Of a stretch of DNA of 64,000 nt, positions 1 to 64,000 are shown piece by piece. The DNA is from Providencia rettgeri (GTDB taxonomy: Bacteria > Pseudomonadota > Gammaproteobacteria > Enterobacterales > Enterobacteriaceae), in contig NZ_CP163512.1 of the NCBI RefSeq assembly GCF_041075285.1, positions 744,001 through 808,000 of the forward strand. Direction: 5' to 3'. The notes beneath the pieces were generated by a model, which ran no database searches, was not told where the DNA came from, and saw only the letters and a list, made by a program, of their open reading frames with translations. A program made the position numbers and the translations under genes. Positions within the stretch are counted from its first letter, which is position 1; every line of letters starts with the position of its first letter.

Positions 1-15
1 AACTAAGGTTTATAT

Positions 16-66
16 AAATAAGGTAGATAGCAAAAATATTGCTTTCTACCTTATTTGTTTTTTCTT
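16..66 (+). terminator. Rho-independent terminator of an upstream gene outside the window
   Basis: A 12-bp perfect stem (arms 16-27 and 45-56) is followed by a T-rich run. It would end a plus-strand transcript entering from the left edge. Confidence 0.75.
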
Positions 67-230
67 CCTCATAGCACTTCTTCGATTTCGTATTTCTTTA
101 TTTAAAGCTCAAGATAGGCAACGTCAATGCGTTTATGCCTGCGGTGATTATGACATCATTTTTGTGTTTATTTCTTCTAAAATTGCGGTATTATGAGGTA
201 AATTGCAGCTTTTTGCGGGGTTTTGCTGTG

Positions 231-974
231 ATGCATAAACAAGCGAGACAGAATTATATTGTTGAAATAATAGCAAAAAAGGGGCAAGTGAGTGTTGCCG
301 ACCTTTCTAATCAGCTACAGGTATCTACAGATACCATCCGCCGTGATTTAACGGAGTTAGAAAACCAAGGATTGGCACAAAAAAGTCATGGGGGGGCCGT
401 GGGGTTCAATGTGCCACTTATGGCTCGCCGTGGACGGAATATGTTATTACCTGAAGTTAAAAAGCAATTAGGGCAACAAGTTGCTAACTTGATACCGAGT
501 GGTTCAACGCTTTTTTTGGACTCGGGTAGTACGCTAATGGCTGTCGCGAGCTTTATTCAAGGACCAATGAAAATTATTACAACATCCTTAGATATTGCAG
601 CGCACTTTAGTGATCGTCACGATATTCAATTAATTTTATTAGGTGGTGAATGGGATCCTCAGCAGCGTTTGTTTGCGGGAAGTGCGACCTTATCCATGTT
701 GGGACGATATTGTGCGGATATTGCTATTTTAGGGGCTTGTGCTTTGCACCCAACATTGGGATTGAGCGCAACGCAGGAAGCAGATTGCGATGTAAAACGC
801 GCAATGCTCGCGAATAGCCAACTACATTGGGTTGTTGCGGACAGTACAAAACTAAATCTATGCCAACCTTATTTGGTCGCTAATTTAGACGAAATTGATC
901 AACTGTTCTTGGATTGCCATTGGGATGAACTGAGTCCTAATTGCAGGGTGACGGTAAATTCTCTTAGTATTTAA
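231..974 (+). CDS. DeoR-family transcriptional repressor
   Basis: This is a DNA-binding repressor that probably senses a sugar phosphate. The N-terminus starting MHKQARQNYIVEII is followed by a DeoR helix-turn-helix with the family core TDTIRRDL. The C-terminal part is a DeoR sensor domain with the LFLDSGST segment. I start at the ATG at 231 because the upstream in-frame extension from 135 is hydrophobic and unlike the family. The resulting 247 aa is close to the usual 250-260. It lies 16 bp before a Gfo/Idh/MocA oxidoreductase on the same strand, so it probably regulates or is co-transcribed with that gene. The effector is not readable from the sequence. Confidence 0.85.
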   Translation: MHKQARQNYIVEIIAKKGQVSVADLSNQLQVSTDTIRRDLTELENQGLAQKSHGGAVGFNVPLMARRGRNMLLPEVKKQLGQQVANLIPSGSTLFLDSGSTLMAVASFIQGPMKIITTSLDIAAHFSDRHDIQLILLGGEWDPQQRLFAGSATLSMLGRYCADIAILGACALHPTLGLSATQEADCDVKRAMLANSQLHWVVADSTKLNLCQPYLVANLDEIDQLFLDCHWDELSPNCRVTVNSLSI

Positions 975-990
975 TGAACGGGGTAAGAAT

Positions 991-2055
991 ATGAGCAAAG
1001 AAATTAAGGTTGCATTAATTGGTTATGGCTTTGTGGGTAAAACATTTCATGCCCCTTTAATTAGGTCAGTTGACGGTTTGGATCTTGCTGTTGTGGCTTC
1101 CAGTGATGCAGAAAAAGTAAAACACGATATTCCAAATACCAGAGTTATCGCTTCTCCCCAAGAGGCGATCCTTCACCCCGATATTGATTTAGTTGTCATC
1201 GCGAGTCCAAATGCGACTCATGCTCCGCTAGCCAAGCTGGCTATTGAAGCGGGGAAAAATGTGGTGGTGGACAAGCCATTTACCTTAGACATGCAAGAAG
1301 CAAGGGAACTGATTGAATTGGCAAAAGCGCACAATGTCTTGTTATCGGTATTCCATAACCGCCGTTGGGACAGCGATTATTTAGCGATTAAAGAGGTTAT
1401 TGAACAAAAGCAGATTGGTGAAGTAAAACATTTTGAGTCTCATATTGACCGATTCCGTCCTGAAGTGAGAGTCCGCTGGCGTGAACAAAACTTGCCTGGT
1501 AGCGGTTTATGGTTTGATTTAGGGCCTCATTTGGTCGATCAGGCACTGCAACTTTTTGGTTTACCGCAATCGGTGCAAGGTAATATAGCGACTTTAAGAA
1601 ATAATGGTCAAATTAATGATTGGGCACATGTGCTATTAAATTACCCCACTCATAAAGTGATTTTACATTGCAGCATGTTAGCCGCAGGTGGGTTTACTCG
1701 CTTTACTGTACATGGAGATAAAGGTAGTGCAGTAAAATCTCAGCCAGATCAACAAGAAAAACAATTATTGCAAGGAATAACACCCCAAGATAAAGAATGG
1801 GGAGTTGATAATGACCCTATTATTTTAATCGATGAGACCTTGTCTGCTAAGCCGCAACAAACGCCGAAAGGCGACCAAAGCCAATATTATGTCAATATTC
1901 GCAATGCATTGAATGGCCAAGGGGCTAATCCTGTAACACCATTGGAGGCACTAGCGGTTATGGCTGTTTTAGAGGCGGCGGTAAAATCGGCACAGACAGG
2001 TACTACACAATCCTTGACGCTGACTGAAAACGAGATAATGCAATGGAATAAATAA
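991..2055 (+). CDS. ydgJ: Gfo/Idh/MocA-family oxidoreductase, YdgJ-like
   Basis: This is a predicted cytoplasmic NAD(P)-dependent sugar or polyol dehydrogenase of 354 aa. The Rossmann motif GYGFVGKTFHAPL is at residues 11-23. The nucleotide-binding domain continues to the family EKP-like motif, here VVDKPFT. The FHNRRWDSD and GSGLWFDLGPHLVDQ stretches match the YdgJ subgroup, with DLGPHLVDQ carrying the catalytic-region aspartate and histidine. The start has a purine-rich upstream stretch. It follows the DeoR gene by 16 bp and is followed by a hairpin terminator, so the two form a short operon. The substrate is unknown. Confidence 0.85.
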   Translation: MSKEIKVALIGYGFVGKTFHAPLIRSVDGLDLAVVASSDAEKVKHDIPNTRVIASPQEAILHPDIDLVVIASPNATHAPLAKLAIEAGKNVVVDKPFTLDMQEARELIELAKAHNVLLSVFHNRRWDSDYLAIKEVIEQKQIGEVKHFESHIDRFRPEVRVRWREQNLPGSGLWFDLGPHLVDQALQLFGLPQSVQGNIATLRNNGQINDWAHVLLNYPTHKVILHCSMLAAGGFTRFTVHGDKGSAVKSQPDQQEKQLLQGITPQDKEWGVDNDPIILIDETLSAKPQQTPKGDQSQYYVNIRNALNGQGANPVTPLEALAVMAVLEAAVKSAQTGTTQSLTLTENEIMQWNK

Positions 2056-2064
2056 TGTGTGAGG

Positions 2065-2100
2065 AATAGCTGCTCTGGATTAATTCCATCAGCTATTTTT
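2065..2100 (+). terminator. Rho-independent terminator after the ydgJ-like gene
   Basis: An 8-bp inverted repeat (AATAGCTG at 2065-2072, CAGCTATT at 2090-2097) is followed directly by T residues. Confidence 0.7.
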
Positions 2101-2204
2101 GAATGAGTGAGAAGTTGTTAACCAAACATGACCTATAGATTATCAGTTTGATAAATGAAATAATAAGTTTTATCTTGTTTTACTAAAAATTTACTTATTA
2201 CATT

Positions 2205-3122
2205 ATGGTCATTCGCCCGCATCAGCACTGGTTTTTTCGGTTGTTTGATTGGCACGGTTCCGTGCTGTCAAAAATCACCTTTCGGTTATCCCTTAATATT
2301 ATGATTTCGATAGTTGCCGTATTGAGCTACCAATGGTACGAGCAATTAGGGATCCATTTAACTATCGCCCCTTTTAGCTTATTAGGGATAGCGATCGCTA
2401 TCTTTTTGGGGTTTCGTAATAATGCATGCTATAGCCGTTTAATTGAAGCCAGAACATTGTGGGCTAATTTACTAATCAATCAACGCAATATTCTAAGAAA
2501 TATTAAAGGATTATTACCGAACGATAAAAGTGCGCAAAAAGAGTTTGCGAATTTACTAGTCGCGTTTGCGTGGAGCTTAAAACATGAATTAAGAAAAACC
2601 AGCCCCATCGTTGATTTATATCGGCTATTGCCTCGTGCTATTTTTGATGAAGTTATCCGCAGCCCATTTCCAAGTAGCCGTATTTTAATGCAGATTGGAC
2701 TAAAAGTAGGAGAACTGCGAGATAATAAAATTATCAGCGATGTACTATTCCAAGCGATTAATAAAGATATCAATGTATTATCTGATGTTTTAGGTGGGTG
2801 TGAGCGTATCTCAAATACCCCCATTCCTTTTGCTTATACTTTGATTTTACAACGTACAGTGTACCTTTTTTGTACATTATTGCCATTTGCATTAGTGGTT
2901 GATTTGCATTATATGACTCCGTTTGTTTCGGTATTTATTTCGTACACTTTTTTAGCTTGGGATTCACTGGCGGAAGAATTGGAAGATCCTTTTGGTACTT
3001 CTGCAAATGACCTTCCATTAAATGCGATTTGTAATAGTATTGAGCGAAATGCAATGGATATGCTTGATCTCAAACCCTTACCTCCTGTGAATAAACCCGA
3101 TAAATACTTTAAGTTACTGTAA
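2205..3122 (+). CDS. yneE: Bestrophin-like membrane channel, YneE/UPF0187 family
   Basis: A 305-aa inner-membrane protein of the bacterial bestrophin family (pentameric ion channels). Two hydrophobic segments lie near residues 25-70 and two more near 210-250. The FLGFRNNACYSRLIEAR stretch around residues 67-83 is the family hallmark after the second transmembrane helix. The late DPFGTSANDLPLN segment matches the conserved acidic region of bestrophins. No strong Shine-Dalgarno is visible before the ATG at 2205, but no better in-frame start exists. It stands alone, flanked by terminators at 2065 and 3142. Confidence 0.85.
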   Translation: MVIRPHQHWFFRLFDWHGSVLSKITFRLSLNIMISIVAVLSYQWYEQLGIHLTIAPFSLLGIAIAIFLGFRNNACYSRLIEARTLWANLLINQRNILRNIKGLLPNDKSAQKEFANLLVAFAWSLKHELRKTSPIVDLYRLLPRAIFDEVIRSPFPSSRILMQIGLKVGELRDNKIISDVLFQAINKDINVLSDVLGGCERISNTPIPFAYTLILQRTVYLFCTLLPFALVVDLHYMTPFVSVFISYTFLAWDSLAEELEDPFGTSANDLPLNAICNSIERNAMDMLDLKPLPPVNKPDKYFKLL

Positions 3123-3141
3123 TTTCTAATTGTATATCTCA

Positions 3142-3181
3142 ATAAATGGCAAAATGAAATTTAGCTTATTTTGCCATTTAT
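3142..3181 (+). terminator. Terminator hairpin after yneE
   Basis: A 14-bp perfect inverted repeat (3142-3155 with 3168-3181) with AT-rich flanks, placed just after the yneE-like stop codon. Confidence 0.7.
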
Positions 3182-3243
3182 CCTATTCATTCTTCGATAG
3201 ATTGGCCAATCAATAGGCTAATTCTGTACAGACAACCCTATTA

Positions 3244-3267
3244 ATACTATACTCCCCCTATGTATAT
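3244..3267. promoter_or_regulatory. Probable FrmR operator
   Basis: Upstream of frmR an AT-rich inverted repeat flanks a C-tract: ATACTATACTCCCCC then TATGTATAT. This layout is the known form of FrmR/RcnR/CsoR-family operators. It lies 13-36 bp before the frmR start, so bound FrmR would block initiation of frmRAB until formaldehyde inactivates it. Confidence 0.7.
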
Positions 3268-3279
3268 TGAAGAGGCTTA

Positions 3280-4685
<1,406 letters not shown>

Positions 4686-4695
4686 GGAGTCTTTG

Positions 4696-5526
4696 ATGGA
4701 GAGAATTGAGCGCCACGCCTGTTTTGGCGGTTGGCAGGATGTTTATCAACATCATTCGTCGGTGTTAGGTTGTGATATGAAATTTGCAGCTTACTTACCG
4801 CCGCAAACAAAAACGCAGCCTTGCCCGGTGATTTATTGGCTGTCAGGGTTGACCTGTAACGAGCAAAATTTCATTACGAAAGCGGCGGCTCAGCAATTTG
4901 CCGCAGAGCATGGGGTCGTTCTTATTGCCCCCGATACCAGTCCAAGAGGGGAAGGTGTGGCAGATGATGCTGCCTATGACCTCGGTCAAGGTGCTGGGTT
5001 CTACGTCAATGCGTTGCAAGCGCCATGGAAACGCCATTATCAAATGTACGATTATATCGTTTCAGAGTTGCCAGCGTTAGTGGAAAGCCATTTACCGGTG
5101 ACCGATAAACGGGCAATCTCAGGGCACTCCATGGGGGGGCATGGCGCATTAATGATTGGTTTGCGTAATGCTGAACGCTATTGCAGTTTATCTGCATTTG
5201 CACCGATTATTGCCCCTTCACAAGTACCATGGGGGCAAAAAGCCTTTACTGCATATTTGGGCGATGACCAGGCTCAATGGGCGCAATATGATACAGTTGA
5301 ACTGCTGAGTAAAATTCAAGTGGTGCCGCCAATATTCGTGGATGTTGGCACGGCGGATCCCTTTTACGATGAACAATTAAAACCTGAATTGCTCGCTGAA
5401 ATTAGTGAGCAAAAGCAGTTAGATTGTCAACTGCATTTACGTGAAGGTTATGACCACAGTTACTACTTTATTAGTAGTTTTATTGGCGAACATATTGCCT
5501 TTCACGCACATCATTTAAAACAGTAG
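4696..5526 (+). CDS. frmB: S-formylglutathione hydrolase
   Basis: A 276-aa serine hydrolase of the esterase D family, releasing formate and glutathione after FrmA. The nucleophile motif GHSMGGHGA is near residue 146. The oxyanion region YWLSGLTCNEQNF is near residue 50. The C-terminal GYDHSYYFI carries the catalytic histidine. I start at the ATG at 4696 (preceded by GGGAG), because the longer in-frame start at 4645 lies inside frmA. A terminator follows. Confidence 0.95.
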   Translation: MERIERHACFGGWQDVYQHHSSVLGCDMKFAAYLPPQTKTQPCPVIYWLSGLTCNEQNFITKAAAQQFAAEHGVVLIAPDTSPRGEGVADDAAYDLGQGAGFYVNALQAPWKRHYQMYDYIVSELPALVESHLPVTDKRAISGHSMGGHGALMIGLRNAERYCSLSAFAPIIAPSQVPWGQKAFTAYLGDDQAQWAQYDTVELLSKIQVVPPIFVDVGTADPFYDEQLKPELLAEISEQKQLDCQLHLREGYDHSYYFISSFIGEHIAFHAHHLKQ

Positions 5527-5530
5527 CCAT

Positions 5531-5577
5531 AAAATAGAAGGGTAAGATTGCAAACAGTTTTACCCTTCTATTATTTT
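5531..5577 (+). terminator. Terminator of frmRAB
   Basis: A long inverted repeat (AATAGAAGGGTAA with TTACCCTTCTATT) followed by TATTTTCTT directly after frmB. It may also serve the convergent gene ending at 5597. Confidence 0.75.
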
Positions 5578-5596
5578 CTTGTTATCCGTAGTTTTG

Positions 5597-5815
5597 TTAA
5601 TCATTATCATGATTTAAAAGTTTACTTACCGCTTTAATTGCACTGATAGCCACATCTCGATTTGGATCATTACAGAGTTCCAGCAAACGGTTCATGGTAT
5701 TAATGTGCGTTACGGGTGACTTGCAATCTCCGAGCGCTGAAATTGCAGCTATTTTGACATCGTCATTTTTTCTATTAGTTAAATCGAGCAATGTATTGAT
5801 GGCTTGTGTATCCAT
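5597..5815 (-). CDS. Small HEAT-repeat protein A
   Basis: A 72-aa protein made almost wholly of two HEAT-like helical repeats, with signature pieces VKIAAISALGD and RDVAISAIKAVSKLL. There is no signal peptide and it is probably cytoplasmic. It is clearly paralogous to the gene at 6124-6336: the DDVKIAAISALGD segment is identical. The start has an AGGAT ribosome site. Its function is unknown, but HEAT repeats usually act as protein-binding scaffolds. The 308 bp between the two copies are AT-rich and hold no other gene I can support. Confidence 0.7.
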   Translation of the reverse strand: MDTQAINTLLDLTNRKNDDVKIAAISALGDCKSPVTHINTMNRLLELCNDPNRDVAISAIKAVSKLLNHDND

Positions 5816-6123
5816 TATCTATCCTATGTAATCACGTTACAAAATTGGCTAGTCAAATATACTGATATTTAATATATATCAGCATTTAAGTTCAATAATA
5901 TTAATGTTATCAAAATATTTAAGCTAAAAATATAAAAAAAAGCGGATAGGATGAAAAAGGTGTAATTGATTGGTTTTAATAAAAAAATAGTAATAGGGTC
6001 ACTGCAAAGCCGACGTAGACGATAGAGGCGTTAAAAATTAGCACAAATATATGGGGAGGCGACAAGTCAAAATACCAGATGATTGGTTAACAAATTAACT
6101 CAATCATAAGGAACGGTTTTCTG

Positions 6124-6336
6124 TCAAAAATGGTCAGATAATTTACTTAACGCTCTAATTGCAGAGACTGCGACATCTTTATTGGGATCTTTACATAATT
6201 CAAGAAGACGATAAATAGCAGTTTGTTGTTCAACAGTGGCGCGATAATCCCCTAATGCAGAAATTGCGGCAATTTTTACATCATCATTGCCACGGTGTGT
6301 TAATTCAATCAAGGTTTGAATAATATTGTTTTCCAT
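6124..6336 (-). CDS. Small HEAT-repeat protein B
   Basis: A 70-aa paralogue of the preceding gene, again two HEAT-like repeats (DDVKIAAISALGD and KDVAVSAIRALSKL). I start at MENNIIQT (6336), which has AAGG about 8 nt upstream, rather than the longer start at 6372. The two copies are in tandem on the minus strand, about 300 bp apart, and differ mostly at their termini. This suggests a local duplication with both copies kept. Function unknown. Confidence 0.7.
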   Translation of the reverse strand: MENNIIQTLIELTHRGNDDVKIAAISALGDYRATVEQQTAIYRLLELCKDPNKDVAVSAIRALSKLSDHF

Positions 6337-6566
6337 TTTTAGCCTTATTAGTCCATCTGTATGTTTAAGCATATTTTAAGGAAAAATCCTTAACATTTTT
6401 CTTCAAATTTCAAACAGCTACCAATAGATTGTGTCAATTTAACACCTCTTTAGTGGGAAAATTGAGCCATTGATTTACCATGTAAATTCAAAGGCTATCA
6501 ATCTCAGTAAATTGAATGACTTAAGGTAAATATGTGAGAGAGGGGTAAATTGATAACGAAAGGAAA

Positions 6567-6590
6567 GGGCACGCAGTTAGCGTGCTCTTA
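6567..6590 (-). terminator. Terminator of the haemin operon
   Basis: A GCACGC/GCGTGC hairpin (6569-6574 with 6580-6585), followed in the minus direction by a pyrimidine-rich CCCTTTCCTTT run, downstream of hmuV. Confidence 0.6.
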
Positions 6591-6613
6591 TTGATAATAA
6601 GGTGACGACACCC

Positions 6614-7402
6614 TTAATGGCGTAAATAGACATAAGGTGTATCATTTTCAGGGTGTTGACTTACCCCTAAATCAGCTTGGTACCAGCGAGTAAGATTTTT
6701 CGTGGTTAACACTTGCGTAGGAGTACCGCTAGCGGCTAGTTTCCCTTCATGGATCAGATAAACACGATCAGCATACAGTGCGGTTAGGTTTAAATCATGC
6801 AGTACGCAACATACCCCGATAGGACGCTCACGAGTAAGTTGGTGCAATAGGCGTAAACTATGTTGCTGGTGGTACAAATCAAGGGCGGATGTGGGCTCAT
6901 CTAAAAATAAGCAGGCTCTTTGGGCTGTAGGCTGCCACAGTTGTGCGAGGACTCGGGCCAACTGAACGCGTTGCTGTTCGCCACCAGAAAGCTGCCGATA
7001 GTCACGATGGCGCAGTATTTGGCAATGGGTTAGAGCTAAAGCTTCATCAATGGCAACTTGCTTGTATTCAGAACCATAAGGTGTACGCCCCATAGCGACA
7101 ACATCTTCAACAGTGAAAGCGAACTGCAAGTGGCTATGTTGTTTCATCACAGCCCGTTTACGGGCTAATTCATGACCTTGCCACGCTTGTAAAGAGCGCC
7201 CCTCTAATAGGCAATCACCTTGGGTGGGCGTGATATAGCCAGTTAATAATTTTAGTAGACTGGATTTTCCTGCGCCATTAGGTCCAATAATCACCACCAT
7301 TTCATGGGGTTTAATCGAGAGACTAATATTATTAACTAATGTTTTATTATCGATTTGATAAGTGAGATCCCGCGCCTCTAATAAAACAGATGTATCTTGC
7401 AT
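6614..7402 (-). CDS. hmuV: Haemin ABC importer, ATP-binding subunit
   Basis: A 262-aa cytoplasmic ATPase that powers haem import through HmuU. The Walker A motif GPNGAGKSS is near residue 40. The signature LSGGEQQRV is near residue 138 and Walker B is CLFLDEP. Length and motif spacing match the BtuD/HmuV class that serves type II importers. It is the last gene of hemP-hmuRSTUV, 3 bp after hmuU, and is followed by a terminator. Confidence 0.94.
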
Positions 7403-7405
7403 CGA

Positions 7406-8407
7406 TTAAATTCTCCCAGCAGGTTGGCGTAAAATTAACCATAAGAAATAAGGCCCACCAATCAGCCCTGTGAGTAAACCAACCGGAATTTCAGCGGGGG
7501 CAACCGCTGTTCTTGCAATGGTATCGGCGATAAGTAACAGGGCGGCGCCGACAATGGCAGAACCCGGTATTAGCCAGCGGTGATCAGGACCTAAAGTCAT
7601 ACGAATTAAGTGGGGGATCACTAACCCAACAAAGCCAATCACGCCACTCATTGCGACAGCACACCCAACTAATAAAGCACTAAGTAATAACAACACAAAC
7701 TTAGCACGTTCAACATTCAAGCCAAGGTAGTGAGCATCTTCATCCCCCAATTGGAGGATATTGAGCTTATTTCCTTGCCATAAACAAGCTACGGTAACAG
7801 GTAAAATAATAGTGGCTGCAATACTCAGTGACGTCCAATCCACATTACCGAGCGAGCCCATCATCCAAAGACTAAAGGTTCTTAATTGTTGGTCATTACT
7901 GATATAACTCAGCACACCGATAAATGACATACAGAGTGCATTAATTGCAATGCCAGCCAGTAATAATCGAGCCAAATTACCATTGGATGAACGGTTTAAG
8001 CTAAAAATAATTAAGGAAACCACTAAGCTGCCAATAAATGCGGCAGCGATGTGACCATAATTTTGCATTACCGCAGGGAGTGAAAAAGATAAAATAATAA
8101 AGGCGGCAACAGCTAATGCTGCACCACTGCTGATCCCCAGTAAACTGGGATCCGCAAGTGGGTTACGAAAAAGCCCCTGCATAATGGCACCTGACACTGC
8201 AAGTGCCAGCCCTACTAGAACCGCAATTAAGACTCGAGGTAAACGAATATTTAGCCAAATTTGCCAGTCAGGATCAGCGGCAGAAGCCTGCCACAGTTTC
8301 TGGAACGAGAAATTTATCGGCCCTGCATTTGAGGCAATAAACGTGAGACCCAAAAGTATGAACAATAAAATAATAATAACGAAAAAAGGGCGCTGAAAAC
8401 GGATCAT
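7406..8407 (-). CDS. hmuU: Haemin ABC importer, permease subunit
   Basis: A 333-aa FecCD/BtuC-type permease with about ten membrane segments. Family motifs seen are NPLADPSLLGISSGAA near residues 82-97 and GFVGLVIPHLIRM near 261. It probably works as a homodimer with two HmuV subunits. The start codon overlaps the hmuT stop by four bases (ATGA), indicating translational coupling. Confidence 0.94.
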   Translation of the reverse strand: MIRFQRPFFVIIILLFILLGLTFIASNAGPINFSFQKLWQASAADPDWQIWLNIRLPRVLIAVLVGLALAVSGAIMQGLFRNPLADPSLLGISSGAALAVAAFIILSFSLPAVMQNYGHIAAAFIGSLVVSLIIFSLNRSSNGNLARLLLAGIAINALCMSFIGVLSYISNDQQLRTFSLWMMGSLGNVDWTSLSIAATIILPVTVACLWQGNKLNILQLGDEDAHYLGLNVERAKFVLLLLSALLVGCAVAMSGVIGFVGLVIPHLIRMTLGPDHRWLIPGSAIVGAALLLIADTIARTAVAPAEIPVGLLTGLIGGPYFLWLILRQPAGRI

Positions 8408-9228
8408 TGGGACTTCTCTAATGCCTCACGTAATTGCTGCATTACTTTTGGGGTACCTAAGCTAAACGTTAGCATACCAACATCATCAACGACGGCGAGC
8501 GCTTTATTTTTCCCTGCGGGAGTCATTGCAATTCCAGGCAAATTCCACACGCGATCAACACCGCCTAATGACTTAATCCCTTCTTCTGTGAAGACAATTA
8601 AATCTGGTTGACTAGACAGCAAGCCTTCAGATGAAAGAGGGCGATAGCTATCAAAATTTGCCATCGCATTTTTCGCACCAATGGCTGTGATCATGCTATC
8701 AACTGCGGTTTTTTTCCCTGCGGCAAGGGGAAGTACTCCACCATGACTCATGATAAATAACACTTTTTTATCAATCGGGGCCGTATTGACTTGGCTTAGG
8801 GATTGGTTGAATTTATCCACCAATTGCTGACCTTGCTCCGGCTTACCCACGGCGGCTGCAATAGAGGTTATTTTTTCTGGAATGGCTTCTAAACTCGGTT
8901 TTCCCGTGATTTTGATGACTTTAACACCACTTTTTTCAATTTGAGTTAAAGCCAGCGAAGGTTTTGCTAGTTCGCTGGCAAGTACCAGTGTCGGGCGCAT
9001 TGAAAGCACGCCTTCTGCGTTAAGCATTCGCATGTAACCCACATCAGGAAGCTTGGAGGCTTGCGCTGGGTGCAGGCTGGTGCTGTCACGGGCAACGAGT
9101 TGCTCTTGAGCACCAAGTTCGTAAACTATCTCTGTCACATCACCACCGAGGGTGACAATGCGTTCAACTGCATATGAAGTGAACGAGACAAACAGAACTG
9201 AAAAGGTTAGAAGCCATTGTTTCATCAT
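8404..9228 (-). CDS. hmuT: Haemin-binding periplasmic protein
   Basis: A 274-aa cluster A-III substrate-binding protein that delivers haem to HmuUV. An N-terminal signal peptide (MKQWLLTFSVLFVSFTSYA) precedes the mature VERIVTLGG start typical of HmuT. It has the two-lobe periplasmic-binding fold and the GYMRMLNAEGVL segment. Two adjacent start codons exist (ATGATG); AGG lies 6-9 nt upstream. Confidence 0.92.
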   Translation of the reverse strand: MMKQWLLTFSVLFVSFTSYAVERIVTLGGDVTEIVYELGAQEQLVARDSTSLHPAQASKLPDVGYMRMLNAEGVLSMRPTLVLASELAKPSLALTQIEKSGVKVIKITGKPSLEAIPEKITSIAAAVGKPEQGQQLVDKFNQSLSQVNTAPIDKKVLFIMSHGGVLPLAAGKKTAVDSMITAIGAKNAMANFDSYRPLSSEGLLSSQPDLIVFTEEGIKSLGGVDRVWNLPGIAMTPAGKNKALAVVDDVGMLTFSLGTPKVMQQLREALEKSQ

Positions 9229-9242
9229 AAATTACCTAAATT

Positions 9243-10292
9243 TTAAATGCGGGGCAAAGCAGTCACTTGTTGACGCCATTGTTCTTGCTCTGGCGTACCT
9301 TCAGTGCGTTGACCGTACATTTGTGCGATTTGATTCCCTTCAATATCGAAAACTTCAAGGCTGGTCACAAAGCCATCTAGTGTTGGTTTGGGTGTCACCC
9401 AACACTCATGAATGCCGTTTTCAATCATGTGTAAGGTAAAATCAGGATTGAAAATATTAAGCCATTTCAAATCTGAACCTTCACTCTGATATGGCACGAT
9501 TTTTTTGATTTCACCAGTGAAAATTTGCACACATCCGCGGTTGCCCACAAAAATCATGATTTCGTTCTGGTCTTGGAACGCAGTATTAATCAGCTGATTA
9601 AAGGCATTATTCGGCACTTTCCATGCTAAATCATCACTGACGGCGGCGAAAACCTGCTGGCGGCTCAAGTTATGTTTTTTCAATAAAACAAAAAATTGAT
9701 GCACATCGGTCATGTCGCGCCACTCTTGCTCTAACTGCTGTTTTAGCGCATCACTAATCGGCGGGTTAGTTAATGGTGTTGCAGGTTCAAGGATTAATTC
9801 ACGGTTATCTTGAGTTGCATATTTTTCTACCAATGTTTGCCATGCTGCCATGTCAGTTTCATCTGTGGTGTAGACTTTATGCAGTGCATCACCTTGTTTA
9901 TCAAAGAACTGAATGCTGTGGCGCTCACCGTGTTTGGTTTCTTCTGTCAATGCGAAAATGGCATCCCAATGGGCAAAAAACATCCGTAAATCCAAGGCGC
10001 GTGGATTTAAAATTAAGCCACTGTGAGAGCTGAATGTCGCATTGTCATAACGACCCACTTGTTCATGAACCACGTATTCATTGCGAGTAATCGCTTTGAC
10101 TTGCCCCACTGACGCTAATTCAGTCAATAGCGTTGGTGCGTCAACGTCTAAGCGCACTGCGTTATCATGACCAACACGGCTATGCAGCAGTTGTGCTTCA
10201 GAAATATTGAGGTAAGCGGCAAGATCACGAGCGTATTTGGCCTTGTTATCTGCTTTCGCTTGTTGGTAACGCGCAAAAATGGATGAATCCAC
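9243..10292 (-). CDS. hmuS: Haemin-degrading / haem-transfer protein
   Basis: A 349-aa cytoplasmic protein of the HemS/HmuS/ChuS family, two tandem repeats that bind and process imported haem. The N-terminal FARYQQAKADNKAKYARDL matches HemS. The haem-ligand region VVHEQVGRYDNA is near residue 78. I choose a GTG start at 10290-10292: AAGGAG lies six nt upstream and the resulting N-terminus fits the family. The ATG start at 10358 would lie inside hmuR and add about 22 foreign residues. Confidence 0.93.
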   Translation of the reverse strand: MDSSIFARYQQAKADNKAKYARDLAAYLNISEAQLLHSRVGHDNAVRLDVDAPTLLTELASVGQVKAITRNEYVVHEQVGRYDNATFSSHSGLILNPRALDLRMFFAHWDAIFALTEETKHGERHSIQFFDKQGDALHKVYTTDETDMAAWQTLVEKYATQDNRELILEPATPLTNPPISDALKQQLEQEWRDMTDVHQFFVLLKKHNLSRQQVFAAVSDDLAWKVPNNAFNQLINTAFQDQNEIMIFVGNRGCVQIFTGEIKKIVPYQSEGSDLKWLNIFNPDFTLHMIENGIHECWVTPKPTLDGFVTSLEVFDIEGNQIAQMYGQRTEGTPEQEQWRQQVTALPRI

Positions 10293-10317
10293 GTCTATCT
10301 CCTTAATAATGTGTGAA

Positions 10318-12336
10318 TTACCACTGGAAACTGACCAGTAGTTTGGCATTACGTCCATCTTGAGGAATGCCCTGTGATGAGTAATATTCTTTGTCGAAAG
10401 CGTTGCCTAACACCACGCTAGTGCCTAATCCTTTGAGTTTGCCGTCACCTTGGTAGCTAACATAAAAATCATGTACGGCGTAGCCTGCTTGTTGCTTTGC
10501 TTTAGATGCCTTATTGAAATCTGTATGGCGAGTAAATTCCCCTAACCAGCCCACGGAAAAACCACTATTAGCGACAGGAATGGATAGGTTACTGGTGAAC
10601 GATTCTGGCTTGATTGACGTAATTGATTTGCCGTCAAACTCGTTTTTGCCTGTAGTTCGGTTATAGGCTAAGTTCCATGTGAAATAGTCTGTTGTATAAT
10701 CCAGTGATGCATCTACCCCCCAGATTTTGGCGCGTTTTGCGTTAATTGAGGTTGTGTAATTATTTTCTGGGTGGACAAAATCAGGTTCAGGGGTGACATA
10801 AGTATTGATATAATCCTTGGCTTTGGTATCAAAATAGCTTGCTTTAAATCGCAGGTTATCCCTTTCCATCAATAAGTCGTCAAAACGTAGGCCAAAACCA
10901 TATTCAGCGGTGCGTGTTGATTCTGGTTTTAGATTTGGATTCGGTCGCCATTTATTGACAATCGGGCCGATCCGAAAGTGGGCTTCATCGTTATACATTT
11001 CCATCATCGTAGGGGCGCGGAAGGCTTCAGAGTAAGATGCAAATAACATGGACCAATCCGTGGGTGTAATGCTGATTGCACCTTTCGATGACCATTTATC
11101 TGCTTTCACATCCTCATTGCCTTTTGCCTTTGATTTATAGTGGTCATAACGTGTACCAATAATAAATGACACCGGTAAATCTTTTAGTGCAATTTCATCT
11201 TGTAAAAAGCCAGAAGCAAAGGTGATATCCGCATCAGGGAATTGAGTTGTGTTGGCGTAAGGGGTTTGCTTTTGCTTATAAGCTTCGCTGCCATAGGTAA
11301 GGTTATGTGCTGCAAGTGGTAAATCATAAAAGTGGGTACGATTGTCTACTTTTAAGCCGTAGGTTTTTTGCGTACGACCTTCATAGGGCGTGCCTTTCCC
11401 TTTTGCTGTAATGTTGACCTCTGAATAATAAGGCGTGACTTTTAAGTCGAGCCAATTTTGTGACGCGGGATTGAACTGATATGTCCCTTGGACATCACGT
11501 TGACGCGTGGTGCGGTTAACGTTGAGGTTATCGGTGCCTACATCCAATTTTTGCGGGTTTTTAGGTTCATGGGCATCATTATTATAATAACGCACTTGAC
11601 CAGCAATCTTTTGTGCATCATCAATTTGCCATGTGCCTTTGGCTAGCAGGTTGGCAATGGTTTCTTTGTTATCCATGTCGTCGCCATTACTGAGGCGAAT
11701 ATCTCCCACTTCCTTTGTGACAAAGCTGAATACACCATCAAGATTATCGCTACGCCCAAATGTTGTACCGCCAAAACCAAAACTATGATCGCCAGTTGCC
11801 GCTTGAGAAAACACGCGAAAACCGTGATTTTGACCATCGCGTAGCAGGTCTTTGGCATCAACGGTTTCCCACGCTATCACGCCACCCATCGCACCACTGC
11901 CATAGAGCATGGCGGAGGGACCACGAACAATTTCTACTTGCTTAATGAGTGCGGGGTCAATAAATGTCCCATTCACGTGACCTGTGTCGGTGCCTTGGCG
12001 GACGCCATCAACTAAGGTCAAAACGCCACGGCGGTCAAAGCCACGCATGGAAACATCTTGCCCATTCGCACGGCTGGTTCCTGCCACGTTGATGCCTGGT
12101 ACTTTGCGTAGAATGTCATTGACCGTGCTGGCTGTTTGGGTTTCAGGTGAAGTATTTTTAATTACAGTTACCATCATTGGCGTATCAAAGCTGTCACGTT
12201 CAGTGCCTGTTGCATAAACAGTCATAACGTCATTGCTTTTTTTGGTCGTTGAAGGTTCTGCCGTTTGTGCATGAGCGCTGGTGATGACGCTTAGGATTGC
12301 ACTGGTCAACACGGATATCCGTAAAACATGGGACAT
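10318..12336 (-). CDS. hmuR: TonB-dependent haemin receptor
   Basis: A 672-aa outer-membrane receptor that takes up haem with energy from TonB. A signal peptide (residues 1-23, ending SAHA) precedes a plug domain with DVSMRGFDRRGVLTLVDG and VEIVRGPSAMLYGSGAMGG. A beta-barrel follows that ends in the aromatic VSFQW terminus typical of outer-membrane proteins. The FRAPTMMEMYND and NPNLKPE motifs are those of haem receptors (FRAP/NPNL). GGAG precedes the start. It is separated from hemP by about 360 bp. Confidence 0.95.
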   Translation of the reverse strand: MSHVLRISVLTSAILSVITSAHAQTAEPSTTKKSNDVMTVYATGTERDSFDTPMMVTVIKNTSPETQTASTVNDILRKVPGINVAGTSRANGQDVSMRGFDRRGVLTLVDGVRQGTDTGHVNGTFIDPALIKQVEIVRGPSAMLYGSGAMGGVIAWETVDAKDLLRDGQNHGFRVFSQAATGDHSFGFGGTTFGRSDNLDGVFSFVTKEVGDIRLSNGDDMDNKETIANLLAKGTWQIDDAQKIAGQVRYYNNDAHEPKNPQKLDVGTDNLNVNRTTRQRDVQGTYQFNPASQNWLDLKVTPYYSEVNITAKGKGTPYEGRTQKTYGLKVDNRTHFYDLPLAAHNLTYGSEAYKQKQTPYANTTQFPDADITFASGFLQDEIALKDLPVSFIIGTRYDHYKSKAKGNEDVKADKWSSKGAISITPTDWSMLFASYSEAFRAPTMMEMYNDEAHFRIGPIVNKWRPNPNLKPESTRTAEYGFGLRFDDLLMERDNLRFKASYFDTKAKDYINTYVTPEPDFVHPENNYTTSINAKRAKIWGVDASLDYTTDYFTWNLAYNRTTGKNEFDGKSITSIKPESFTSNLSIPVANSGFSVGWLGEFTRHTDFNKASKAKQQAGYAVHDFYVSYQGDGKLKGLGTSVVLGNAFDKEYYSSQGIPQDGRNAKLLVSFQW

Positions 12337-12695
12337 AATGGTGATACTCCGTAAAAATGTTATGTTTGCTAATCTAATTAGCGAAAATAAAAGGCTATTT
12401 TATGTAATGGTTAAATGTTTATAGGCAGGCTCATTGCCCGTCTGGAGGATAGGAGATTGGCATTACATAGGGAGGTTCAACGGTATGATACGCAACAACA
12501 TCGCAAAGTAATCGAGTTAGCGTTGCGGATTGTACCAAGTCGGAGTATGACCTTTTTGTTTGCTTTATAGATGAAAAATGAGCAAATACAGACGGCAGTT
12601 TAAACCCCATAGAAACCTATTCCTATGTTTTAGATTAAGCTGGCTGCCTGGATGATTCACCTAGGTGGCTTGCGGATAAAATTTTTATTAGAACG
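12337..12695 (-). other. Untranslated spacer between hemP and hmuR
   Basis: 359 bp without a supportable gene. If hemP and hmuR are co-transcribed, this forms a long leader before hmuR. It contains short inverted repeats, for example CATAG with CTATG near 12600-12625. I see no second Fur box. It could hold an RNA-processing or secondary promoter element. Confidence 0.4.
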
Positions 12696-12881
12696 TTACT
12701 TTGTTAAAATCAATTTACCTGTACGCGTTTGCCTTAGCTGATAAAGCTCGCCATTGTGTTGTATAGAGACTTTTCCTGTCGGCCCCAAGAGCTGCTGGCT
12801 CTCTATAACGTCAGTTTTGATGGTTTGTTTGGCCTTTTCGGCGCTCTGTTCTACAACTGGCGTTGTCATATTATTTACCAT
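12696..12881 (-). CDS. hemP: Haemin uptake protein HemP
   Basis: A small HemP/HmuP-family protein of 61 aa. The hallmark is the C-terminal [19 protein letters not shown] followed by a basic [10 protein letters not shown] end. I start at MVNNMTTP (12881); the longer frame to 12971 runs through the Fur box and is very hydrophobic, so it is not coding. An alternative start is 12869. HemP members influence expression of haem receptors in other bacteria. It is the first gene of the haemin operon. Confidence 0.87.
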
Positions 12882-12905
12882 AATAACTAATCTGATAATA
12901 GAAAT

Positions 12906-12924
12906 GATATTGAGAATTATTATC
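12906..12924. promoter_or_regulatory. Fur box upstream of hemP
   Basis: GATATTGAGAATTATTATC matches the 19-bp Fur consensus at 16 of 19 positions by my count. It lies 25 bp before the hemP start. It predicts iron repression of the haemin operon. Confidence 0.85.
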
Positions 12925-13115
12925 TTTATAATTATGGCTGATATCAAGTGATTTTCACAATCAAACAACAAAAGAACTACAAAATGCGATATGAGTACAA
13001 AAATGCAGCATTTGCTTAGGGGATAGGGTATATATAAGAAGAACCTATAATTGAAATGGATTTGTCATTATTTAGCCATTGGTGGTTATTATCATAAAAA
13101 GAAAGGCGATGATTT

Positions 13116-13745
13116 ATGAAAATACTTTTAATCGGAGCAACAGGGTTAGTTGGCAGCCATGTGTTAGCGCAAGCCCTTGCCGATCCTCGGATTAGTCAAA
13201 TTATCGCTCCAGTGCGCCATGCGTTACCTGATCACCCCAAACTGTCAGCGCCAATAGTCAATTTTGAACAGCTTCCTGATGACGCCAATATTTGGCAAGT
13301 GGATGCGGTAATTTGTACATTAGGTTCAACAATGAAAGTCGCAGGTTCAAAAGCTGCATTTCGTCAGGTTGATTACATTTATCCATTGGCCTGTGCGAAA
13401 CTTGCCAAAAAGTGGGGTTGTGAAACGTATGCGTTAACTTCGGCTTTAGGTGCGAATGCAAATTCGCCATTCTTTTACAGCCGTGTAAAAGGGCAGCTTG
13501 AACAAAGCTTAATCGCCTTGAATTTTGCGTCATTGACACTGGTACGCCCAAATGTCATTAGTGGTCACCGTAATCAAGAGCGCCTTGGTGAGGTGATTGT
13601 TATCCGAATTCTTTCCTGTTTATCCCGCATATTGCCTGCTAGCTGTCAGATTAGCCCTGCAACAAACATTGCAATTGCTTTGTTAAATTCGGTAATTGAC
13701 TCAGAGCATGGTGTTAAAATCATTTCATCCAAGCAATTAGCATAA
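13116..13745 (+). CDS. NAD(P)-binding Rossmann-fold protein (atypical SDR / HTATIP2-like)
   Basis: A 209-aa single-domain protein with the nucleotide-binding motif GATGLVGSHV at residues 7-16. The downstream CTLGSTMKVAGSK and SALGANANSPFFYSRVKG segments place it with atypical short-chain dehydrogenases. The YSRVKG piece holds the YxxxK-like catalytic pair. VRPNVISGHR is also a family feature. It is a single gene between hemP and the UhpC-like gene. The substrate is unknown. Confidence 0.75.
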   Translation: MKILLIGATGLVGSHVLAQALADPRISQIIAPVRHALPDHPKLSAPIVNFEQLPDDANIWQVDAVICTLGSTMKVAGSKAAFRQVDYIYPLACAKLAKKWGCETYALTSALGANANSPFFYSRVKGQLEQSLIALNFASLTLVRPNVISGHRNQERLGEVIVIRILSCLSRILPASCQISPATNIAIALLNSVIDSEHGVKIISSKQLA

Positions 13746-13844
13746 TAATCGTCAGGTTATTTTTCGTGTTTCTGTTATAGGTAAAATAAGAAAAAGTGCA
13801 TTATTTGATGTATGTAACACTTTGAAATAAAATTGTAATAAAAA

Positions 13845-13876
13845 CGTAACAATAGGTACATTCACTTATTGTTACG
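13845..13876. promoter_or_regulatory. Inverted repeat in the promoter of the UhpC-like gene
   Basis: Two perfect 10-bp arms, CGTAACAATA (13845-13854) and TATTGTTACG (13867-13876), are separated by 12 bp. They lie about 50-85 bp before the next start codon. Geometry and position suggest a regulator-binding site; the regulator is unknown. Confidence 0.5.
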
Positions 13877-13928
13877 ATAAAACTATTGTCATATTTTTGC
13901 CTGCTAGTACTTTAAGACGGGATTAACT

Positions 13929-15254
13929 ATGTCAATATTTAAGGAACAACCAGATATACCAGTGACAATGTCGAAATCTGAAATCGACGCTAAATATAAA
14001 TACTGGCGATTACATTTAATGATTGTGAGCTACATTGGCTACGCAGTTTTTTATTTTACACGTAAAAGTTTTAACTTTGTGATGCCTGAGATGTTAACCG
14101 ACTTAGGGATCACCAAGGCCGATATCGGTATGGTTGGAACGGCATTCTACCTAACCTACGGCGCATCTAAATTCCTTTCAGGTATTATTGGTGATAGGTC
14201 GAACCCTCGCTATTTTATGGGGATTGGTTTAATCGCGACGGGAGTGGTGAATATTCTATTCGGCTTAACCTCTTCGATATCCATGTTTATTGCATTGTGG
14301 ATGATTAATGCTTTCTTCCAAGGTTGGGGCTGGCCACCTTGTGCCAAGATCCTCAACACATGGTATTCACGTAATGAGCGTGGGCTCTGGTGGGCGATTT
14401 GGAATACTTCTCATAATATTGGAGGGGCAATAATTCCAATTTTATCCGGTAGTGTCGCGCTTATATTAGGCTGGCGTTACGGGATGATCATTCCGGGGAT
14501 CATTGCTGTTGTGGTTGGTATTGGTCTATGTATTTTATTGCGCGATAGACCGCGTACGATGGGATTGCCAACCGTTGGAGAGTGGCGTAATGACCTTGAA
14601 GAATTAAAATATGAAGCTAAAGGTGCTGGCTTGCCGTTAGGCAAAATTCTTAACGAATATATCTTCAAGAATAAAGTTCTTTGGGTTCTCGCCATCTCTT
14701 ATGCGGTTATTTATATCGTCAGAACGGGTATCAACGATTGGGCGAACTTATATTTAATTGAAGAACATGGCTTTAATTTACTTTCAGCTAACGCTGTCGT
14801 GATGATGTTTGAGATTGGTGGTTTCTTCGGTGCAATTGTTGCAGGGTGGGGATCTGACTTAATCTTTAAAGGTAACCGTGCGCAAATGAACGTGATCTAC
14901 GCATTGGGTATTATTATTACGTCATTTTGTTTGTGGATTGTGCCTGTTGATAATGAATATGTTTTCTCGTTCCTATTCTTTATGACCGGTTTCTTTATCT
15001 TCGGTCCACAATTCTTAATCGCAATGGCTGCGGCTGAAAACTCCCATAAAAATGCGGCGGGCGCATCGACAGGTTTTGTGAGCTTATTTGCTTATGTTGG
15101 TGCGTCAATCGCAGGTTACCCATTATCGATTGTGATTGAAAAATACCAGTGGAATGGCTTCTATTCTTTACTGTTAACTTTATCTATTTTCTTAATTTTA
15201 CTGTTGATCATTGCGATGGTTATGACTAAGAAGAAAGTGATAGCTGAAGGGTAA
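13929..15254 (+). CDS. MFS organophosphate:phosphate antiporter, UhpC-like
   Basis: A 441-aa twelve-helix transporter of the OPA family. The conserved FYFTRKSFNFVMPE stretch near residues 44-57, GDRSNPRYFMGIGLI, and the ERGLWWAIWNTSHNIGGA stretch near 145-162 match UhpC. The family moves sugar phosphates such as glucose 6-phosphate, or in the case of UhpC senses them. No uhpA, uhpB or uhpT partner is near, so here it probably acts as a transporter rather than a sensor. The name is uncertain within the UhpC/UhpT/GlpT group. Confidence 0.8.
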   Translation: MSIFKEQPDIPVTMSKSEIDAKYKYWRLHLMIVSYIGYAVFYFTRKSFNFVMPEMLTDLGITKADIGMVGTAFYLTYGASKFLSGIIGDRSNPRYFMGIGLIATGVVNILFGLTSSISMFIALWMINAFFQGWGWPPCAKILNTWYSRNERGLWWAIWNTSHNIGGAIIPILSGSVALILGWRYGMIIPGIIAVVVGIGLCILLRDRPRTMGLPTVGEWRNDLEELKYEAKGAGLPLGKILNEYIFKNKVLWVLAISYAVIYIVRTGINDWANLYLIEEHGFNLLSANAVVMMFEIGGFFGAIVAGWGSDLIFKGNRAQMNVIYALGIIITSFCLWIVPVDNEYVFSFLFFMTGFFIFGPQFLIAMAAAENSHKNAAGASTGFVSLFAYVGASIAGYPLSIVIEKYQWNGFYSLLLTLSIFLILLLIIAMVMTKKKVIAEG

Positions 15255-15301
15255 TTTGTCAAAGATATTATTAATCGCATTTTAATTTAATGGATAGTGA
15301 A

Positions 15302-15357
15302 GTGCCTCCCAAAGGTTGCCATAATAAAAAGGTCAGTTTGTCCTTTGGGAGGTGCAC
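15302..15357. terminator. Large hairpin after the UhpC-like gene
   Basis: Arms CCTCCCAAAGG (15305-15315) and CCTTTGGGAGG (15342-15352) form an 11-bp stem, extended past a bulge. It lies 47 bp after the stop codon. No strong T-run follows, so it may be an mRNA-stabilising hairpin rather than a terminator. Confidence 0.45.
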
Positions 15358-15404
15358 GCATTACGTCAATGTTTTTAATAGTAACATCTCCTGTTTTTAT
15401 TGAT

Positions 15405-15542
15405 TTAAGCCCATTCCCAGAATACAAACAAAGCCGCAGAACGATTTAGTAATAGGTTCAACGGCATCAGTGTATAGCCTTTCATTTGCTCTGCTTTGAT
15501 CAGTGACTCAAACCGTTGGCTTGCTAGGGGCTGTTTATTCAT
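15405..15542 (-). CDS. Possible 45-aa small protein
   Basis: A short minus-strand frame starting MNKQPLASQRF and ending FVFWEWA, with amino-acid composition and codon use like a real protein. It has no good ribosome site. It could equally be the 3' end of a decayed gene. No family is recognised. The rest of 15255-15758 holds only the hairpin at 15302 and nothing else I can support. Confidence 0.3.
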   Translation of the reverse strand: MNKQPLASQRFESLIKAEQMKGYTLMPLNLLLNRSAALFVFWEWA

Positions 15543-15758
15543 ATTGGTTAATGAATTATCAAATTTATTGAGGGGCTAAAACAAGTTAGGTTTCGCCTAT
15601 CTCGACACGTATCGGCTGTTTCTATCGCTTCTTTCAAGGAACCTATCCCCTCTAGCGAAACAACCAAAGGCGTCAGCCAGAATAGATAAATAGCGTTGAT
15701 TTCCCTTATTGTGAACTAGTGGCTTTTCGATGAGCAGTTGGAATGCTTTTATTTTTTT

Positions 15759-15774
15759 GTGTAAACGTTTACAC
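15759..15774. promoter_or_regulatory. GalR operator of galETKM
   Basis: GTGTAAACGTTTACAC is a perfect 16-bp palindrome identical to the GalR/GalS consensus GTGTAANCGNTTACAC. It lies 95 bp before galE, upstream of a TATACT -10 element at 15815-15820. A TCACA half-site at 15787 could bind CRP. Confidence 0.88.
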
Positions 15775-15868
15775 TAATCGAGGTGGATCACAGAAGCGGA
15801 CAGCAACTCATTGTTATACTCCCCAGTAATGACAAGTTAAAAGATTAGAAAAAGTATCGAGGTGAAAA

Positions 15869-16906
15869 ATGCAACTGACTGAAGTGTTAGTCACCGGTGG
15901 GTTGGGGTATATCGGTAGCCATACTTGTATTCAACTAATAAAAGCAGGGTTTTCACCTGTTATCGTTGATAATTTATATAATGCAAAGAAGGAAGTGCTT
16001 AATCGTATTGAAAAATTAACTGGGGTTCGACCGATATTTTATCCATGTGATATTCGTAACGAACAAGCACTCAATGATATCTTTGCCACTCATCAATTTG
16101 ATTGTATTATTCACTTTGCAGGGTTAAAAGCAGTGGGGGAGTCAGTAGAAAAACCCATTGAATATTATGATGTTAATCTTAATGGAACCTTGGTTTTAGT
16201 GCGCTGTATGCAAAAAGCAAACTTGAAGCGTTTAATCTTTAGTTCCTCTGCAACGGTATATGGCCAGCCTGAGACATTGCCTATCACTGAAGATTTTCCT
16301 ACAGGAAATACCCAGAGCCCTTACGGTACCAGTAAATATATGGTTGAGCGTTGCCTTAGCGACCTCTATCAAGCGGATAATGCATGGTCAATATCGATTT
16401 TGCGCTATTTTAACCCAGTGGGCGCGCATCCTTCAGGGGAAATTGGGGAAGATCCTCAAGGTATTCCAAATAATTTAACCCCTTATATTACACAAGTTGC
16501 TGTCGGAAAAAGAGAGAAACTGGCTATTTATGGAAACGATTACCCTACGGTAGATGGTACTGGGGTTCGTGACTATATTCATGTGATGGATTTAGCCGAT
16601 GGACATGTTGCGGCACTACAAGGCGTTAGTCATAAAGCGGGATTGCATATCTATAATTTAGGTTCGGGTTGTGGTGTCAGTGTGTTGCAAGTATTACAGG
16701 CATTTGAAAAAGCGGTTGGAAAACCCATCCCTTATGTGTTTGAACCGCGACGGGCAGGGGATATTGCGGAATATTGGTCAACCCCTGAAAAAGCCTACCG
16801 TGAACTTGGTTGGAAAACCACCCGTATTCTTGATGATATGGCGATAGACAGTTGGCGTTGGCAATTAAATAACCCGAATGGTTATGGTGTAGAGGAGAAC
16901 GATTGA
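15869..16906 (+). CDS. galE: UDP-glucose 4-epimerase
   Basis: A 345-aa extended short-chain dehydrogenase that interconverts UDP-galactose and UDP-glucose. The NAD motif GGLGYIGSH is near residue 11. The catalytic SSSATVYG serine/threonine is near residue 126, with the YGTSKYMVE tyrosine/lysine after it. The C-terminal ATG-like DGTGVRDYIHVMDLADGH matches GalE. GAGGTG precedes the ATG. First gene of the Leloir operon; galT follows directly. Confidence 0.97.
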   Translation: MQLTEVLVTGGLGYIGSHTCIQLIKAGFSPVIVDNLYNAKKEVLNRIEKLTGVRPIFYPCDIRNEQALNDIFATHQFDCIIHFAGLKAVGESVEKPIEYYDVNLNGTLVLVRCMQKANLKRLIFSSSATVYGQPETLPITEDFPTGNTQSPYGTSKYMVERCLSDLYQADNAWSISILRYFNPVGAHPSGEIGEDPQGIPNNLTPYITQVAVGKREKLAIYGNDYPTVDGTGVRDYIHVMDLADGHVAALQGVSHKAGLHIYNLGSGCGVSVLQVLQAFEKAVGKPIPYVFEPRRAGDIAEYWSTPEKAYRELGWKTTRILDDMAIDSWRWQLNNPNGYGVEEND

Positions 16907-17959
16907 ATGAATAGGATGCAATTTAACCCCTCAGACTGCCCTCATCGTCGTTATAACCCATTAACTGGGCAGTGGGTGTTGGTTTCTCCGCATCGAGCTA
17001 AACGCCCTTGGAGTGGTAGGGATGAAAAACCGGCAGTCGAAAACCGACCCCATTATGATGCTAATTGTTTTCTTTGCCCAACTAATACACGGGTTTCAGG
17101 GGAAGTAAACCCTAACTATCAAGGAACGTATGTTTTCCAAAATGACCATGGTGCTTTATTGGCACAAGCGTGTGCCCAACCTGAAAATCAATCTGAATTA
17201 TTTCAAGCTCAATCGGTAAGTGGTGTTAGCCGTGTGCTCTGTTTTTCACCGGATCACAGTAAAACCTTACCTGAACTTTCGCTTTCTGAAATTGGTCGTG
17301 TGATAGACACTTGGCAGCAACAGATTTGTGAGCTGAGCGAACGTTATATATGGGTTCAAGTATTTGAAAATAAAGGTGAGATAATGGGGTGTTCACAACC
17401 ACACCCTCATGGTCAAATTTGGGCCAGCGACTTTCTGCCTAATGAAATTGAACGCAAAGATCATTTCTTAGCACAATATTATCAGCGCCATGGCAGCAAT
17501 CTACTGATGGATTATCTCAATGCTGAACAACAGGATGGTTCGCGCGTGGTTGTTGACACAGAGCACTGGGTAGCGCTGGTACCTTACTGGGCAGCTTGGC
17601 CATTTGAAACCCTATTGTTACCAAAACAGCATATTAAGCGTATGGAGGAAATGAGTGACGCTATTCGTTTGGACTTGGGGGTTGCTCTAAAAAAACTCAC
17701 GTGCCGCTACGACAACTTATTTCAATGTTCCTTTCCTTATTCAATGGGATGGCATTTTGCACCTTATTTTAAACAACATAAAAATATCGAGCATTGGCAA
17801 CTCCATGCGCTGTTTTACCCACCATTGCTGCGTTCAGCGACCGTAAAAAAATTTATGGTGGGCTATGAAATGCTGGCAGAAACACAACGAGATTTAACAC
17901 CTGAGCAGGCGGCTGAACGCCTAAGAGAGGTGAGTGATAATCACTACAAACAGGGTTAA
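16907..17959 (+). CDS. galT: Galactose-1-phosphate uridylyltransferase
   Basis: A 350-aa HIT-superfamily enzyme that exchanges UMP between UDP-glucose and galactose 1-phosphate. The active-site HPHGQIW (nucleophile histidine in HPH) is near residue 165. Zinc-site residues are in CFLCPTN near 55 and in the N-terminal CPHRRYNPLTGQWVLVSPHR region. Its start is one base after the galE stop, so translation is coupled. Confidence 0.97.
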   Translation: MNRMQFNPSDCPHRRYNPLTGQWVLVSPHRAKRPWSGRDEKPAVENRPHYDANCFLCPTNTRVSGEVNPNYQGTYVFQNDHGALLAQACAQPENQSELFQAQSVSGVSRVLCFSPDHSKTLPELSLSEIGRVIDTWQQQICELSERYIWVQVFENKGEIMGCSQPHPHGQIWASDFLPNEIERKDHFLAQYYQRHGSNLLMDYLNAEQQDGSRVVVDTEHWVALVPYWAAWPFETLLLPKQHIKRMEEMSDAIRLDLGVALKKLTCRYDNLFQCSFPYSMGWHFAPYFKQHKNIEHWQLHALFYPPLLRSATVKKFMVGYEMLAETQRDLTPEQAAERLREVSDNHYKQG

Positions 17960-18051
17960 GCCTAAATACAACTTACCGAATTATACCTAATTAATATTTG
18001 TTTGGTTTTTATTTGCCAAGCAAATCAATTTTATGATTAAGGAAAGCAATA

Positions 18052-19203
18052 ATGGGATCATTAAAACAGGCGGTTGCTAATTCATTTGAAAAAACATTTG
18101 GTTATCCTGCTGATATTTATATCCAAGCACCTGGGCGCGTAAACTTAATTGGTGAACATACCGATTATAATGATGGCTTTGTTTTACCTTGTGCTATTAA
18201 TTACCAAACCATGACCGCGGCAGCAAAACGCACCGATCGTATTATTCGCGTTGTTGCTGTGGATTATCACCATGATTGTGATGAATTTAACCTAGATGAA
18301 GAAATTACATTTTTACCTGAAAAAATGTGGGCAAACTATATTCGTGGTGTCGTTAAGTTTTTATTAGAACGTGGTTTTGCATTTAACGGTTGTGATATTG
18401 CGGTCAGTGGAAACGTTCCACAAGGGGCGGGGTTGAGTTCGTCGGCCTCATTAGAAGTGGTGATCGGCCAAACAGTGAAAGCGCTGTATCAATTAGATAT
18501 TAGCCAGCAAGAGATAGCGCTTAACGGGCAACAAGCGGAAAACCAATTTGTTGGTTGTAATTGCGGCATTATGGATCAACTTATTTCTGCCTGTGGGGAT
18601 GAAGGGCATGCCTTATTGATTGATTGTCGTAGTTTAGCGTTATTTCCTATTGCTATCCCTAAAGACTTGGTTGTGATGATCATCAATTCAAATAAGCAAC
18701 GAGGGCTAGTGGGAAGTGAGTACAACACCCGCCGCCAACAATGTGAAGAAGCCGCAAAAATCCTTGGCGTTAAAGCACTACGTGATGTGTCTTATGATGT
18801 TTTTTTACAGAAACAGCATCAACTATCCACTGTCGTTGCTAAGCGTGCAAAACATGTGATCAGCGAAAATGAACGTACATTAGCAGCGGCTAAGGCATTG
18901 ACAGAAAATAATTTATTATTGCTTGGACAATTAATGGAACAATCCCATATCTCAATGCGCGATGATTTCGAAATAACAGTTAAAGAAATTGATACGTTAG
19001 TGGATATTGTCAAATCGATTTTAGGTACTCAAGGCGGTGTACGCATGACGGGAGGTGGATTTGGCGGCTGTGTAGTTGCTTTGATGCCACAGCAATTTGT
19101 TCAGCCGGTTATTAATGCAGTTGAAGCACAATATACGCATGCGACAGGGTTGCATGCAGATATTTATGTGTGCCAACCAAGCAAAGGCGCAGGCGTGGTT
19201 TAA
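18052..19203 (+). CDS. galK: Galactokinase
   Basis: A 383-aa GHMP kinase that phosphorylates galactose at C1. The galactokinase signature [16 protein letters not shown] is near residues 28-43. The phosphate loop [16 protein letters not shown] is near 120. The third motif [11 protein letters not shown] is near 340. AAGGAAAG precedes the ATG. It follows galT by 92 bp. Confidence 0.97.
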
Positions 19204-19223
19204 GTTCGGACAAAGGATTGTTT

Positions 19224-20255
19224 ATGCAAAAGGTAGGCTCTGCGCGACGAGACCCGGTGGTAGTGACGTTAACAAATCGCAGTGGGATGCAGATTACCCT
19301 AACAAACTTAGGGGCGAGTTGGTTAAGCTGCATTGTGCCACTGGCAAGTGGGCAACGTGATGTTGTTTTGGGCTCCCCAAATATAGCCAAACAAAAGGAA
19401 CAAAGGGTGTATTTAGGGGCAACAGTAGGTCGAGTGGCAAATCGTATCGAAAATGCACAATTTTCAATTAATGGGAAAGTCTATAAAGTCACCAATAACC
19501 AAGGCGCACATTGTTTACACGGTGGAAAGGATAATTTCAGTTATCGAATATGGAATATAGTGCAGCAAAGCGCACATCAAGTGACTTTTTCACTGATCTC
19601 TCCGGATGGTGATCAAGGTTTTCCTGGTGAGCTAACCGTTGAAGTCAGTTATGAATTAACCCAAGACAACCGAGTGGTTATTCGTTATCAGTATCAGAGC
19701 ACAAAGATATGTCCCGTGAATTTAACTAACCATACTTATTTTAATCTTGCAGGAGAAGGGGCGGGAAAAAACGTTTTAGATCATAAGCTAAGCCTACAAA
19801 GTAACCACTATATTCCTACAGATAAACAAGGTATTCCGATAGGAGAGTGGCAAGACGTGACAAACACCAATTTTGATTTTCGCTGCGCAAAAACGATAGG
19901 GCGTGACTTTTTGCAAGATGCAGATCAAAAGGCTGCCCGAGGTTATGATCACACTTTTATTCTCGATGCGTCATTGATTGATGGCCAACAGCCTGTTGCG
20001 TCCCTATGCGCTCCGCAAAGGGATTTGCAAATGGATATTTCAACGACGATGCCATCAATGCAGCTCTATACAGGGAACTATTTAGTTTCAGTAGCCGGAA
20101 AAAAGGGAGAATACACACCGTATTCAGGGGTAGCATTTGAAACACAATTTCCACCTAACGCGGTAAATCATCCAGAGTGGGGGGCTCAGTACAGCCCAAT
20201 TTCACAGCCTGGGCAGATTTATAGCAGTAACACGTGTTACCACTTTATTTTCTAA
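19224..20255 (+). CDS. galM: Aldose 1-epimerase (mutarotase)
   Basis: A 343-aa beta-sandwich enzyme that interconverts alpha- and beta-galactose. It carries the substrate-binding LGATVGRVANRI, the HCLHGG histidine, the NLTNHTYFNLAG catalytic histidine region and a C-terminal GVAFETQFPPN glutamate region. I start at 19224, where AAAGGA sits eight nt upstream; the longer frame from 19170 overlaps galK. Last gene of galETKM. Confidence 0.95.
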   Translation: MQKVGSARRDPVVVTLTNRSGMQITLTNLGASWLSCIVPLASGQRDVVLGSPNIAKQKEQRVYLGATVGRVANRIENAQFSINGKVYKVTNNQGAHCLHGGKDNFSYRIWNIVQQSAHQVTFSLISPDGDQGFPGELTVEVSYELTQDNRVVIRYQYQSTKICPVNLTNHTYFNLAGEGAGKNVLDHKLSLQSNHYIPTDKQGIPIGEWQDVTNTNFDFRCAKTIGRDFLQDADQKAARGYDHTFILDASLIDGQQPVASLCAPQRDLQMDISTTMPSMQLYTGNYLVSVAGKKGEYTPYSGVAFETQFPPNAVNHPEWGAQYSPISQPGQIYSSNTCYHFIF

Positions 20256-20274
20256 ACTGATTGTTTTTATATTC

Positions 20275-20303
20275 AACACCGCTCATTAGCGGTGTTTTCT
20301 TTT
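20275..20303 (+). terminator. Terminator of the gal operon
   Basis: AACACCGCT pairs with AGCGGTGTT (nine bp, tiny loop) and is followed by TTTTCTTTT. A classic intrinsic terminator, 20 bp after galM. Confidence 0.88.
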
Positions 20304-20390
20304 GATAGAAATATCTTTATTATGCGCTATACCATTGTTTTTAAGCCTAGTACATTGTTTAATAAGCCATCCTAATTGTAGAGGTGCACG

Positions 20391-21395
20391 ATGGCGACAA
20401 TTAAAGATGTAGCGAAAGAGGCGGGGGTTTCCGTCGCAACTGTTTCACGGGTGATTAATCAGTCACCAAAGGCGAGCCAAGCCTCTATTGAATCAGTGAA
20501 AAAAGCCATGAACAAACTTGGCTACCGTCCCAATGCTGCGGCTCGTGCGCTGGTTAATCAAAGCTCAAATACCATTGGTGTGTTAGTCAATGATGTATCA
20601 GATCCCTTTTTTGGGGTGATGGTCAAAGCGGTTGATGCCGTGGCACATAAACATGGCAAACACATTTTAATTTGTAATGGTTACCACAACGCGAAAGAAG
20701 AGCGCCAATCCATAGAGCTACTGATCAATAATCGCTGTGATGCTTTAATTATCCATTCTAAAGCCCTATCTGATGATGAACTGATTGAATACGCAAAAGA
20801 AGTCCCAAGTATGGTGCTGATAAATCGCCATATTGAGCAAATTGGTCATCGTTGTATTTCCTTAAATAACTACAAAGGTGCTTATTTAGCGACGGAACAT
20901 CTTATTCGTCATGGTCACACTAAAATTGCTTATATTTCATCAAACCATCAAATTGAAGATGCGGTACAGCGGTTATTAGGTTATCGCGATGCATTGAAAA
21001 ACAATGGGATTGTGCTGTCGGATAGCTATATTGAGTACGGTGTGCCTTATGGTGAAGGTGGTGAACAAGCGATGACAAATTTGCTCACTAAATCGTTAGA
21101 AATAACCGCAGTTGTCGGGTACAACGATTTTATGGCTGCTGGTGCGATTGCCGTACTTGATGAAAATGAAATTAAAGCCCCTGAGCAAGTATCCGTTATT
21201 GGTTTTGATGACGTATTAATTGCCCGTTATATTCATCCTCGTCTAACCACGATCCGCTATCCTATTCAAATGATGGCAGAAAAAGCCACGCAACTAGCAC
21301 TTTCTTTAGCGCGGGGAGAAAATATTGCAGGCGATAATTTAATCTACTCCCCCACATTAGTTCAGCGAAATTCGGTTCGTCCTTTACATTCATAA
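20391..21395 (+). CDS. galR: Galactose repressor, LacI family
   Basis: A 334-aa repressor. The N-terminal MATIKDVAKEAGVSVATVSR is a LacI helix-turn-helix nearly identical to GalR/GalS. The hinge, the NDVSDPFFGVMVKAV core and the ICNGYHNAKEERQ segment are GalR features. It lies between galM and the sugar symporter and has a terminator before it, so it has its own promoter. Whether it is the GalR or the GalS orthologue cannot be decided from sequence alone. The matching operators at 15759, 21434 and 21624 support a local galactose regulon. Confidence 0.92.
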   Translation: MATIKDVAKEAGVSVATVSRVINQSPKASQASIESVKKAMNKLGYRPNAAARALVNQSSNTIGVLVNDVSDPFFGVMVKAVDAVAHKHGKHILICNGYHNAKEERQSIELLINNRCDALIIHSKALSDDELIEYAKEVPSMVLINRHIEQIGHRCISLNNYKGAYLATEHLIRHGHTKIAYISSNHQIEDAVQRLLGYRDALKNNGIVLSDSYIEYGVPYGEGGEQAMTNLLTKSLEITAVVGYNDFMAAGAIAVLDENEIKAPEQVSVIGFDDVLIARYIHPRLTTIRYPIQMMAEKATQLALSLARGENIAGDNLIYSPTLVQRNSVRPLHS

Positions 21396-21433
21396 TGATT
21401 GAATTTTATCTAAAACATCCAATCTAGCATTTT

Positions 21434-21449
21434 ATGATAACGTTTACAT
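21434..21449. promoter_or_regulatory. Probable GalR operator, upstream copy
   Basis: ATGATAACGTTTACAT keeps the AACGTTTACA core of the GalR consensus. It lies 190 bp upstream of a better copy at 21624, in the galR-symporter spacer. Confidence 0.55.
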
Positions 21450-21623
21450 TTGTTTTTGACGTCTATCACGCATTTATCAAATTATTGGGGTTTTCTCGTC
21501 ATAAACGGGTCTTTTCTCTTTGTGTAAGTGCTATTTTTACCTGTGTAGCACTGTTTTAGTGTGCGAAATAGGCATAAGTAAAAATATTGTGAGAATATGT
21601 GATTCAAGTAACGGTGTTCTTTT

Positions 21624-21639
21624 GTGGTAACGTTTACAC
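21624..21639. promoter_or_regulatory. Probable GalR operator before the symporter gene
   Basis: GTGGTAACGTTTACAC differs from the GalR consensus at two positions. It lies 35 bp before the symporter start codon, where bound repressor would block transcription. Confidence 0.75.
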
Positions 21640-21673
21640 TTACTCCGTTATCATTTGGCGAAGGAACATTATT

Positions 21674-23305
21674 ATGCAGACAGAAGGTGTTGGGTTAAGC
21701 ACTTTAGACTACGGGATATTTATCTTGTATGTGCTTATCATTATTACCGTCGGGCTTTGGGTGTCCCGAGATAAAAATGGGCAAAGAAAAGGAACAAAAG
21801 ACTATTTTTTAGCAGGAAAAACACTGCCTTGGTGGGCAATTGGCTCATCTTTAATCGCAGCAAATATCTCAGCAGAACAGTTTATTGGTATGTCAGGATC
21901 GGGTTTTTCTATAGGGTTAGCCATTGCGTCATATGAGTGGATGGCAGCATTGACGCTGATTATCGTGGCTAAGTATTTTATGCCTATATTTATAGACAAA
22001 GGCATATTCACCATTCCTGAGTTTGTTGAAAAACGCTTTAATAAAACATTAAAAACGATCTTAGCGGTATTCTGGCTTGCTCTTTTTATCTTTGTTAATT
22101 TAACGTCAGTACTGTATTTAGGTGCATTGGCATTACAAACTATTCTTGGTATTCCAATGCATTACGCTATTTTTGGTTTAGCGTTATTTGCTGTGGTTTA
22201 CTCCCTCTATGGCGGTTTATCTGCGGTCGCATGGACAGATGTTGTTCAAGTTTTCTTCCTGATCCTCGGTGGCTTCTTAACCACAATTATGGCGGTGAGT
22301 TATATTGGTGGTGATGCAGGTTTATTTGCGGGTATAAGCAGAATGGCGAGTGAAGCACCTGCACATTTTGAGATGATCTTGCGTCAAGATAACCCGCAAT
22401 TTAGTAACTTACCGGGGATTGCAGTATTAATCGGTGGCTTATGGGTTGCAAACTTATATTATTGGGGCTTTAACCAGTACATCATTCAACGTGCATTAGC
22501 GGCTAAATCTATCAATGAAGCACAAAAAGGATTAGTTTTTGCGGCATTCTTGAAACTGATTGTCCCGATCCTTGTTGTCGTGCCGGGTATTGCTGCATTT
22601 GTGATTGTGTCTGATCCTGCATTACTCGCTGGTTTGGGGACCATGGCCTCTGAACATATGCCAACCTTAGCGCAAGCAGACAAAGCGTATCCATGGTTGA
22701 CGCAGTTCTTACCGGTCGGTGCGAAAGGGGTGGTGTTTGCTGCTTTAGCTGCGGCAATTGTTTCTTCTTTAGCCTCCATGTTGAACTCTGTGGCAACCAT
22801 TTTCACCATGGATATTTATAAAGAATATATTGCCCCTGCAACTAGCGATCACAAATTAGTTAATGTTGGTCGAATTAGTGCGGTTATTGCGTTAATTATT
22901 GCCTGCTTTATTGCGCCGTTATTGGGGAATATTGGCCAAGCTTTCCAATATATTCAAGAGTATACTGGTTTAGTTAGCCCGGGTATTTTAGCAGTATTTC
23001 TACTGGGTTTGTTTTGGAAGAAAACCAACGCGAAAGGCGCGATCATCGGTGTGTTGCTTTCCATTCCATTCGCATTATTCTTAAAACTAATGCCACTAGG
23101 AATGCCATTCCTCGACCAAATGATGTACACCTTCTTCTTTACCGCTGTCGTCATTGGCTTAATTAGCCTGACAACGGCAAAACAAGATGATAGTGCTGGC
23201 GCGATTGTCTTAACGTCTGAAACGTTTAAAACGTCAACGGGATTCAATATTGCATCTTACGCAATTATGGTGATCTTGTGCGTGTTATATGCCCTATTTT
23301 GGTAA
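21674..23305 (+). CDS. Sodium/sugar symporter (SSS family), probable galactose/glucose importer
   Basis: A 543-aa inner-membrane protein with about 14 hydrophobic segments, of the solute:sodium symporter family. Family features are FLAGKTLPWWAIGSSLIAAN near 50-69, EQFIGMSGSGF and the YGGLSAVAWTDVVQVF stretch near 180. I start at the ATG at 21674 with AAGGA upstream; the longer frame from 21599 runs through the GalR operator. The operator and the galR neighbour suggest that galactose is the main substrate (inference). Confidence 0.87.
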   Translation: MQTEGVGLSTLDYGIFILYVLIIITVGLWVSRDKNGQRKGTKDYFLAGKTLPWWAIGSSLIAANISAEQFIGMSGSGFSIGLAIASYEWMAALTLIIVAKYFMPIFIDKGIFTIPEFVEKRFNKTLKTILAVFWLALFIFVNLTSVLYLGALALQTILGIPMHYAIFGLALFAVVYSLYGGLSAVAWTDVVQVFFLILGGFLTTIMAVSYIGGDAGLFAGISRMASEAPAHFEMILRQDNPQFSNLPGIAVLIGGLWVANLYYWGFNQYIIQRALAAKSINEAQKGLVFAAFLKLIVPILVVVPGIAAFVIVSDPALLAGLGTMASEHMPTLAQADKAYPWLTQFLPVGAKGVVFAALAAAIVSSLASMLNSVATIFTMDIYKEYIAPATSDHKLVNVGRISAVIALIIACFIAPLLGNIGQAFQYIQEYTGLVSPGILAVFLLGLFWKKTNAKGAIIGVLLSIPFALFLKLMPLGMPFLDQMMYTFFFTAVVIGLISLTTAKQDDSAGAIVLTSETFKTSTGFNIASYAIMVILCVLYALFW

Positions 23306-23333
23306 TTCAGTAGCGTATTAACACAATTCACCG

Positions 23334-23367
23334 CAAAGTGGGATAAACACGTGGTTTTCCCACTTTG
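23334..23367 (+). terminator. Hairpin after the symporter gene
   Basis: A 10-bp perfect stem, CAAAGTGGGA with TCCCACTTTG, with a 14-nt loop, 28 bp after the stop codon. The T-run is poor. Confidence 0.5.
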
Positions 23368-23583
23368 TGTTATCTGGTGAAAATCAATGAATGGATTTTC
23401 CTCGTTAATTGCCAAAACCTATCCAACCAGCCGCCAAATTTATTATGTTTGTCAGTAGTCTGAGGCAACGAAAGCAGGCTTGTTAGTTTCAGCCGTTGGC
23501 AAAACTAACAGCGGAGAGGTTCCACTTAAAACCATCCTAATGCTTAATGATCATTCGTTAGCAGGTAGGCATTTCCTGTGTAA

Positions 23584-23706
23584 TTACTGCAAATGTTCAA
23601 AAACCGTACCCACGCGAAATAACTCCCCTATATTAAACGCCACATAATGGCCATTAGTTAACTTGATGACATAACGAACACGATTTCTCTAGCTACCTAA
23701 AGCGGA
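23584..23706 (-). pseudogene. Possible 3' remnant of an unrecognised gene
   Basis: On the minus strand a frame reads RNRVRYVIKLTNGHYVAF and continues to EHLQ and a stop. An in-frame TAG interrupts it upstream (23689-23691). The composition looks coding but there is no start, and no family is recognised. The rest of 23368-23936 shows no gene. Confidence 0.3.
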
Positions 23707-23936
23707 TTCGCTATATTTTGTTTATCGTTTAAGTATTAATAATCTACTCTGACGCTTGATGGGAGTTTGTTTATTTGCTTAATATCAATAAGTTGTATTT
23801 TGATTGATTAATCGGACAAGAAATTATTTTTGATTGAAATCACATTAATAAATCATTGTTAATACATTAATAAAATAAAGGGTTATTGTTAACTGAATGT
23901 GTGTTTACTGTTGCATTGACTTGGTGAGGCGAAAGC

Positions 23937-25544
23937 GTGAGTAGAGAAAATTATGACTATATTATTGTTGGCGCAGGTTCGGCGGGGTGCGTATTAGCTG
24001 CCCGTTTAATTCAAGAAACCCAAGCGCGAGTCTTGCTACTTGAGGCGGGTGGCAGTGACAACCATATGTTTATTCGCATGCCTGCGGGCGTTGCGAAGAT
24101 TATTGCGCAAAAAAGCTGGCCTTATGAAACCGAGCCGGAGCCTCATGCTAATAACCGCAAAATGCAAATTGCTCAAGGAAAAGTGCTTGGTGGAAGTAGC
24201 TCAGTCAACGGGATGATTTATATTCGTGGCCATCGGCAAGACTATGATAATTGGGCACAAAAATATGGTTGTGAAGGGTGGGGATATAACGATGTATTAC
24301 CATGGTTCAAAAAAGCAGAGCGTAATGAAAGTTTAACGGGGAAATATCATGGTACAGAAGGCCCGCTTCCCGTGAGTGAAAACCGTTATCGCCATCCGCT
24401 ATCGATGGCCTTTATTCGTGCGGCACAAGAACACGGATTACCATATGTAAATGATTTAAATGGTGAAACGCAACAGGGGACCAGCTTTTATCAAACGACC
24501 ACTCACAAAGGTGCAAGGGCGAGCACATCACAAACCTATTTAAAATCGGTAGAGAAAAGCGAAAAACTCACGTTAAAACTTAACACGCAAGTCAATCGTA
24601 TTATTATTGAAGATGGACGTGCAATCGGAGTGGTTTACCAAGGAAAAGATGGTCGTGAAATGGCGGTGCTAGCGGCCAATGAAGTCCTGATTTGTTCTGG
24701 GGCGATGGGCTCTGCAAAATTATTGATGTTGTCAGGTATTGGACCTGAAGAGCATCTATCTTCCTTGGGAATTAATACGGTGGCGAACTTACCAGTAGGC
24801 AAGAATTTTCACGATCATTTGCATATGTCTATCAATGTGACCACTAAGCAGCCAATAAGCTTATTTGGTGCCGATCAGGGGATAAAAGCGATTAAGCATG
24901 GTTTAGAGTGGATGGTCTTTCGCAGCGGGTTATTAGCCTCCAATGTCCTTGAAGGTGCGGCGTTTAAAGATAGTTGCAACCAAGGTCGCCCTGACGTACA
25001 AATTCATTTTCTACCGATTTTAGACAGTTGGGATGATGTGCCTGGGGAGCCGTTACCTGCCGCCCATGGCTTCACCTTGAAAGTCGGTTATCTTCAACCA
25101 AAGTCTCGTGGTGAAGTTTTATTGCGTAGTAAAGATCCGCTAGCCCCAGTCAAAATTCATGCAAACTATCTTGCATCACCTGAGGATATGGAAGGGTGTA
25201 AACGGGCGGTTAAGTTTGGTTTAGATGTTTTAAATTCGCCATCGCTACAATCCGTTAGCCAAACTGTGTTGATGCCGCCAAAGTCGGTATGCCATGATGA
25301 AACTGAGCTCGAAGGGTTTATCCGTAATTTCTGTAAAACGGTTTATCACCCAGTTGGCACTTGCCGTATGGGCGTTTCCCCTTCAGATTCAGTGACCGAT
25401 TTGCGCTTGCGAGTACATGGTATTGGCAATTTACGTGTGGTGGATTGTTCTGTTATGCCGGAAATTCCAAGTGGTAATACTAACGCGCCAACAATAATGA
25501 TCGCTGAACGTGCTGCCGCAATGATTATTGAAGATAGACTGTAA
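23937..25544 (+). CDS. GMC-family oxidoreductase (choline dehydrogenase-like)
   Basis: A 535-aa FAD-dependent alcohol oxidase/dehydrogenase. The FAD motif GAGSAGCVLAARL is near residues 13-25, and LLLEAGGSDNH closes the dinucleotide fold. GMC signature 1 is GKVLGGSSSVNGMIYIRG near 80. The catalytic histidine region is YHPVGTCRMG near 470, and GNTNAPTIMIAERAA ends the FAD domain. It starts with GTG, supported by GAGG upstream. No bet genes or choline transporter are adjacent, so the substrate may be another alcohol. Confidence 0.87.
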   Translation: MSRENYDYIIVGAGSAGCVLAARLIQETQARVLLLEAGGSDNHMFIRMPAGVAKIIAQKSWPYETEPEPHANNRKMQIAQGKVLGGSSSVNGMIYIRGHRQDYDNWAQKYGCEGWGYNDVLPWFKKAERNESLTGKYHGTEGPLPVSENRYRHPLSMAFIRAAQEHGLPYVNDLNGETQQGTSFYQTTTHKGARASTSQTYLKSVEKSEKLTLKLNTQVNRIIIEDGRAIGVVYQGKDGREMAVLAANEVLICSGAMGSAKLLMLSGIGPEEHLSSLGINTVANLPVGKNFHDHLHMSINVTTKQPISLFGADQGIKAIKHGLEWMVFRSGLLASNVLEGAAFKDSCNQGRPDVQIHFLPILDSWDDVPGEPLPAAHGFTLKVGYLQPKSRGEVLLRSKDPLAPVKIHANYLASPEDMEGCKRAVKFGLDVLNSPSLQSVSQTVLMPPKSVCHDETELEGFIRNFCKTVYHPVGTCRMGVSPSDSVTDLRLRVHGIGNLRVVDCSVMPEIPSGNTNAPTIMIAERAAAMIIEDRL

Positions 25545-25611
25545 AACGTCATTTTCTATTTACTTACGTGGAGATAGGTGTTCTAAAACAGATAGCCTAT
25601 CTTTCATGGGC

Positions 25612-25738
25612 TGCTCTTAGGGACAATAGTTGATTCAAATAGTCGTCTGTTAGCACGACGGATACATTTAGCTATTTTGGGGTTGGTTCTTAACCTTTTT
25701 TAGCGGTAAAAACCAGCAGTAAAGGTAAACAGCCCCTA
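25612..25738 (+). mobile_element. 3'-end remnant of an unidentified IS element (copy A)
   Basis: A plus-strand frame reads RLLARRIHLAILGLVLNLF and a stop, like a transposase C-terminus. After it comes a terminal repeat ending CAGCCCCTA at 25730-25738. The whole segment aligns, in inverse orientation, with 38358-38490. Only the 3' end of the element remains. Confidence 0.5.
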
Positions 25739-25776
25739 GAAATAAGCTCCAGTGTAAGCCAATAAAAATCTATCTC

Positions 25777-26757
25777 TTATGTCGAGCCTCGTTCAATTAA
25801 TTGCCATTCAAGGATTTCGTGACAGTCTTCAAGTTGTGGGTGTTTAATTTTATTGAGGAGTAGTTGAACGCTGCGGATACCAAATTGATGCATAGGCTGC
25901 ACAATGGTACTTAATGGCGGAACGGTCACATTGCCAAAAGGCACACCATCAAACCCTAACACGGCAATATCATGAGGAATATGTAACCCCTGCTGATGTA
26001 AAACACTCATTGCGCCACCGGCAATAACGTCAGAAATGGCGAATACGGCGTCAGGTTTTTGTTCACTTTGTAGCAACCTTTCCATTGCTTGAGCCCCTGC
26101 TGTGTAATCTAACTCTTCCACATATTCGATTTTACAATAATCTAAATTAAGCTCCGCAAGTGCTTTGCGATACCCTTGCTCTCGTTGTTGTGAATAAAGA
26201 TAACGCATATCGCTGTTAATTAATGCAATGCGTTGGCGATTTTTAGCCGCTAAATGATAAACGCCAGCCATAGCGGCTTGTGAATTATCGATAGTGACGG
26301 AGGAGGCGCGAAATTCAGTATCCCCCTCACCACATTGCACCCAAGGAAAATCACCAATCATATCCGTAAGTCCGGGTAAACAGCTCACGGCATCCATAGT
26401 GATAACACCATCAACCACTTTACCTCTTAATAAACTGAGATAAGCAGATTCACGAGTTGGATTGGATTCAGAGTTACATAGCAAAATATGATATCCATGA
26501 CGTTCCGCTTCTTCTTCAATCCCGCGTACAACCATGGAACAAAAAGGGTTAGTAATATTTGATACCAATACTAACAGCATGCGACTACGGGAGGTACGCA
26601 GTTGGCGTGCTAATAAATTAGGCTGGTAATTACATTGTGCGATGGCGGCGAGAACTTTTTCACGGGTGGCTGGTTTGACAATATGCTGGTCATTCAATAC
26701 GCGTGAAACTGTTGCGGCAGAAACTCCTGCGATTTTCGCCACTTTTTCTATCGACAT
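25777..26757 (-). CDS. LacI-family repressor of the adjacent sugar operon
   Basis: A 326-aa repressor with the N-terminal helix-turn-helix VAKIAGVSAATVSRVLND and a periplasmic-binding-like effector domain. Overall it resembles the CytR/PurR branch (SNITNPFCSMVVRGIEEEAE). It is transcribed away from the operon that begins at 27026. The shared 268-bp spacer holds two identical palindromes (26923 and 26944), the probable binding sites. The inducer is presumably the substrate or an intermediate of that operon. Confidence 0.87.
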   Translation of the reverse strand: MSIEKVAKIAGVSAATVSRVLNDQHIVKPATREKVLAAIAQCNYQPNLLARQLRTSRSRMLLVLVSNITNPFCSMVVRGIEEEAERHGYHILLCNSESNPTRESAYLSLLRGKVVDGVITMDAVSCLPGLTDMIGDFPWVQCGEGDTEFRASSVTIDNSQAAMAGVYHLAAKNRQRIALINSDMRYLYSQQREQGYRKALAELNLDYCKIEYVEELDYTAGAQAMERLLQSEQKPDAVFAISDVIAGGAMSVLHQQGLHIPHDIAVLGFDGVPFGNVTVPPLSTIVQPMHQFGIRSVQLLLNKIKHPQLEDCHEILEWQLIERGST

Positions 26758-26922
26758 AGTTCATTTTCCTTTTGTCTATTGCCATACACAGTATGCAACA
26801 TCGTGATAAAAAGTACGATTGATACAAGCAAGTTGTGATGTCGATTACAAAATCATCTTTTAGGTGGTTTTTGAAACACTCAGCCAGTTGCCGAAATAAA
26901 CTATTTGACTATATTTTATAGA

Positions 26923-26957
26923 TGAAATCGATTTCAGTAAAAATGAAATCGATTTCA
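26923..26957. promoter_or_regulatory. Tandem LacI-type operators
   Basis: TGAAATCGATTTCA occurs twice, at 26923-26936 and 26944-26957. Each is a perfect 14-bp palindrome of the LacI/PurR type with a central CG. The centres are 21 bp apart, two helical turns. They lie about 70-100 bp before the GNAT gene. Confidence 0.85.
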
Positions 26958-27025
26958 TCTGTGAATTTATCTGCCATTTAGTGAAAAGCCTCATTTTATA
27001 AACAATAAAACATGAGAGGTAATGA

Positions 27026-27943
27026 ATGGATATACAGCTACAGGTTGCAAAGCACACAGATCGGAGTGAGATCGCGCGTTTGATTTATCACTCAACGAAT
27101 GTCTGGTATCAGCAGCACGGGTTAGGGGCGATATTTCAGTCAGCACCCGAGGATTGCCATTTATTTGTTGATGTATACCAACAACTTGATCCTGGCGCTA
27201 ACTGGATAGCCTGTGATCCACAATCGAAAATTGTTGGTTCGTGTTTTTTTCATCCCCGAGAAACCCACCTGGGTCTGGGGATCATGAATGTACATCCCGA
27301 CGCGTTTGGAAAGGGGATCGCCAGAAAACTGCTCACCAAAGCCGATGAATTAGCAGGAAATTTGCCTATCCGGTTAATCTCCAGTGCCCTGAATTTAGAC
27401 TCTTTTTCCCTTTATCGTCGTGGCGGTTTTACACCCTATGCGGCTTACCAAGACATGGCGATTTCAGTGGCAGAACAAGGTGTGAATTATCCTCGCCTTA
27501 CTGACGGGATCGTGCGCGATGCACGAATCGAAGACTTACCCGCTATTTTACAGTTGGAATCAGACTTATTAGGCATTCGTCGCAAAAGAGACATTGCGTA
27601 TTTTTTGCAGGACACCACAGGGCTATGGCGAATTGCTGTCTGGGAGCGAAACCAGCGCATCGAAGGCTATCTTGCCTCTATTGCACACCCCGCATCACGG
27701 ATGCTAGGGCCAGGTTGCAGTTATCGTGATGAGGTTGCACTGGATTTACTTAGCTGGATGTTAGACAAACACCATCGTGGGGCGACACCCGTAGTTTTAG
27801 TCCCCGTAGAACGAAGTGCATTGTGTCAAACGTTATTGCGATGGGGTGGCCGAATTTGTGAATTACATTTTGCGCAAGTTAAAGGCTCTGCGCAGAAACC
27901 AAGCGGTGTGGTTATGCCGTCCTTCTTACCTGAAAGTGGCTAA
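27026..27943 (+). CDS. GNAT-family acetyltransferase, two-domain
   Basis: A 305-aa protein. The N-terminal half is a GNAT domain with the acetyl-CoA loop MNVHPDAFGKGIARKLL near residues 90-106. The C-terminal half (from about 160) looks like a second, divergent GNAT-like domain with QLESDLLG and GYLASIAHPASRMLGP. GAGAGG precedes the ATG. It is first in a five-gene operon for sugar or polyol use. Its target is unknown; acetylation of an operon intermediate is possible. Confidence 0.8.
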   Translation: MDIQLQVAKHTDRSEIARLIYHSTNVWYQQHGLGAIFQSAPEDCHLFVDVYQQLDPGANWIACDPQSKIVGSCFFHPRETHLGLGIMNVHPDAFGKGIARKLLTKADELAGNLPIRLISSALNLDSFSLYRRGGFTPYAAYQDMAISVAEQGVNYPRLTDGIVRDARIEDLPAILQLESDLLGIRRKRDIAYFLQDTTGLWRIAVWERNQRIEGYLASIAHPASRMLGPGCSYRDEVALDLLSWMLDKHHRGATPVVLVPVERSALCQTLLRWGGRICELHFAQVKGSAQKPSGVVMPSFLPESG

Positions 27944-27970
27944 TAAAAAATAGAAATTAGTGAGGATCTT

Positions 27971-29224
27971 ATGGGTACAAATAGTCTTGCTCAAGGGAGC
28001 CCAAAAGCGCTCCATATGTGGGTCGTACCACGACTCGCGTTAATGATGTTTCTGCAATTCTTTGTATGGGGGGCATGGTATGTCACGCTTGGGGTGGTAA
28101 TGGGGAAATATGGTTTATCTGCCATTATTGGTGATGCCTATTCAACGGGGCCTATCGCCTCTATTTTATCGCCCTTTGTATTAGGTATGGTGGTTGATCG
28201 TTTTTTTGCATCACAAAAAGTGTTAGGCGTGCTGCACCTTATCGGCGCTATTTTGTTATGGATGATCCCAAGCTATTTTACGGGTGATCACAGTGGTCTG
28301 TTATGGATCATTTTCGGTTATATGCTTTGCTATATGCCAACCATTGCGCTGAGTAACAACGTTGCTTTTTACAGTTTACCTGATAGTGAAAAAGCATTCC
28401 CTGTTGTGCGAGCATTCGGTACATTTGGTTGGATTGTCGCGGGCTTGATTGTCGGCTCAACGGGATTATCCGATAGCATAGAAATTTTCACATTGGCGGC
28501 CATCGCTTCACTGGTTTTAGCGATTTACAGCTTTACATTACCACATACACCAGCACCAGAACGGGGTAAACCTGTTGCGATGCGTGATTTGTTATGCGCA
28601 GATGCATTTGCAATGCTCAAGCAGCGTCATTTCTTAGTCTTCATCATATGCGCAATGCTGATTTCTATCCCCTTGGCGGCTTACTATGCCTATGCTGCGC
28701 CATTTGTTGCGGCGACAGGGTTTACTAACGTAGGCGGTGTGATGTCGTTAGGGCAGATGTCAGAACTATTCTTCATGTTATTGATACCGTTCTTTTTTGC
28801 ACGCCTTGGTATCAAAGTCATGTTACTTATCGGCATGCTGTCTTGGTGCCTGCGTTATGTGATGTTCTCCTTGGGGATCGCTGAAGAACTTCGTTGGATG
28901 ATTTATATCGGCATTTTCTTACATGGAATGTGTTATGACTTCTTCTTTGTTATCGGTTTTATCTATACGGACAAAGTTGCAGGGGAAAAAGTCAAAGGAC
29001 AGGCGCAAAGCTTGTTGGTTCTGTTTACTTACGGTGTGGGGATGTTAATTGGCTCGCAAATCAGTGGCATGCTATTCAATAGTATTGTGACCACTGAAGG
29101 TGCAGCCGCGTTGCCACAATGGCAAACTTTCTGGTGGTATCCAGCGATTGGTGCGTTATTGATTGCCACATTATTCTTCTTCACATTCAACTATAAAGAC
29201 AAATCAGCCGAGGAGAAACAATAA
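27971..29224 (+). CDS. MFS transporter, nucleoside:H+ symporter-like (NupG/YegT group)
   Basis: A 417-aa twelve-helix transporter. The MMFLQFFVWGAWYVTLG start near residue 20 and the ALSNNVAFYSLPD and VRAFGTFGWIVAG segments are typical of the nucleoside:H+ symporter family. Relatives occur beside Gfo/Idh and TIM-barrel epimerase genes and probably carry glycosides. GAGGATC precedes the ATG. It probably imports the substrate of this operon. Confidence 0.83.
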   Translation: MGTNSLAQGSPKALHMWVVPRLALMMFLQFFVWGAWYVTLGVVMGKYGLSAIIGDAYSTGPIASILSPFVLGMVVDRFFASQKVLGVLHLIGAILLWMIPSYFTGDHSGLLWIIFGYMLCYMPTIALSNNVAFYSLPDSEKAFPVVRAFGTFGWIVAGLIVGSTGLSDSIEIFTLAAIASLVLAIYSFTLPHTPAPERGKPVAMRDLLCADAFAMLKQRHFLVFIICAMLISIPLAAYYAYAAPFVAATGFTNVGGVMSLGQMSELFFMLLIPFFFARLGIKVMLLIGMLSWCLRYVMFSLGIAEELRWMIYIGIFLHGMCYDFFFVIGFIYTDKVAGEKVKGQAQSLLVLFTYGVGMLIGSQISGMLFNSIVTTEGAAALPQWQTFWWYPAIGALLIATLFFFTFNYKDKSAEEKQ

Positions 29225-29225
29225 G

Positions 29226-30302
29226 ATGACCAATTTACGTGTCTTAGTTGTTGGCTGTGGCAACATGGGGGCCTCTCATGCAGAGGCTTACCAGCAAATG
29301 GAAGGGGTTGAAATCTGTGGACTCGTGGCTCGTGGTGATTCAAAAGAAGTGCTTAATCAACATTTAGGTGGTGGATATGCTACGTTTGATAATTACGAAC
29401 ATGCATTAAAAGCAACAAAACCCGATGCCGTTTGCTTAACGACTTACCCTGATACCCATGAAGCTTATGCTCTGTTAGCCCTCGAGGCGGGTTGCCATGT
29501 ATTTATTGAAAAGCCGTTAGCAACAACGGTTGAAGGCGCTAAGCGCGTCATTGCTGCGGCGAAACAAGCTCATCGCCAAGTGGTGGTAGGTTATATCTTA
29601 CGTCATCACCCTTCGTGGCAACAATTTATTCATTTGGCTCGTGACTTGGGTAAGCCATTAGTCATGCGAATGAATTTAAACCAACAAAGTCACGGGCAGA
29701 TGTGGAATGTACATCGCAATTTGATGCAGTCGCTGTCACCGATTGTTGATTGTGGTGTTCATTATTTGGATGTGATGTGCCAGATGACCCAAGCGCAGCC
29801 CGTGAGTGTTAGCGCAATTGGCGCGAGATTGAGCGATGAATTACCGGAGGAAATGTATAACTACGGCCAATTGCAAGTACGTTTTGATGATGGCTCAGTA
29901 GGATGGTATGAGGCAGGTTGGGGGCCGATGATCAGCGAAACGGCCTATTTTGTCAAAGATGTGATAGGCCCTCGTGGTGCGGTATCAATTATGGCTCGTC
30001 ACAAAGAAGGAAACAGTGACAATGTCGATGGACACACACGCACTGACTCTTTACGTATTCACTACGCAGAGCTGGATAAAAACAATGCTTTTATCCGTCC
30101 CGACCATTGGGTGGAGTGCCAAGATGAACCCGATCATTTGGCCTTGTGCCTAAGTGAACAGCACTATTTTATCCAAGCTATTAGGCAACAGCTGCCGTTA
30201 GAACAGCACCTACAAGATGCACTTAATAGCTTGCACATTGCACTTGCCGCAGATGAAGCGGTACGTACACAACGCACTGTGATTTTAGGGGGAGAGTCAT
30301 GA
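29226..30302 (+). CDS. Gfo/Idh/MocA-family dehydrogenase 1
   Basis: A 358-aa NAD(P)-dependent dehydrogenase. The Rossmann motif VVGCGNMGASHAEAY is near residues 8-22, and HVFIEKPLATT near 92 is the family EKP motif. CGVHYLDVMCQM holds the substrate-site aspartate and histidine. I start at 29226 (GAGGAG upstream), one base after the transporter stop; the longer frame from 29163 overlaps it. Substrate unknown; sugar or inositol-like oxidation is likely. Confidence 0.87.
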   Translation: MTNLRVLVVGCGNMGASHAEAYQQMEGVEICGLVARGDSKEVLNQHLGGGYATFDNYEHALKATKPDAVCLTTYPDTHEAYALLALEAGCHVFIEKPLATTVEGAKRVIAAAKQAHRQVVVGYILRHHPSWQQFIHLARDLGKPLVMRMNLNQQSHGQMWNVHRNLMQSLSPIVDCGVHYLDVMCQMTQAQPVSVSAIGARLSDELPEEMYNYGQLQVRFDDGSVGWYEAGWGPMISETAYFVKDVIGPRGAVSIMARHKEGNSDNVDGHTRTDSLRIHYAELDKNNAFIRPDHWVECQDEPDHLALCLSEQHYFIQAIRQQLPLEQHLQDALNSLHIALAADEAVRTQRTVILGGES

Positions 30303-31363
30303 GAACTATCCAAGGTCCAGGCGTTTTTCTGGCGCAATTTATTGGCGAGGACGCCCCTTTTAACTCATTAGAAGGCCTTGCTAAATGGGCATCAGAACAG
30401 GGATTTGCCTATATTCAAATCCCAACCATCGACCCGCGTATTTTTGATTTAGATTTGGCGGCAACCAGTCAAATCTATTGCGATGAATTGATGGTGATGT
30501 TGCAGCAATATGGTATCCAGATCAGCGAATTATCGACGCATATACAAGGGCAATTGATTGCGGTGCATCCAGCGTATGACACTGTTTTTGACGGCTTTGC
30601 CCCTGTTAGTGTTAGGGGTAACCCGCAAAAGCGCCAACAATGGGCGACAGAGCAACTTATCAAAGCTGCCAAGGCTTCCCAACAGTTAGGTTTAACAACG
30701 CATGTCACTTTTTCAGGGGCACTAGCATGGCCCTATTTTTACCCTTGGCCGCCACATAATGCCCAATTATTTGAGGAGGCATTTACAGAGCTTGCACAAC
30801 GTTGGTTGCCTATTCTTAACCTGTTTGATGAGTGTGGTGTCGATGTGTGTTATGAGCTGCACCCCGGAGAAGATTTGCATGATGGTGTGACATTTGAACG
30901 TTTTCTTAAACTTGTCGGTAACCACCCACGTTGCCATATCCTTTACGATCCAAGCCATTTATTACTACAACAGATGGATTACTTGGCGTTTATTGACCAC
31001 TATCATCCACGCATTCGCGCGTTTCATGTCAAAGATGCCGAATATACGCCAAATGGGCGCAGCGGTGTCTATGGCGGTTATCAACCGTGGGTTGAGCGAG
31101 CAGGGCGTTTTCGCTCGTTAGGTGATGGGCAAATCGATTTTGTGTCTATTTTTAGCAAATTAACTCAATACGGTTTTTCAGGTGTTGCCACGATGGAATG
31201 GGAGTGCTGCCTTAAATCCCCTGAAGCGGGGGCGAGGGAGGGGGCTAATTTTATTGCAAATCATATTATTCCTGTTGCAGAACATGCATTTGATGACTTT
31301 GCGGCAGTGGAGACAAACCGCCAACAAATTAGAGCATTACTTGGGATCGAAAGTGATAAATAA
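30299..31363 (+). CDS. Xylose-isomerase-like TIM-barrel epimerase/isomerase (YcjR-like)
   Basis: A 354-aa sugar-phosphate isomerase/epimerase-family protein. Likely metal ligands are the glutamate in VCYELHPGE, the aspartate in LYDPSHL, the histidine in AFHVKDAEY and the glutamate in ATMEWE. The gene overlaps the preceding stop by four bases. In enterobacteria, YcjR with YcjS handles 3-keto-glycosides; this pair may be similar (inference). Confidence 0.83.
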   Translation: MRTIQGPGVFLAQFIGEDAPFNSLEGLAKWASEQGFAYIQIPTIDPRIFDLDLAATSQIYCDELMVMLQQYGIQISELSTHIQGQLIAVHPAYDTVFDGFAPVSVRGNPQKRQQWATEQLIKAAKASQQLGLTTHVTFSGALAWPYFYPWPPHNAQLFEEAFTELAQRWLPILNLFDECGVDVCYELHPGEDLHDGVTFERFLKLVGNHPRCHILYDPSHLLLQQMDYLAFIDHYHPRIRAFHVKDAEYTPNGRSGVYGGYQPWVERAGRFRSLGDGQIDFVSIFSKLTQYGFSGVATMEWECCLKSPEAGAREGANFIANHIIPVAEHAFDDFAAVETNRQQIRALLGIESDK

Positions 31364-31374
31364 AGGGTGAAACA

Positions 31375-32508
31375 ATGAGGCTAAAGTTGGGTATGGTTGG
31401 CGGTGGAGAAGGTGCTTTTATTGGTGCTGTGCATCGTTTAGCCGCTCGTATGGACGATGAGTTTGAATTAGTTGCTGGCGCATTTTCTTCGAACGAGCAA
31501 AATTGTAAACGTACTGGAAAACGGTTGCACCTTGCTCCTGAGCGTTGTTACGCCAGTTATCAACAAATGGCGCAAAGTGAAATGGCACGTGATGATGGCA
31601 TCGATGTTGTCGCGATTGTCACGCCTAATTATCTACATGCGCCCATTGCAGCTGAATTTTTGACATCAGGTATCGATGTGATCTGCGATAAGCCGTTGTG
31701 TACATCCTACCGAGAGGCTTTACAGCTTGCCAAGATTGTAAGTGAAACGGGTAGGCAGTTGATCCTCACGCACAATTACAGTGCTTATCCGCTAGTTCGC
31801 GAAGCTCGCAGTCGAATATTAGCCGGCGAGTTGGGGGAAATTCGCTATATCGAAGTGGAGTATTTGCAGCAGTGGCTAGCAACACGATTAGAGGAAACGG
31901 AAAACAAACAAGCAAGTTGGCGTACCGATCCGCAAAAGGCGGGGGCAGGATGCATTGGTGATATTGGTACGCACGCGTGGCAGTTGGCATCTTTCGTCAC
32001 CGGAATGTTGCCATCGGCGATTAGTGCTGAATTATCGACCATGATCAGTGGAAGAGTGTTAGATGATGATGTGCGTGTACAAATGCGTTATCGCAATGGC
32101 GCAAAAGGGCGCTTATGGGCGAGCCAAGTAGCTTGTGGTGAGGAAAATGGATTAAGACTGCGTATATATGGTAGCCACGGCAGCTTGGCATTTTCCCAAG
32201 AAAATCCTAATCAATTATGGTTAAAACCCTTTGATTCCCCTGCATATTGTGTGACGCGAGGTTCTTTGCATCAGAGGGAAGAAAATCGGCTTATGGCGAG
32301 GGTTCCAGCAGGGCACCCCGAAGGGTATTTAGAAGGTTTTGCACAGATTTATCGTGAGGCGGCGATGCGTTTACGCGAAGGCGCTGCTGCATCGCAGTTA
32401 TTACCTGGTATTGAAACGGGACTACAAGGTATGGCATTTATTGATGCCGCAAAACGTAGCCATGATAATGATGGGCAATGGATTGATATGACGGAATATC
32501 ATTATTGA
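31375..32508 (+). CDS. Gfo/Idh/MocA-family dehydrogenase 2
   Basis: A 377-aa dehydrogenase with the nucleotide motif MVGGGEGAFIGAVHR near residues 7-21, which is the form seen in a distinct Gfo/Idh branch. The VICDKPLCTSYREA motif is near 103 and GCIGDIGTHAWQ near 190 holds the catalytic-site residues. AAGGGTG precedes the ATG. It is last in the operon. Two different dehydrogenases plus an epimerase fit oxidation, epimerisation and re-reduction of a sugar ring. Confidence 0.87.
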   Translation: MRLKLGMVGGGEGAFIGAVHRLAARMDDEFELVAGAFSSNEQNCKRTGKRLHLAPERCYASYQQMAQSEMARDDGIDVVAIVTPNYLHAPIAAEFLTSGIDVICDKPLCTSYREALQLAKIVSETGRQLILTHNYSAYPLVREARSRILAGELGEIRYIEVEYLQQWLATRLEETENKQASWRTDPQKAGAGCIGDIGTHAWQLASFVTGMLPSAISAELSTMISGRVLDDDVRVQMRYRNGAKGRLWASQVACGEENGLRLRIYGSHGSLAFSQENPNQLWLKPFDSPAYCVTRGSLHQREENRLMARVPAGHPEGYLEGFAQIYREAAMRLREGAAASQLLPGIETGLQGMAFIDAAKRSHDNDGQWIDMTEYHY

Positions 32509-32516
32509 TAGCACTA

Positions 32517-32539
32517 TAGGGGAACATCCAGTTCCCCTA
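32517..32539. terminator. Hairpin at the end of the sugar operon
   Basis: A 9-bp perfect stem, TAGGGGAAC with GTTCCCCTA, with a 5-nt loop, seven bp after the operon stop. A-rich rather than T-rich sequence follows, so it is not a textbook terminator. Confidence 0.55.
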
Positions 32540-32633
32540 AAATAAAACAGTGCCACTGTAAAAGTGATACTGGGAAGACAGAAAATCTCGGTTGAGAAAC
32601 GGCTTTAACAGCAACAAACAGCTATATTAGGTT

Positions 32634-32653
32634 AATGGGGCAAATGCCCCATT
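32634..32653 (-). terminator. Hairpin after the opgE-like gene
   Basis: AATGGGGC pairs with GCCCCATT around a 4-nt loop, just downstream of the minus-strand stop at 32660. Confidence 0.5.
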
Positions 32654-32659
32654 AGCTGT

Positions 32660-34199
32660 TTAATGAATAGGGATAACATCATTAGGTAATTGGTCAAAAC
32701 TGACCGGAGTGTTTTTAAAATTTAAAACGCTATGACTAAATTTGCAGTCTTGATTTGAGATAAATTGACAATTTGGCTTTTGATACATATTGATGCCAAG
32801 CCATTCAGAATAGAGTGAGAGAAAGTTCATGCCACTGACTCGTGAGGTAATATATTCTCTGCTATTTTTATCATTGTAAGATGTAATAAAAAAAGGCACA
32901 GAGTAGTTTTCTTTATATTCGTCACCGTGGATTAAATCGAGTTTCGATGGTGTATTTCTGTTTGAGAAAGAGACGCCATGATCAGCAAAATACATCATAG
33001 ACCATCTTTCATTGCTCGACTTTAACTCATTGTAAATAAGATGTAATAAGTGATCGGTATTTTTCACGGACTGAACATAACAAGAAACGCGTTTACTCAG
33101 ATAAAAATCATCGTACTTATCTTTTGTTCTTTCACAAGCAGGGGTATGACTTCCTATTAAGTGAATAACGATAAGTTTCTTGCCTTTTATTTGCTGCTTA
33201 ATAGCCGTACTAATATAAGGCATAAGTTCGTTATCATCTTCATCAGATGAGAAGGACGCTTTTTTAATAAAAATAGGGGTATCAGCTCGTTTACCTATGC
33301 TCGCAATTGGCGTGTCAGCATCACTAACAGAACCTTGATTTGAAATCCAATAGGTATAAAACCCCGCTTTTTTTGCGAGGGTGACTATATTGTTTTGAAT
33401 TTTCACATGTTCGCAGATGGTATGTGTTAAGGACGGCACGGTAGATGGCGCAGCAGAAATATAATTAGTGAAAATTTTGCCGCTGACTTTATCTAGAAAC
33501 GGGGTGTTTTCTAATTCAAATCCATAGGCATGTAGTAAGTCTTTTCTAACACTTTCTCCGATGACCACGACGTAAGTATCATATTCACCTGTACTGGTTA
33601 ATGCTGGATAGTCATCATTTTTGGATACCATTTCTTTGAATCGATTGTTTTCTTTAATGGTCGATGTGATAGCCACTATTGATTGCTTGAGAAATTTAAC
33701 CTCAGGCATGCCTGTATTTAATAGTGAAAATTGCTGCTCGCTAATCGCAGTTTTTATAGGGCCTTGTAAGAAGATAACAGTAAATATTGATGCAAAAATG
33801 ACTCGTGACTTATTTGAAATGTCGAATTTAAACCGAGTCGTCACATATCCAAGCAGTAATATAAATATAGCGACTGCATAATAGTAGTACGGAATGTTAG
33901 AAAGAAATTCGAACGATTCTTTTCTGTCGGTATATAGCATCGCGGTGGCGATATTGAAACTTGGCTCACCATACAACATGGCTGTAGGGTAGTATATCGC
34001 AGAGATAACCGCCAAAAGAATTACAATAGACAAATAGATATATCTATTTGTCTATTGCTAATAATAGTAAAAATACCGCCAATGCATAAATAGGCTTGAA
34101 TTCATAACCAAGAGCAATGTGTGATAAACAAACAAACAAAAATAGAATGATGGTTTTATGTGTAGTCGTCTTTTTAAAATAGTGTAAAGCTAAATGCAT
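32660..34199 (-). pseudogene. opgE: OpgE-like phosphoethanolamine transferase, frameshifted
   Basis: Two frames together encode an inner-membrane phosphoethanolamine transferase of about 510 aa (the OpgE family modifies periplasmic glucans). The N-terminal part (34199 to a stop at 34044-34046) has the first two membrane helices, ending LLLLAIDK. The C-terminal part (from 34033, with only a TTG start) has helices 3-5 and a sulfatase-like periplasmic domain: YVVVIGESVRKDLLHAYG (nucleophile region), SAAPSTVPSLT and YFADHGVS. Removing one T at 34046 joins the frames as AIDKRYIYLS, with spacing equal to E. coli OpgE as I recall it. Probably inactive unless frameshifting or a sequencing error is involved. 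Confidence 0.8.
34024..34057. repeat. Perfect 34-bp palindrome at the opgE frameshift
   Basis: Two 17-bp arms, CAATAGACAAATAGATA and its complement, with no loop. The single extra base that breaks opgE (34046) lies inside one arm and completes its symmetry. Confidence 0.9.
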
Positions 34200-34299
34200 T
34201 AACAAAATCTCATTGTTTAATAATTTTTTACTAATGATATCGTGAATATTTAACTCTAACAATGAGTAAAATAGAATGTTTGAAATGCCAAGCACAAAA

Positions 34300-34760
34300 A
34301 TAGTTACCTAAGGTAGGTGTTATTTACATCACATTTTTGAAATGACGGAATGTGACGTTAAGCTTTAGACGAATAGGGTAACATCTTGACTTTTTTGGTA
34401 AGACAGTAAAAATCATCACTAAAGATGAAGTAGGATTTTAGTAAACTTAATCATTCGCATACAATTTGCGGATGATTGGCTGGTGGATGCTGAGCTTGTT
34501 ACTTAACGAAATGGTTTTATAGTGCGAATGTTTAATTGAATTTTTCAAAAGTACTTAAAAATATTTTGATTTAGTGACAATACTGTATCCGTCTTGTGTT
34601 GCTCATTAATCTATCTGATACAGCCCCTAGTCAAAAAGCTTCGTTTAATGACTAAAATGTCATCATCTAGTCACCAGTTTTTCATTAATTATATGCTAAT
34701 TTGCATCTGTGATCACTGAGCTTCTTGATTTAGTGAAGAATTAAGATAGAGTTCATTGCC
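34300..34760. other. AT-rich intergenic stretch
   Basis: No gene seen. A CAGCCCCTAG sequence near 34623 matches the terminal repeat of the IS remnants at 25730 and 38360, so a further degraded IS end may lie here. Confidence 0.35.
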
Positions 34761-34862
34761 ATGAAAATAGAACTGACAGTAGAGCAGGAAATATTGAACT
34801 TATTTATGGAAGGTGGGATATCTGCTACACCGTTCCCTTATAAATCTATAGCGGTACTTTAA
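34761..34862 (+). CDS. Possible 33-aa small ORF or gene remnant
   Basis: A short frame starts MKIELTVEQEILNLFMEGG and ends SIAVL. There is no clear ribosome site. It lies just before the broken copC gene in a decaying area, so it may be a leftover fragment. Function unknown. Confidence 0.25.
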   Translation: MKIELTVEQEILNLFMEGGISATPFPYKSIAVL

Positions 34863-34898
34863 TGGCTTCTAGATTTTGAAAAATAAAACTTAAAATTA

Positions 34899-35235
34899 TT
34901 GCTTGCATCATCTTTAATATTATTTAGTGTTACAACATTAGCTCATACAGAAGTGATTAGTACAAAACCTGAAAATAATGCGTCTATTGCACATGATGAA
35001 AATATTGAAGTTGTTTTCTCTTCTGGAATAATTCATAAAATGACTCGGGTTAAATTGATTAATACAGATAATACTAAAGAATACGGTGTCAACTATCAAG
35101 ATAGATGACAACAACAAAAAATTAATCATTACACCCAAAAATAATTTAGAAAAAGGTTATTATGAAGTTAGCTGGAGAGCTGTTTCAGCAGATACTCATG
35201 CTGTTAATGGGAAGATAACGTTCTCTGTCAAGTAA
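34899..35235 (+). pseudogene. CopC/YobA-like copper-binding protein, frameshifted
   Basis: The sequence encodes a small periplasmic copper-resistance protein of the CopC family in two frames. Frame 1 gives the signal end and the mature start AHTEVISTKPENNASI through TDNTKEYG. Frame 2 continues from about 35087 as TIKIDDNNKKLIITP and ends VNGKITFSVK. The conserved histidines of the AHTE start and of ADTHAVNGK are present. The signal peptide lacks an ATG and also seems damaged, since other parts of it read in a different frame. The copD gene follows by three bp. Confidence 0.75.
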
Positions 35236-35238
35236 GGA

Positions 35239-36191
35239 ATGAGACTAGTGGATGATTACGCATTTATAACACTAAGATTTTTACTTTATTTAGATCTTAT
35301 TATTATATTTGGGCTTCCATTTTTTATCTGGTATAGCCTTAAAGGTAGAATTGATTCATTTATTACAAAAAGTAATAGCTATTTAATATTTATATCATTA
35401 AATGTTGTAGCTATATTACTTTCAATCATCTACTTTATTATGCTTTGTGGCAACATGATGGGAGCGGAAGGGTGGCTTGATATTGAAACTGACATTATGC
35501 TTATGGTTTTAAATGAAACTGAATTAGGCATAAGCTTAATAATCAGAATGGCTGCCTTTTTGTCAATTTTTATATTCCTTTTTATTATAGAAAGAGAGCA
35601 GGTGCCACAGGGTTATATATCTGGTTAACATTTGCGAGGGCGATTGCATTTGCTTCATTATCTTGGACTGGGCATGGCGCAATGAGTAGTGGTATACATC
35701 ATTATATCCACTTAACGAATAATATATTACATTTATTAGCCGCAAGTACTTGGATTGGTGCAATGGTTGCATATATTATATTGCTTCCATCTGAAAATGT
35801 TCAACAACCAAGTAATGTAAAAACACTGGTTAGCTCACTCACAGGTTTTGCCAAAGTTGGAACATATGTTGTTATTATCCTTGTAATTACAGGAATATTA
35901 AACTTTTACTATATTTCTTTTGGTGCTGAGGATAAACCGATATCATTAGAGGGGGTCTTTTCATCCTATAATATTTCTTTATTGGTGAAAATTTCATTCT
36001 TTTGTATGATGCTACTATTTGCAGCGACGAATCGATTTTTACTAACACCTAAATTAGATCTTATGCTATCTCAGGGAAATTATAGTCAGGGTTTGAAACT
36101 AATAAAAACAAGTATGCTAATTGAGTGCACAATAGGGTTGTTACTTATCGCAACTGTTGCTTATCTAGGTATTAATTCACCGGCTAATTGA
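35239..36191 (+). pseudogene. CopD/YebZ-like copper membrane protein, frameshifted
   Basis: An inner-membrane protein of the CopD family, about eight helices, in two frames. Frame 1 (35239-35628) has the first helices and ends after FLFIIERE in a stop. Frame 2 picks up from about 35601 as ATGLYIWLTFARAIAF. It continues with SWTGHGAMSSGIHHYIH and LLAASTWIGAMVAYI, which carry the family WTGHG and WIG motifs. One base seems lost in the AG-rich GAAAGAGAGCAGG stretch. copC and copD normally work together in copper handling, and both are broken here. Confidence 0.75.
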
Positions 36192-36264
36192 CAAAACTGT
36201 GGCTCCTATATGGATTTTATTACATGCCTTGTAACTAGGTGATAATAAATATTCGTTTAATATA

Positions 36265-36301
36265 GCCCAAAATCCTCCGGCTTATCTGGGGGATTTTGGG
36301 C
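36265..36301. terminator. Inverted repeat after copD
   Basis: GCCCAAAATCC pairs with GGATTTTGGGC (11 bp), 73 bp after the copD stop. It may be a terminator or the edge of a degraded element. The following 36302-36595 has no gene I can support. Confidence 0.4.
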
Positions 36302-36595
36302 GTCACTCGGAACTGCTGATCATTGATAACCAACTTTATCTAATCAAAGTAATAGGGTGGTGTTTAAGCATCACATATCAATCTGCTCGGCTATCATGGT
36401 GTGAGCATAATCTCGGATAAAACTTAGCAAATACTTGAGTCAATAGCCTACCTAGTGTAACCATCAAATTGATGCAGTTATGAACCTAGGCACTTGGAAA
36501 AAATAAAATCGCTCCCATCATATAACTATATACTTTGTCGCGGACATCAGACCGCTTTGTCATAAGGTTATTAGATGTAATTAGTTGGGGGGAAA

Positions 36596-36766
36596 ATGAA
36601 AAAATCGGTTTATAAAGCAAGTGGTTTATGGAACCAAAAATCTTTCATAACTCTTTTTGTCGCAACAAGCGAAAGAGATGTTCTTTCAACGATAGCATTT
36701 TGGGCAAACCTCGGTGGCGCTAGAGTAGACGAGTTATCTATTGAGCGTTATTGCTCAGTGCATTAA
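36596..36766 (+). CDS. Small 56-aa protein, unknown
   Basis: MKKSVYKASGLWNQKSF starts the frame and IERYCSVH ends it. A very strong purine-rich ribosome site (GGGGGGAAA) sits directly upstream, which supports translation. It is followed at once by a degraded prophage gene, so it may be a phage-derived small protein. No family is recognised. Confidence 0.5.
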   Translation: MKKSVYKASGLWNQKSFITLFVATSERDVLSTIAFWANLGGARVDELSIERYCSVH

Positions 36767-36778
36767 GCAAACTGAGGT

Positions 36779-36930
36779 AAAGGGGCAAGAGTAATGGCAA
36801 AAGCCGCGGAGCGAAAAGTCGCGTAGGTGACAAAAGGGATCAGGCGTTACCAAAATTGAGTGATTTCTTGATAAGCAGGAATTAGAAATACGGCAAAGAA
36901 ATTGCGCATTATGTCCACCAATAAGGGATG
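36779..36930 (+). pseudogene. Degraded copy of the prophage gene at 54958
   Basis: This stretch aligns along about 150 bp with 54939-55092: the ribosome-site region, the ATGGCAAAA start, TTTCTTGATNAGCANGAATT and AAAGAAATTGCNCATTA are all kept. Substitutions and small deletions have destroyed the frame. It marks an old, related prophage remnant. Confidence 0.65.
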
Positions 36931-36948
36931 AAATGGCCAACGAAAACA

Positions 36949-37010
36949 GGCCTCGGTTTTAGTGTTTATCCAGTATCGGTTTTGCCACTCTTAGACTTGT
37001 TCATTAAGCG
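36949..37010 (-). mobile_element. Degraded IS911-like end
   Basis: GGCCTCGGTTTTAGTGTTT and the following bases match, with several changes, the reverse complement of the right end of the intact IS911-like element at 56440-56490 (GGCCACGGTTTTAGAG). Only about 60 bp are recognisable. Confidence 0.5.
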
Positions 37011-37250
37011 TATCCGTCACTGTTGAAATCAGTGAGGGAAAAGTATCTGCGCCCTATATTTTTTAATATGTGGCGACAATTCCACACGTGGTCAATCCCC
37101 CCGGTATAAAAAGAAAGAATGTGACTATCCATTTGGCTAATAATAGCTTGTTTTTTTATTTATTAACTGAGGTGCAAAATTACTTTCACGCCCCGGTTGC
37201 ATGCTCAACTTAATTGGGCAGTGGTGCACGCAACCGATACTATACCAAAC

Positions 37251-37267
37251 AAGGGTTCGAATCCCTT
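37251..37267 (+). other. tRNA T-arm-like sequence, possible att scar
   Basis: AAGGGTTCGAATCCCTT forms a 5-bp stem with a 7-nt TTCGAAT loop, as in a tRNA T-arm. No acceptor partner or anticodon arm is present upstream, so it is not a full tRNA. It could be the attachment-site end of a tRNA left by a prophage. The region 37011-37250 otherwise shows no gene. Confidence 0.35.
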
Positions 37268-37295
37268 CCTGATTGAAGTGTTTATATTTCAACAG

Positions 37296-37634
37296 TTATT
37301 TGACCTGAGAGTCTATTCTTTCGGCAAATCCTTGTAGCTCCTTAACATATCTATGCCATTGTTTACCTTTTAATTCTTGTGCATATTCACGGATAGGCAC
37401 AGTCCGATCATGGAGTATAGATTGATCAAGAAGAGATATTTCAAATATAACTACAGTGTCACCGTTAACTAAATAGGTATAAATATTCTCATATTGTTCA
37501 AACATTTCATAAATACAAAACACAGAATTCAATTCAATAGGATGAATTACTTGCCTTAAATAAGGGATTATTACCTCGTTCTGCATTTTGAGGAATGTCA
37601 TCATATAGCTTTGGTCAGTGTGTCTATTGTGCAT
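37296..37634 (-). CDS. Hypothetical protein, 112 aa
   Basis: Not recognised. It is a soluble, mixed-charge protein without signal peptide or membrane helix. It follows the glutathione S-transferase gene by 15 bp on the same strand, so the two are probably co-transcribed. Features that might help identify it are FCIYEMFEQYENIYTYLVNG and a C-terminal QWHRYVKELQGFAER. Confidence 0.5.
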   Translation of the reverse strand: MHNRHTDQSYMMTFLKMQNEVIIPYLRQVIHPIELNSVFCIYEMFEQYENIYTYLVNGDTVVIFEISLLDQSILHDRTVPIREYAQELKGKQWHRYVKELQGFAERIDSQVK

Positions 37635-37649
37635 TATATCTCACATTCA

Positions 37650-38267
37650 TTAACCACCTGTGGCTACTTTCATCGCTTCGCTTTCCTTTGCAATTGCTTT
37701 TAGGTAGGCCGGACTCGACTTTAGGTTATCATGATGATTAATAACATTTTGAGGAATTTCGAGTCCTAAACTGAGTGCCCATTGGGTTGTTTGGAAAAGG
37801 AATATATCCGCTATAGAGAATTTATTATTAGCAATGTATAAATTGTTGTTTAATGCTGAGGAAAGAACTTTAATTGAAGAAAGGTAATCTTCTTTAGCGA
37901 TAGGAATGATTTCTACAACTTTTTTGGATTCGGGCAAAAATCTCGAGTGTTTAAAAATGTTCCAGAGTGGGGATTCAAGTTCATTGATAATAAAAGCAAG
38001 CCATTGGTTCATTATTGCTTTTTTATTGACGTCAACTGGAGACAGTAGGTTGCTACCATATTTATCAGACAAGTAAGTACAAATAGCGGAGGATTCAAAA
38101 AGCACTAAATCTTCATCAACAATAGCTGGGACTTTCATTGTAATACTTGGGTTGTCTTTATTTTTATTCATTACATCGAAAAAGATACATTGATATTCCA
38201 ATCCAAGAGCTTCAGCAGTCCAGGTTACACGAATAGATCTAGATTTAGGGTAAGTATAAATTTTCAT
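37650..38267 (-). CDS. Glutathione S-transferase family protein
   Basis: A 205-aa cytosolic GST-like protein. The thioredoxin-like N-domain (KIYTYPKSRSIRVTWTAEAL) carries the glutathione-site region with MKVPAIVDEDLVLFESSAI near residues 45-63, including the conserved cis-proline and the ES pair. The helical C-domain holds FSIADIFLFQT. I start at the fourth codon of the longer frame (38267), since AAGGA is eight nt upstream of it. Substrate unknown. Confidence 0.85.
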   Translation of the reverse strand: MKIYTYPKSRSIRVTWTAEALGLEYQCIFFDVMNKNKDNPSITMKVPAIVDEDLVLFESSAICTYLSDKYGSNLLSPVDVNKKAIMNQWLAFIINELESPLWNIFKHSRFLPESKKVVEIIPIAKEDYLSSIKVLSSALNNNLYIANNKFSIADIFLFQTTQWALSLGLEIPQNVINHHDNLKSSPAYLKAIAKESEAMKVATGG

Positions 38268-38359
38268 CAGTAGCATCCTTGAGTTAATTTTTTACTCTAA
38301 TGGATAATTAACTTATTTCAGATTAGACCAGTCAATATTCTAATACGCTATGTTTTTTC

Positions 38360-38534
38360 TAGGGGCTGCTTATCTTTTTTGCTGATTTTTACCGCTAAAT
38401 AAGATAAAAAATCATCTAAAAAATGGCTAAATGTATCCGTCATGCTGACTGATGACGATTTGAATCAAATTTTGTGTTTAAACGCTGCCCTCCGGATTCG
38501 ATTAAAATTAACCAGCAAAGATAAACAGACCCTA
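38360..38534. mobile_element. Internally deleted IS remnant with both terminal repeats (copy B)
   Basis: About 175 bp bounded by related inverted ends: TAGGGGCTGCTTATCTTT on the left, and the complement of AAAGATAAACAGACCCTA on the right. The interior matches the transposase 3' end in copy A (25612-25738), in opposite orientation, but with stops. It is a non-autonomous, MITE-like leftover. Confidence 0.6.
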
Positions 38535-38592
38535 ATCTGTTATAACGATAGGCTGTGCGGTGTTACTAGTAAGAATGCTAACTAATTGTATA

Positions 38593-38610
38593 GGTGGCCC
38601 TAAGGCCACC
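38593..38610. terminator. Hairpin after the BASS transporter gene
   Basis: GGTGGCC and GGCCACC form a 7-bp GC-rich stem with a 4-nt loop, 90 bp beyond the minus-strand stop at 38700. Confidence 0.5.
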
Positions 38611-38699
38611 ATAAGTATTAATACCGATCGCGCCCTATACTACAACGCTCACGGCTGTACTGCTTGGGATGCTCTTTTACTGAGTCGCTTAAACCGTAT

Positions 38700-39611
38700 C
38701 TATTTAGTTGGCTTTCCTTGCCAGTATCCAGCGAGTAAAGAGCCTGATAGGTTATGCCAAACGGAAAACAGTGCGCCTGGAAGCGCAGCCATAGCACCAA
38801 AATATTGTGCGCCTAAAGTGGCGGCTAAACCTGAATTTTGCATACCAACTTCAATGGCTAAAGTTCGACACGTTGACTCATCAAAACCAAATAAGCGTCC
38901 GCCCCAATAGCCACCAATCAGACCAATTCCATTATGTAATACCACTGCAATGGCTACCATAAAGCCAACTGAGGCAATATGGCTTTGGCTACCAGCAACG
39001 ACTGCACTGATAATGGCTAATATGCAGATCATTGACAAAAAAGGTAAAAACGGTTCAATTTTCTTCACTATTTTACTGAAAAGGTGATGAATGATTAATC
39101 CTGCAATAATTGGAATAATCACAATTTGTAATATAGAAAGCAGCATCCCCATAACGTTTACACTAATTGAGGTATCTGCATATAACAGAGTCAATAGAGG
39201 TGTTGCAAACACGCCAACCAAGGTAGATACCGAGGAAATCGTAACAGATAATGCAACATCCCCACGTGCTAAATAGATCATCACATTTGAAGCGGTGCCA
39301 CTTGCCACGCTACCCACTAATATCATTCCAACGGCAAGATCAGCAGGCATATTAAATGCTTTAGCTAAAAGCCAAGCAGCGAGAGGCATAATCAAGTAAT
39401 GAATAAAGGTACAAATAATCACAGGGGCCGGTCTTGTCACTACACGTTTAAAATCACTAATCCTTAGTGTTACACCCATAGTAAACATAATTAGCATTAG
39501 CAAGTAGCTAATAAACGGGGAGATCCCTGTAAATGAGTTTGGCGTATAATAAGCCGCGATTGATAAGAGCAAAGCCCATAATGGGAATAAGCGAGTGACT
39601 TTAGACAACAT
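38700..39611 (-). CDS. BASS-family transporter (bile acid:Na+ symporter family; PanS/YocS-like)
   Basis: A 303-aa inner-membrane protein with about ten hydrophobic segments. The family motifs [21 protein letters not shown] near residues 100-120 and [16 protein letters not shown] near 250 form the crossed-helix sodium site. Bacterial members move pantothenate/pantoate or other organic anions; the substrate is not readable here. It is a single gene flanked by non-coding DNA. Confidence 0.87.
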
Positions 39612-40296
39612 TGAGACATTCCTTTTTATCTATTTCCCTATTTTTCAATGGGTAGTGAGATTATATTAATCGAGGGTGATTGTGAATTTGTAGCCCAATT
39701 CGTGTAAGTAATCCATAAGTTTTTTATAGATAACCATCAATTTGACTATAAAAGTGGATGATAAATGAGTCAATTACAGGGCAGTATCTTTAGCAACTTA
39801 GCTTAAGATTAAAAAAATATTTCGGCTTACTATGAGGTTAACTTATTTTTTCGTTACGATAAATTTATTTACCTAGTGATGCCCGATTTTCTTAAATAAG
39901 TCTACGATAATTAGATAGTCAGGTCTGAGGGAATAACGGAATGAGACGATAGTCAATATATGCCAAAATGATGAGATATTATACTAATTAGATTGAATTC
40001 TAAAACTTTTAACTTTCGCATTTGGTCTTAAGTGTGCTATGCCAGAAGATAGCATTATCCCCTTAGAGCGTGAAGAATAAATTGCATGTGCCCGCGGCAC
40101 AGTGAATTAAATGCTATCTCATATTATGAATGACACGACTATGCGGGATACATACATTGGCATTAGGCTAATAAGCAATTTTCTTATTATAAGCTTTTGT
40201 GCCAAGTTATTCTTGATAGCTAAGTGCAATTTGGTAGACTCCAAAGTGGATGGAAAAACTCGACTTATGTTAAATGCCAAGATAGAAGGATCTATA
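39612..40296. other. Intergenic stretch without a supported gene
   Basis: 685 bp, AT-rich. The open frame that extends upstream of 40297 to 40111 has no ribosome site and no recognisable content. I see nothing else here. Confidence 0.4.
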
Positions 40297-40662
40297 ATGA
40301 GAACGCTGATATGCATGCTATTTTTGCTACTAGGTAATACATTCACTTACGCGGATACAAAAAGTGAAATTGAAGAATTACAAAAATCTACGGATATTGC
40401 TTTATTCTGAATTGAGAGAGACAATTGGGTAAACGAGCAAGCAGATGACCTTGTGTTGGATTGGTGGACGCCTGAAGAGATATACGAGCGTAAGGATGGC
40501 GGGAGATACTTGACGTATAAAACAACGACTAGGGCTATTGTTGACGCTTGGATAGGGAAAGTAACTCGATCATATTGCTACACAACATTTATTTCTAATC
40601 CAAAAGGAATTATTACTTCTTGGCGGACGAAGGGAACTTGTGCTTATCACACCAAGTCATGA
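40297..40662 (+). pseudogene. Small exported protein interrupted by an in-frame TGA
   Basis: MRTLICMLFLLLGNTFTYA is a clear signal peptide, with AGAAGGA before the ATG. The mature part reads DTKSEIEELQKSTDIALF, then a TGA at 40408-40410. It continues in the same frame as IERDNWVNEQADDLVLDWW to a normal stop at 40662. One nonsense change therefore splits a protein of about 120 aa. Family unknown. A conserved tryptophan-rich DWWTPEEIY segment and a late cysteine pair may help in searches. Confidence 0.55.
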
Positions 40663-40671
40663 CAAAGTGAA

Positions 40672-40900
40672 GTGGTCATTAATATTTGGCCTCAGTTTTA
40701 GCGTTTTTTGAATATAATCGTTCCGATTCATTGAGCGTTAAATTACCGTTATACTGATGAGGTCTGAGTTGATTGTAATAGCCAATGATATATCGGGTTA
40801 TTTCTTGTTGTGTTTCGATAAAACTTGGATATCCTGATGTGCTTTTTAAACTTCAAAAAGCACTCTATGGGTGCATTATCCCAGCATTTTTTGTCTCAAT
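40672..40900 (-). mobile_element. IS3-family transposase remnant (3' end)
   Basis: On the minus strand CWDNAPIECFLKFKKH, the end of the DDE core, is followed in shifted frames by HQYNGNLTLNESERLY and NAKTEAKY. These match the C-terminus of the intact IS911-like OrfB ([16 protein letters not shown]). The outer end GTGGTCATTAATATTTGGCC resembles the IS911-type terminal repeat. Frameshifts make it inactive. Confidence 0.75.
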
Positions 40901-40965
40901 CAGCTTTGCTTTACTTGATAGCGCAGAGTCATTGCTGGTGACTCTTGCTTGTATAATGACTTCCT

Positions 40966-41595
40966 TGGACTGAATGGAAAAGTAACTTCGTCGGTAATTT
41001 TAATCTTGATGGGCCACTAACACAGAGCTATTTTTCATCATCACTGAGACTTCTTTTTTTGCTGAAAGAAACAAATGGAACAAAAGAAAACATCGATATC
41101 AGAGAAAGTATCTTAAACTCACTGGATAATAAAAAGTCGAAATGGTCCCATGGGCGTTCTTCAGTTCTTCGTCGTGTTGGTTTGTGGTCACAAGGTATAT
41201 TAAATTATAGCGATAACATAACCTATGAAAATGCAAGAAAAAAAAGACTTGAAAGGTTGGTGTTTGAAAAAATAGCGTACATTAATATTATGAAGTCGTC
41301 GGGGAAAAACAGAACATCTGATAAAAAGCTTACTGAATTTGTTAAGAGTCACAAAACTGAAATTAAACAACAAATAGAGTTACTGAAGCCCAATATTGTT
41401 ATATGTGGCGGGACATTTAGGGTGGTTAAAAATCACATTTTTTGCTCGATGGTGAAAATTAGTGACGAACTGTTTTGGTCAGAAGGGATCTATTTTATCA
41501 AGTCCTGCCACCCCGCATATTTTGGCGAAAAAGAGCGTGTTGTTTACCAACGAATTATAAAAAATTTTGAGATATATAAGCAATATGTAATTTAA
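40966..41595 (+). pseudogene. Uracil-DNA-glycosylase-like protein, 5' end lost
   Basis: A coding frame begins without a start codon at about 40966 (PWTEWKSNFVGNF) right beside the IS3 remnant and runs to a stop at 41595. The IAYINIMKSSGK, PNIVICGGTF and KSCHPAYFG segments resemble uracil-DNA glycosylase-fold proteins of unknown function, the last including a conserved histidine. The only internal start is a TTG at 41059. The gene was probably truncated by the IS event. Confidence 0.5.
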
Positions 41596-41735
41596 CAGAT
41601 TGAAATTAAAATGTTTTTTTAAATATTGAATCTACTCAGCAGCAGTATCGTGATAGATATAATTAGTTCGATTTAAAATACATAATGAATCAGTGCTTCG
41701 ATGAAGGCGCGTTTTTTTAGCGATACAAGGTTTAT

Positions 41736-42299
41736 ATGGAATACCAATTCAAGTCATACAGTAAAGGTAGCAAGAAAAAATCATTACCTACTTATGTTTT
41801 TGTTATCCTTTACGGCTCTTGGCTAGCTTATTTATATCTATCGTTTTATTTAGGCGACAACATTGTGTTATTTGATTGGTTTCCTAAATGGACGATTATT
41901 ATTGCTTTTGCCATTTTTACAGGGGTAATAGGGGGAATTTGGTACCCCTTTTTCCGCCCGTCAAAATATGTAATTGGTGATTTTCTTTGGGGCGGCTTTC
42001 TTGGCCTTATGCTAATTATTCCAACATTTAATGTGCTTACTTATTTATCATTAGACCAAACAATTCAATACCAAACAGAATATGACATTGTATCGCCAGG
42101 GCCTCCGCGGCTTAAAGGCCCTGGATGTGAATATGGTATACAGATAAAAGAAATCTATACAAAGAAATGGGTTTTACGGTGCATTAGCGATCCGAAATCG
42201 AAAACTAAGGAAAATACGGGAACAGTGTGGGTTACAACAAAAACAGGACCTATTGGTGCAGATATTGTTGATTACCAATTCTCTCCTTTTAACCGTTAA
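41736..42299 (+). CDS. Membrane protein of unknown function, 187 aa
   Basis: Three hydrophobic helices lie at about residues 18-38, 50-70 and 80-105. A soluble C-terminal domain of about 75 residues follows and carries two cysteines (GPGCEYGI and VLRCISD). AAGG sits seven nt before the ATG. It is close to type VI cargo genes and could be an immunity protein, but that is inferred from position only. Confidence 0.6.
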   Translation: MEYQFKSYSKGSKKKSLPTYVFVILYGSWLAYLYLSFYLGDNIVLFDWFPKWTIIIAFAIFTGVIGGIWYPFFRPSKYVIGDFLWGGFLGLMLIIPTFNVLTYLSLDQTIQYQTEYDIVSPGPPRLKGPGCEYGIQIKEIYTKKWVLRCISDPKSKTKENTGTVWVTTKTGPIGADIVDYQFSPFNR

Positions 42300-42355
42300 C
42301 GCTGATTTACCTTGTATGGAGTGAATATTATCAATTTCTGATAACGAGAGGGACT

Positions 42356-42868
42356 ATGTTACAGCAAGATAGCCTTAAACAAGATGTTATTGCATCTGTA
42401 AAAAAATCATTAAATGTTGAACATTTTTACCACAGAATTAGACCCGATATTTCACCATTCATTAGTGCAACCTCAACTTTATCGCTAAAAAACCTTGATA
42501 AATGGGAACGTCTAATTCGCTGGGAGATATACTCATCTAACGTCCAAATGTCTAAGGCTAATAACCAACTAATTGGTTCTTTTAGATGGTTGGATTTATG
42601 TAATGCAGATGGCTACAAGCGAGAGCGAGCACTAAAGGTGCTGACGGGGGGAGCACCAAACAGTTTTCTACTTGCTTTGGTGTTTCGAAAACTGAATGAC
42701 TGGGTGCCTGAAGTTAGAATTGCTGCACGTAATGCATTACCATTAATTGCAGAACAATCCGACCCAGAGGTTATCGTTGATGTCTTATTTATAATGCTTC
42801 CCTATTGGAACTCATGGGGAAGAATAGGGGATGAAGAAAAACAAATACAGCCTCTAATACTTCATTAG
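42356..42868 (+). pseudogene. HEAT-repeat protein, 3' end truncated
   Basis: A soluble protein with a HEAT-like repeat near the end (VPEVRIAARNALPLIAEQ). A strong GAGAGGGA ribosome site precedes the ATG. The last ten codons (from about 42837) run antisense through the hcp gene on the other strand, so the true C-terminus is missing. Similar HEAT proteins occur beside type VI cargo genes. Function unknown. Confidence 0.55.
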
Positions 42869-43100
42869 TATCTAACGCAGTAGAAAGCAGCGGCGATGAT
42901 TTATCAATTAATTTAGTAAACACAACGGGTTGATACGCTGCATTTTGAGATCGAAATGAACCACTATTTAAACTAATAACTTGAATTTCATCTTCGTGAC
43001 CAATCTGGTGACGATTACCAATTGAATCAATGGTAGAACATCCTGCCGAAATCAAGCCTTGATTCTTACCAGTTAAAGTTAAATAAATAGGCTCTGCCAT
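42837..43100 (-). pseudogene. hcp: Hcp, type VI secretion tube protein, 3' truncated
   Basis: Starts MAEPIYLTLTGKNQGLISAG, the standard Hcp N-terminus, with AAAGGA upstream. It continues through STIDSIGNRHQIGHEDEIQV and FTKLIDKSSPLLSTALDTNE. After VLEAVFVF, about residue 88 of an expected 160 or so, it runs into the HEAT gene on the opposite strand. The tube protein is therefore about half length and cannot form normal rings. Confidence 0.82.
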
Positions 43101-43113
43101 AAAAAGTCCTTTG

Positions 43114-43506
43114 TTAATCACATAGAGATATGTTTTTGACATACGTCGTTGGAGACATCCACGATATTCTATCGCATGTTAAATACCCCTCATCTTTAAG
43201 GTAATAATTAACCGCAAATGCAATCGGCACCCCACTAAAAATCCCTATGAATAATAAGTACATAAGGTATTTAAATATTATTTTATTATATTTAGGGAGT
43301 CTATTGAAAACAATGGAGTACACGCTCCCACCAAGAGCATACAATACAGTTGGAAAGCCTATAGCACACATAGCAATAGGGCCTGAAAAAATAATAATAT
43401 CCTTCATTTGAAATAATGATAAAACATAATCGTATATCAGTACGCTAATCAAAAAACAGATAATAAAAAGTAGAATGCCTAATAACAACATCGCCCATTT
43501 TGGCAT
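43114..43506 (-). CDS. DUF1240-like membrane protein, probable immunity protein
   Basis: A 130-aa protein with three or four hydrophobic helices (about residues 5-28, 38-62, 80-102). Its C-terminal tail, CDRISWMSPTTYVKNISLC, resembles the DUF1240 end pattern. AAGGGG precedes the ATG, and only two bases separate it from the effector-like gene, so translation is coupled. Position right after a membrane-active effector candidate suggests a cognate immunity role (inference). Confidence 0.65.
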   Translation of the reverse strand: MPKWAMLLLGILLFIICFLISVLIYDYVLSLFQMKDIIIFSGPIAMCAIGFPTVLYALGGSVYSIVFNRLPKYNKIIFKYLMYLLFIGIFSGVPIAFAVNYYLKDEGYLTCDRISWMSPTTYVKNISLCD

Positions 43507-43508
43507 AA

Positions 43509-44411
43509 TTACCCCTTAGGCCACATATGAAAAGCTTTATTAATATCCGCAGTCGGCTTGTATTCTCTTTCCCATGTGGTTTTTAATAATTCAATCACTT
43601 TTTCGCTGATTTGATACTTCTTATCTAAATACTCCAACCCAACTGCAACACCAAATCCAACTAAAAAAACAATTCCAGCAACAGCTATAATGCTCCCCCC
43701 CACCAAAGCAGTACCGAGTAAAAACGTACCAGTAGCCCATGAGGCAGCAGCGACTAAAGCCGTTTTCGCCATATCTACCGTGACATTGCCAAGAAAATCC
43801 GCAAAGGCATAATCATCCTTAAAAAGCCATTCAAGTCCACGGTAAACAGCAGAAAAAACAAGACAAAAACGAATACCTCTTGCAATACCTGCCTCTAACC
43901 CTTGTTGCCCGATCCCCATATTCAACATCACAGGGTTAGCTGCACCATACCGGGTTCCGGTCACAATACGCCTTACGCCTGCATAGCCGGATATGTGTAT
44001 CATTCGGTTGCCATTCGCAGCAATATGTTCAGTCGCTGTTATGCCTAATTGCCTGAATTCACGAATTAAAACATAGATATCAGGTGTATCACGAAGAGTT
44101 CCTGCATAAGGAGAAATAGGGTCTGTCACATTGAAAATATGTCTAAAGGGGTTATTTCTTCGCTCATCTTCTTTTCGTCTTGCGTTTATATCACCTGCAT
44201 TGACGACCTCTCTGGGCTTAATATCGTCAATAATTCCAACTGCTTCATTAGGGCTAATCAATGCATCATATTGAATATTCGCATTTAAAGCTTCAGTCAC
44301 GCCAATGACATCAAAATATTCATGTTGTGGTTTTAACCGATTAACCCCGACATTACCTTTAAGATAATCACCTAGATATCCGCTTAATGTCGGATCATAT
44401 TTTTTAACCAT
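43509..44411 (-). CDS. Putative type VI effector with C-terminal membrane-insertion domain
   Basis: A 300-aa protein. The N-terminal half is soluble. From about residue 170 it has glycine/alanine-rich hydrophobic stretches (GIARGIRFCLVFSAVYRG, then LVAAASWATGTFLLG and IIAVAGIVFLVGFGVAVG), as in pore-forming toxins. I start at MVKKYDPTL (44411) because AAGGA is well spaced for it. The linked immunity-like gene and adjacent hcp suggest type VI cargo that acts on the inner membrane. No family name is certain. Confidence 0.6.
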   Translation of the reverse strand: MVKKYDPTLSGYLGDYLKGNVGVNRLKPQHEYFDVIGVTEALNANIQYDALISPNEAVGIIDDIKPREVVNAGDINARRKEDERRNNPFRHIFNVTDPISPYAGTLRDTPDIYVLIREFRQLGITATEHIAANGNRMIHISGYAGVRRIVTGTRYGAANPVMLNMGIGQQGLEAGIARGIRFCLVFSAVYRGLEWLFKDDYAFADFLGNVTVDMAKTALVAAASWATGTFLLGTALVGGSIIAVAGIVFLVGFGVAVGLEYLDKKYQISEKVIELLKTTWEREYKPTADINKAFHMWPKG

Positions 44412-44559
44412 AATCATCTTCCTTAAGATTATTACGTTAATTTAGCTTAAGGTTAAATCAACCATCCAAACAGGTCAAAAAATGTCAAGGCTAAGTTAAA
44501 GTGTCTAAAACAGCCCGTTAGTCACAATGGTTCTGCGCAACAAAATTAGGACACTTTTC

Positions 44560-44862
44560 AGAAGGCGCTTTCATTATACCACAGGCGAAAGGTGATTATT
44601 CGCCGTGTGTAATCGCGTTAAATTGTAATAACGAAGATAATCCAGTTCGTCCTCTTTCATTTCTGTCCGATTTGCATGGTTTTTTAATAACCAATCATGC
44701 TTTAAACTTCCAAAAAACGTTCAACAACTGCATTATCCCAGCAAGCCCCAACATCGCCTTGGCTTGAGCGCATATCATAGCTTTTCAGTAACACTTGATA
44801 TTGCCCACGTGTATATTGACTCCCTCGGTCACTGTGAAACACACGATCTTTTGAGGGAGAAC
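44560..44862 (-). mobile_element. IS3-family transposase remnant
   Basis: Minus-strand frames read VFHSDRGSQYTRGQYQVLL and CWDNAVVERFLEV, then in another frame MKEDELDYLRYYNLTRLHT. These are the last two DDE motifs and C-terminus of an IS3-family OrfB, with an internal stop. It ends near 44560 close to a possible outer end TTAGGACACTTTT. The upstream half of the element is missing. Confidence 0.75.
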
Positions 44863-44869
44863 GCAAGTT

Positions 44870-45187
44870 ATGGAAGCAATTATGGATTCTATTATGGATG
44901 ACCGCAGGAAAGGACTTATAGATCAAACTAAGGTTATGGAACAGCGCGGCATGATTGCATTGCGTGAAGAACAGAAAAAATCTGAACAGCGAGCACAGGA
45001 AACGTTATCTATCAATATGGATAATCAAGCGGCTCAGGTGGTTGACATAATCACCAATGCGTTATCTGAGGCTCTACAGCAAAATGCTAAGTTGGAAATT
45101 ACTGTTGTGAGTGGCGATAAAAAAACAACGCAGTATTTAACTCCTAAATCAAATGGTAGAATTACGTTTCCTATGGAGACCTTATGA
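44870..45187 (+). CDS. Hypothetical protein, possibly 5' truncated by the IS remnant
   Basis: A 105-aa charged, probably coiled-coil protein (GLIDQTKVMEQRGMIALREE), followed by a small beta-rich end. GAGGGAG precedes the ATG at the IS junction, so either the native start survives or the gene has lost its 5' part. It precedes the lipoprotein genes by 32 bp. Family unknown. Confidence 0.4.
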   Translation: MEAIMDSIMDDRRKGLIDQTKVMEQRGMIALREEQKKSEQRAQETLSINMDNQAAQVVDIITNALSEALQQNAKLEITVVSGDKKTTQYLTPKSNGRITFPMETL

Positions 45188-45219
45188 TAATTTGATATTT
45201 TACATTGGAATCAATAAGT

Positions 45220-45735
45220 ATGATAAAAAAGTGTATATTAAGCCTAATGATTGCTATTTTATCTGGATGTGACGGTAAAGAGAATAAAGTCATTGGAAAC
45301 ACACATGTTAGCGCCACTCAATTTAATGGTTATTCAAACAGTAAAATAATCCAATTTAATGGAAAACTAAATAATAATATAAGTGATTTTAATGGCGATT
45401 ATATTTGTGAAATTAGCCAAAGTATGAATCAGTTAGCTATCTATAATGGACATAAGAATGTGTTCCCATCAGTAGTGACACACGCTAAATTAACGATCAA
45501 AGATGGCGTTATGACAATTCATGGTATGAAATATGGTAATTACATAAGTCACAAGATGACACTTTCAGATCCTTATATTGATGAAACAGGACGTGTATAT
45601 AAGTCGGAGATTCAATTAGAATATAAAGACCGCTACACGCGAGAGGATTTCTCAAAAAAATATGGTATTGCAATGATCTCACAAATCTATCTAATAGATA
45701 AAAGATTTATGCAACAATTTACGAACTGTAAGTAA
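45220..45735 (+). CDS. Lipoprotein of unknown function, 171 aa
   Basis: MIKKCILSLMIAILSGC is a lipoprotein signal with lipobox LSGC. The mature part includes FNGDYICEISQ, VVTHAKLTIKDG and a final FTNCK. I start at 45220; the longer frame from 45205 adds residues before the signal. It is paralogous to the next gene (GNY/GDY, ELTI/KLTI and terminal NCK). Tandem lipoproteins beside toxin genes are often immunity proteins, but this is only a positional inference. Confidence 0.65.
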   Translation: MIKKCILSLMIAILSGCDGKENKVIGNTHVSATQFNGYSNSKIIQFNGKLNNNISDFNGDYICEISQSMNQLAIYNGHKNVFPSVVTHAKLTIKDGVMTIHGMKYGNYISHKMTLSDPYIDETGRVYKSEIQLEYKDRYTREDFSKKYGIAMISQIYLIDKRFMQQFTNCK

Positions 45736-45813
45736 AATTACTATCAAAGAACTACGGCTTTAATTGCTATATTATCAAGATATAAATTAAATTTGATCAA
45801 GCAAGGAAATTTC

Positions 45814-46255
45814 ATGAATAAAAGATGGATTGTATCGGTATCAATAATATTTTTGCTTGCTTGCAAAGAGAGCAGGGCAGAGAGCATTGAAGGGAATTAT
45901 TCTTGTAATATAGGATCTTTATTCAATGCAATGTCACATGATAGAAAAGGTGATTTTACTTTTCCTTTTGGGACGGAATATGCTGAATTAACGATCCAAA
46001 ATAACACTGACAGTAAGTGGGATGGACATTGGTTCTTACGTTGGCCATGTTATGGTTCGCCAAAGTAGTAAGAAAAAACTAAAAAGCGTTGTTGATGTTA
46101 ATGTTGATATTGATGCGGGTGATTACTTATATGATAACGGGATGAGCATTGAAATTTTTTCTCCTAAGAAAAAAAGAGGGCAACTGTATTCTGTAAATCC
46201 CATTACCAATAAAACAACGTCATTGCAGTTATTATTAAACTGTAAAAAGAAATAA
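45814..46255 (+). pseudogene. Paralogous lipoprotein, frameshifted
   Basis: Frame 1 starts MNKRWIVSVSIIFLLAC (lipobox LLAC, AAGGA upstream) and gives IEGNYSCNIGSLF and AELTIQNN, then ends in a stop at 46068. Frame 2 continues from 46022 as MDIGSYVGHVMVRQ and ends LLLNCKKK at 46255. Removing one G from the GGG near 46019-46021 joins them and restores similarity to the neighbour (GSYVGHVM against GNYISHKM). Confidence 0.65.
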
Positions 46256-46281
46256 GTAGATTCTTTTCTATATTAGCTATT

Positions 46282-46302
46282 AGCCGCCTATACGGCTTTT
46301 TT
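46282..46302 (+). terminator. Terminator after the lipoprotein pair
   Basis: AGCCG pairs with CGGCT around a 6-nt loop, followed by six T residues, 27 bp after the stop. Between 46303 and 46540 I see no gene. Confidence 0.75.
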
Positions 46303-46540
46303 CATTTCTGGAGTTCCCCTATCACTGACCCACCAAATTTGGCTGGCGGAGTCTGAATTAAGTTTGTAGTGCATTGATTTTAAATTAATAAAATCCAATT
46401 CAACTTTTAATTTGGGCCTAAAGTTTATTTTATTTTTTTTGATGGTGGATCTAAAATCCGATTCGTATCTTAGCATAGCTGGGTAAGTTAAGGAGAGAAT
46501 AAAATTTGGCTGTTAGCTTTAATCAAAAGCAAATGATAGT

Positions 46541-46570
46541 AACACCTGCATCTTGTGCAATGCAGGTGTT
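46541..46570 (-). terminator. Hairpin after hamB
   Basis: AACACCTGCAT and ATGCAGGTGTT form an 11-bp perfect stem with an 8-nt loop, 16 bp after the hamB stop on the minus strand. Confidence 0.7.
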
Positions 46571-46585
46571 ATTTGAGTGTACTTG

Positions 46586-49132
46586 TTAAATGCATACGCT
46601 ATCAATTTGACTTTCTATCCAAGGAGATAAATTGGATTTTATCTTACCTAAATGAAGTTGTACTTCATGAAGATTAGGCTCATCGATATCGAACTCTTGG
46701 AGGTATGTGTTTTTTAAAAATATTGCAGTATCTCTTGGTACTCCCTTTGAAATAAGGAAATTTGTGATTTTATTGAATGCCCCTGTTTCAATGATACCTA
46801 AAACTGAGTTCTCAATAGGTGACATGTCTGCTAATGGCTTGAGTAGCATCGGTAAGCCAAAGCATACTTTTGATGTGATCGTCTGCACTGCATTGTCAAT
46901 ACCGTCACTAGCATTATCAGAAAAATCCCTCTCAGCTAAGATCTCCCGTAATAGTTTTTCGCGACCCCAATCTGTTGCGTATGTACATATACTCCAAATA
47001 AGTATGCTCATCCGTTCCACATCTTCATTTATATTACCAATATATTTTCTAAAATAATAAGGGAAATTTTCCATAAAGCTGGTCATTGCTCTTATCAAAG
47101 AGTTTTGCAAGCCCTTATCCCAAATGTTATTGGGAATAGGCTCTATCGCCCTATTTTTTTTGTATTGAAAAATCAACTCTAGATCGAATGGATCCCAATA
47201 TCGATTGTTCCAAATTACACTTGATGGTACTTCAAGTTGATCTAATGATTGGATTGTATGTCTTACCTGATTTTCATCTATATCAATACCTACTTCAGTT
47301 AGTCTTGTGATGCTAGCTTCACGATGACGAAAGATTGTTTGGCGAATATATGTCAGTAAGTGCTTCTCTTTTCCATCATCAGCTATAATATCGTTTGATA
47401 TTTTTTCCTCTATATCATTTTTATATTTTTGATAATAATCACCGTAACCAGTATTAATTTCTTTTTCTACATGTTCGAATAGAGAATCTTGAGTTGGTTC
47501 AACTTCAAAAGATGATTCATCAAGTACTATTGTTCTACCAATAAATTCTTTTAAAAGGCGACCTGCTCTTCCTCTGAGGTTTGAGAACTCGTAGTTGGAT
47601 AGCTTAACATTCTCTGCTAAACTTCGTCGTTTTACGAATAGATATGGGTTTCTAATTATAATATTTGACGCTGGGAAATTTACGCCTTGCATTAAAGTTG
47701 TTGTGCACACAATATTGTTTATGATGTTTGATGAAAAAGCATCCTCTATAGCAGACCGTATGTGTAGAGGCAGTTTTCCAGTATGATAGGCAACACCACA
47801 TTTAACTATTTGAGCAAGATCATATTGCGGGTGTACAAAGTACTCAATATATTCTGATAAGCTCTCTATCTGATCACTGTCGATGTTTGGTTTATTTTCT
47901 GAAAGAAATATTGCTGTCTTTCTAGCTTGCCTTGCGGTAGGTGAAAATATTAAATTACTCTTTTTTGAATCAATTTTATTCAAGATTGATAATAGATAAT
48001 TGTGGAAATTATTGTTGTATTGAGTACCACCGATACCTTTAATTTCTGATGGATTTGATATTTCTATAGTAGTGGGATTTTCATAAATATCACTATACTG
48101 ATTAAAATAGTATCTTTTTCCTGATGCTGAAATTGAGTAGGTGATATTTACAACAGGGGGAAGCTTAGTTTTAGCTTCGTATGATATTTCATCAAATATA
48201 TCAAACCCTAGATTTCCAATATTTTTCAGCCTTGGCCCACTTAGAATAATATTATCTGTAACTGTTTGGTTTTTTATTTCTTTTAAAAAGTCATATAGTA
48301 TTTTTGATCTCTGGTCACTGTCATTAGCAACTCGCTCAATATTTTGAACTTCGTCAACAACCAATAAATTTAGTTCTGTAAAGTGACTGTTTTCTCCAAA
48401 TCCAGAAATTGCCCTTTCTTGAGTTAGCACGTAAATAAATCTTGAAGAGATATCCTTTTGTATTCCAGTAAATACATCAACATCTACGATTGAAAAATTT
48501 TTTAGTAACTTTATTAGGTCTTTAGTTACTTGATTTACTAGACTAATTGTTGGAACAATATATACAATTCTAGTATTGCCTTCGAGTAATTTTTTAATTA
48601 TTTTTAAATATATAACAAATGATTTACCCGCAGATGTTGGTGCTGAAATACATATGATTTTATTATGATCTATTGAGTCCCATACCTGTTTTTGAAATTG
48701 TGTCAGCAGAAAAGTTCGAGAGTTGATGCTGACCTCATATTTAAGTTGATTTACTAATACTGAAAGTTCATTAAGATAGCTTGAGAAAGGTTTATAATGT
48801 CCATCAAGTTTATAACACTCATCTATTAGCATAGTAGAAGGAGCGATTCCCATGCGTGTTAACGCAACAATGAATATTTCTCTTAAAGACTCTTTGTAAT
48901 CTGGATCCGAATATTCCCAACATAGAGCAATAGCTAGTATTGAAACTCTACGTGGAAATTCTTGCTCAAACCTTGATAATTTATCAATTAACGAAATTGA
49001 ATGAATTAATAATTTTCGGTCAATAGTTTGAGGTTTTTTATTTACCAATTCAAGCATGGAGGCATAATTATTATGCTCAATCTTTAATAGTTTATTTATG
49101 ATTTCTTTCTGTGAGCTTGTGAGCTTGTTCAT
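46586..49132 (-). CDS. hamB: Hachiman defence helicase HamB
   Basis: An 848-aa superfamily 2 helicase of the Ski2-like kind. Walker A APTSAGKS is at about 164-171. The DEVQ box (VVDEVQNIE) is near 259-266. Motif III is SGPRLKNI, motif V CTTTLMQGVNFPASN and motif VI LRGRAGRL. Its start overlaps hamA by four bases. In Hachiman, HamB holds the HamA nuclease in check until it meets abnormal phage DNA. The partner gene, length and order support the assignment. Confidence 0.9.
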   Translation of the reverse strand: MNKLTSSQKEIINKLLKIEHNNYASMLELVNKKPQTIDRKLLIHSISLIDKLSRFEQEFPRRVSILAIALCWEYSDPDYKESLREIFIVALTRMGIAPSTMLIDECYKLDGHYKPFSSYLNELSVLVNQLKYEVSINSRTFLLTQFQKQVWDSIDHNKIICISAPTSAGKSFVIYLKIIKKLLEGNTRIVYIVPTISLVNQVTKDLIKLLKNFSIVDVDVFTGIQKDISSRFIYVLTQERAISGFGENSHFTELNLLVVDEVQNIERVANDSDQRSKILYDFLKEIKNQTVTDNIILSGPRLKNIGNLGFDIFDEISYEAKTKLPPVVNITYSISASGKRYYFNQYSDIYENPTTIEISNPSEIKGIGGTQYNNNFHNYLLSILNKIDSKKSNLIFSPTARQARKTAIFLSENKPNIDSDQIESLSEYIEYFVHPQYDLAQIVKCGVAYHTGKLPLHIRSAIEDAFSSNIINNIVCTTTLMQGVNFPASNIIIRNPYLFVKRRSLAENVKLSNYEFSNLRGRAGRLLKEFIGRTIVLDESSFEVEPTQDSLFEHVEKEINTGYGDYYQKYKNDIEEKISNDIIADDGKEKHLLTYIRQTIFRHREASITRLTEVGIDIDENQVRHTIQSLDQLEVPSSVIWNNRYWDPFDLELIFQYKKNRAIEPIPNNIWDKGLQNSLIRAMTSFMENFPYYFRKYIGNINEDVERMSILIWSICTYATDWGREKLLREILAERDFSDNASDGIDNAVQTITSKVCFGLPMLLKPLADMSPIENSVLGIIETGAFNKITNFLISKGVPRDTAIFLKNTYLQEFDIDEPNLHEVQLHLGKIKSNLSPWIESQIDSVCI

Positions 49133-50019
49133 GAGTCAAAATCCTCGAGCAGTTTATCAAACTCCCAGAATGGAAAAATAATGTAATGAATTCTTTCTAG
49201 TATTACGTCATCAATACTGTTAGTTAAGCTATCATCAGTAGATTCGAGTCTATCTAATACAATTTTTTTTATTGCTTCTTTTATTTCCTCCTCGCACTTA
49301 CCGAAATATTTATTAGTTTCGTTATATGAAATTAAACATACCAGTTCGTATTTTGTATTTTCAAGTTCACCTTCTTTCAATTTTTCAGCTATATTTTGTA
49401 GTATAGGGTCAATGAAATCATCATAGGTATACAGAAGTAACTCCTCTTGAAGATTATTATATGTTCCTATTATACTATTTAAAGAGTCTTCTAGCGCCAC
49501 ATTAAATTTGTATTTTGATTTATATGCTTTGGATTCACCAATATATATTATGTTATTTTTATTATCTCTTTTGTAATGTATTGCATCAGCCCCAAATCTT
49601 TCATGTCCTCTACTTGTTGTAAGGGGCATTTTTCTAAGTAAAGCTGGAGCTTTAAATAGATATTGAATGAAATTAAATAAAAGTAATTCACCAAACTGCC
49701 CTTGAGGGATACCCTTTCTAAATTTATCCTTAGCTAAAGAATCAATATGTGAAGATACATTCTGTATGTCAAATCCTCTTTTTTTTAATTCATGTTGAAA
49801 TAGACTTTGATATTTTTCTTTTCCATACACCCAGTTACATACTGTATTCTTTAATTCTCTTACAAAGTCATACCTGCGTTCTTGAAGATCAGTGAAGTTT
49901 ATCGAGATACCTTGACGGCTACTTCCTTTCAGTTTTGATACATCTAATCTGAAATGGTAGGTATGCTTTATTAATGAATCTACATTTGATAGTAAACTTT
50001 GTATTTTTTCTTCATCCAT
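49129..50019 (-). CDS. hamA: Hachiman defence nuclease HamA (DUF1837)
   Basis: A 296-aa DUF1837 protein with a PD-(D/E)xK-type nuclease core. A GE pair is near residue 110 (GQFGELLLFNF), the catalytic aspartate is in FGADAIHY (about 145), and the ExK motif is in YIGESKAY (about 162-164). I start at MDEEKIQ (50019) because GGAAG lies eight nt upstream. The longer frame to 50103 lacks a ribosome site. It is the first gene of hamA-hamB; release by HamB leads to unspecific DNA degradation in known systems. Confidence 0.9.
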   Translation of the reverse strand: MDEEKIQSLLSNVDSLIKHTYHFRLDVSKLKGSSRQGISINFTDLQERRYDFVRELKNTVCNWVYGKEKYQSLFQHELKKRGFDIQNVSSHIDSLAKDKFRKGIPQGQFGELLLFNFIQYLFKAPALLRKMPLTTSRGHERFGADAIHYKRDNKNNIIYIGESKAYKSKYKFNVALEDSLNSIIGTYNNLQEELLLYTYDDFIDPILQNIAEKLKEGELENTKYELVCLISYNETNKYFGKCEEEIKEAIKKIVLDRLESTDDSLTNSIDDVILERIHYIIFPFWEFDKLLEDFDS

Positions 50020-50457
50020 AAAATTAACTTCCGAATTTTTGAGAGTGTAAAAATTTAACATCGAGGAATTGGGGAACATCTCTACGTTAATAATCAGCCC
50101 CATTCTTATAGTAGGTATAGTTTTACCATTTATTTTAACTGATTGCTATTATTGTATGCCACATTTGAGAACCTTGTAGTCTTAAAGTTAAGGACGACTT
50201 TTTTATTAATAATGCTAAAATTAAGCAAGTAATTTTCATCAAATTAACTAGTGCAATATTTTCAATATGATTCTATTCTGTGTAGAAAAACATTTATATA
50301 ATATATTTTCAATGTCATCAATATTAGTCAGAAATCGAAATTTTCATCTGCGTCTTATTTATTCTTAGCATAAACATCTTTTTAAGAATGAGTTTTTATC
50401 TTAATATTGATGAAAACTTTAAATGTTTTCTACTTGTAAAGCCGATTAATCAAAAAA
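50020..50457. other. AT-rich spacer upstream of hamA
   Basis: About 440 bp of very AT-rich DNA that must contain the hamA promoter, transcribed leftward. I cannot assign exact elements and see no gene. Confidence 0.4.
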
Positions 50458-50479
50458 TGGCAGATCATTCAATCTGCCA
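50458..50479 (-). terminator. Terminator after the IrmA-like gene
   Basis: TGGCAGAT and ATCTGCCA form an 8-bp stem with a 6-nt loop. In the minus direction it is followed by TTTTTTG. Confidence 0.8.
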
Positions 50480-50510
50480 CTCGTTACTTTGATATATAGC
50501 TAAAAAACTA

Positions 50511-50924
50511 TTATTTTTCCCTAGCCACACTCATCTTCGCCAACTCTGGATTATTAGCCTGAAAGATCGATAGCGGTAATTCAACCTTACGCCCGTTCTG
50601 ATCTTCCACCGCTTTAACCACTTCAAACTCAGCAACATCTTCACACGGTATTTCCAGTCCTGCAAAGGTGGCACGAGTTGCGCTAGAATCGCCAAAAGGT
50701 TCCACTTCCAGTACCGTATCCCCTAATACTTTTCCTTGCCCATCTTTCATTCGCAGCGTTAGCTCAAGGGCACCAAATTCAGCGTGGCCTAGAACTATAT
50801 GGTTACCGCCATTATCGAGGGTAAATGAATAACCACAGTAGCCTTGATTAATAAAGTTTGAACTCGTATGCGTGATGCTCGCATAACGCTGTTGTTCTTC
50901 AGCCATGCTAAATGCAATAACTGC
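50511..50924 (-). pseudogene. irmA: IrmA-like secreted protein with a clipped signal peptide
   Basis: The mature domain starts EEQQRYASITHTSSNF and includes GYCGYSFTLDNGG, LEVEPFGDSSATRATF and VELPLSIFQ. It resembles IrmA, the small secreted interleukin-receptor mimic of pathogenic E. coli. Only the end of the signal peptide survives (AVIAFSMA). Upstream of it the frame runs into unrelated DNA at about 50924-50945, where a phage-like frame on the plus strand ends. Without a full signal it would not be exported, so I call it a pseudogene. An internal ATG at 50906 could still start a cytosolic form. Confidence 0.6.
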
Positions 50925-50945
50925 TTCTCGTATCGCATCAATGTG

Positions 50946-51106
50946 TCGAAAAGATGAAATTGCTGATGCACATATCTTGATAAAAGAGCTCAAAGCTGAG
51001 TTAGTCACACTTCCTGATTGGGATGGTGATACACATGATGACATCTAGAGAGTTATCGAATTGTTAAAATCACTTCTTAAGAATGTGAGATAATAAAGTC
51101 TTAATA
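50946..51106 (+). pseudogene. Short remnant of a phage-type gene
   Basis: Plus-strand frame RKDEIADAHILIKELKAEL, then PDWDGDTHDDI and a TAG, then RVIELLKSLLKNVR in the same frame. It looks coding but has no start. It resembles the charged tails of lambdoid early-region proteins. It abuts the clipped irmA gene. Confidence 0.35.
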
Positions 51107-51222
51107 TTTCGCTTTTAGCGCCAAACAGCCCATAGAACCCAAAGTGTTGTTTTGACCGAGGGGCGTTAAATCCCTTAAGCATGTGCCCACAAATAAACCG
51201 ACTGGCAAAATATAATCTCAAA

Positions 51223-51249
51223 AGGCTCACCAGGTAAATAGGTGAGCCT
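51223..51249 (-). terminator. Terminator after the 470-aa exported protein
   Basis: AGGCTCACC and GGTGAGCCT form a 9-bp perfect stem with a 9-nt loop, followed in the minus direction by TTTTGAGATT, ten bp after the stop. Confidence 0.75.
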
Positions 51250-51258
51250 GCTCATCCA

Positions 51259-52671
51259 TTAATGTATTATATTAACATGTTCCAGTTTGACTGGACTTTC
51301 AGGTTTATCGCCCACTTGCATAGCGACTGGGACAAAAATGTTGAAATCTTGCAACCAAGCGAGTTTAGTACTGCTATTTGGCTGCCCTTTAGTCGTCATA
51401 CGACATTCAACGGATAAATATTTCCCGCTAAATTTGGCGGCAATACTTTGAGCATCTCCTTCTCCGGTAACATCACAGAATAATGATGACGTTGTTACTT
51501 TCTTATTAGTGTCAATACCTTCCCATTGCACCTGATATCGTTGACCTATTGCTAACGGAAAATGCAGATCTGTCTGTAACTTGCTAAGCCGTGAGGTATC
51601 ATTACTAATAGACATAGCGAACTTCAATTGTAACTGATTTGCCAGCGTTAAACGTTGTACTGTCCAAATGTCATAATCTTCTAGCTTGCGTATATAGCCA
51701 TCCGGTTGTGCATCAAGCTGTATATTGACCTTACCGAAATCGCTGACTTCCGTATAGTTAATCTGTTTAAAACGAGGAGGCATCAAAGGTTTGATCAATA
51801 ACTGTGCTTGGTTATCAATCGCAGAAGAAAGCGGAAATTTATTCAGCCACTGCGGATTATTATTACTCAGGTCGGGCATTGAAGGCCCCATCAGTGTTGA
51901 TGCAGGCTTATTCTTAGCAGGCACAAATAGCCCTTTCGCTGTGAACGACTTTCCTTCTGGCAACTCGCAAAGTTGATCGAAGAGCTGTGTCATTTGAGCA
52001 TCAATTTTGAAACTACTCTTGCGGCGAATAATATCCGCAGTGATCAGTGAGTCTGTCACGCGACCCTCGCTATCAAAGTTCATTGCAGCAACAGCATTAC
52101 CTTGATGTGTTTTACAGTTATATAAATAGTGCTCAACCTTTAATTCTAATGGTGCATCGTAAGGCGGTTCCCAAGTAATTTCTGAGATATCATATCCCAT
52201 GCGTACCGATAAAATGTCACCAGTGACATGAACACTATTAATATCAACAAGATTGGTTATAACATCTTGAGAAGTTGTTGATAATTTTTCCCACCGTATT
52301 TCTTTTATGGGTAACTGGCAGATAGTACGGATTTCCTCTTCTGTTATTTGCTTATCAATTTGTGCGGGCGCATAGCGGGCATAACTTTTCCCATAATAAC
52401 GAGCTCTAGTTACTCCATCATCATTAAGCAAATCTTTATATAGAAGCTCAGCCTTACCTTGTTTACAATCAATTGAACGCCAGTGCTGAACTGTTTTTCC
52501 GTTATTATTGGTAACCGACAACATATAATTCACACGGTCATTTATTCGGGTTACAGACAATGGGTTAATCCCACTCTCTATCAATTCAGGCTTATCGGCA
52601 GCTTGAACGAAAGAAAAAGGTAAGAAAGATAGAAGCAACAATGGATTTATTAAAGAACGAGGGTAGGACAT
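51259..52671 (-). CDS. Exported protein of unknown function, 470 aa
   Basis: A signal peptide (PLLLLSFLPFSFVQA) precedes a periplasmic protein. AAGGA is well placed before the ATG. Paired cysteines occur in SIDCKQGK and RTICQLP, in YLYNCKTH and DQLCELP, and in SLFCDVTG and VECRMTT. This suggests three similar disulfide-bonded modules. I do not recognise the family. It stands alone between a terminator and an IS110 remnant. Confidence 0.65.
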   Translation of the reverse strand: MSYPRSLINPLLLLSFLPFSFVQAADKPELIESGINPLSVTRINDRVNYMLSVTNNNGKTVQHWRSIDCKQGKAELLYKDLLNDDGVTRARYYGKSYARYAPAQIDKQITEEEIRTICQLPIKEIRWEKLSTTSQDVITNLVDINSVHVTGDILSVRMGYDISEITWEPPYDAPLELKVEHYLYNCKTHQGNAVAAMNFDSEGRVTDSLITADIIRRKSSFKIDAQMTQLFDQLCELPEGKSFTAKGLFVPAKNKPASTLMGPSMPDLSNNNPQWLNKFPLSSAIDNQAQLLIKPLMPPRFKQINYTEVSDFGKVNIQLDAQPDGYIRKLEDYDIWTVQRLTLANQLQLKFAMSISNDTSRLSKLQTDLHFPLAIGQRYQVQWEGIDTNKKVTTSSLFCDVTGEGDAQSIAAKFSGKYLSVECRMTTKGQPNSSTKLAWLQDFNIFVPVAMQVGDKPESPVKLEHVNIIH

Positions 52672-52816
52672 ATATATTCCTTTATAAAGAATTAATAAGG
52701 AGATGGCTATCTAAATATAAATCATTCGTCTAACTTGATATGCACATTTAAAAATAAATGTAGCATTAAATCAACAATACTCACTTTTGGCACTTAACAG
52801 CTAAACGAAAAATAAA

Positions 52817-53220
52817 ATAAGTTCAGGGCTTTTGGGTGGTACGAACTGCATTGTTGGCTGCATCAGAGCAATTGCGATAGCCTGTGCATCATTACCGTCA
52901 TTTTTTTGCCCGCGGACAAAGGGTTTTACATACTGGGGACTGATCACTTTTACCTTATGTCCCAGTTTTTCGAACTCACGCCGCCAGTAAAATGCGCCCG
53001 TGGAGGCTTCCACGCCAATCAGGCAGGCCGGAATATTCGCGACGGTCTGTAGTAACATTTTACGATCCGTGCGTTTTTTATAAACCGGTTTACCCGCCTG
53101 ATTTAATCCACAAAGCTGAAAAACATTTTTAGCCAGATCAATACCGAGATAGATAACATTCATGATAATGCTCCTGCTGAGTATATTTTGTTCAGTTAAC
53201 CTCAGAGGGAGGAGGTAGTC
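52817..53220 (-). mobile_element. IS110-family element, 5' part
   Basis: The minus-strand CDS starting at 53163 (AGGAG upstream) reads MNVIYLGIDLAKNVFQL and continues GVEASTGAFYW and GQKNDGNDAQAIA. These are the DEDD-type RuvC-like residues of IS110 transposases. It is cut at about 52817 after roughly 115 of 330-400 residues. The 53164-53220 part may be the left non-coding end, which in IS110 elements can encode bridge RNA. Inactive. Confidence 0.82.
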
Positions 53221-53225
53221 CATCC

Positions 53226-53446
53226 CATTAATTGGAAAGCCAAATACGGCGGAATGGAAACGTTTGATATTAAATGGTTAAAAGAGCTTGAGGAAGAAAA
53301 CTGGCGTTTAAAACAGATGTTTGCTGACCTGAGTCTTGAATGTCGGGCACTGAAGGATATTATCGAAAAAAAGCTATAAAAACAGCGGTAAAGCGGGAGC
53401 TTGTCAGTTATCTTATCGAACAGTATGGGTCAATGAGGTTCGATTG
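53226..53446 (+). mobile_element. IS3-family OrfA/OrfB junction remnant
   Basis: Frame 1 reads WKAKYGGMETFDIKWLKEL to LKDIIEKKL and a stop at 53379, the end of an IS3-family OrfA. Frame 2 then gives KTAVKRELVSYLIEQYG, the OrfB start, before a break near 53446. The upstream side joins the IS110 remnant and the downstream side joins a phage replication gene. Confidence 0.78.
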
Positions 53447-53665
53447 ATGCACACGATTGACGGCAGAACGCATAGGCAAATTTGCAGGTTGTTCGATAAG
53501 GCGAACAAGGACCCATTTTGGTGCAAAAATATTCTTAGCCCAAGCACACTTCGTAAGCAGTGGGACAAACTGGTATTAAAATTTGCTGAAATTCCACAGG
53601 GTGAAGATTGTTTGCCTGCACAAGCTCATTGGAATAGTCCTGAAGCGTGGGAGAACACACTATGA
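53447..53665 (+). pseudogene. Phage replication protein O, C-terminal part
   Basis: The 72 residues from MHTIDGRTHRQICRLF through NILSPSTLRKQWDKL are the C-terminal part of a lambda O-like replication initiator, which binds the phage origin. The rest is missing at the IS3 junction. The stop overlaps the next start by four bases, the usual O-P arrangement. Confidence 0.7.
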
Positions 53666-54384
53666 AAAGTCTCCTATCAGCAATTGAAACCAGAGATAGC
53701 AAACAATTATCGAGCCTAATTCAGCCAATCAATAAACCTGCTGGAATCAATGAGCATGCGGAAAAGTTGGTTGATATGCTGTTTGATAACTTAGTGCAAA
53801 TTTTCCCAGCAGCAAAGCATACTGTATTTTCAAATCAAGATGATATTTCAGCAACTAAACGACAATGGGTGCTGGCATTTATCGAAAATGGCATAACATC
53901 CATTGAGCAATTGAAAGCTGGAATGAGTGTGGCTAGGCAGCAAGAGTCTGATTTTTTTCCCTCTTGTGGAAAATTCATCAGTTGGTGCCGCGAGGGGATG
54001 ATGCAAGCTATGGGCCTACCTTCAGTTTGTGAGGTCATGGCTGAAATGAAGCGCTATAGCAACATGGAGTGGCGATATCCATCCGTTGAGGCATTCCCTT
54101 GGAAATCAGCGGTGATGTATTGGATTGTGCCAGAAGCAAGGCGACGAATGACGCAGTATAATTTGTCCGATAAAGAGATCAGGGAATCTATCAAAAAGCA
54201 GTTGATAGCCTATTACAACCAGATACAGGAAGGTAAGCCAATCCCACCAATCAAGCCTTTAATAGGCCAAACTAAAAGAGGGATTTCTACATCAGAGTTA
54301 ATTGATAAAGAGGGTAAATATCGACTGATAGGGCAGCAAGCATTAAAGGAAATTAGGGCTAAAATTTTATATCGGGATAGATGA
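53662..54384 (+). CDS. Phage replication protein P-like (helicase loader)
   Basis: A 240-aa protein, near the 233 of lambda P. MKSLLSAIETRD starts it, and ATKRQWVLAFIENGITS with DFFPSCGKFISWCREG near residues 75-115 are P-family features. It recruits the host DnaB helicase to O. I start at 53662 by the ATGA overlap with the O gene; a GTG at 53647 is the alternative. With O broken it probably has no role in replication now. Confidence 0.8.
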   Translation: MKSLLSAIETRDSKQLSSLIQPINKPAGINEHAEKLVDMLFDNLVQIFPAAKHTVFSNQDDISATKRQWVLAFIENGITSIEQLKAGMSVARQQESDFFPSCGKFISWCREGMMQAMGLPSVCEVMAEMKRYSNMEWRYPSVEAFPWKSAVMYWIVPEARRRMTQYNLSDKEIRESIKKQLIAYYNQIQEGKPIPPIKPLIGQTKRGISTSELIDKEGKYRLIGQQALKEIRAKILYRDR

Positions 54385-54444
54385 TTAGTTATTGGCTGAA
54401 TATAATGTATATAGTGGAACCTAAACCAAATAAAAGTGATAAAA

Positions 54445-54918
54445 ATGAAACAGAAACCGATGCCTAAAGAGCTTGTTTTGCTGGATGTGGAAAAAATTAA
54501 TGGCTATTTGTGTGCTGTTGAGTCGTTGAATTGGGCGCCAAATATCTCACCTGATTATGAGTGTACTTATGTGGAAGAGAAAACGACTTTGCTTAGCTCC
54601 GTTCAGTCAGTGATTGTTCGCCACAGTGATAAACATCCCATCGAGTATTGGCATGTTTCGTTAGAGCCAATTAGCGAGAATGATATGATCAAAATAGTGG
54701 AAGAATGGTTTTTTCAGCTTGGCGTCGCTGCAAAACAATCTGTTTTACTAAAGGATTTACTCGTTGGCTTTAAAGACTTAATTAAGCCATATACTGTTGG
54801 CTCTTCCATATACAGGGTGAATATGATCCCACCGATTTGGTACGCAATACGTTGGGATAATTTTGTTATCCATTCTAGGCATGGTTCTCTTTTATTTGAA
54901 TTTAATTTTGATGGCTAG
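54445..54918 (+). CDS. Hypothetical prophage protein, 157 aa
   Basis: Not recognised. A soluble protein without signal peptide, rich in aromatic residues (IPPIWYAIRWDNFVIH near the end). It follows the P gene by 60 bp and precedes another prophage gene by 39 bp, so it belongs to the early region of the same remnant. The ATG at 54445 is preferred to the GTG at 54436. Confidence 0.6.
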   Translation: MKQKPMPKELVLLDVEKINGYLCAVESLNWAPNISPDYECTYVEEKTTLLSSVQSVIVRHSDKHPIEYWHVSLEPISENDMIKIVEEWFFQLGVAAKQSVLLKDLLVGFKDLIKPYTVGSSIYRVNMIPPIWYAIRWDNFVIHSRHGSLLFEFNFDG

Positions 54919-54957
54919 AGTGTTTGTAAGTAGTTTTATGGGAAAGAGGCAAGACCA

Positions 54958-55263
54958 ATGGCAAAAACAGTAGCAGAACGAAAGGCGGACCAACGTAAGC
55001 GGCAAAAGGAATCAGGCATTACTAAAATAGAGTTATTTCTTGATGAGCAAGAATTAGAAATGCTTCAAAGAAATTGCTCATTACGTAGACCAGGAAGAGA
55101 GCCTTATGATATCGCTGAATATCTCTCAATGTTGATTAGAATTGATGACAGTTCAGTTATATCATTAATTACAGAACTAAATAAAAGGCGCTGTAAAAAG
55201 TGTAATGAGCACCTGCCGGTAGCTGAGTGTTGCCTCAGTGGTAGTTTTGAGTGCTGGGTGTAG
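54958..55263 (+). CDS. Prophage early-region protein, 101 aa, 3' end altered by IS911
   Basis: Starts MAKTVAERKADQRKRQKE with GAGG upstream. A basic N-terminus and a ribbon-helix-like middle (KIELFLDEQELEML) suggest a small DNA-binding protein. The end has several cysteines (CKKCNEHLPVAECC). The stop TAG is supplied by the terminal repeat of the IS911-like element, so the original C-terminus may be lost. A degraded second copy lies at 36779. Confidence 0.6.
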   Translation: MAKTVAERKADQRKRQKESGITKIELFLDEQELEMLQRNCSLRRPGREPYDIAEYLSMLIRIDDSSVISLITELNKRRCKKCNEHLPVAECCLSGSFECWV

Positions 55264-55288
55264 TGGTTTAATAAATTTGGCCACCTGA

Positions 55289-56499
<1,211 letters not shown>

Positions 56500-56634
56500 C
56501 CACTACAAGTCGTATAATCTATCCGATCCTTTTGGATATTGTTTAAATCTGATGGTGTTGTAATTTAGCTCCAATAAGCTTATGAAAGCTTTTTAGTATC
56601 TGCAATAATTGAACACTACACCAGTGTTCCTCGC

Positions 56635-58386
56635 TTAGTCCATTTTAAAATTCAGTAGCGCAAACAGCTTATTGCGTTCACTTTCATTGATACATTTTCC
56701 ATTTTTATACAGCTTCGGAAATAACTTCTCCGGGTGGGAAAACGTAGTTTTTATCGTTGGAGTACCATCTTGTCCGACTAGTTGCTTCGCGTATATATAT
56801 TGATGAAGACGTTCAAGAGCAAGGTCTTCGGTTCTAAATATCACTTCGATACCGGCTGTCTCAACAGTAGCCTTAGCCTTTGCTAAGCGATTAAAAGACA
56901 TTATATCAGATAAACAATTCCCGGGTTCAAAATCGTTTTGATAGCCTTTTATTTTTAGCACCCCATTTGCATCTTCACACTCATAAAGCGAGGCAATACA
57001 AATAGTAATAGGCGAATAACCCGGTGGAAGCCCTAATCGTTTACCTTCATTAGCGGCTTCTTCGGCTAATTTAAATCGTATGTCTGCATATTTAGAATGT
57101 TTTGCTCTTAGTTCGGCGAAATATTCAAGAAATTCTAAACTTTTATCATATAGTTGCTCAGCACGTTCAGATTGAGCATAACGCTCATCCATGTAAACAC
57201 TGAGCATTTTCTCTAGAATTTCTGCAGGTTCAACAATATTTTCTTTACCCACAAAATCGACAATTGACTCGTAGTTACCTTTAAATACATCAATTAAATC
57301 ATCTCGACTTAATACATGCTTCTTATCTGTAGCTTTTTCCATCATGGCCAATAAAAATGAGAAACGATAACTTTTAGCAATCAGCCCTCTCAGCTGCCTT
57401 ACACGCTCCTGCAAAACCTTATTTTGACCACTTTCAATTTTTTTGTATTTTTCAATGATCTGAATGGTACAAAGATCCATCAAAACAATTGGCCTTTGGT
57501 TTTTGGGTTGAAGTTTCCGTAATTTTCCCGAATTAAAATAAGCATTAGGAACAACTAATCCATTCTGATTTAATGAAAAAATATGTGTTCGTAGCGAAAT
57601 CTCACCATACCTTTCAAAATCATAGGGTATATTTTCTTGTCGAATATGCTCATTAAGTCGCTGGTCAATGTCCGAAAATTGACCTTCTATTTCGGCATTC
57701 AGCGGGTATGATGAGTGCCAATATCGTTGATACCAGTCACAATCTTGAATTAAATCTGCGGAGCAAGATACATTGAGTAAAAGCGAATTTTCAAAAACGA
57801 AATGACTATTAAAATCGATATCATACCCTATATTCACCAAGGTGTGATACCACTGTAAAATAACAGTGAAAAATGCAACTTTTGACGTTAAGGCTAACTT
57901 GGGTAACTGCAAATCCCAACCTCGATACCAACCACCATTTTCGGCCGCAATTGTCGCTGAAAATGTCCCATTGGCATTTTTACGAAGTCTAAAACGAAGT
58001 TGTTTTGTCGTCAGTTCCCTCAAAAACTGGCTAAAATTCGGGTTAGAAAATGGAATTGCTGAAACGTGCGGTTCCATCGTTTCCGCATAATGTAGTGGAA
58101 ATAACGTCAAAAAGTTAGGATGATCGGCAATCCCCATATTCGATAATACTTGTTGCTGATGCTTTTTCGCCGTGGCCATCATGGTGCTAAATTGAGGATG
58201 ACCTAACGATTTCGCTAAGGCATTTAACGCCTGATTTTTTATTGCAGGATTATGCGAATGTGAACAATTGTCACCATCAAATATTTGAGGCAAAAGAAAA
58301 TCACAAAATGCGTGTGAAATAGGTTTTTGTGAAAGATGAAATGGGTAGACTTCACCATTAATCGGGGTGCGTTCAGAAGTATTCAT
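56635..58386 (-). CDS. Large island protein of unknown function, 583 aa
   Basis: AAAGG precedes the ATG, so it is probably expressed. The N-terminal NALAKSLGHPQFSTMMATA (near 52-70) resembles a short helical motif found in many plasmid and island proteins. In the middle, RPIVLMDLCTIQIIEKYKK near 300 could be the first strand and aspartate of a PIN-like nuclease, with acidic residues later (FLLAMMEKATD, ASLYECEDANG). This domain call is speculative. It lies between IS911 and a nuclease-helicase gene in a defence-rich island. Confidence 0.6.
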   Translation of the reverse strand: MNTSERTPINGEVYPFHLSQKPISHAFCDFLLPQIFDGDNCSHSHNPAIKNQALNALAKSLGHPQFSTMMATAKKHQQQVLSNMGIADHPNFLTLFPLHYAETMEPHVSAIPFSNPNFSQFLRELTTKQLRFRLRKNANGTFSATIAAENGGWYRGWDLQLPKLALTSKVAFFTVILQWYHTLVNIGYDIDFNSHFVFENSLLLNVSCSADLIQDCDWYQRYWHSSYPLNAEIEGQFSDIDQRLNEHIRQENIPYDFERYGEISLRTHIFSLNQNGLVVPNAYFNSGKLRKLQPKNQRPIVLMDLCTIQIIEKYKKIESGQNKVLQERVRQLRGLIAKSYRFSFLLAMMEKATDKKHVLSRDDLIDVFKGNYESIVDFVGKENIVEPAEILEKMLSVYMDERYAQSERAEQLYDKSLEFLEYFAELRAKHSKYADIRFKLAEEAANEGKRLGLPPGYSPITICIASLYECEDANGVLKIKGYQNDFEPGNCLSDIMSFNRLAKAKATVETAGIEVIFRTEDLALERLHQYIYAKQLVGQDGTPTIKTTFSHPEKLFPKLYKNGKCINESERNKLFALLNFKMD

Positions 58387-58929
58387 ATTTTTACCTTTAA
58401 TTTGGCTATGTGATAAAACGGGCCTGACTTACGCGTTTTGATAGCCAATGATTAAAGGATGACAGTCAAAACAAAATAGAGAAGCCATACAGTCAGTGGT
58501 CATTTCTCTATTATTAGGATAAACATAAAATTTCGGATAAAGCAACTACTGTTTTTAGTTTCTCAATTCTGCTGGTGATAGGTCAGGGTAATGCGCAATT
58601 CCTTTTTCTGGCTTGCGTATCGGGATGATGCTAATAATCACGCATATGGTGTTTGTGGAAATAAAAATATACAATATGTGGTGAATTAAGCTAAATGAAA
58701 AATCTAGTGGCGAAACGGAAATTGGCTAAAATCTATCAAACGTCCCAAAAAATAAACTGTGTAGAATGCCCATAGCGACGAGAAAAGACCGTGGATGAGG
58801 TCACTCAGGTAGCTGAAAGAAAAAATAGGTAACATATCGTAGGGTGGAAATTTGGGCGATTGCAAAAAAGTGACACTGTAGAGAAGTGTCACTCACGGGG
58901 GACAGAATTCTTGAGGAAAATGTGGTAAA
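58387..58929. other. Spacer between the two large island genes
   Basis: 543 bp without a convincing gene. The 62-aa minus-strand frame at 58704-58892 has no ribosome site or family features. The promoter of the 583-aa gene should lie at its left edge. Confidence 0.4.
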
Positions 58930-60423
58930 TCAATCCGTTTGCTGGAATTTGGGGGGATTTAATAGTGTTAAGCAGCGTTCGAGGATAGTGGGATTATTAA
59001 GAATAATAATTTTGAGTTGATTACGCGTGCGGGTCATGTTTTGGAATAGCATTTTTACTGCACTGTAATAAGAACGGCCTGAATAGGATAAATCGCCATT
59101 TGGTGCATAATAAAAAAATGTATCAATGATGACACCAACTTTATCAAACTCTTGGCCTATAACACTATGAGATTTTTTATTGTAGTGGTCTAAATAGTTC
59201 TCATGTGTAGCTATACCATATCTATTCGGTGTTAATTGTAATACTTCCCATCCTTCCAGCTTTAGATATTTTATTGCCAATTTAAGATAATCTAGATTGC
59301 TATAATATTCAAAGCTCACATTACCACAATTTAAAACGAAGTCATTTTTATTGTTATTAAAAAAACCTCGAATAAATGAGGCGACTTCTTTATTTGTCCT
59401 GATTTTATTGGTTAACCGAAAAATACTAATAGCCGGCAAAGTCTCTATTTTACCTGCAGTGTTATTGAGTGTCTCTGAATTATCTAATGTTTGTAATTTA
59501 TCAAATGAAAAAATGCATTTACAGTTTGATTGTAATATGTTCTTAATAAAAGAATCAAATTGATGAGGACGCATTCGTTGAACTTCATCAATGACAATGA
59601 TATCGTAATCATTGACATCGATATTCCCAATCTGTCTTATCGGTAGAATATTCCAGCCTTGTTCATTTAGAATATCTTGTCCTAGATTCAAGTTCCCACA
59701 ATGAATAATTAGTATTCGTTTGTTATCTGATTGTAAATCATTAGCAATGTCATAAACTAATAGGGTTTTTCCTGTACCAGCACTCCCAATGACTGCAGTA
59801 AAATGATTTCCTGAAGGGGTATTTGTTCTGGCAATCACAACCCGTTTGATATCACTTTGTTGCCCTGTTAAAAAATACTGACCGGCTAAAAACTTATCGG
59901 TTGAGTTAAAGGGAGAAACCAGATAATTTGATGGGTTAAATAATGAATTTATATTTTCAAGGTTATGGGGATTTTGGTTTGCTAATATATCCTGCAAAAC
60001 TAAAGGTTCTACTAAAATTAAATCGTTATCCGTTAATAAAAATAACGAATCTGTAGATGATACATAAGTGAAGTTAAAGACTTTCTCATTGAGGAACTTT
60101 AAATAATAACGATTTTGGATTAATTGTTTTTTTATTTTTTCTTCGGTACACTCACGCTTTAATTCTATATTAATAATGTAATTATCACCAATTCGGAGTA
60201 AGTCAAATTCTTTACTAATCTGAGGAATGCTATAACCAACAAAAAAATGACTAAATATCCGTTTATCAGTGCAGTTATTATCTAGTTTAATAACAAAGTC
60301 TTTTAATACTTCGACTTCATCAGGTTTAATGCCGATTCCATGATATTGATAATAACGCGAGAAATAGTCTTCACTTAATGTATTTGCTGCTTGGGTGAGT
60401 GAAATTAAGTTAATATGTTTCAT
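58930..60423 (-). CDS. PD-(D/E)xK nuclease - SF1 helicase fusion (DUF2075-like), candidate defence protein
   Basis: A 497-aa protein. The N-terminal part has a restriction-type nuclease pattern: the aspartate in KEFDLLRIGDN (about 74) and ExK in IINIELKREC (about 87-89), followed by QNRYYL. The helicase part has Walker A GSAGTGKT (213-220), Walker B IVIDEVQ (276-282), NKIRTN near 350 and a C-terminal MTRTRNQL arginine motif. Such nuclease-helicase fusions are often stand-alone antiphage proteins. No known system name is assigned. Confidence 0.75.
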   Translation of the reverse strand: MKHINLISLTQAANTLSEDYFSRYYQYHGIGIKPDEVEVLKDFVIKLDNNCTDKRIFSHFFVGYSIPQISKEFDLLRIGDNYIINIELKRECTEEKIKKQLIQNRYYLKFLNEKVFNFTYVSSTDSLFLLTDNDLILVEPLVLQDILANQNPHNLENINSLFNPSNYLVSPFNSTDKFLAGQYFLTGQQSDIKRVVIARTNTPSGNHFTAVIGSAGTGKTLLVYDIANDLQSDNKRILIIHCGNLNLGQDILNEQGWNILPIRQIGNIDVNDYDIIVIDEVQRMRPHQFDSFIKNILQSNCKCIFSFDKLQTLDNSETLNNTAGKIETLPAISIFRLTNKIRTNKEVASFIRGFFNNNKNDFVLNCGNVSFEYYSNLDYLKLAIKYLKLEGWEVLQLTPNRYGIATHENYLDHYNKKSHSVIGQEFDKVGVIIDTFFYYAPNGDLSYSGRSYYSAVKMLFQNMTRTRNQLKIIILNNPTILERCLTLLNPPKFQQTD

Positions 60424-60600
60424 TTGGGTTTCCTTACACCGTCATAAAATCGTTTTTTAGTGATTATACGCCATCTTCTCAAAATGAATAAGATAGAAAT
60501 ACGATTAGAATATCTTACTTTACAACCAAAATAAACAGGCTAAAAAGCGACGAAATGACACTTGACCGCTAATAATACATTTGACTAGATTTGAATTGAA

Positions 60601-60745
60601 ACGATGGCGGTATGGAATGAATTAGGGTCAGAAACGTGTGGCTGAAGAACTGAGCGTGGGCGCGTGAAGTTACAATCGGTATGAAAAAATGCAAAACATA
60701 GCTAAACTCGTTGAGTTAGCGGCGTTTGCGTTAAGCATAAATTGA
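60601..60745 (+). pseudogene. Remnant of a helix-turn-helix regulator
   Basis: A plus-strand frame reads GQKRVAEELSVGA, a stop, then NRYEKMQNIAKLVELAAF and ALSIN to a stop. This is the pattern of an XRE-type repressor with nonsense changes. The remaining sequence between 60424 and 60874 shows no gene. Confidence 0.45.
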
Positions 60746-60874
60746 AAAAGAGATAGGCTACTTTGCAATGATTCACCAATTCATTATCATCAATTACCGT
60801 CACATCTACTAGCGGGAACCGTTGGAGCTACAATTTATTGGCAATATAGACGGTGTATAGCACTGTACTGTTAG

Positions 60875-60902
60875 TGTACCAGCTCAAATTTGAGCTGGTA
60901 CA
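60875..60902. terminator. 28-bp palindrome after the integrase
   Basis: TGTACCAGCTCAAA and its exact complement meet without a loop, eight bp after the integrase stop on the minus strand. It could end transcription in both directions. Confidence 0.6.
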
Positions 60903-60909
60903 ACATAAA

Positions 60910-62088
60910 CTACCCAACTAGAGATATCCCCCTTATCCCTCCTTCAATAATACTCCCCCTATCTGCTTCCTCGATAAAATCAGCCCACCATTGCATCATA
61001 GGGCGTCTTTGCTCTAGGTAGTCACTACGGTTATAGGCACGTCTCACTTCGTTTTTATCGACGTGGGCTAGAGCGGCTTCAATCACATCAGGTGGGAAAC
61101 CTTGTTCATTGAGGGCGGTACTAGCAATTGAACGTAGACCGTGTGAGACTAATACACCTCCGAACCCAGCGCGTTTTAATGCAGCATTGACGGTTTGGCT
61201 ATGCATGGGTTGAGTAGGCTTGATACGACTAGGAAAGATAAACTCACGATGACTACTTAATGGTTTCATTAGCTCTAAAATAGCTAAAGCTGCGTCAGAT
61301 AATGGAACAGTGTGCTCACGGTTCATCTTCATTCTAGCGGCCGGTATCTTCCATTCTTTGGTTTCAACGTTGATTTCATTCCAACGGGCTTCAGCGGCTT
61401 CGGCAGGGCGGGATATGGTAAGCAGCTGCCACATAAACAAGCATCGAGTCGATAGGCTAATACTAGCTGTACGCATTGTCTGCATGAGCTTTGGCAGCTG
61501 ATCAGGGGGAATACTTGGCATATTCTTTTTCTTGGGTTTTTCAAAAGCTTTACCAATGTTGATACTTGGTACGGCATCAATTAAGCCAGTATTTTGAGCG
61601 TAGATCATCACTTCGTTGATACGCTGACATAGGCGGCGAACAGTTTCTAGCGCACCTCTAGCTTGAACTGGTTGTATTGCTTGAACCAATATATGCGCTT
61701 TGATATCGGTAACACTAATATCACCAATAGCGGGGAAGACATCTCTTTCAAGTGAACGCCAGATATCATTACCATAATCTTCGGTTACGGTGGACTTCTT
61801 CACTTCCCACCAACGTTCAGCAACTAGTTGAAAGGTATTTGCCTTAGCTTCTAAGGTGTTACGGACTTGCTCTTTATGGTGATCTTGTGGGTCTATCTGC
61901 TTAGCGAGTAGTGTTTTTGCTTCAAGGCGGTAACTACGTGCATCAGCAAGACTGACGGCAGGGTAAGACCCAAGGCTCTTTTTAGCTCGTTTTTTAGTGA
62001 GAGGGCGAATGTAGCGAAATGACCACAACTTGCTGCCATTGTTTTTAGGCACCTCAAAAACTATAAAGGTTAACGAGGTGCCTATCAA
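60910..62088 (-). CDS. P4-type tyrosine integrase, N-terminus altered
   Basis: A 392-aa site-specific recombinase. NGSKLWSFRYIRPLTKKRAKKS belongs to the DUF4102 arm-binding domain, although about 30 usual residues before it are absent. The catalytic arginine is in TISRPAEAAEARW, the HxxR in SHGLRSIAST, then LAHVDKNEVRRAYNRSDY near the C-terminus with the tyrosine. Only a TTG start is available (62088), and the first 14 codons read through AGGTGCCT repeats, so the 5' end may be rearranged. It faces away from the ssrA end at 62209. Confidence 0.82.
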   Translation of the reverse strand: MIGTSLTFIVFEVPKNNGSKLWSFRYIRPLTKKRAKKSLGSYPAVSLADARSYRLEAKTLLAKQIDPQDHHKEQVRNTLEAKANTFQLVAERWWEVKKSTVTEDYGNDIWRSLERDVFPAIGDISVTDIKAHILVQAIQPVQARGALETVRRLCQRINEVMIYAQNTGLIDAVPSINIGKAFEKPKKKNMPSIPPDQLPKLMQTMRTASISLSTRCLFMWQLLTISRPAEAAEARWNEINVETKEWKIPAARMKMNREHTVPLSDAALAILELMKPLSSHREFIFPSRIKPTQPMHSQTVNAALKRAGFGGVLVSHGLRSIASTALNEQGFPPDVIEAALAHVDKNEVRRAYNRSDYLEQRRPMMQWWADFIEEADRGSIIEGGIRGISLVG

Positions 62089-62142
62089 GGTGCCTAAGAT
62101 GATTGGATTTAATTAGGTGACATCAGACTGTGCAGGACATAA

Positions 62143-62176
62143 AAAAGCCCGCAACTCATTGAGTTAGCGGGCTTTT
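62143..62176 (-). terminator. Terminator of ssrA (retained with the 3' end)
   Basis: AAAAGCCCGC and GCGGGCTTTT enclose a second stem (AACTCA with TGAGTT). It lies 33 bp beyond the tmRNA 3' CCA on the minus strand and runs into T residues. Confidence 0.85.
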
Positions 62177-62208
62177 CAGTCTTCTTTGGACGTCCTTAGA
62201 AGATAATT

Positions 62209-62241
62209 TGGTGGAGCTGGCGGGAGTTGAACCCGAGTCCG
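62209..62241 (-). other. ssrA: 33-bp copy of the ssrA (tmRNA) 3' end; island attachment site
   Basis: On the minus strand it gives a tmRNA T-arm and acceptor end: GGGTTCAACTCCC and then GCCAGCTCCACCA. Upstream (62242 onward) there is no tmRNA body, so this is a partial copy. Integrases of this class insert at the ssrA 3' end and duplicate it. It marks an att junction between the integrase island and the DNA to the right. Confidence 0.85.
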
Positions 62242-62291
62242 TAATTTTTTAATTGATTGATTATAAAAGAGTATTTTTAGTAATCATCAAT

Positions 62292-62314
62292 CATGTGCAC
62301 TAGGTGTGCACATG
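62292..62314. promoter_or_regulatory. Inverted repeat, possible operator
   Basis: CATGTGCAC and GTGCACATG (nine-bp arms, 5-bp spacer). It lies in the 357-bp spacer between the ssrA end and the ABC-3C operon. Regulator unknown. Confidence 0.45.
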
Positions 62315-62459
62315 GAGGTCATAGTGTAGTTCTGGTATAGAGTTTTTATTTCAGCAGGTTATCTAACTTTTGATGTTTTTATCTAAGAGTTTTAGGGGGG
62401 AGTTTGTTATTTTTGTGATGCCTTATTGAAATTAAAAGCTTGCTAAGAAAAACAATACA

Positions 62460-62475
62460 CTGTATTTTTATACAG
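62460..62475. promoter_or_regulatory. LexA (SOS) box upstream of the ABC-3C operon
   Basis: CTGTATTTTTATACAG has the CTGT-N8-ACAG form of enterobacterial LexA boxes and a nearly alternating AT core. It lies 123 bp before the first gene. It predicts induction of the operon by DNA damage. Confidence 0.65.
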
Positions 62476-62598
62476 CTATGATGCAATGGTATGATATAGA
62501 TGTTACGCATGTCTATATTCAAAAGCATAGCAGTTGTACATATTATTTATAATAACTATGATGTTAAGTAACTTCGCTTCTATTATAAGGACTTGTAA

Positions 62599-62793
62599 AT
62601 GGACTGGGTTACTCACATAGTAAGTTTTATCGTTGGTTTAGGTGCTGGTTGGACATTGCGAATCGCTTTTATCTCTAGAAAAACATCTATAGAGCTTAAA
62701 AGCAATGATGCTAACTATAATGTTAGCCAAACTAAAAATAATGTTACTAATGGTAATATTGTTGGACGTGACCAAAATAACTCCAGTCGTTGA
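62599..62793 (+). CDS. 64-aa single-TM protein with C-terminal amyloid-like motif
   Basis: MDWVTHIVSFIVGLGAGWTL starts an N-terminal membrane helix (about residues 4-25), followed by a basic segment. The C-terminal part (about 39-61) is asparagine/glutamine-rich and ends NVTNGNIVGRDQNN. This matches the N-terminus of the next protein (RVDNGSIVAGDQHN). AAGGA precedes the ATG. It is the first gene of an ABC-3C-type operon. I infer a membrane effector recruited by the shared motif; no family is recognised. Confidence 0.6.
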   Translation: MDWVTHIVSFIVGLGAGWTLRIAFISRKTSIELKSNDANYNVSQTKNNVTNGNIVGRDQNNSSR

Positions 62794-62804
62794 GAGGTTA
62801 GTCG

Positions 62805-63386
62805 GTGTTTACAACTCCTCGAGCACAGATACATACACAACAAACTGGGAATCGTGTTGATAATGGTAGCATTGTTGCAGGTGACCAGCATAACCATATC
62901 TATGGTAACTCTAAGGTTAATAGAGAGTTACTTGAGCTCTACGAGCGCTTGAGAAATGATGATTTTGGTGAGCGTAGCGCTCAATTCAATGAAAAGCTTA
63001 ATCATTATTTCACTGCTCAAAATGAAACGGATGTAAGGGGGTTAGACGCTAAGCTTACTGATAGTAATAGAGAAGATTTGTTGTTTGCCGCAAAGATGTT
63101 TAAGCAGCAAGCAACTATGGCTATTATGAAAAAGCAAACATCCAAATCAGCTCAGAGAATATTCGTAATTCTTCTTGATAGAATATATTTTGATTTTCTA
63201 ATGAAAGTTAACCCATTAATTCATAATGACAGTGATCGTATTACTGTCGATTCAAAAATTACAGAAATAATTGAAACCCTATATGAAACTCTAGGGGAAA
63301 ATCCTCTAGAATTAACACCAACAGATTTGTTGGGTTTATTATTTTTTCTGGGGGGGAATTGTCATATAAGGTGGGATAAATGTTAA
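62805..63386 (+). CDS. ABC-3C-associated protein with N-terminal amyloid-like motif, 193 aa
   Basis: It starts with GTG, with GAGAGG well spaced upstream, 11 bp after the preceding stop. Residues about 17-34 read RVDNGSIVAGDQHNHIYG, the motif shared with the 64-aa protein. The rest is helical and ends GLLFFLGGNCHIRWDKC, in the style of the C-terminal domains of ABC-three-component proteins. It overlaps the start of the MC5-like gene by seven bases. I infer that it couples the effector to the ATPase complex. Confidence 0.65.
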   Translation: MFTTPRAQIHTQQTGNRVDNGSIVAGDQHNHIYGNSKVNRELLELYERLRNDDFGERSAQFNEKLNHYFTAQNETDVRGLDAKLTDSNREDLLFAAKMFKQQATMAIMKKQTSKSAQRIFVILLDRIYFDFLMKVNPLIHNDSDRITVDSKITEIIETLYETLGENPLELTPTDLLGLLFFLGGNCHIRWDKC

Positions 63387-63880
63387 TTTATCATCCTGCG
63401 TTTGACGCATACCATTGTCTTTTCCGAATGATTGCATTGATTGATCATCTAAATACTGCAGAAGTTGATAAAGTAAGAATACTTGATTTTTATATGATTT
63501 TTCCAGCTATGATAGCCAATATAAGAATGCCACCCACACAAAGTGGAGCGAAATCTTTGGCCAGAAAATATAAAAATGAGTATAGGGATCCTATTAACTC
63601 ACTTTCTACCTTTAGAGATATGCATCAAATACAAATGTCAGCTTTGAAATGTCTTGCTGCAACAGGTCTGATAGATTTATCTAAGTTAGAATATGGAGTT
63701 ATAACAAGAACTACTACAGAGATTCCTAATGATTTATTAATCACCATGCAAAGTTTTCTCAATGATAAGGCTGATATAAGCGATTTTATAATTAATGAAC
63801 TTTCTCAGTTTGATTTGACAGGTAAAGATGGGTTAAAGGACCGGACTCAATTAATGGAGTATAGATATGACTTTTCTTAG
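63380..63880 (+). CDS. ABC-3C middle component, MC5-like
   Basis: A 166-aa protein starting MLIYHPAFDAYHCLFRMIAL, the form I know from middle component 5 of ABC-three-component systems. RILDFYMIFPAMIANIRMP and FRDMHQIQMSALKCLAATG are further conserved pieces. Middle components resemble winged-helix (kleisin-partner-like) proteins of SMC complexes. GGTGGG precedes the ATG, and the gene overlaps its neighbours on both sides. Confidence 0.75.
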   Translation: MLIYHPAFDAYHCLFRMIALIDHLNTAEVDKVRILDFYMIFPAMIANIRMPPTQSGAKSLARKYKNEYRDPINSLSTFRDMHQIQMSALKCLAATGLIDLSKLEYGVITRTTTEIPNDLLITMQSFLNDKADISDFIINELSQFDLTGKDGLKDRTQLMEYRYDFS

Positions 63881-64000
63881 TCCAACATTTTGGGTGAGTG
63901 AAATTCGTGTTTTTCAACATGGTCACCAAGCATTTGGTTGTAAGTTTCACAAAGGTGTTAACGTAATAAGAGGTCGCAATAGCTCAGGAAAAACAACAAT
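63867..64000 (+). CDS. ABC-3C ATPase (SMC/Rad50-like), 5' part only
   Basis: The frame starts at 63867, 14 bases inside the preceding gene. It reads MTFLSPTFWVSEIRVF, then VNVIRGRNSSGKTT, a Walker A P-loop of the RecF/SMC kind preceded by the usual first beta-strands. It runs off the window end. It should be the ATPase that completes the three-component system. Confidence 0.75.
   Translation, partial: MTFLSPTFWVSEIRVFQHGHQAFGCKFHKGVNVIRGRNSSGKTT

Follow-up and report, generated by a model that had tools for sequence, protein, structure and literature searches.

In Lamassu systems, LmuA bears its effector at the N-terminus and a docking domain at the C-terminus, according to the available text of PMC10586767, and activation frees LmuA, which then assembles into a homotetramer, according to the available text of PMC12409362. 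At the locus described here, the three larger genes look like the Lamassu (ABC-3C) subunits LmuA core, LmuC and LmuB, an assignment supported by sequence comparison and predicted folds. Taken together, the evidence makes it probable that the locus represents a Lamassu variant in which a separate membrane protein serves as the effector and is recruited or templated through a homotypic motif once the LmuA-like CTD9 protein is released.

The window is the whole 64,000-nt stretch of DNA that was analysed, corresponding to C1:744001-808000 of a closed 4.35-Mb genome of Providencia rettgeri. It ends in four ORFs, defined by ORF calling and translation (Table 1), with spacings between successive genes of +11, -7 and -14 bp; the start codon of the 193-aa CTD9 gene is GTG. 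All four reading frames exist as the initial annotation had described them when it reported four tightly packed genes. Past position 64000, the ATPase completes at 651 aa, the ORF ending at L002 9822, and a terminator-like hairpin lies 3' of the gene at L002 9840-9861, such hairpins occurring at 6 sites in the region scanned against 2.0 expected in shuffles. Distant relatives carry the four genes in the same order, which rules out a chance succession of ORFs.

Table 1. Features of the operon and of the adjoining prophage end (positions in the window)
Feature	Coordinates	Strand	Evidence
31-bp exact copy of the tmRNA (ssrA) 3' end, left att site of the prophage	62205..62235	-	Sequence identity
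64-aa single-TM protein, proposed detached effector (phrog_17975)	62599..62793	+	ORF; PHROG match
Predicted TM helix (about residues 7-23 of the TM protein), followed by positive residues	62617..62667	+	Kyte-Doolittle
Effector-side motif, residues 38-61 of the TM protein	62710..62781	+	BLASTP, co-variation
193-aa CTD9 protein, LmuA-like core without effector domain (phrog_13193)	62805..63386	+	Pfam, PHROG, predicted fold
Receptor-side motif, residues 7-30 of the CTD9 protein, within the disordered head	62823..62894	+	BLASTP, fold prediction, co-variation
CTD9 domain, residues 79-190	63039..63374	+	Pfam PF20285, E 2.3e-28
MC5, LmuC-like middle component, 166 aa	63380..63880	+	Pfam PF20291; predicted fold
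LmuB-like SMC/Rad50-type ATPase, start only; the gene runs outside the window to genome position 809822	63867..64000	+	ORF, PADLOC

The MC5 profile is matched by the 166-aa protein over positions 1-167 of 167 (E 9.2e-54), and in PADLOC the ATPase scores best against LmuB (E 1.8e-42). The Walker A sequence of this ATPase, GRNSSGKT, lies inside the window. Among the 45 ATPases read, the hook CPxC..CxLC is present in every one and the Walker A pattern in 40, and the catalytic Glu of Walker B is substituted throughout, with G (41) or N (4) after the D. In the predicted structures, CTD9 adopts a fold resembling the LmuA C-terminal domain, MC5 shows a tentative resemblance to LmuC chains, and residues 1-35 of the CTD9 protein appear disordered, with a pLDDT of about 40. 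Foldseek returned no match at E ≤0.001 for the predicted CTD9 fold, and a PDB sequence search returned none for the ATPase or MC5, query A1 meeting only two ribosomal chains (E 0.47 and 0.86). The 193-aa protein contains no further Pfam domain above the cut-off, and no fused effector domain N-terminal of CTD9. The PHROGs families of this protein and of the 64-aa protein (the latter at E 5.3e-21) are without an assigned function there. The initial annotation had recognized an ABC-3C operon from its MC5-like component and SMC/Rad50-like ATPase; this identity is backed by the Pfam matches to MC5 and CTD9, the PADLOC match to LmuB, the CxxC hook and the predicted folds. The MC5 profile does match at 63380-63880, and a chance or unrelated ATPase is ruled out by the Pfam and PADLOC matches.

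At E ≤0.001, 225 relatives of the CTD9 protein were found, and because these are mostly about 180-200 aa long among the 120 listed, the absence of a fused effector appears to be usual in the CTD9 clade. Sixty-two CTD9 loci were read, comprising the window, 25 genome contigs, 21 viral contigs, 9 chosen plasmid hits and 6 further genomes. The arrangement is split in 52 of them: an ORF of 50-111 aa lies directly upstream, containing a hydrophobic segment and a C-terminal motif as in the CTD9 head. The membrane gene, which the initial annotation had regarded as extra, is therefore the rule in this subfamily and seems to replace the missing effector domain. There is one hydrophobic segment in 50 of these proteins and two in those of L073 and L075 (L073 1929-2234; L075 1924-2259, reverse complement), whose motif still matches that of the neighbour, so the membrane part seems exchangeable. 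In 7 of the 62 loci (L037, L062-L065, L069 and L070), an alpha/beta-hydrolase is fused to CTD9, as identified by Pfam in L037 and, in the others, by annotation together with 94-97% tblastn coverage of the L037 fusion; the hydrolase-CTD9 of L070 (3947-5145) is annotated in two pieces. The other three loci are broken or cut, the TM gene of L026 being frameshifted (4802-4987), L034 being cut by the contig end, and L081 having a CTD9 ORF truncated at its start (2363-2845) and no TM gene. Hydrolases of the same kind on plasmids also match NB-ARC, AAA-like and tetratricopeptide proteins, which suggests an effector common to several sensor types.

Across the window, genome and viral loci, an ORF with the position and length of MC5 is found in 45 of 47 by script and in the other two by eye, and an ATPase ORF of more than 500 aa in 45 of 47; the two loci without it, L024 and L034, are close to contig ends. 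With the window's genome included in each count, CTD9 is present in 3 of 295 genomes of the order and in 6 of 398 of the phylum (5 over the cut-off), and MC5 in 2 of 369 genomes of the class. In E. coli, a relative of the L039 CTD9 gene occurs in 23 of 5,426 genomes, in P2-like prophages. No match was obtained for the window's CTD9 in phages and plasmids (tblastn), for the window's operon in E. coli (megablast) or for the L052 operon in phages (blastn), and no hydrolase-CTD9 was confirmed in viral contigs.

No Pfam family was matched by the 64-aa protein, even with the E cut-off relaxed to 1. Its Kyte-Doolittle value over a 17-residue window is 1.64 from residue 7, and since K and R residues are more numerous behind the helix than before it in 49 of 52 TM proteins, the window's set included, the tail is predicted to be cytoplasmic (C-in, single-pass). 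The family comprises 126 relatives at E ≤0.01; among the 120 listed, none has a Pfam domain, and one bears a source-given rhomboid name and looks unrelated. Viral contigs searched with the TM proteins gave 12 + 2 confirmed cases, all 14 already known via CTD9. An accidental ORF is ruled out by conservation (at least 28 matches, besides the 126 proteins) and by reciprocal searches.

A Q..N..GD-type motif lies in the roughly 35 disordered head residues of the CTD9 protein, and the same motif ends the TM protein. In the window, 12 of 24 residues of the two motifs are identical (BLASTP, E 3e-5). The motif varies among loci and is alike in both partners of one locus: GDQAGRD stands in both proteins of L068 and GDKYV in both of L075, RGHMSGRDVNV is paired with HGHMGGRDVNV in L033, and in L074 one partner carries KAGGDVVGRDKV and the other RAGGDVVGRDKI.

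Co-variation was tested by aligning the last 34 residues of the TM protein to the CTD9 protein minus its last 140 residues. Many loci are near-duplicates (L013 and L043, for example), and sets thinned by CTD9-domain identity to 29, 18 and 9 loci were therefore used as well. In the full set, the mean motif score is 61.2 for own partners against 39.6 for cross pairs (n=52, z 13.4, permutation p 5e-5). The difference is retained at 59.3 against 37.0 below 80% identity (n=29), 60.8 against 35.1 below 60% (n=18) and 61.9 against 30.9 below 45% (n=9), with p 5e-5 each time. The own partner ranks first in 15/52, 15/29, 11/18 and 9/9 cases in the full, <80, <60 and <45% sets, the lower ranks arising because close relatives carry nearly the same motif; in the set used for the partial Mantel test, the motif of the nearest relative outscored the own motif in 5 of 23. 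After removal of CTD9-domain similarity, a partial Mantel correlation of 0.49-0.55 remains. L026 was left out of both motif tests, and L034 is part of the partial Mantel set and not of the n=52 test.

Three controls, pairing the N-terminal half of the TM protein with the CTD9 head, the TM tail with the MC5 start (the comparison in which L024 and L068 have no MC5 row) and the TM tail with the CTD9 core, yield no excess whatever the threshold (z between -2.1 and -0.7). TM tails match the six unbroken hydrolase fusions no better, at best, than the range given by shuffled proteins, indicating no motif; upstream of L063, one frame within 450 bp scores 44, about the upper end of the shuffled range. 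The aligned motif columns of 18 lineages contain 52 same-charge and 4 opposite-charge pairs, a proportion similar to that of unmatched pairs (648 to 39).

The place of the fused hydrolase, the predicted C-in topology and the co-varying motif support the suggestion in the initial annotation that the TM protein is the effector, here as a stand-in for the missing effector domain; the assignment is supported, not proven. In the proposed sequence of events, the LmuB-like ATPase and MC5 would hold the CTD9 protein, an LmuA core lacking its own effector. When foreign DNA is sensed, the CTD9 protein would be released and would assemble as reported for LmuA, release and tetramer formation being carried over by analogy from the literature on other Lamassu systems. 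The clustered N-terminal motifs may then pair with the same-type motif on the cytoplasmic TM tail; TM proteins would thereby be clustered or templated in the inner membrane, and the ensuing leakage would abort the infection. We infer the motif-motif binding, the membrane damage by the TM protein and the arrest of the phage. A freed CTD9 protein would show several motifs, the TM protein is the only visible partner, and TM clustering and leakage would be the simplest output. NLRs seed their partners by homotypic motif templating in BASS and HET-S signalling. A more tentative proposal, possible rather than probable, is that SMC-type immunity also signals by homotypic, perhaps amyloid-like, in-register templating, with the LmuA-like core seeding the TM protein and the effector acting as an exchangeable plug-in on a retained sensor.

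Given its very small size, its single helix and the lack of any known toxic domain, the TM protein could instead act as a membrane anchor or sensor, its motif tethering CTD9-MC5-LmuB where injected DNA arrives, in a manner comparable to Zorya, Kiwa and SNIPE; the available text of PMC12904381 indicates that membrane-tethered DNA defence exists. This role is judged unlikely: the TM-less relatives have a fused hydrolase in the same place, which fits effector replacement, the split operons show no other effector, and the different two-helix membrane protein of L073 and L075, with its matching motif, is what effector exchange predicts. A role as antitoxin-like or regulatory partner, keeping CTD9 inactive until infection occurs, would suit a TM gene that comes first in the operon and lies beside CTD9 in 14 of 14 viral contigs. 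The CTD9 protein, however, has no toxic domain to restrain, and LmuA itself appears to be restrained by LmuB/LmuC, as gathered from the available portions of PMC10586767 and PMC12409362, which leaves this role with the lowest probability of all.

Because the motif closes one gene and opens the following one, it could also be viewed as a relic of gene fission or duplication whose two copies have stayed alike through gene conversion and which has no binding role. The window is an outlier in codon sharing, with 10 of 11 codons in agreement against 6.2 expected. Over 45 loci, however, 218 of 488 identical residues have identical codons against 214.2 expected, a value near expectation that argues against gene conversion overall. 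The match also persists in lineages less than 45% identical, and the flanking parts are unmatched in the three controls, so that a relic of this kind is very improbable.

Phage genes lie between two copies of tmRNA sequence, the whole gene at genome 850699-851062 and a 3' fragment at genome 806209-806299, and the operon is thus carried by a prophage some 44 kb long. PHROGs matches were obtained for 6 of 7 proteins tested between the copies: an integrase, a CI-like repressor, a DnaB-like helicase, a tape measure protein, a baseplate wedge protein and a tail fibre. An ORF beyond the tmRNA is presumably SmpB, and a weak Rfam match to isrB (score 35.4 against a gathering score of 35) lies within the prophage at L002 15180-15263. 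On the other side of the att site, a 497-aa protein encoded at 58930-60423 (-) matches the PADLOC families AbiO (E 1.2e-177) and Nhi (E 3.4e-172). It is adjoined by a PRK09692-type integrase at 60910-62088 and by a 583-aa protein at 56635-58386 (-), for which no family was found in Pfam (E up to 1), NCBIfam or PADLOC (E up to 0.1). The AbiO/Nhi-like gene is probably the cargo of a second tandem element at the same tmRNA site.

If the proposed coupling is true, a separate effector joined by a motif would explain how outputs are swapped on a common SMC sensor, membrane effectors would enter a family described mainly with enzymes, and SMC-based immunity would be linked to the homotypic-motif signalling known from NLRs. 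The system is tractable, given its motifs of about 24 residues, four small genes, natural mismatched pairs and, with relatives present in E. coli, a laboratory host.

In location, the relatives L039, L052 and E. coli L084 resemble the P2-like gpA-gpQ hotspot systems, the P2-like site between gpA and the portal gene being described as a defence hotspot in the available text of PMC9122126. In L039 and L052, phrog_91 lies upstream and phrog_68 downstream; phrog_91 is also upstream in L056, and the gpA-portal setting of L084 is taken from annotation. This setting was not seen in L053 and L058, and the window's prophage differs in not being P2-like, its operon lying between the att site and the integrase. 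Among the systems tested in PMC9122126, the available text names none with these four genes; the labels SMC and TM appear in the legend of Figure 4, so the system may be drawn there. No description of an ABC-3C or Lamassu system with a TM or small membrane gene was met in the literature searched, a set outside the founding ABC-3C, 2025 structure and BASS papers.

The pairs of BASS and Bell-NLR systems (PMC7889193, available text) are likewise adjacent genes, a small membrane-helix effector with a C-terminal motif and a partner with an N-terminal motif, and the BASS-type feature of an effector C-terminal motif equal to the N-terminal motif of its neighbour is present at this locus. The partner is an NLR there, whereas here an LmuA-type protein from an SMC system, carrying CTD9 only (Pfam), takes that part; the likeness suggested by the sequences is one of layout. 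The three-gene hydrolase-CTD9 ABC-3C loci (L037, L062-L065 and L069) share the order of CTD9, MC5 and ATPase and differ in having a DUF676-type alpha/beta-hydrolase fused to CTD9, with neither TM gene nor motif. With Lamassu type II / ABC-3C (LmuACB, DdmABC), the locus shares an LmuB-like ATPase of about 650 aa with a zinc hook, an LmuC-like middle component, an LmuA-like C-terminal domain and the replacement of the Walker B Glu, the residue being Q in Vibrio Lamassu (PMC10586767, available text) and G or N here. The effector of Lamassu type II, however, is fused to LmuA, whereas in the present subfamily its place is taken by a separate membrane protein of 50-111 aa with a matching motif.
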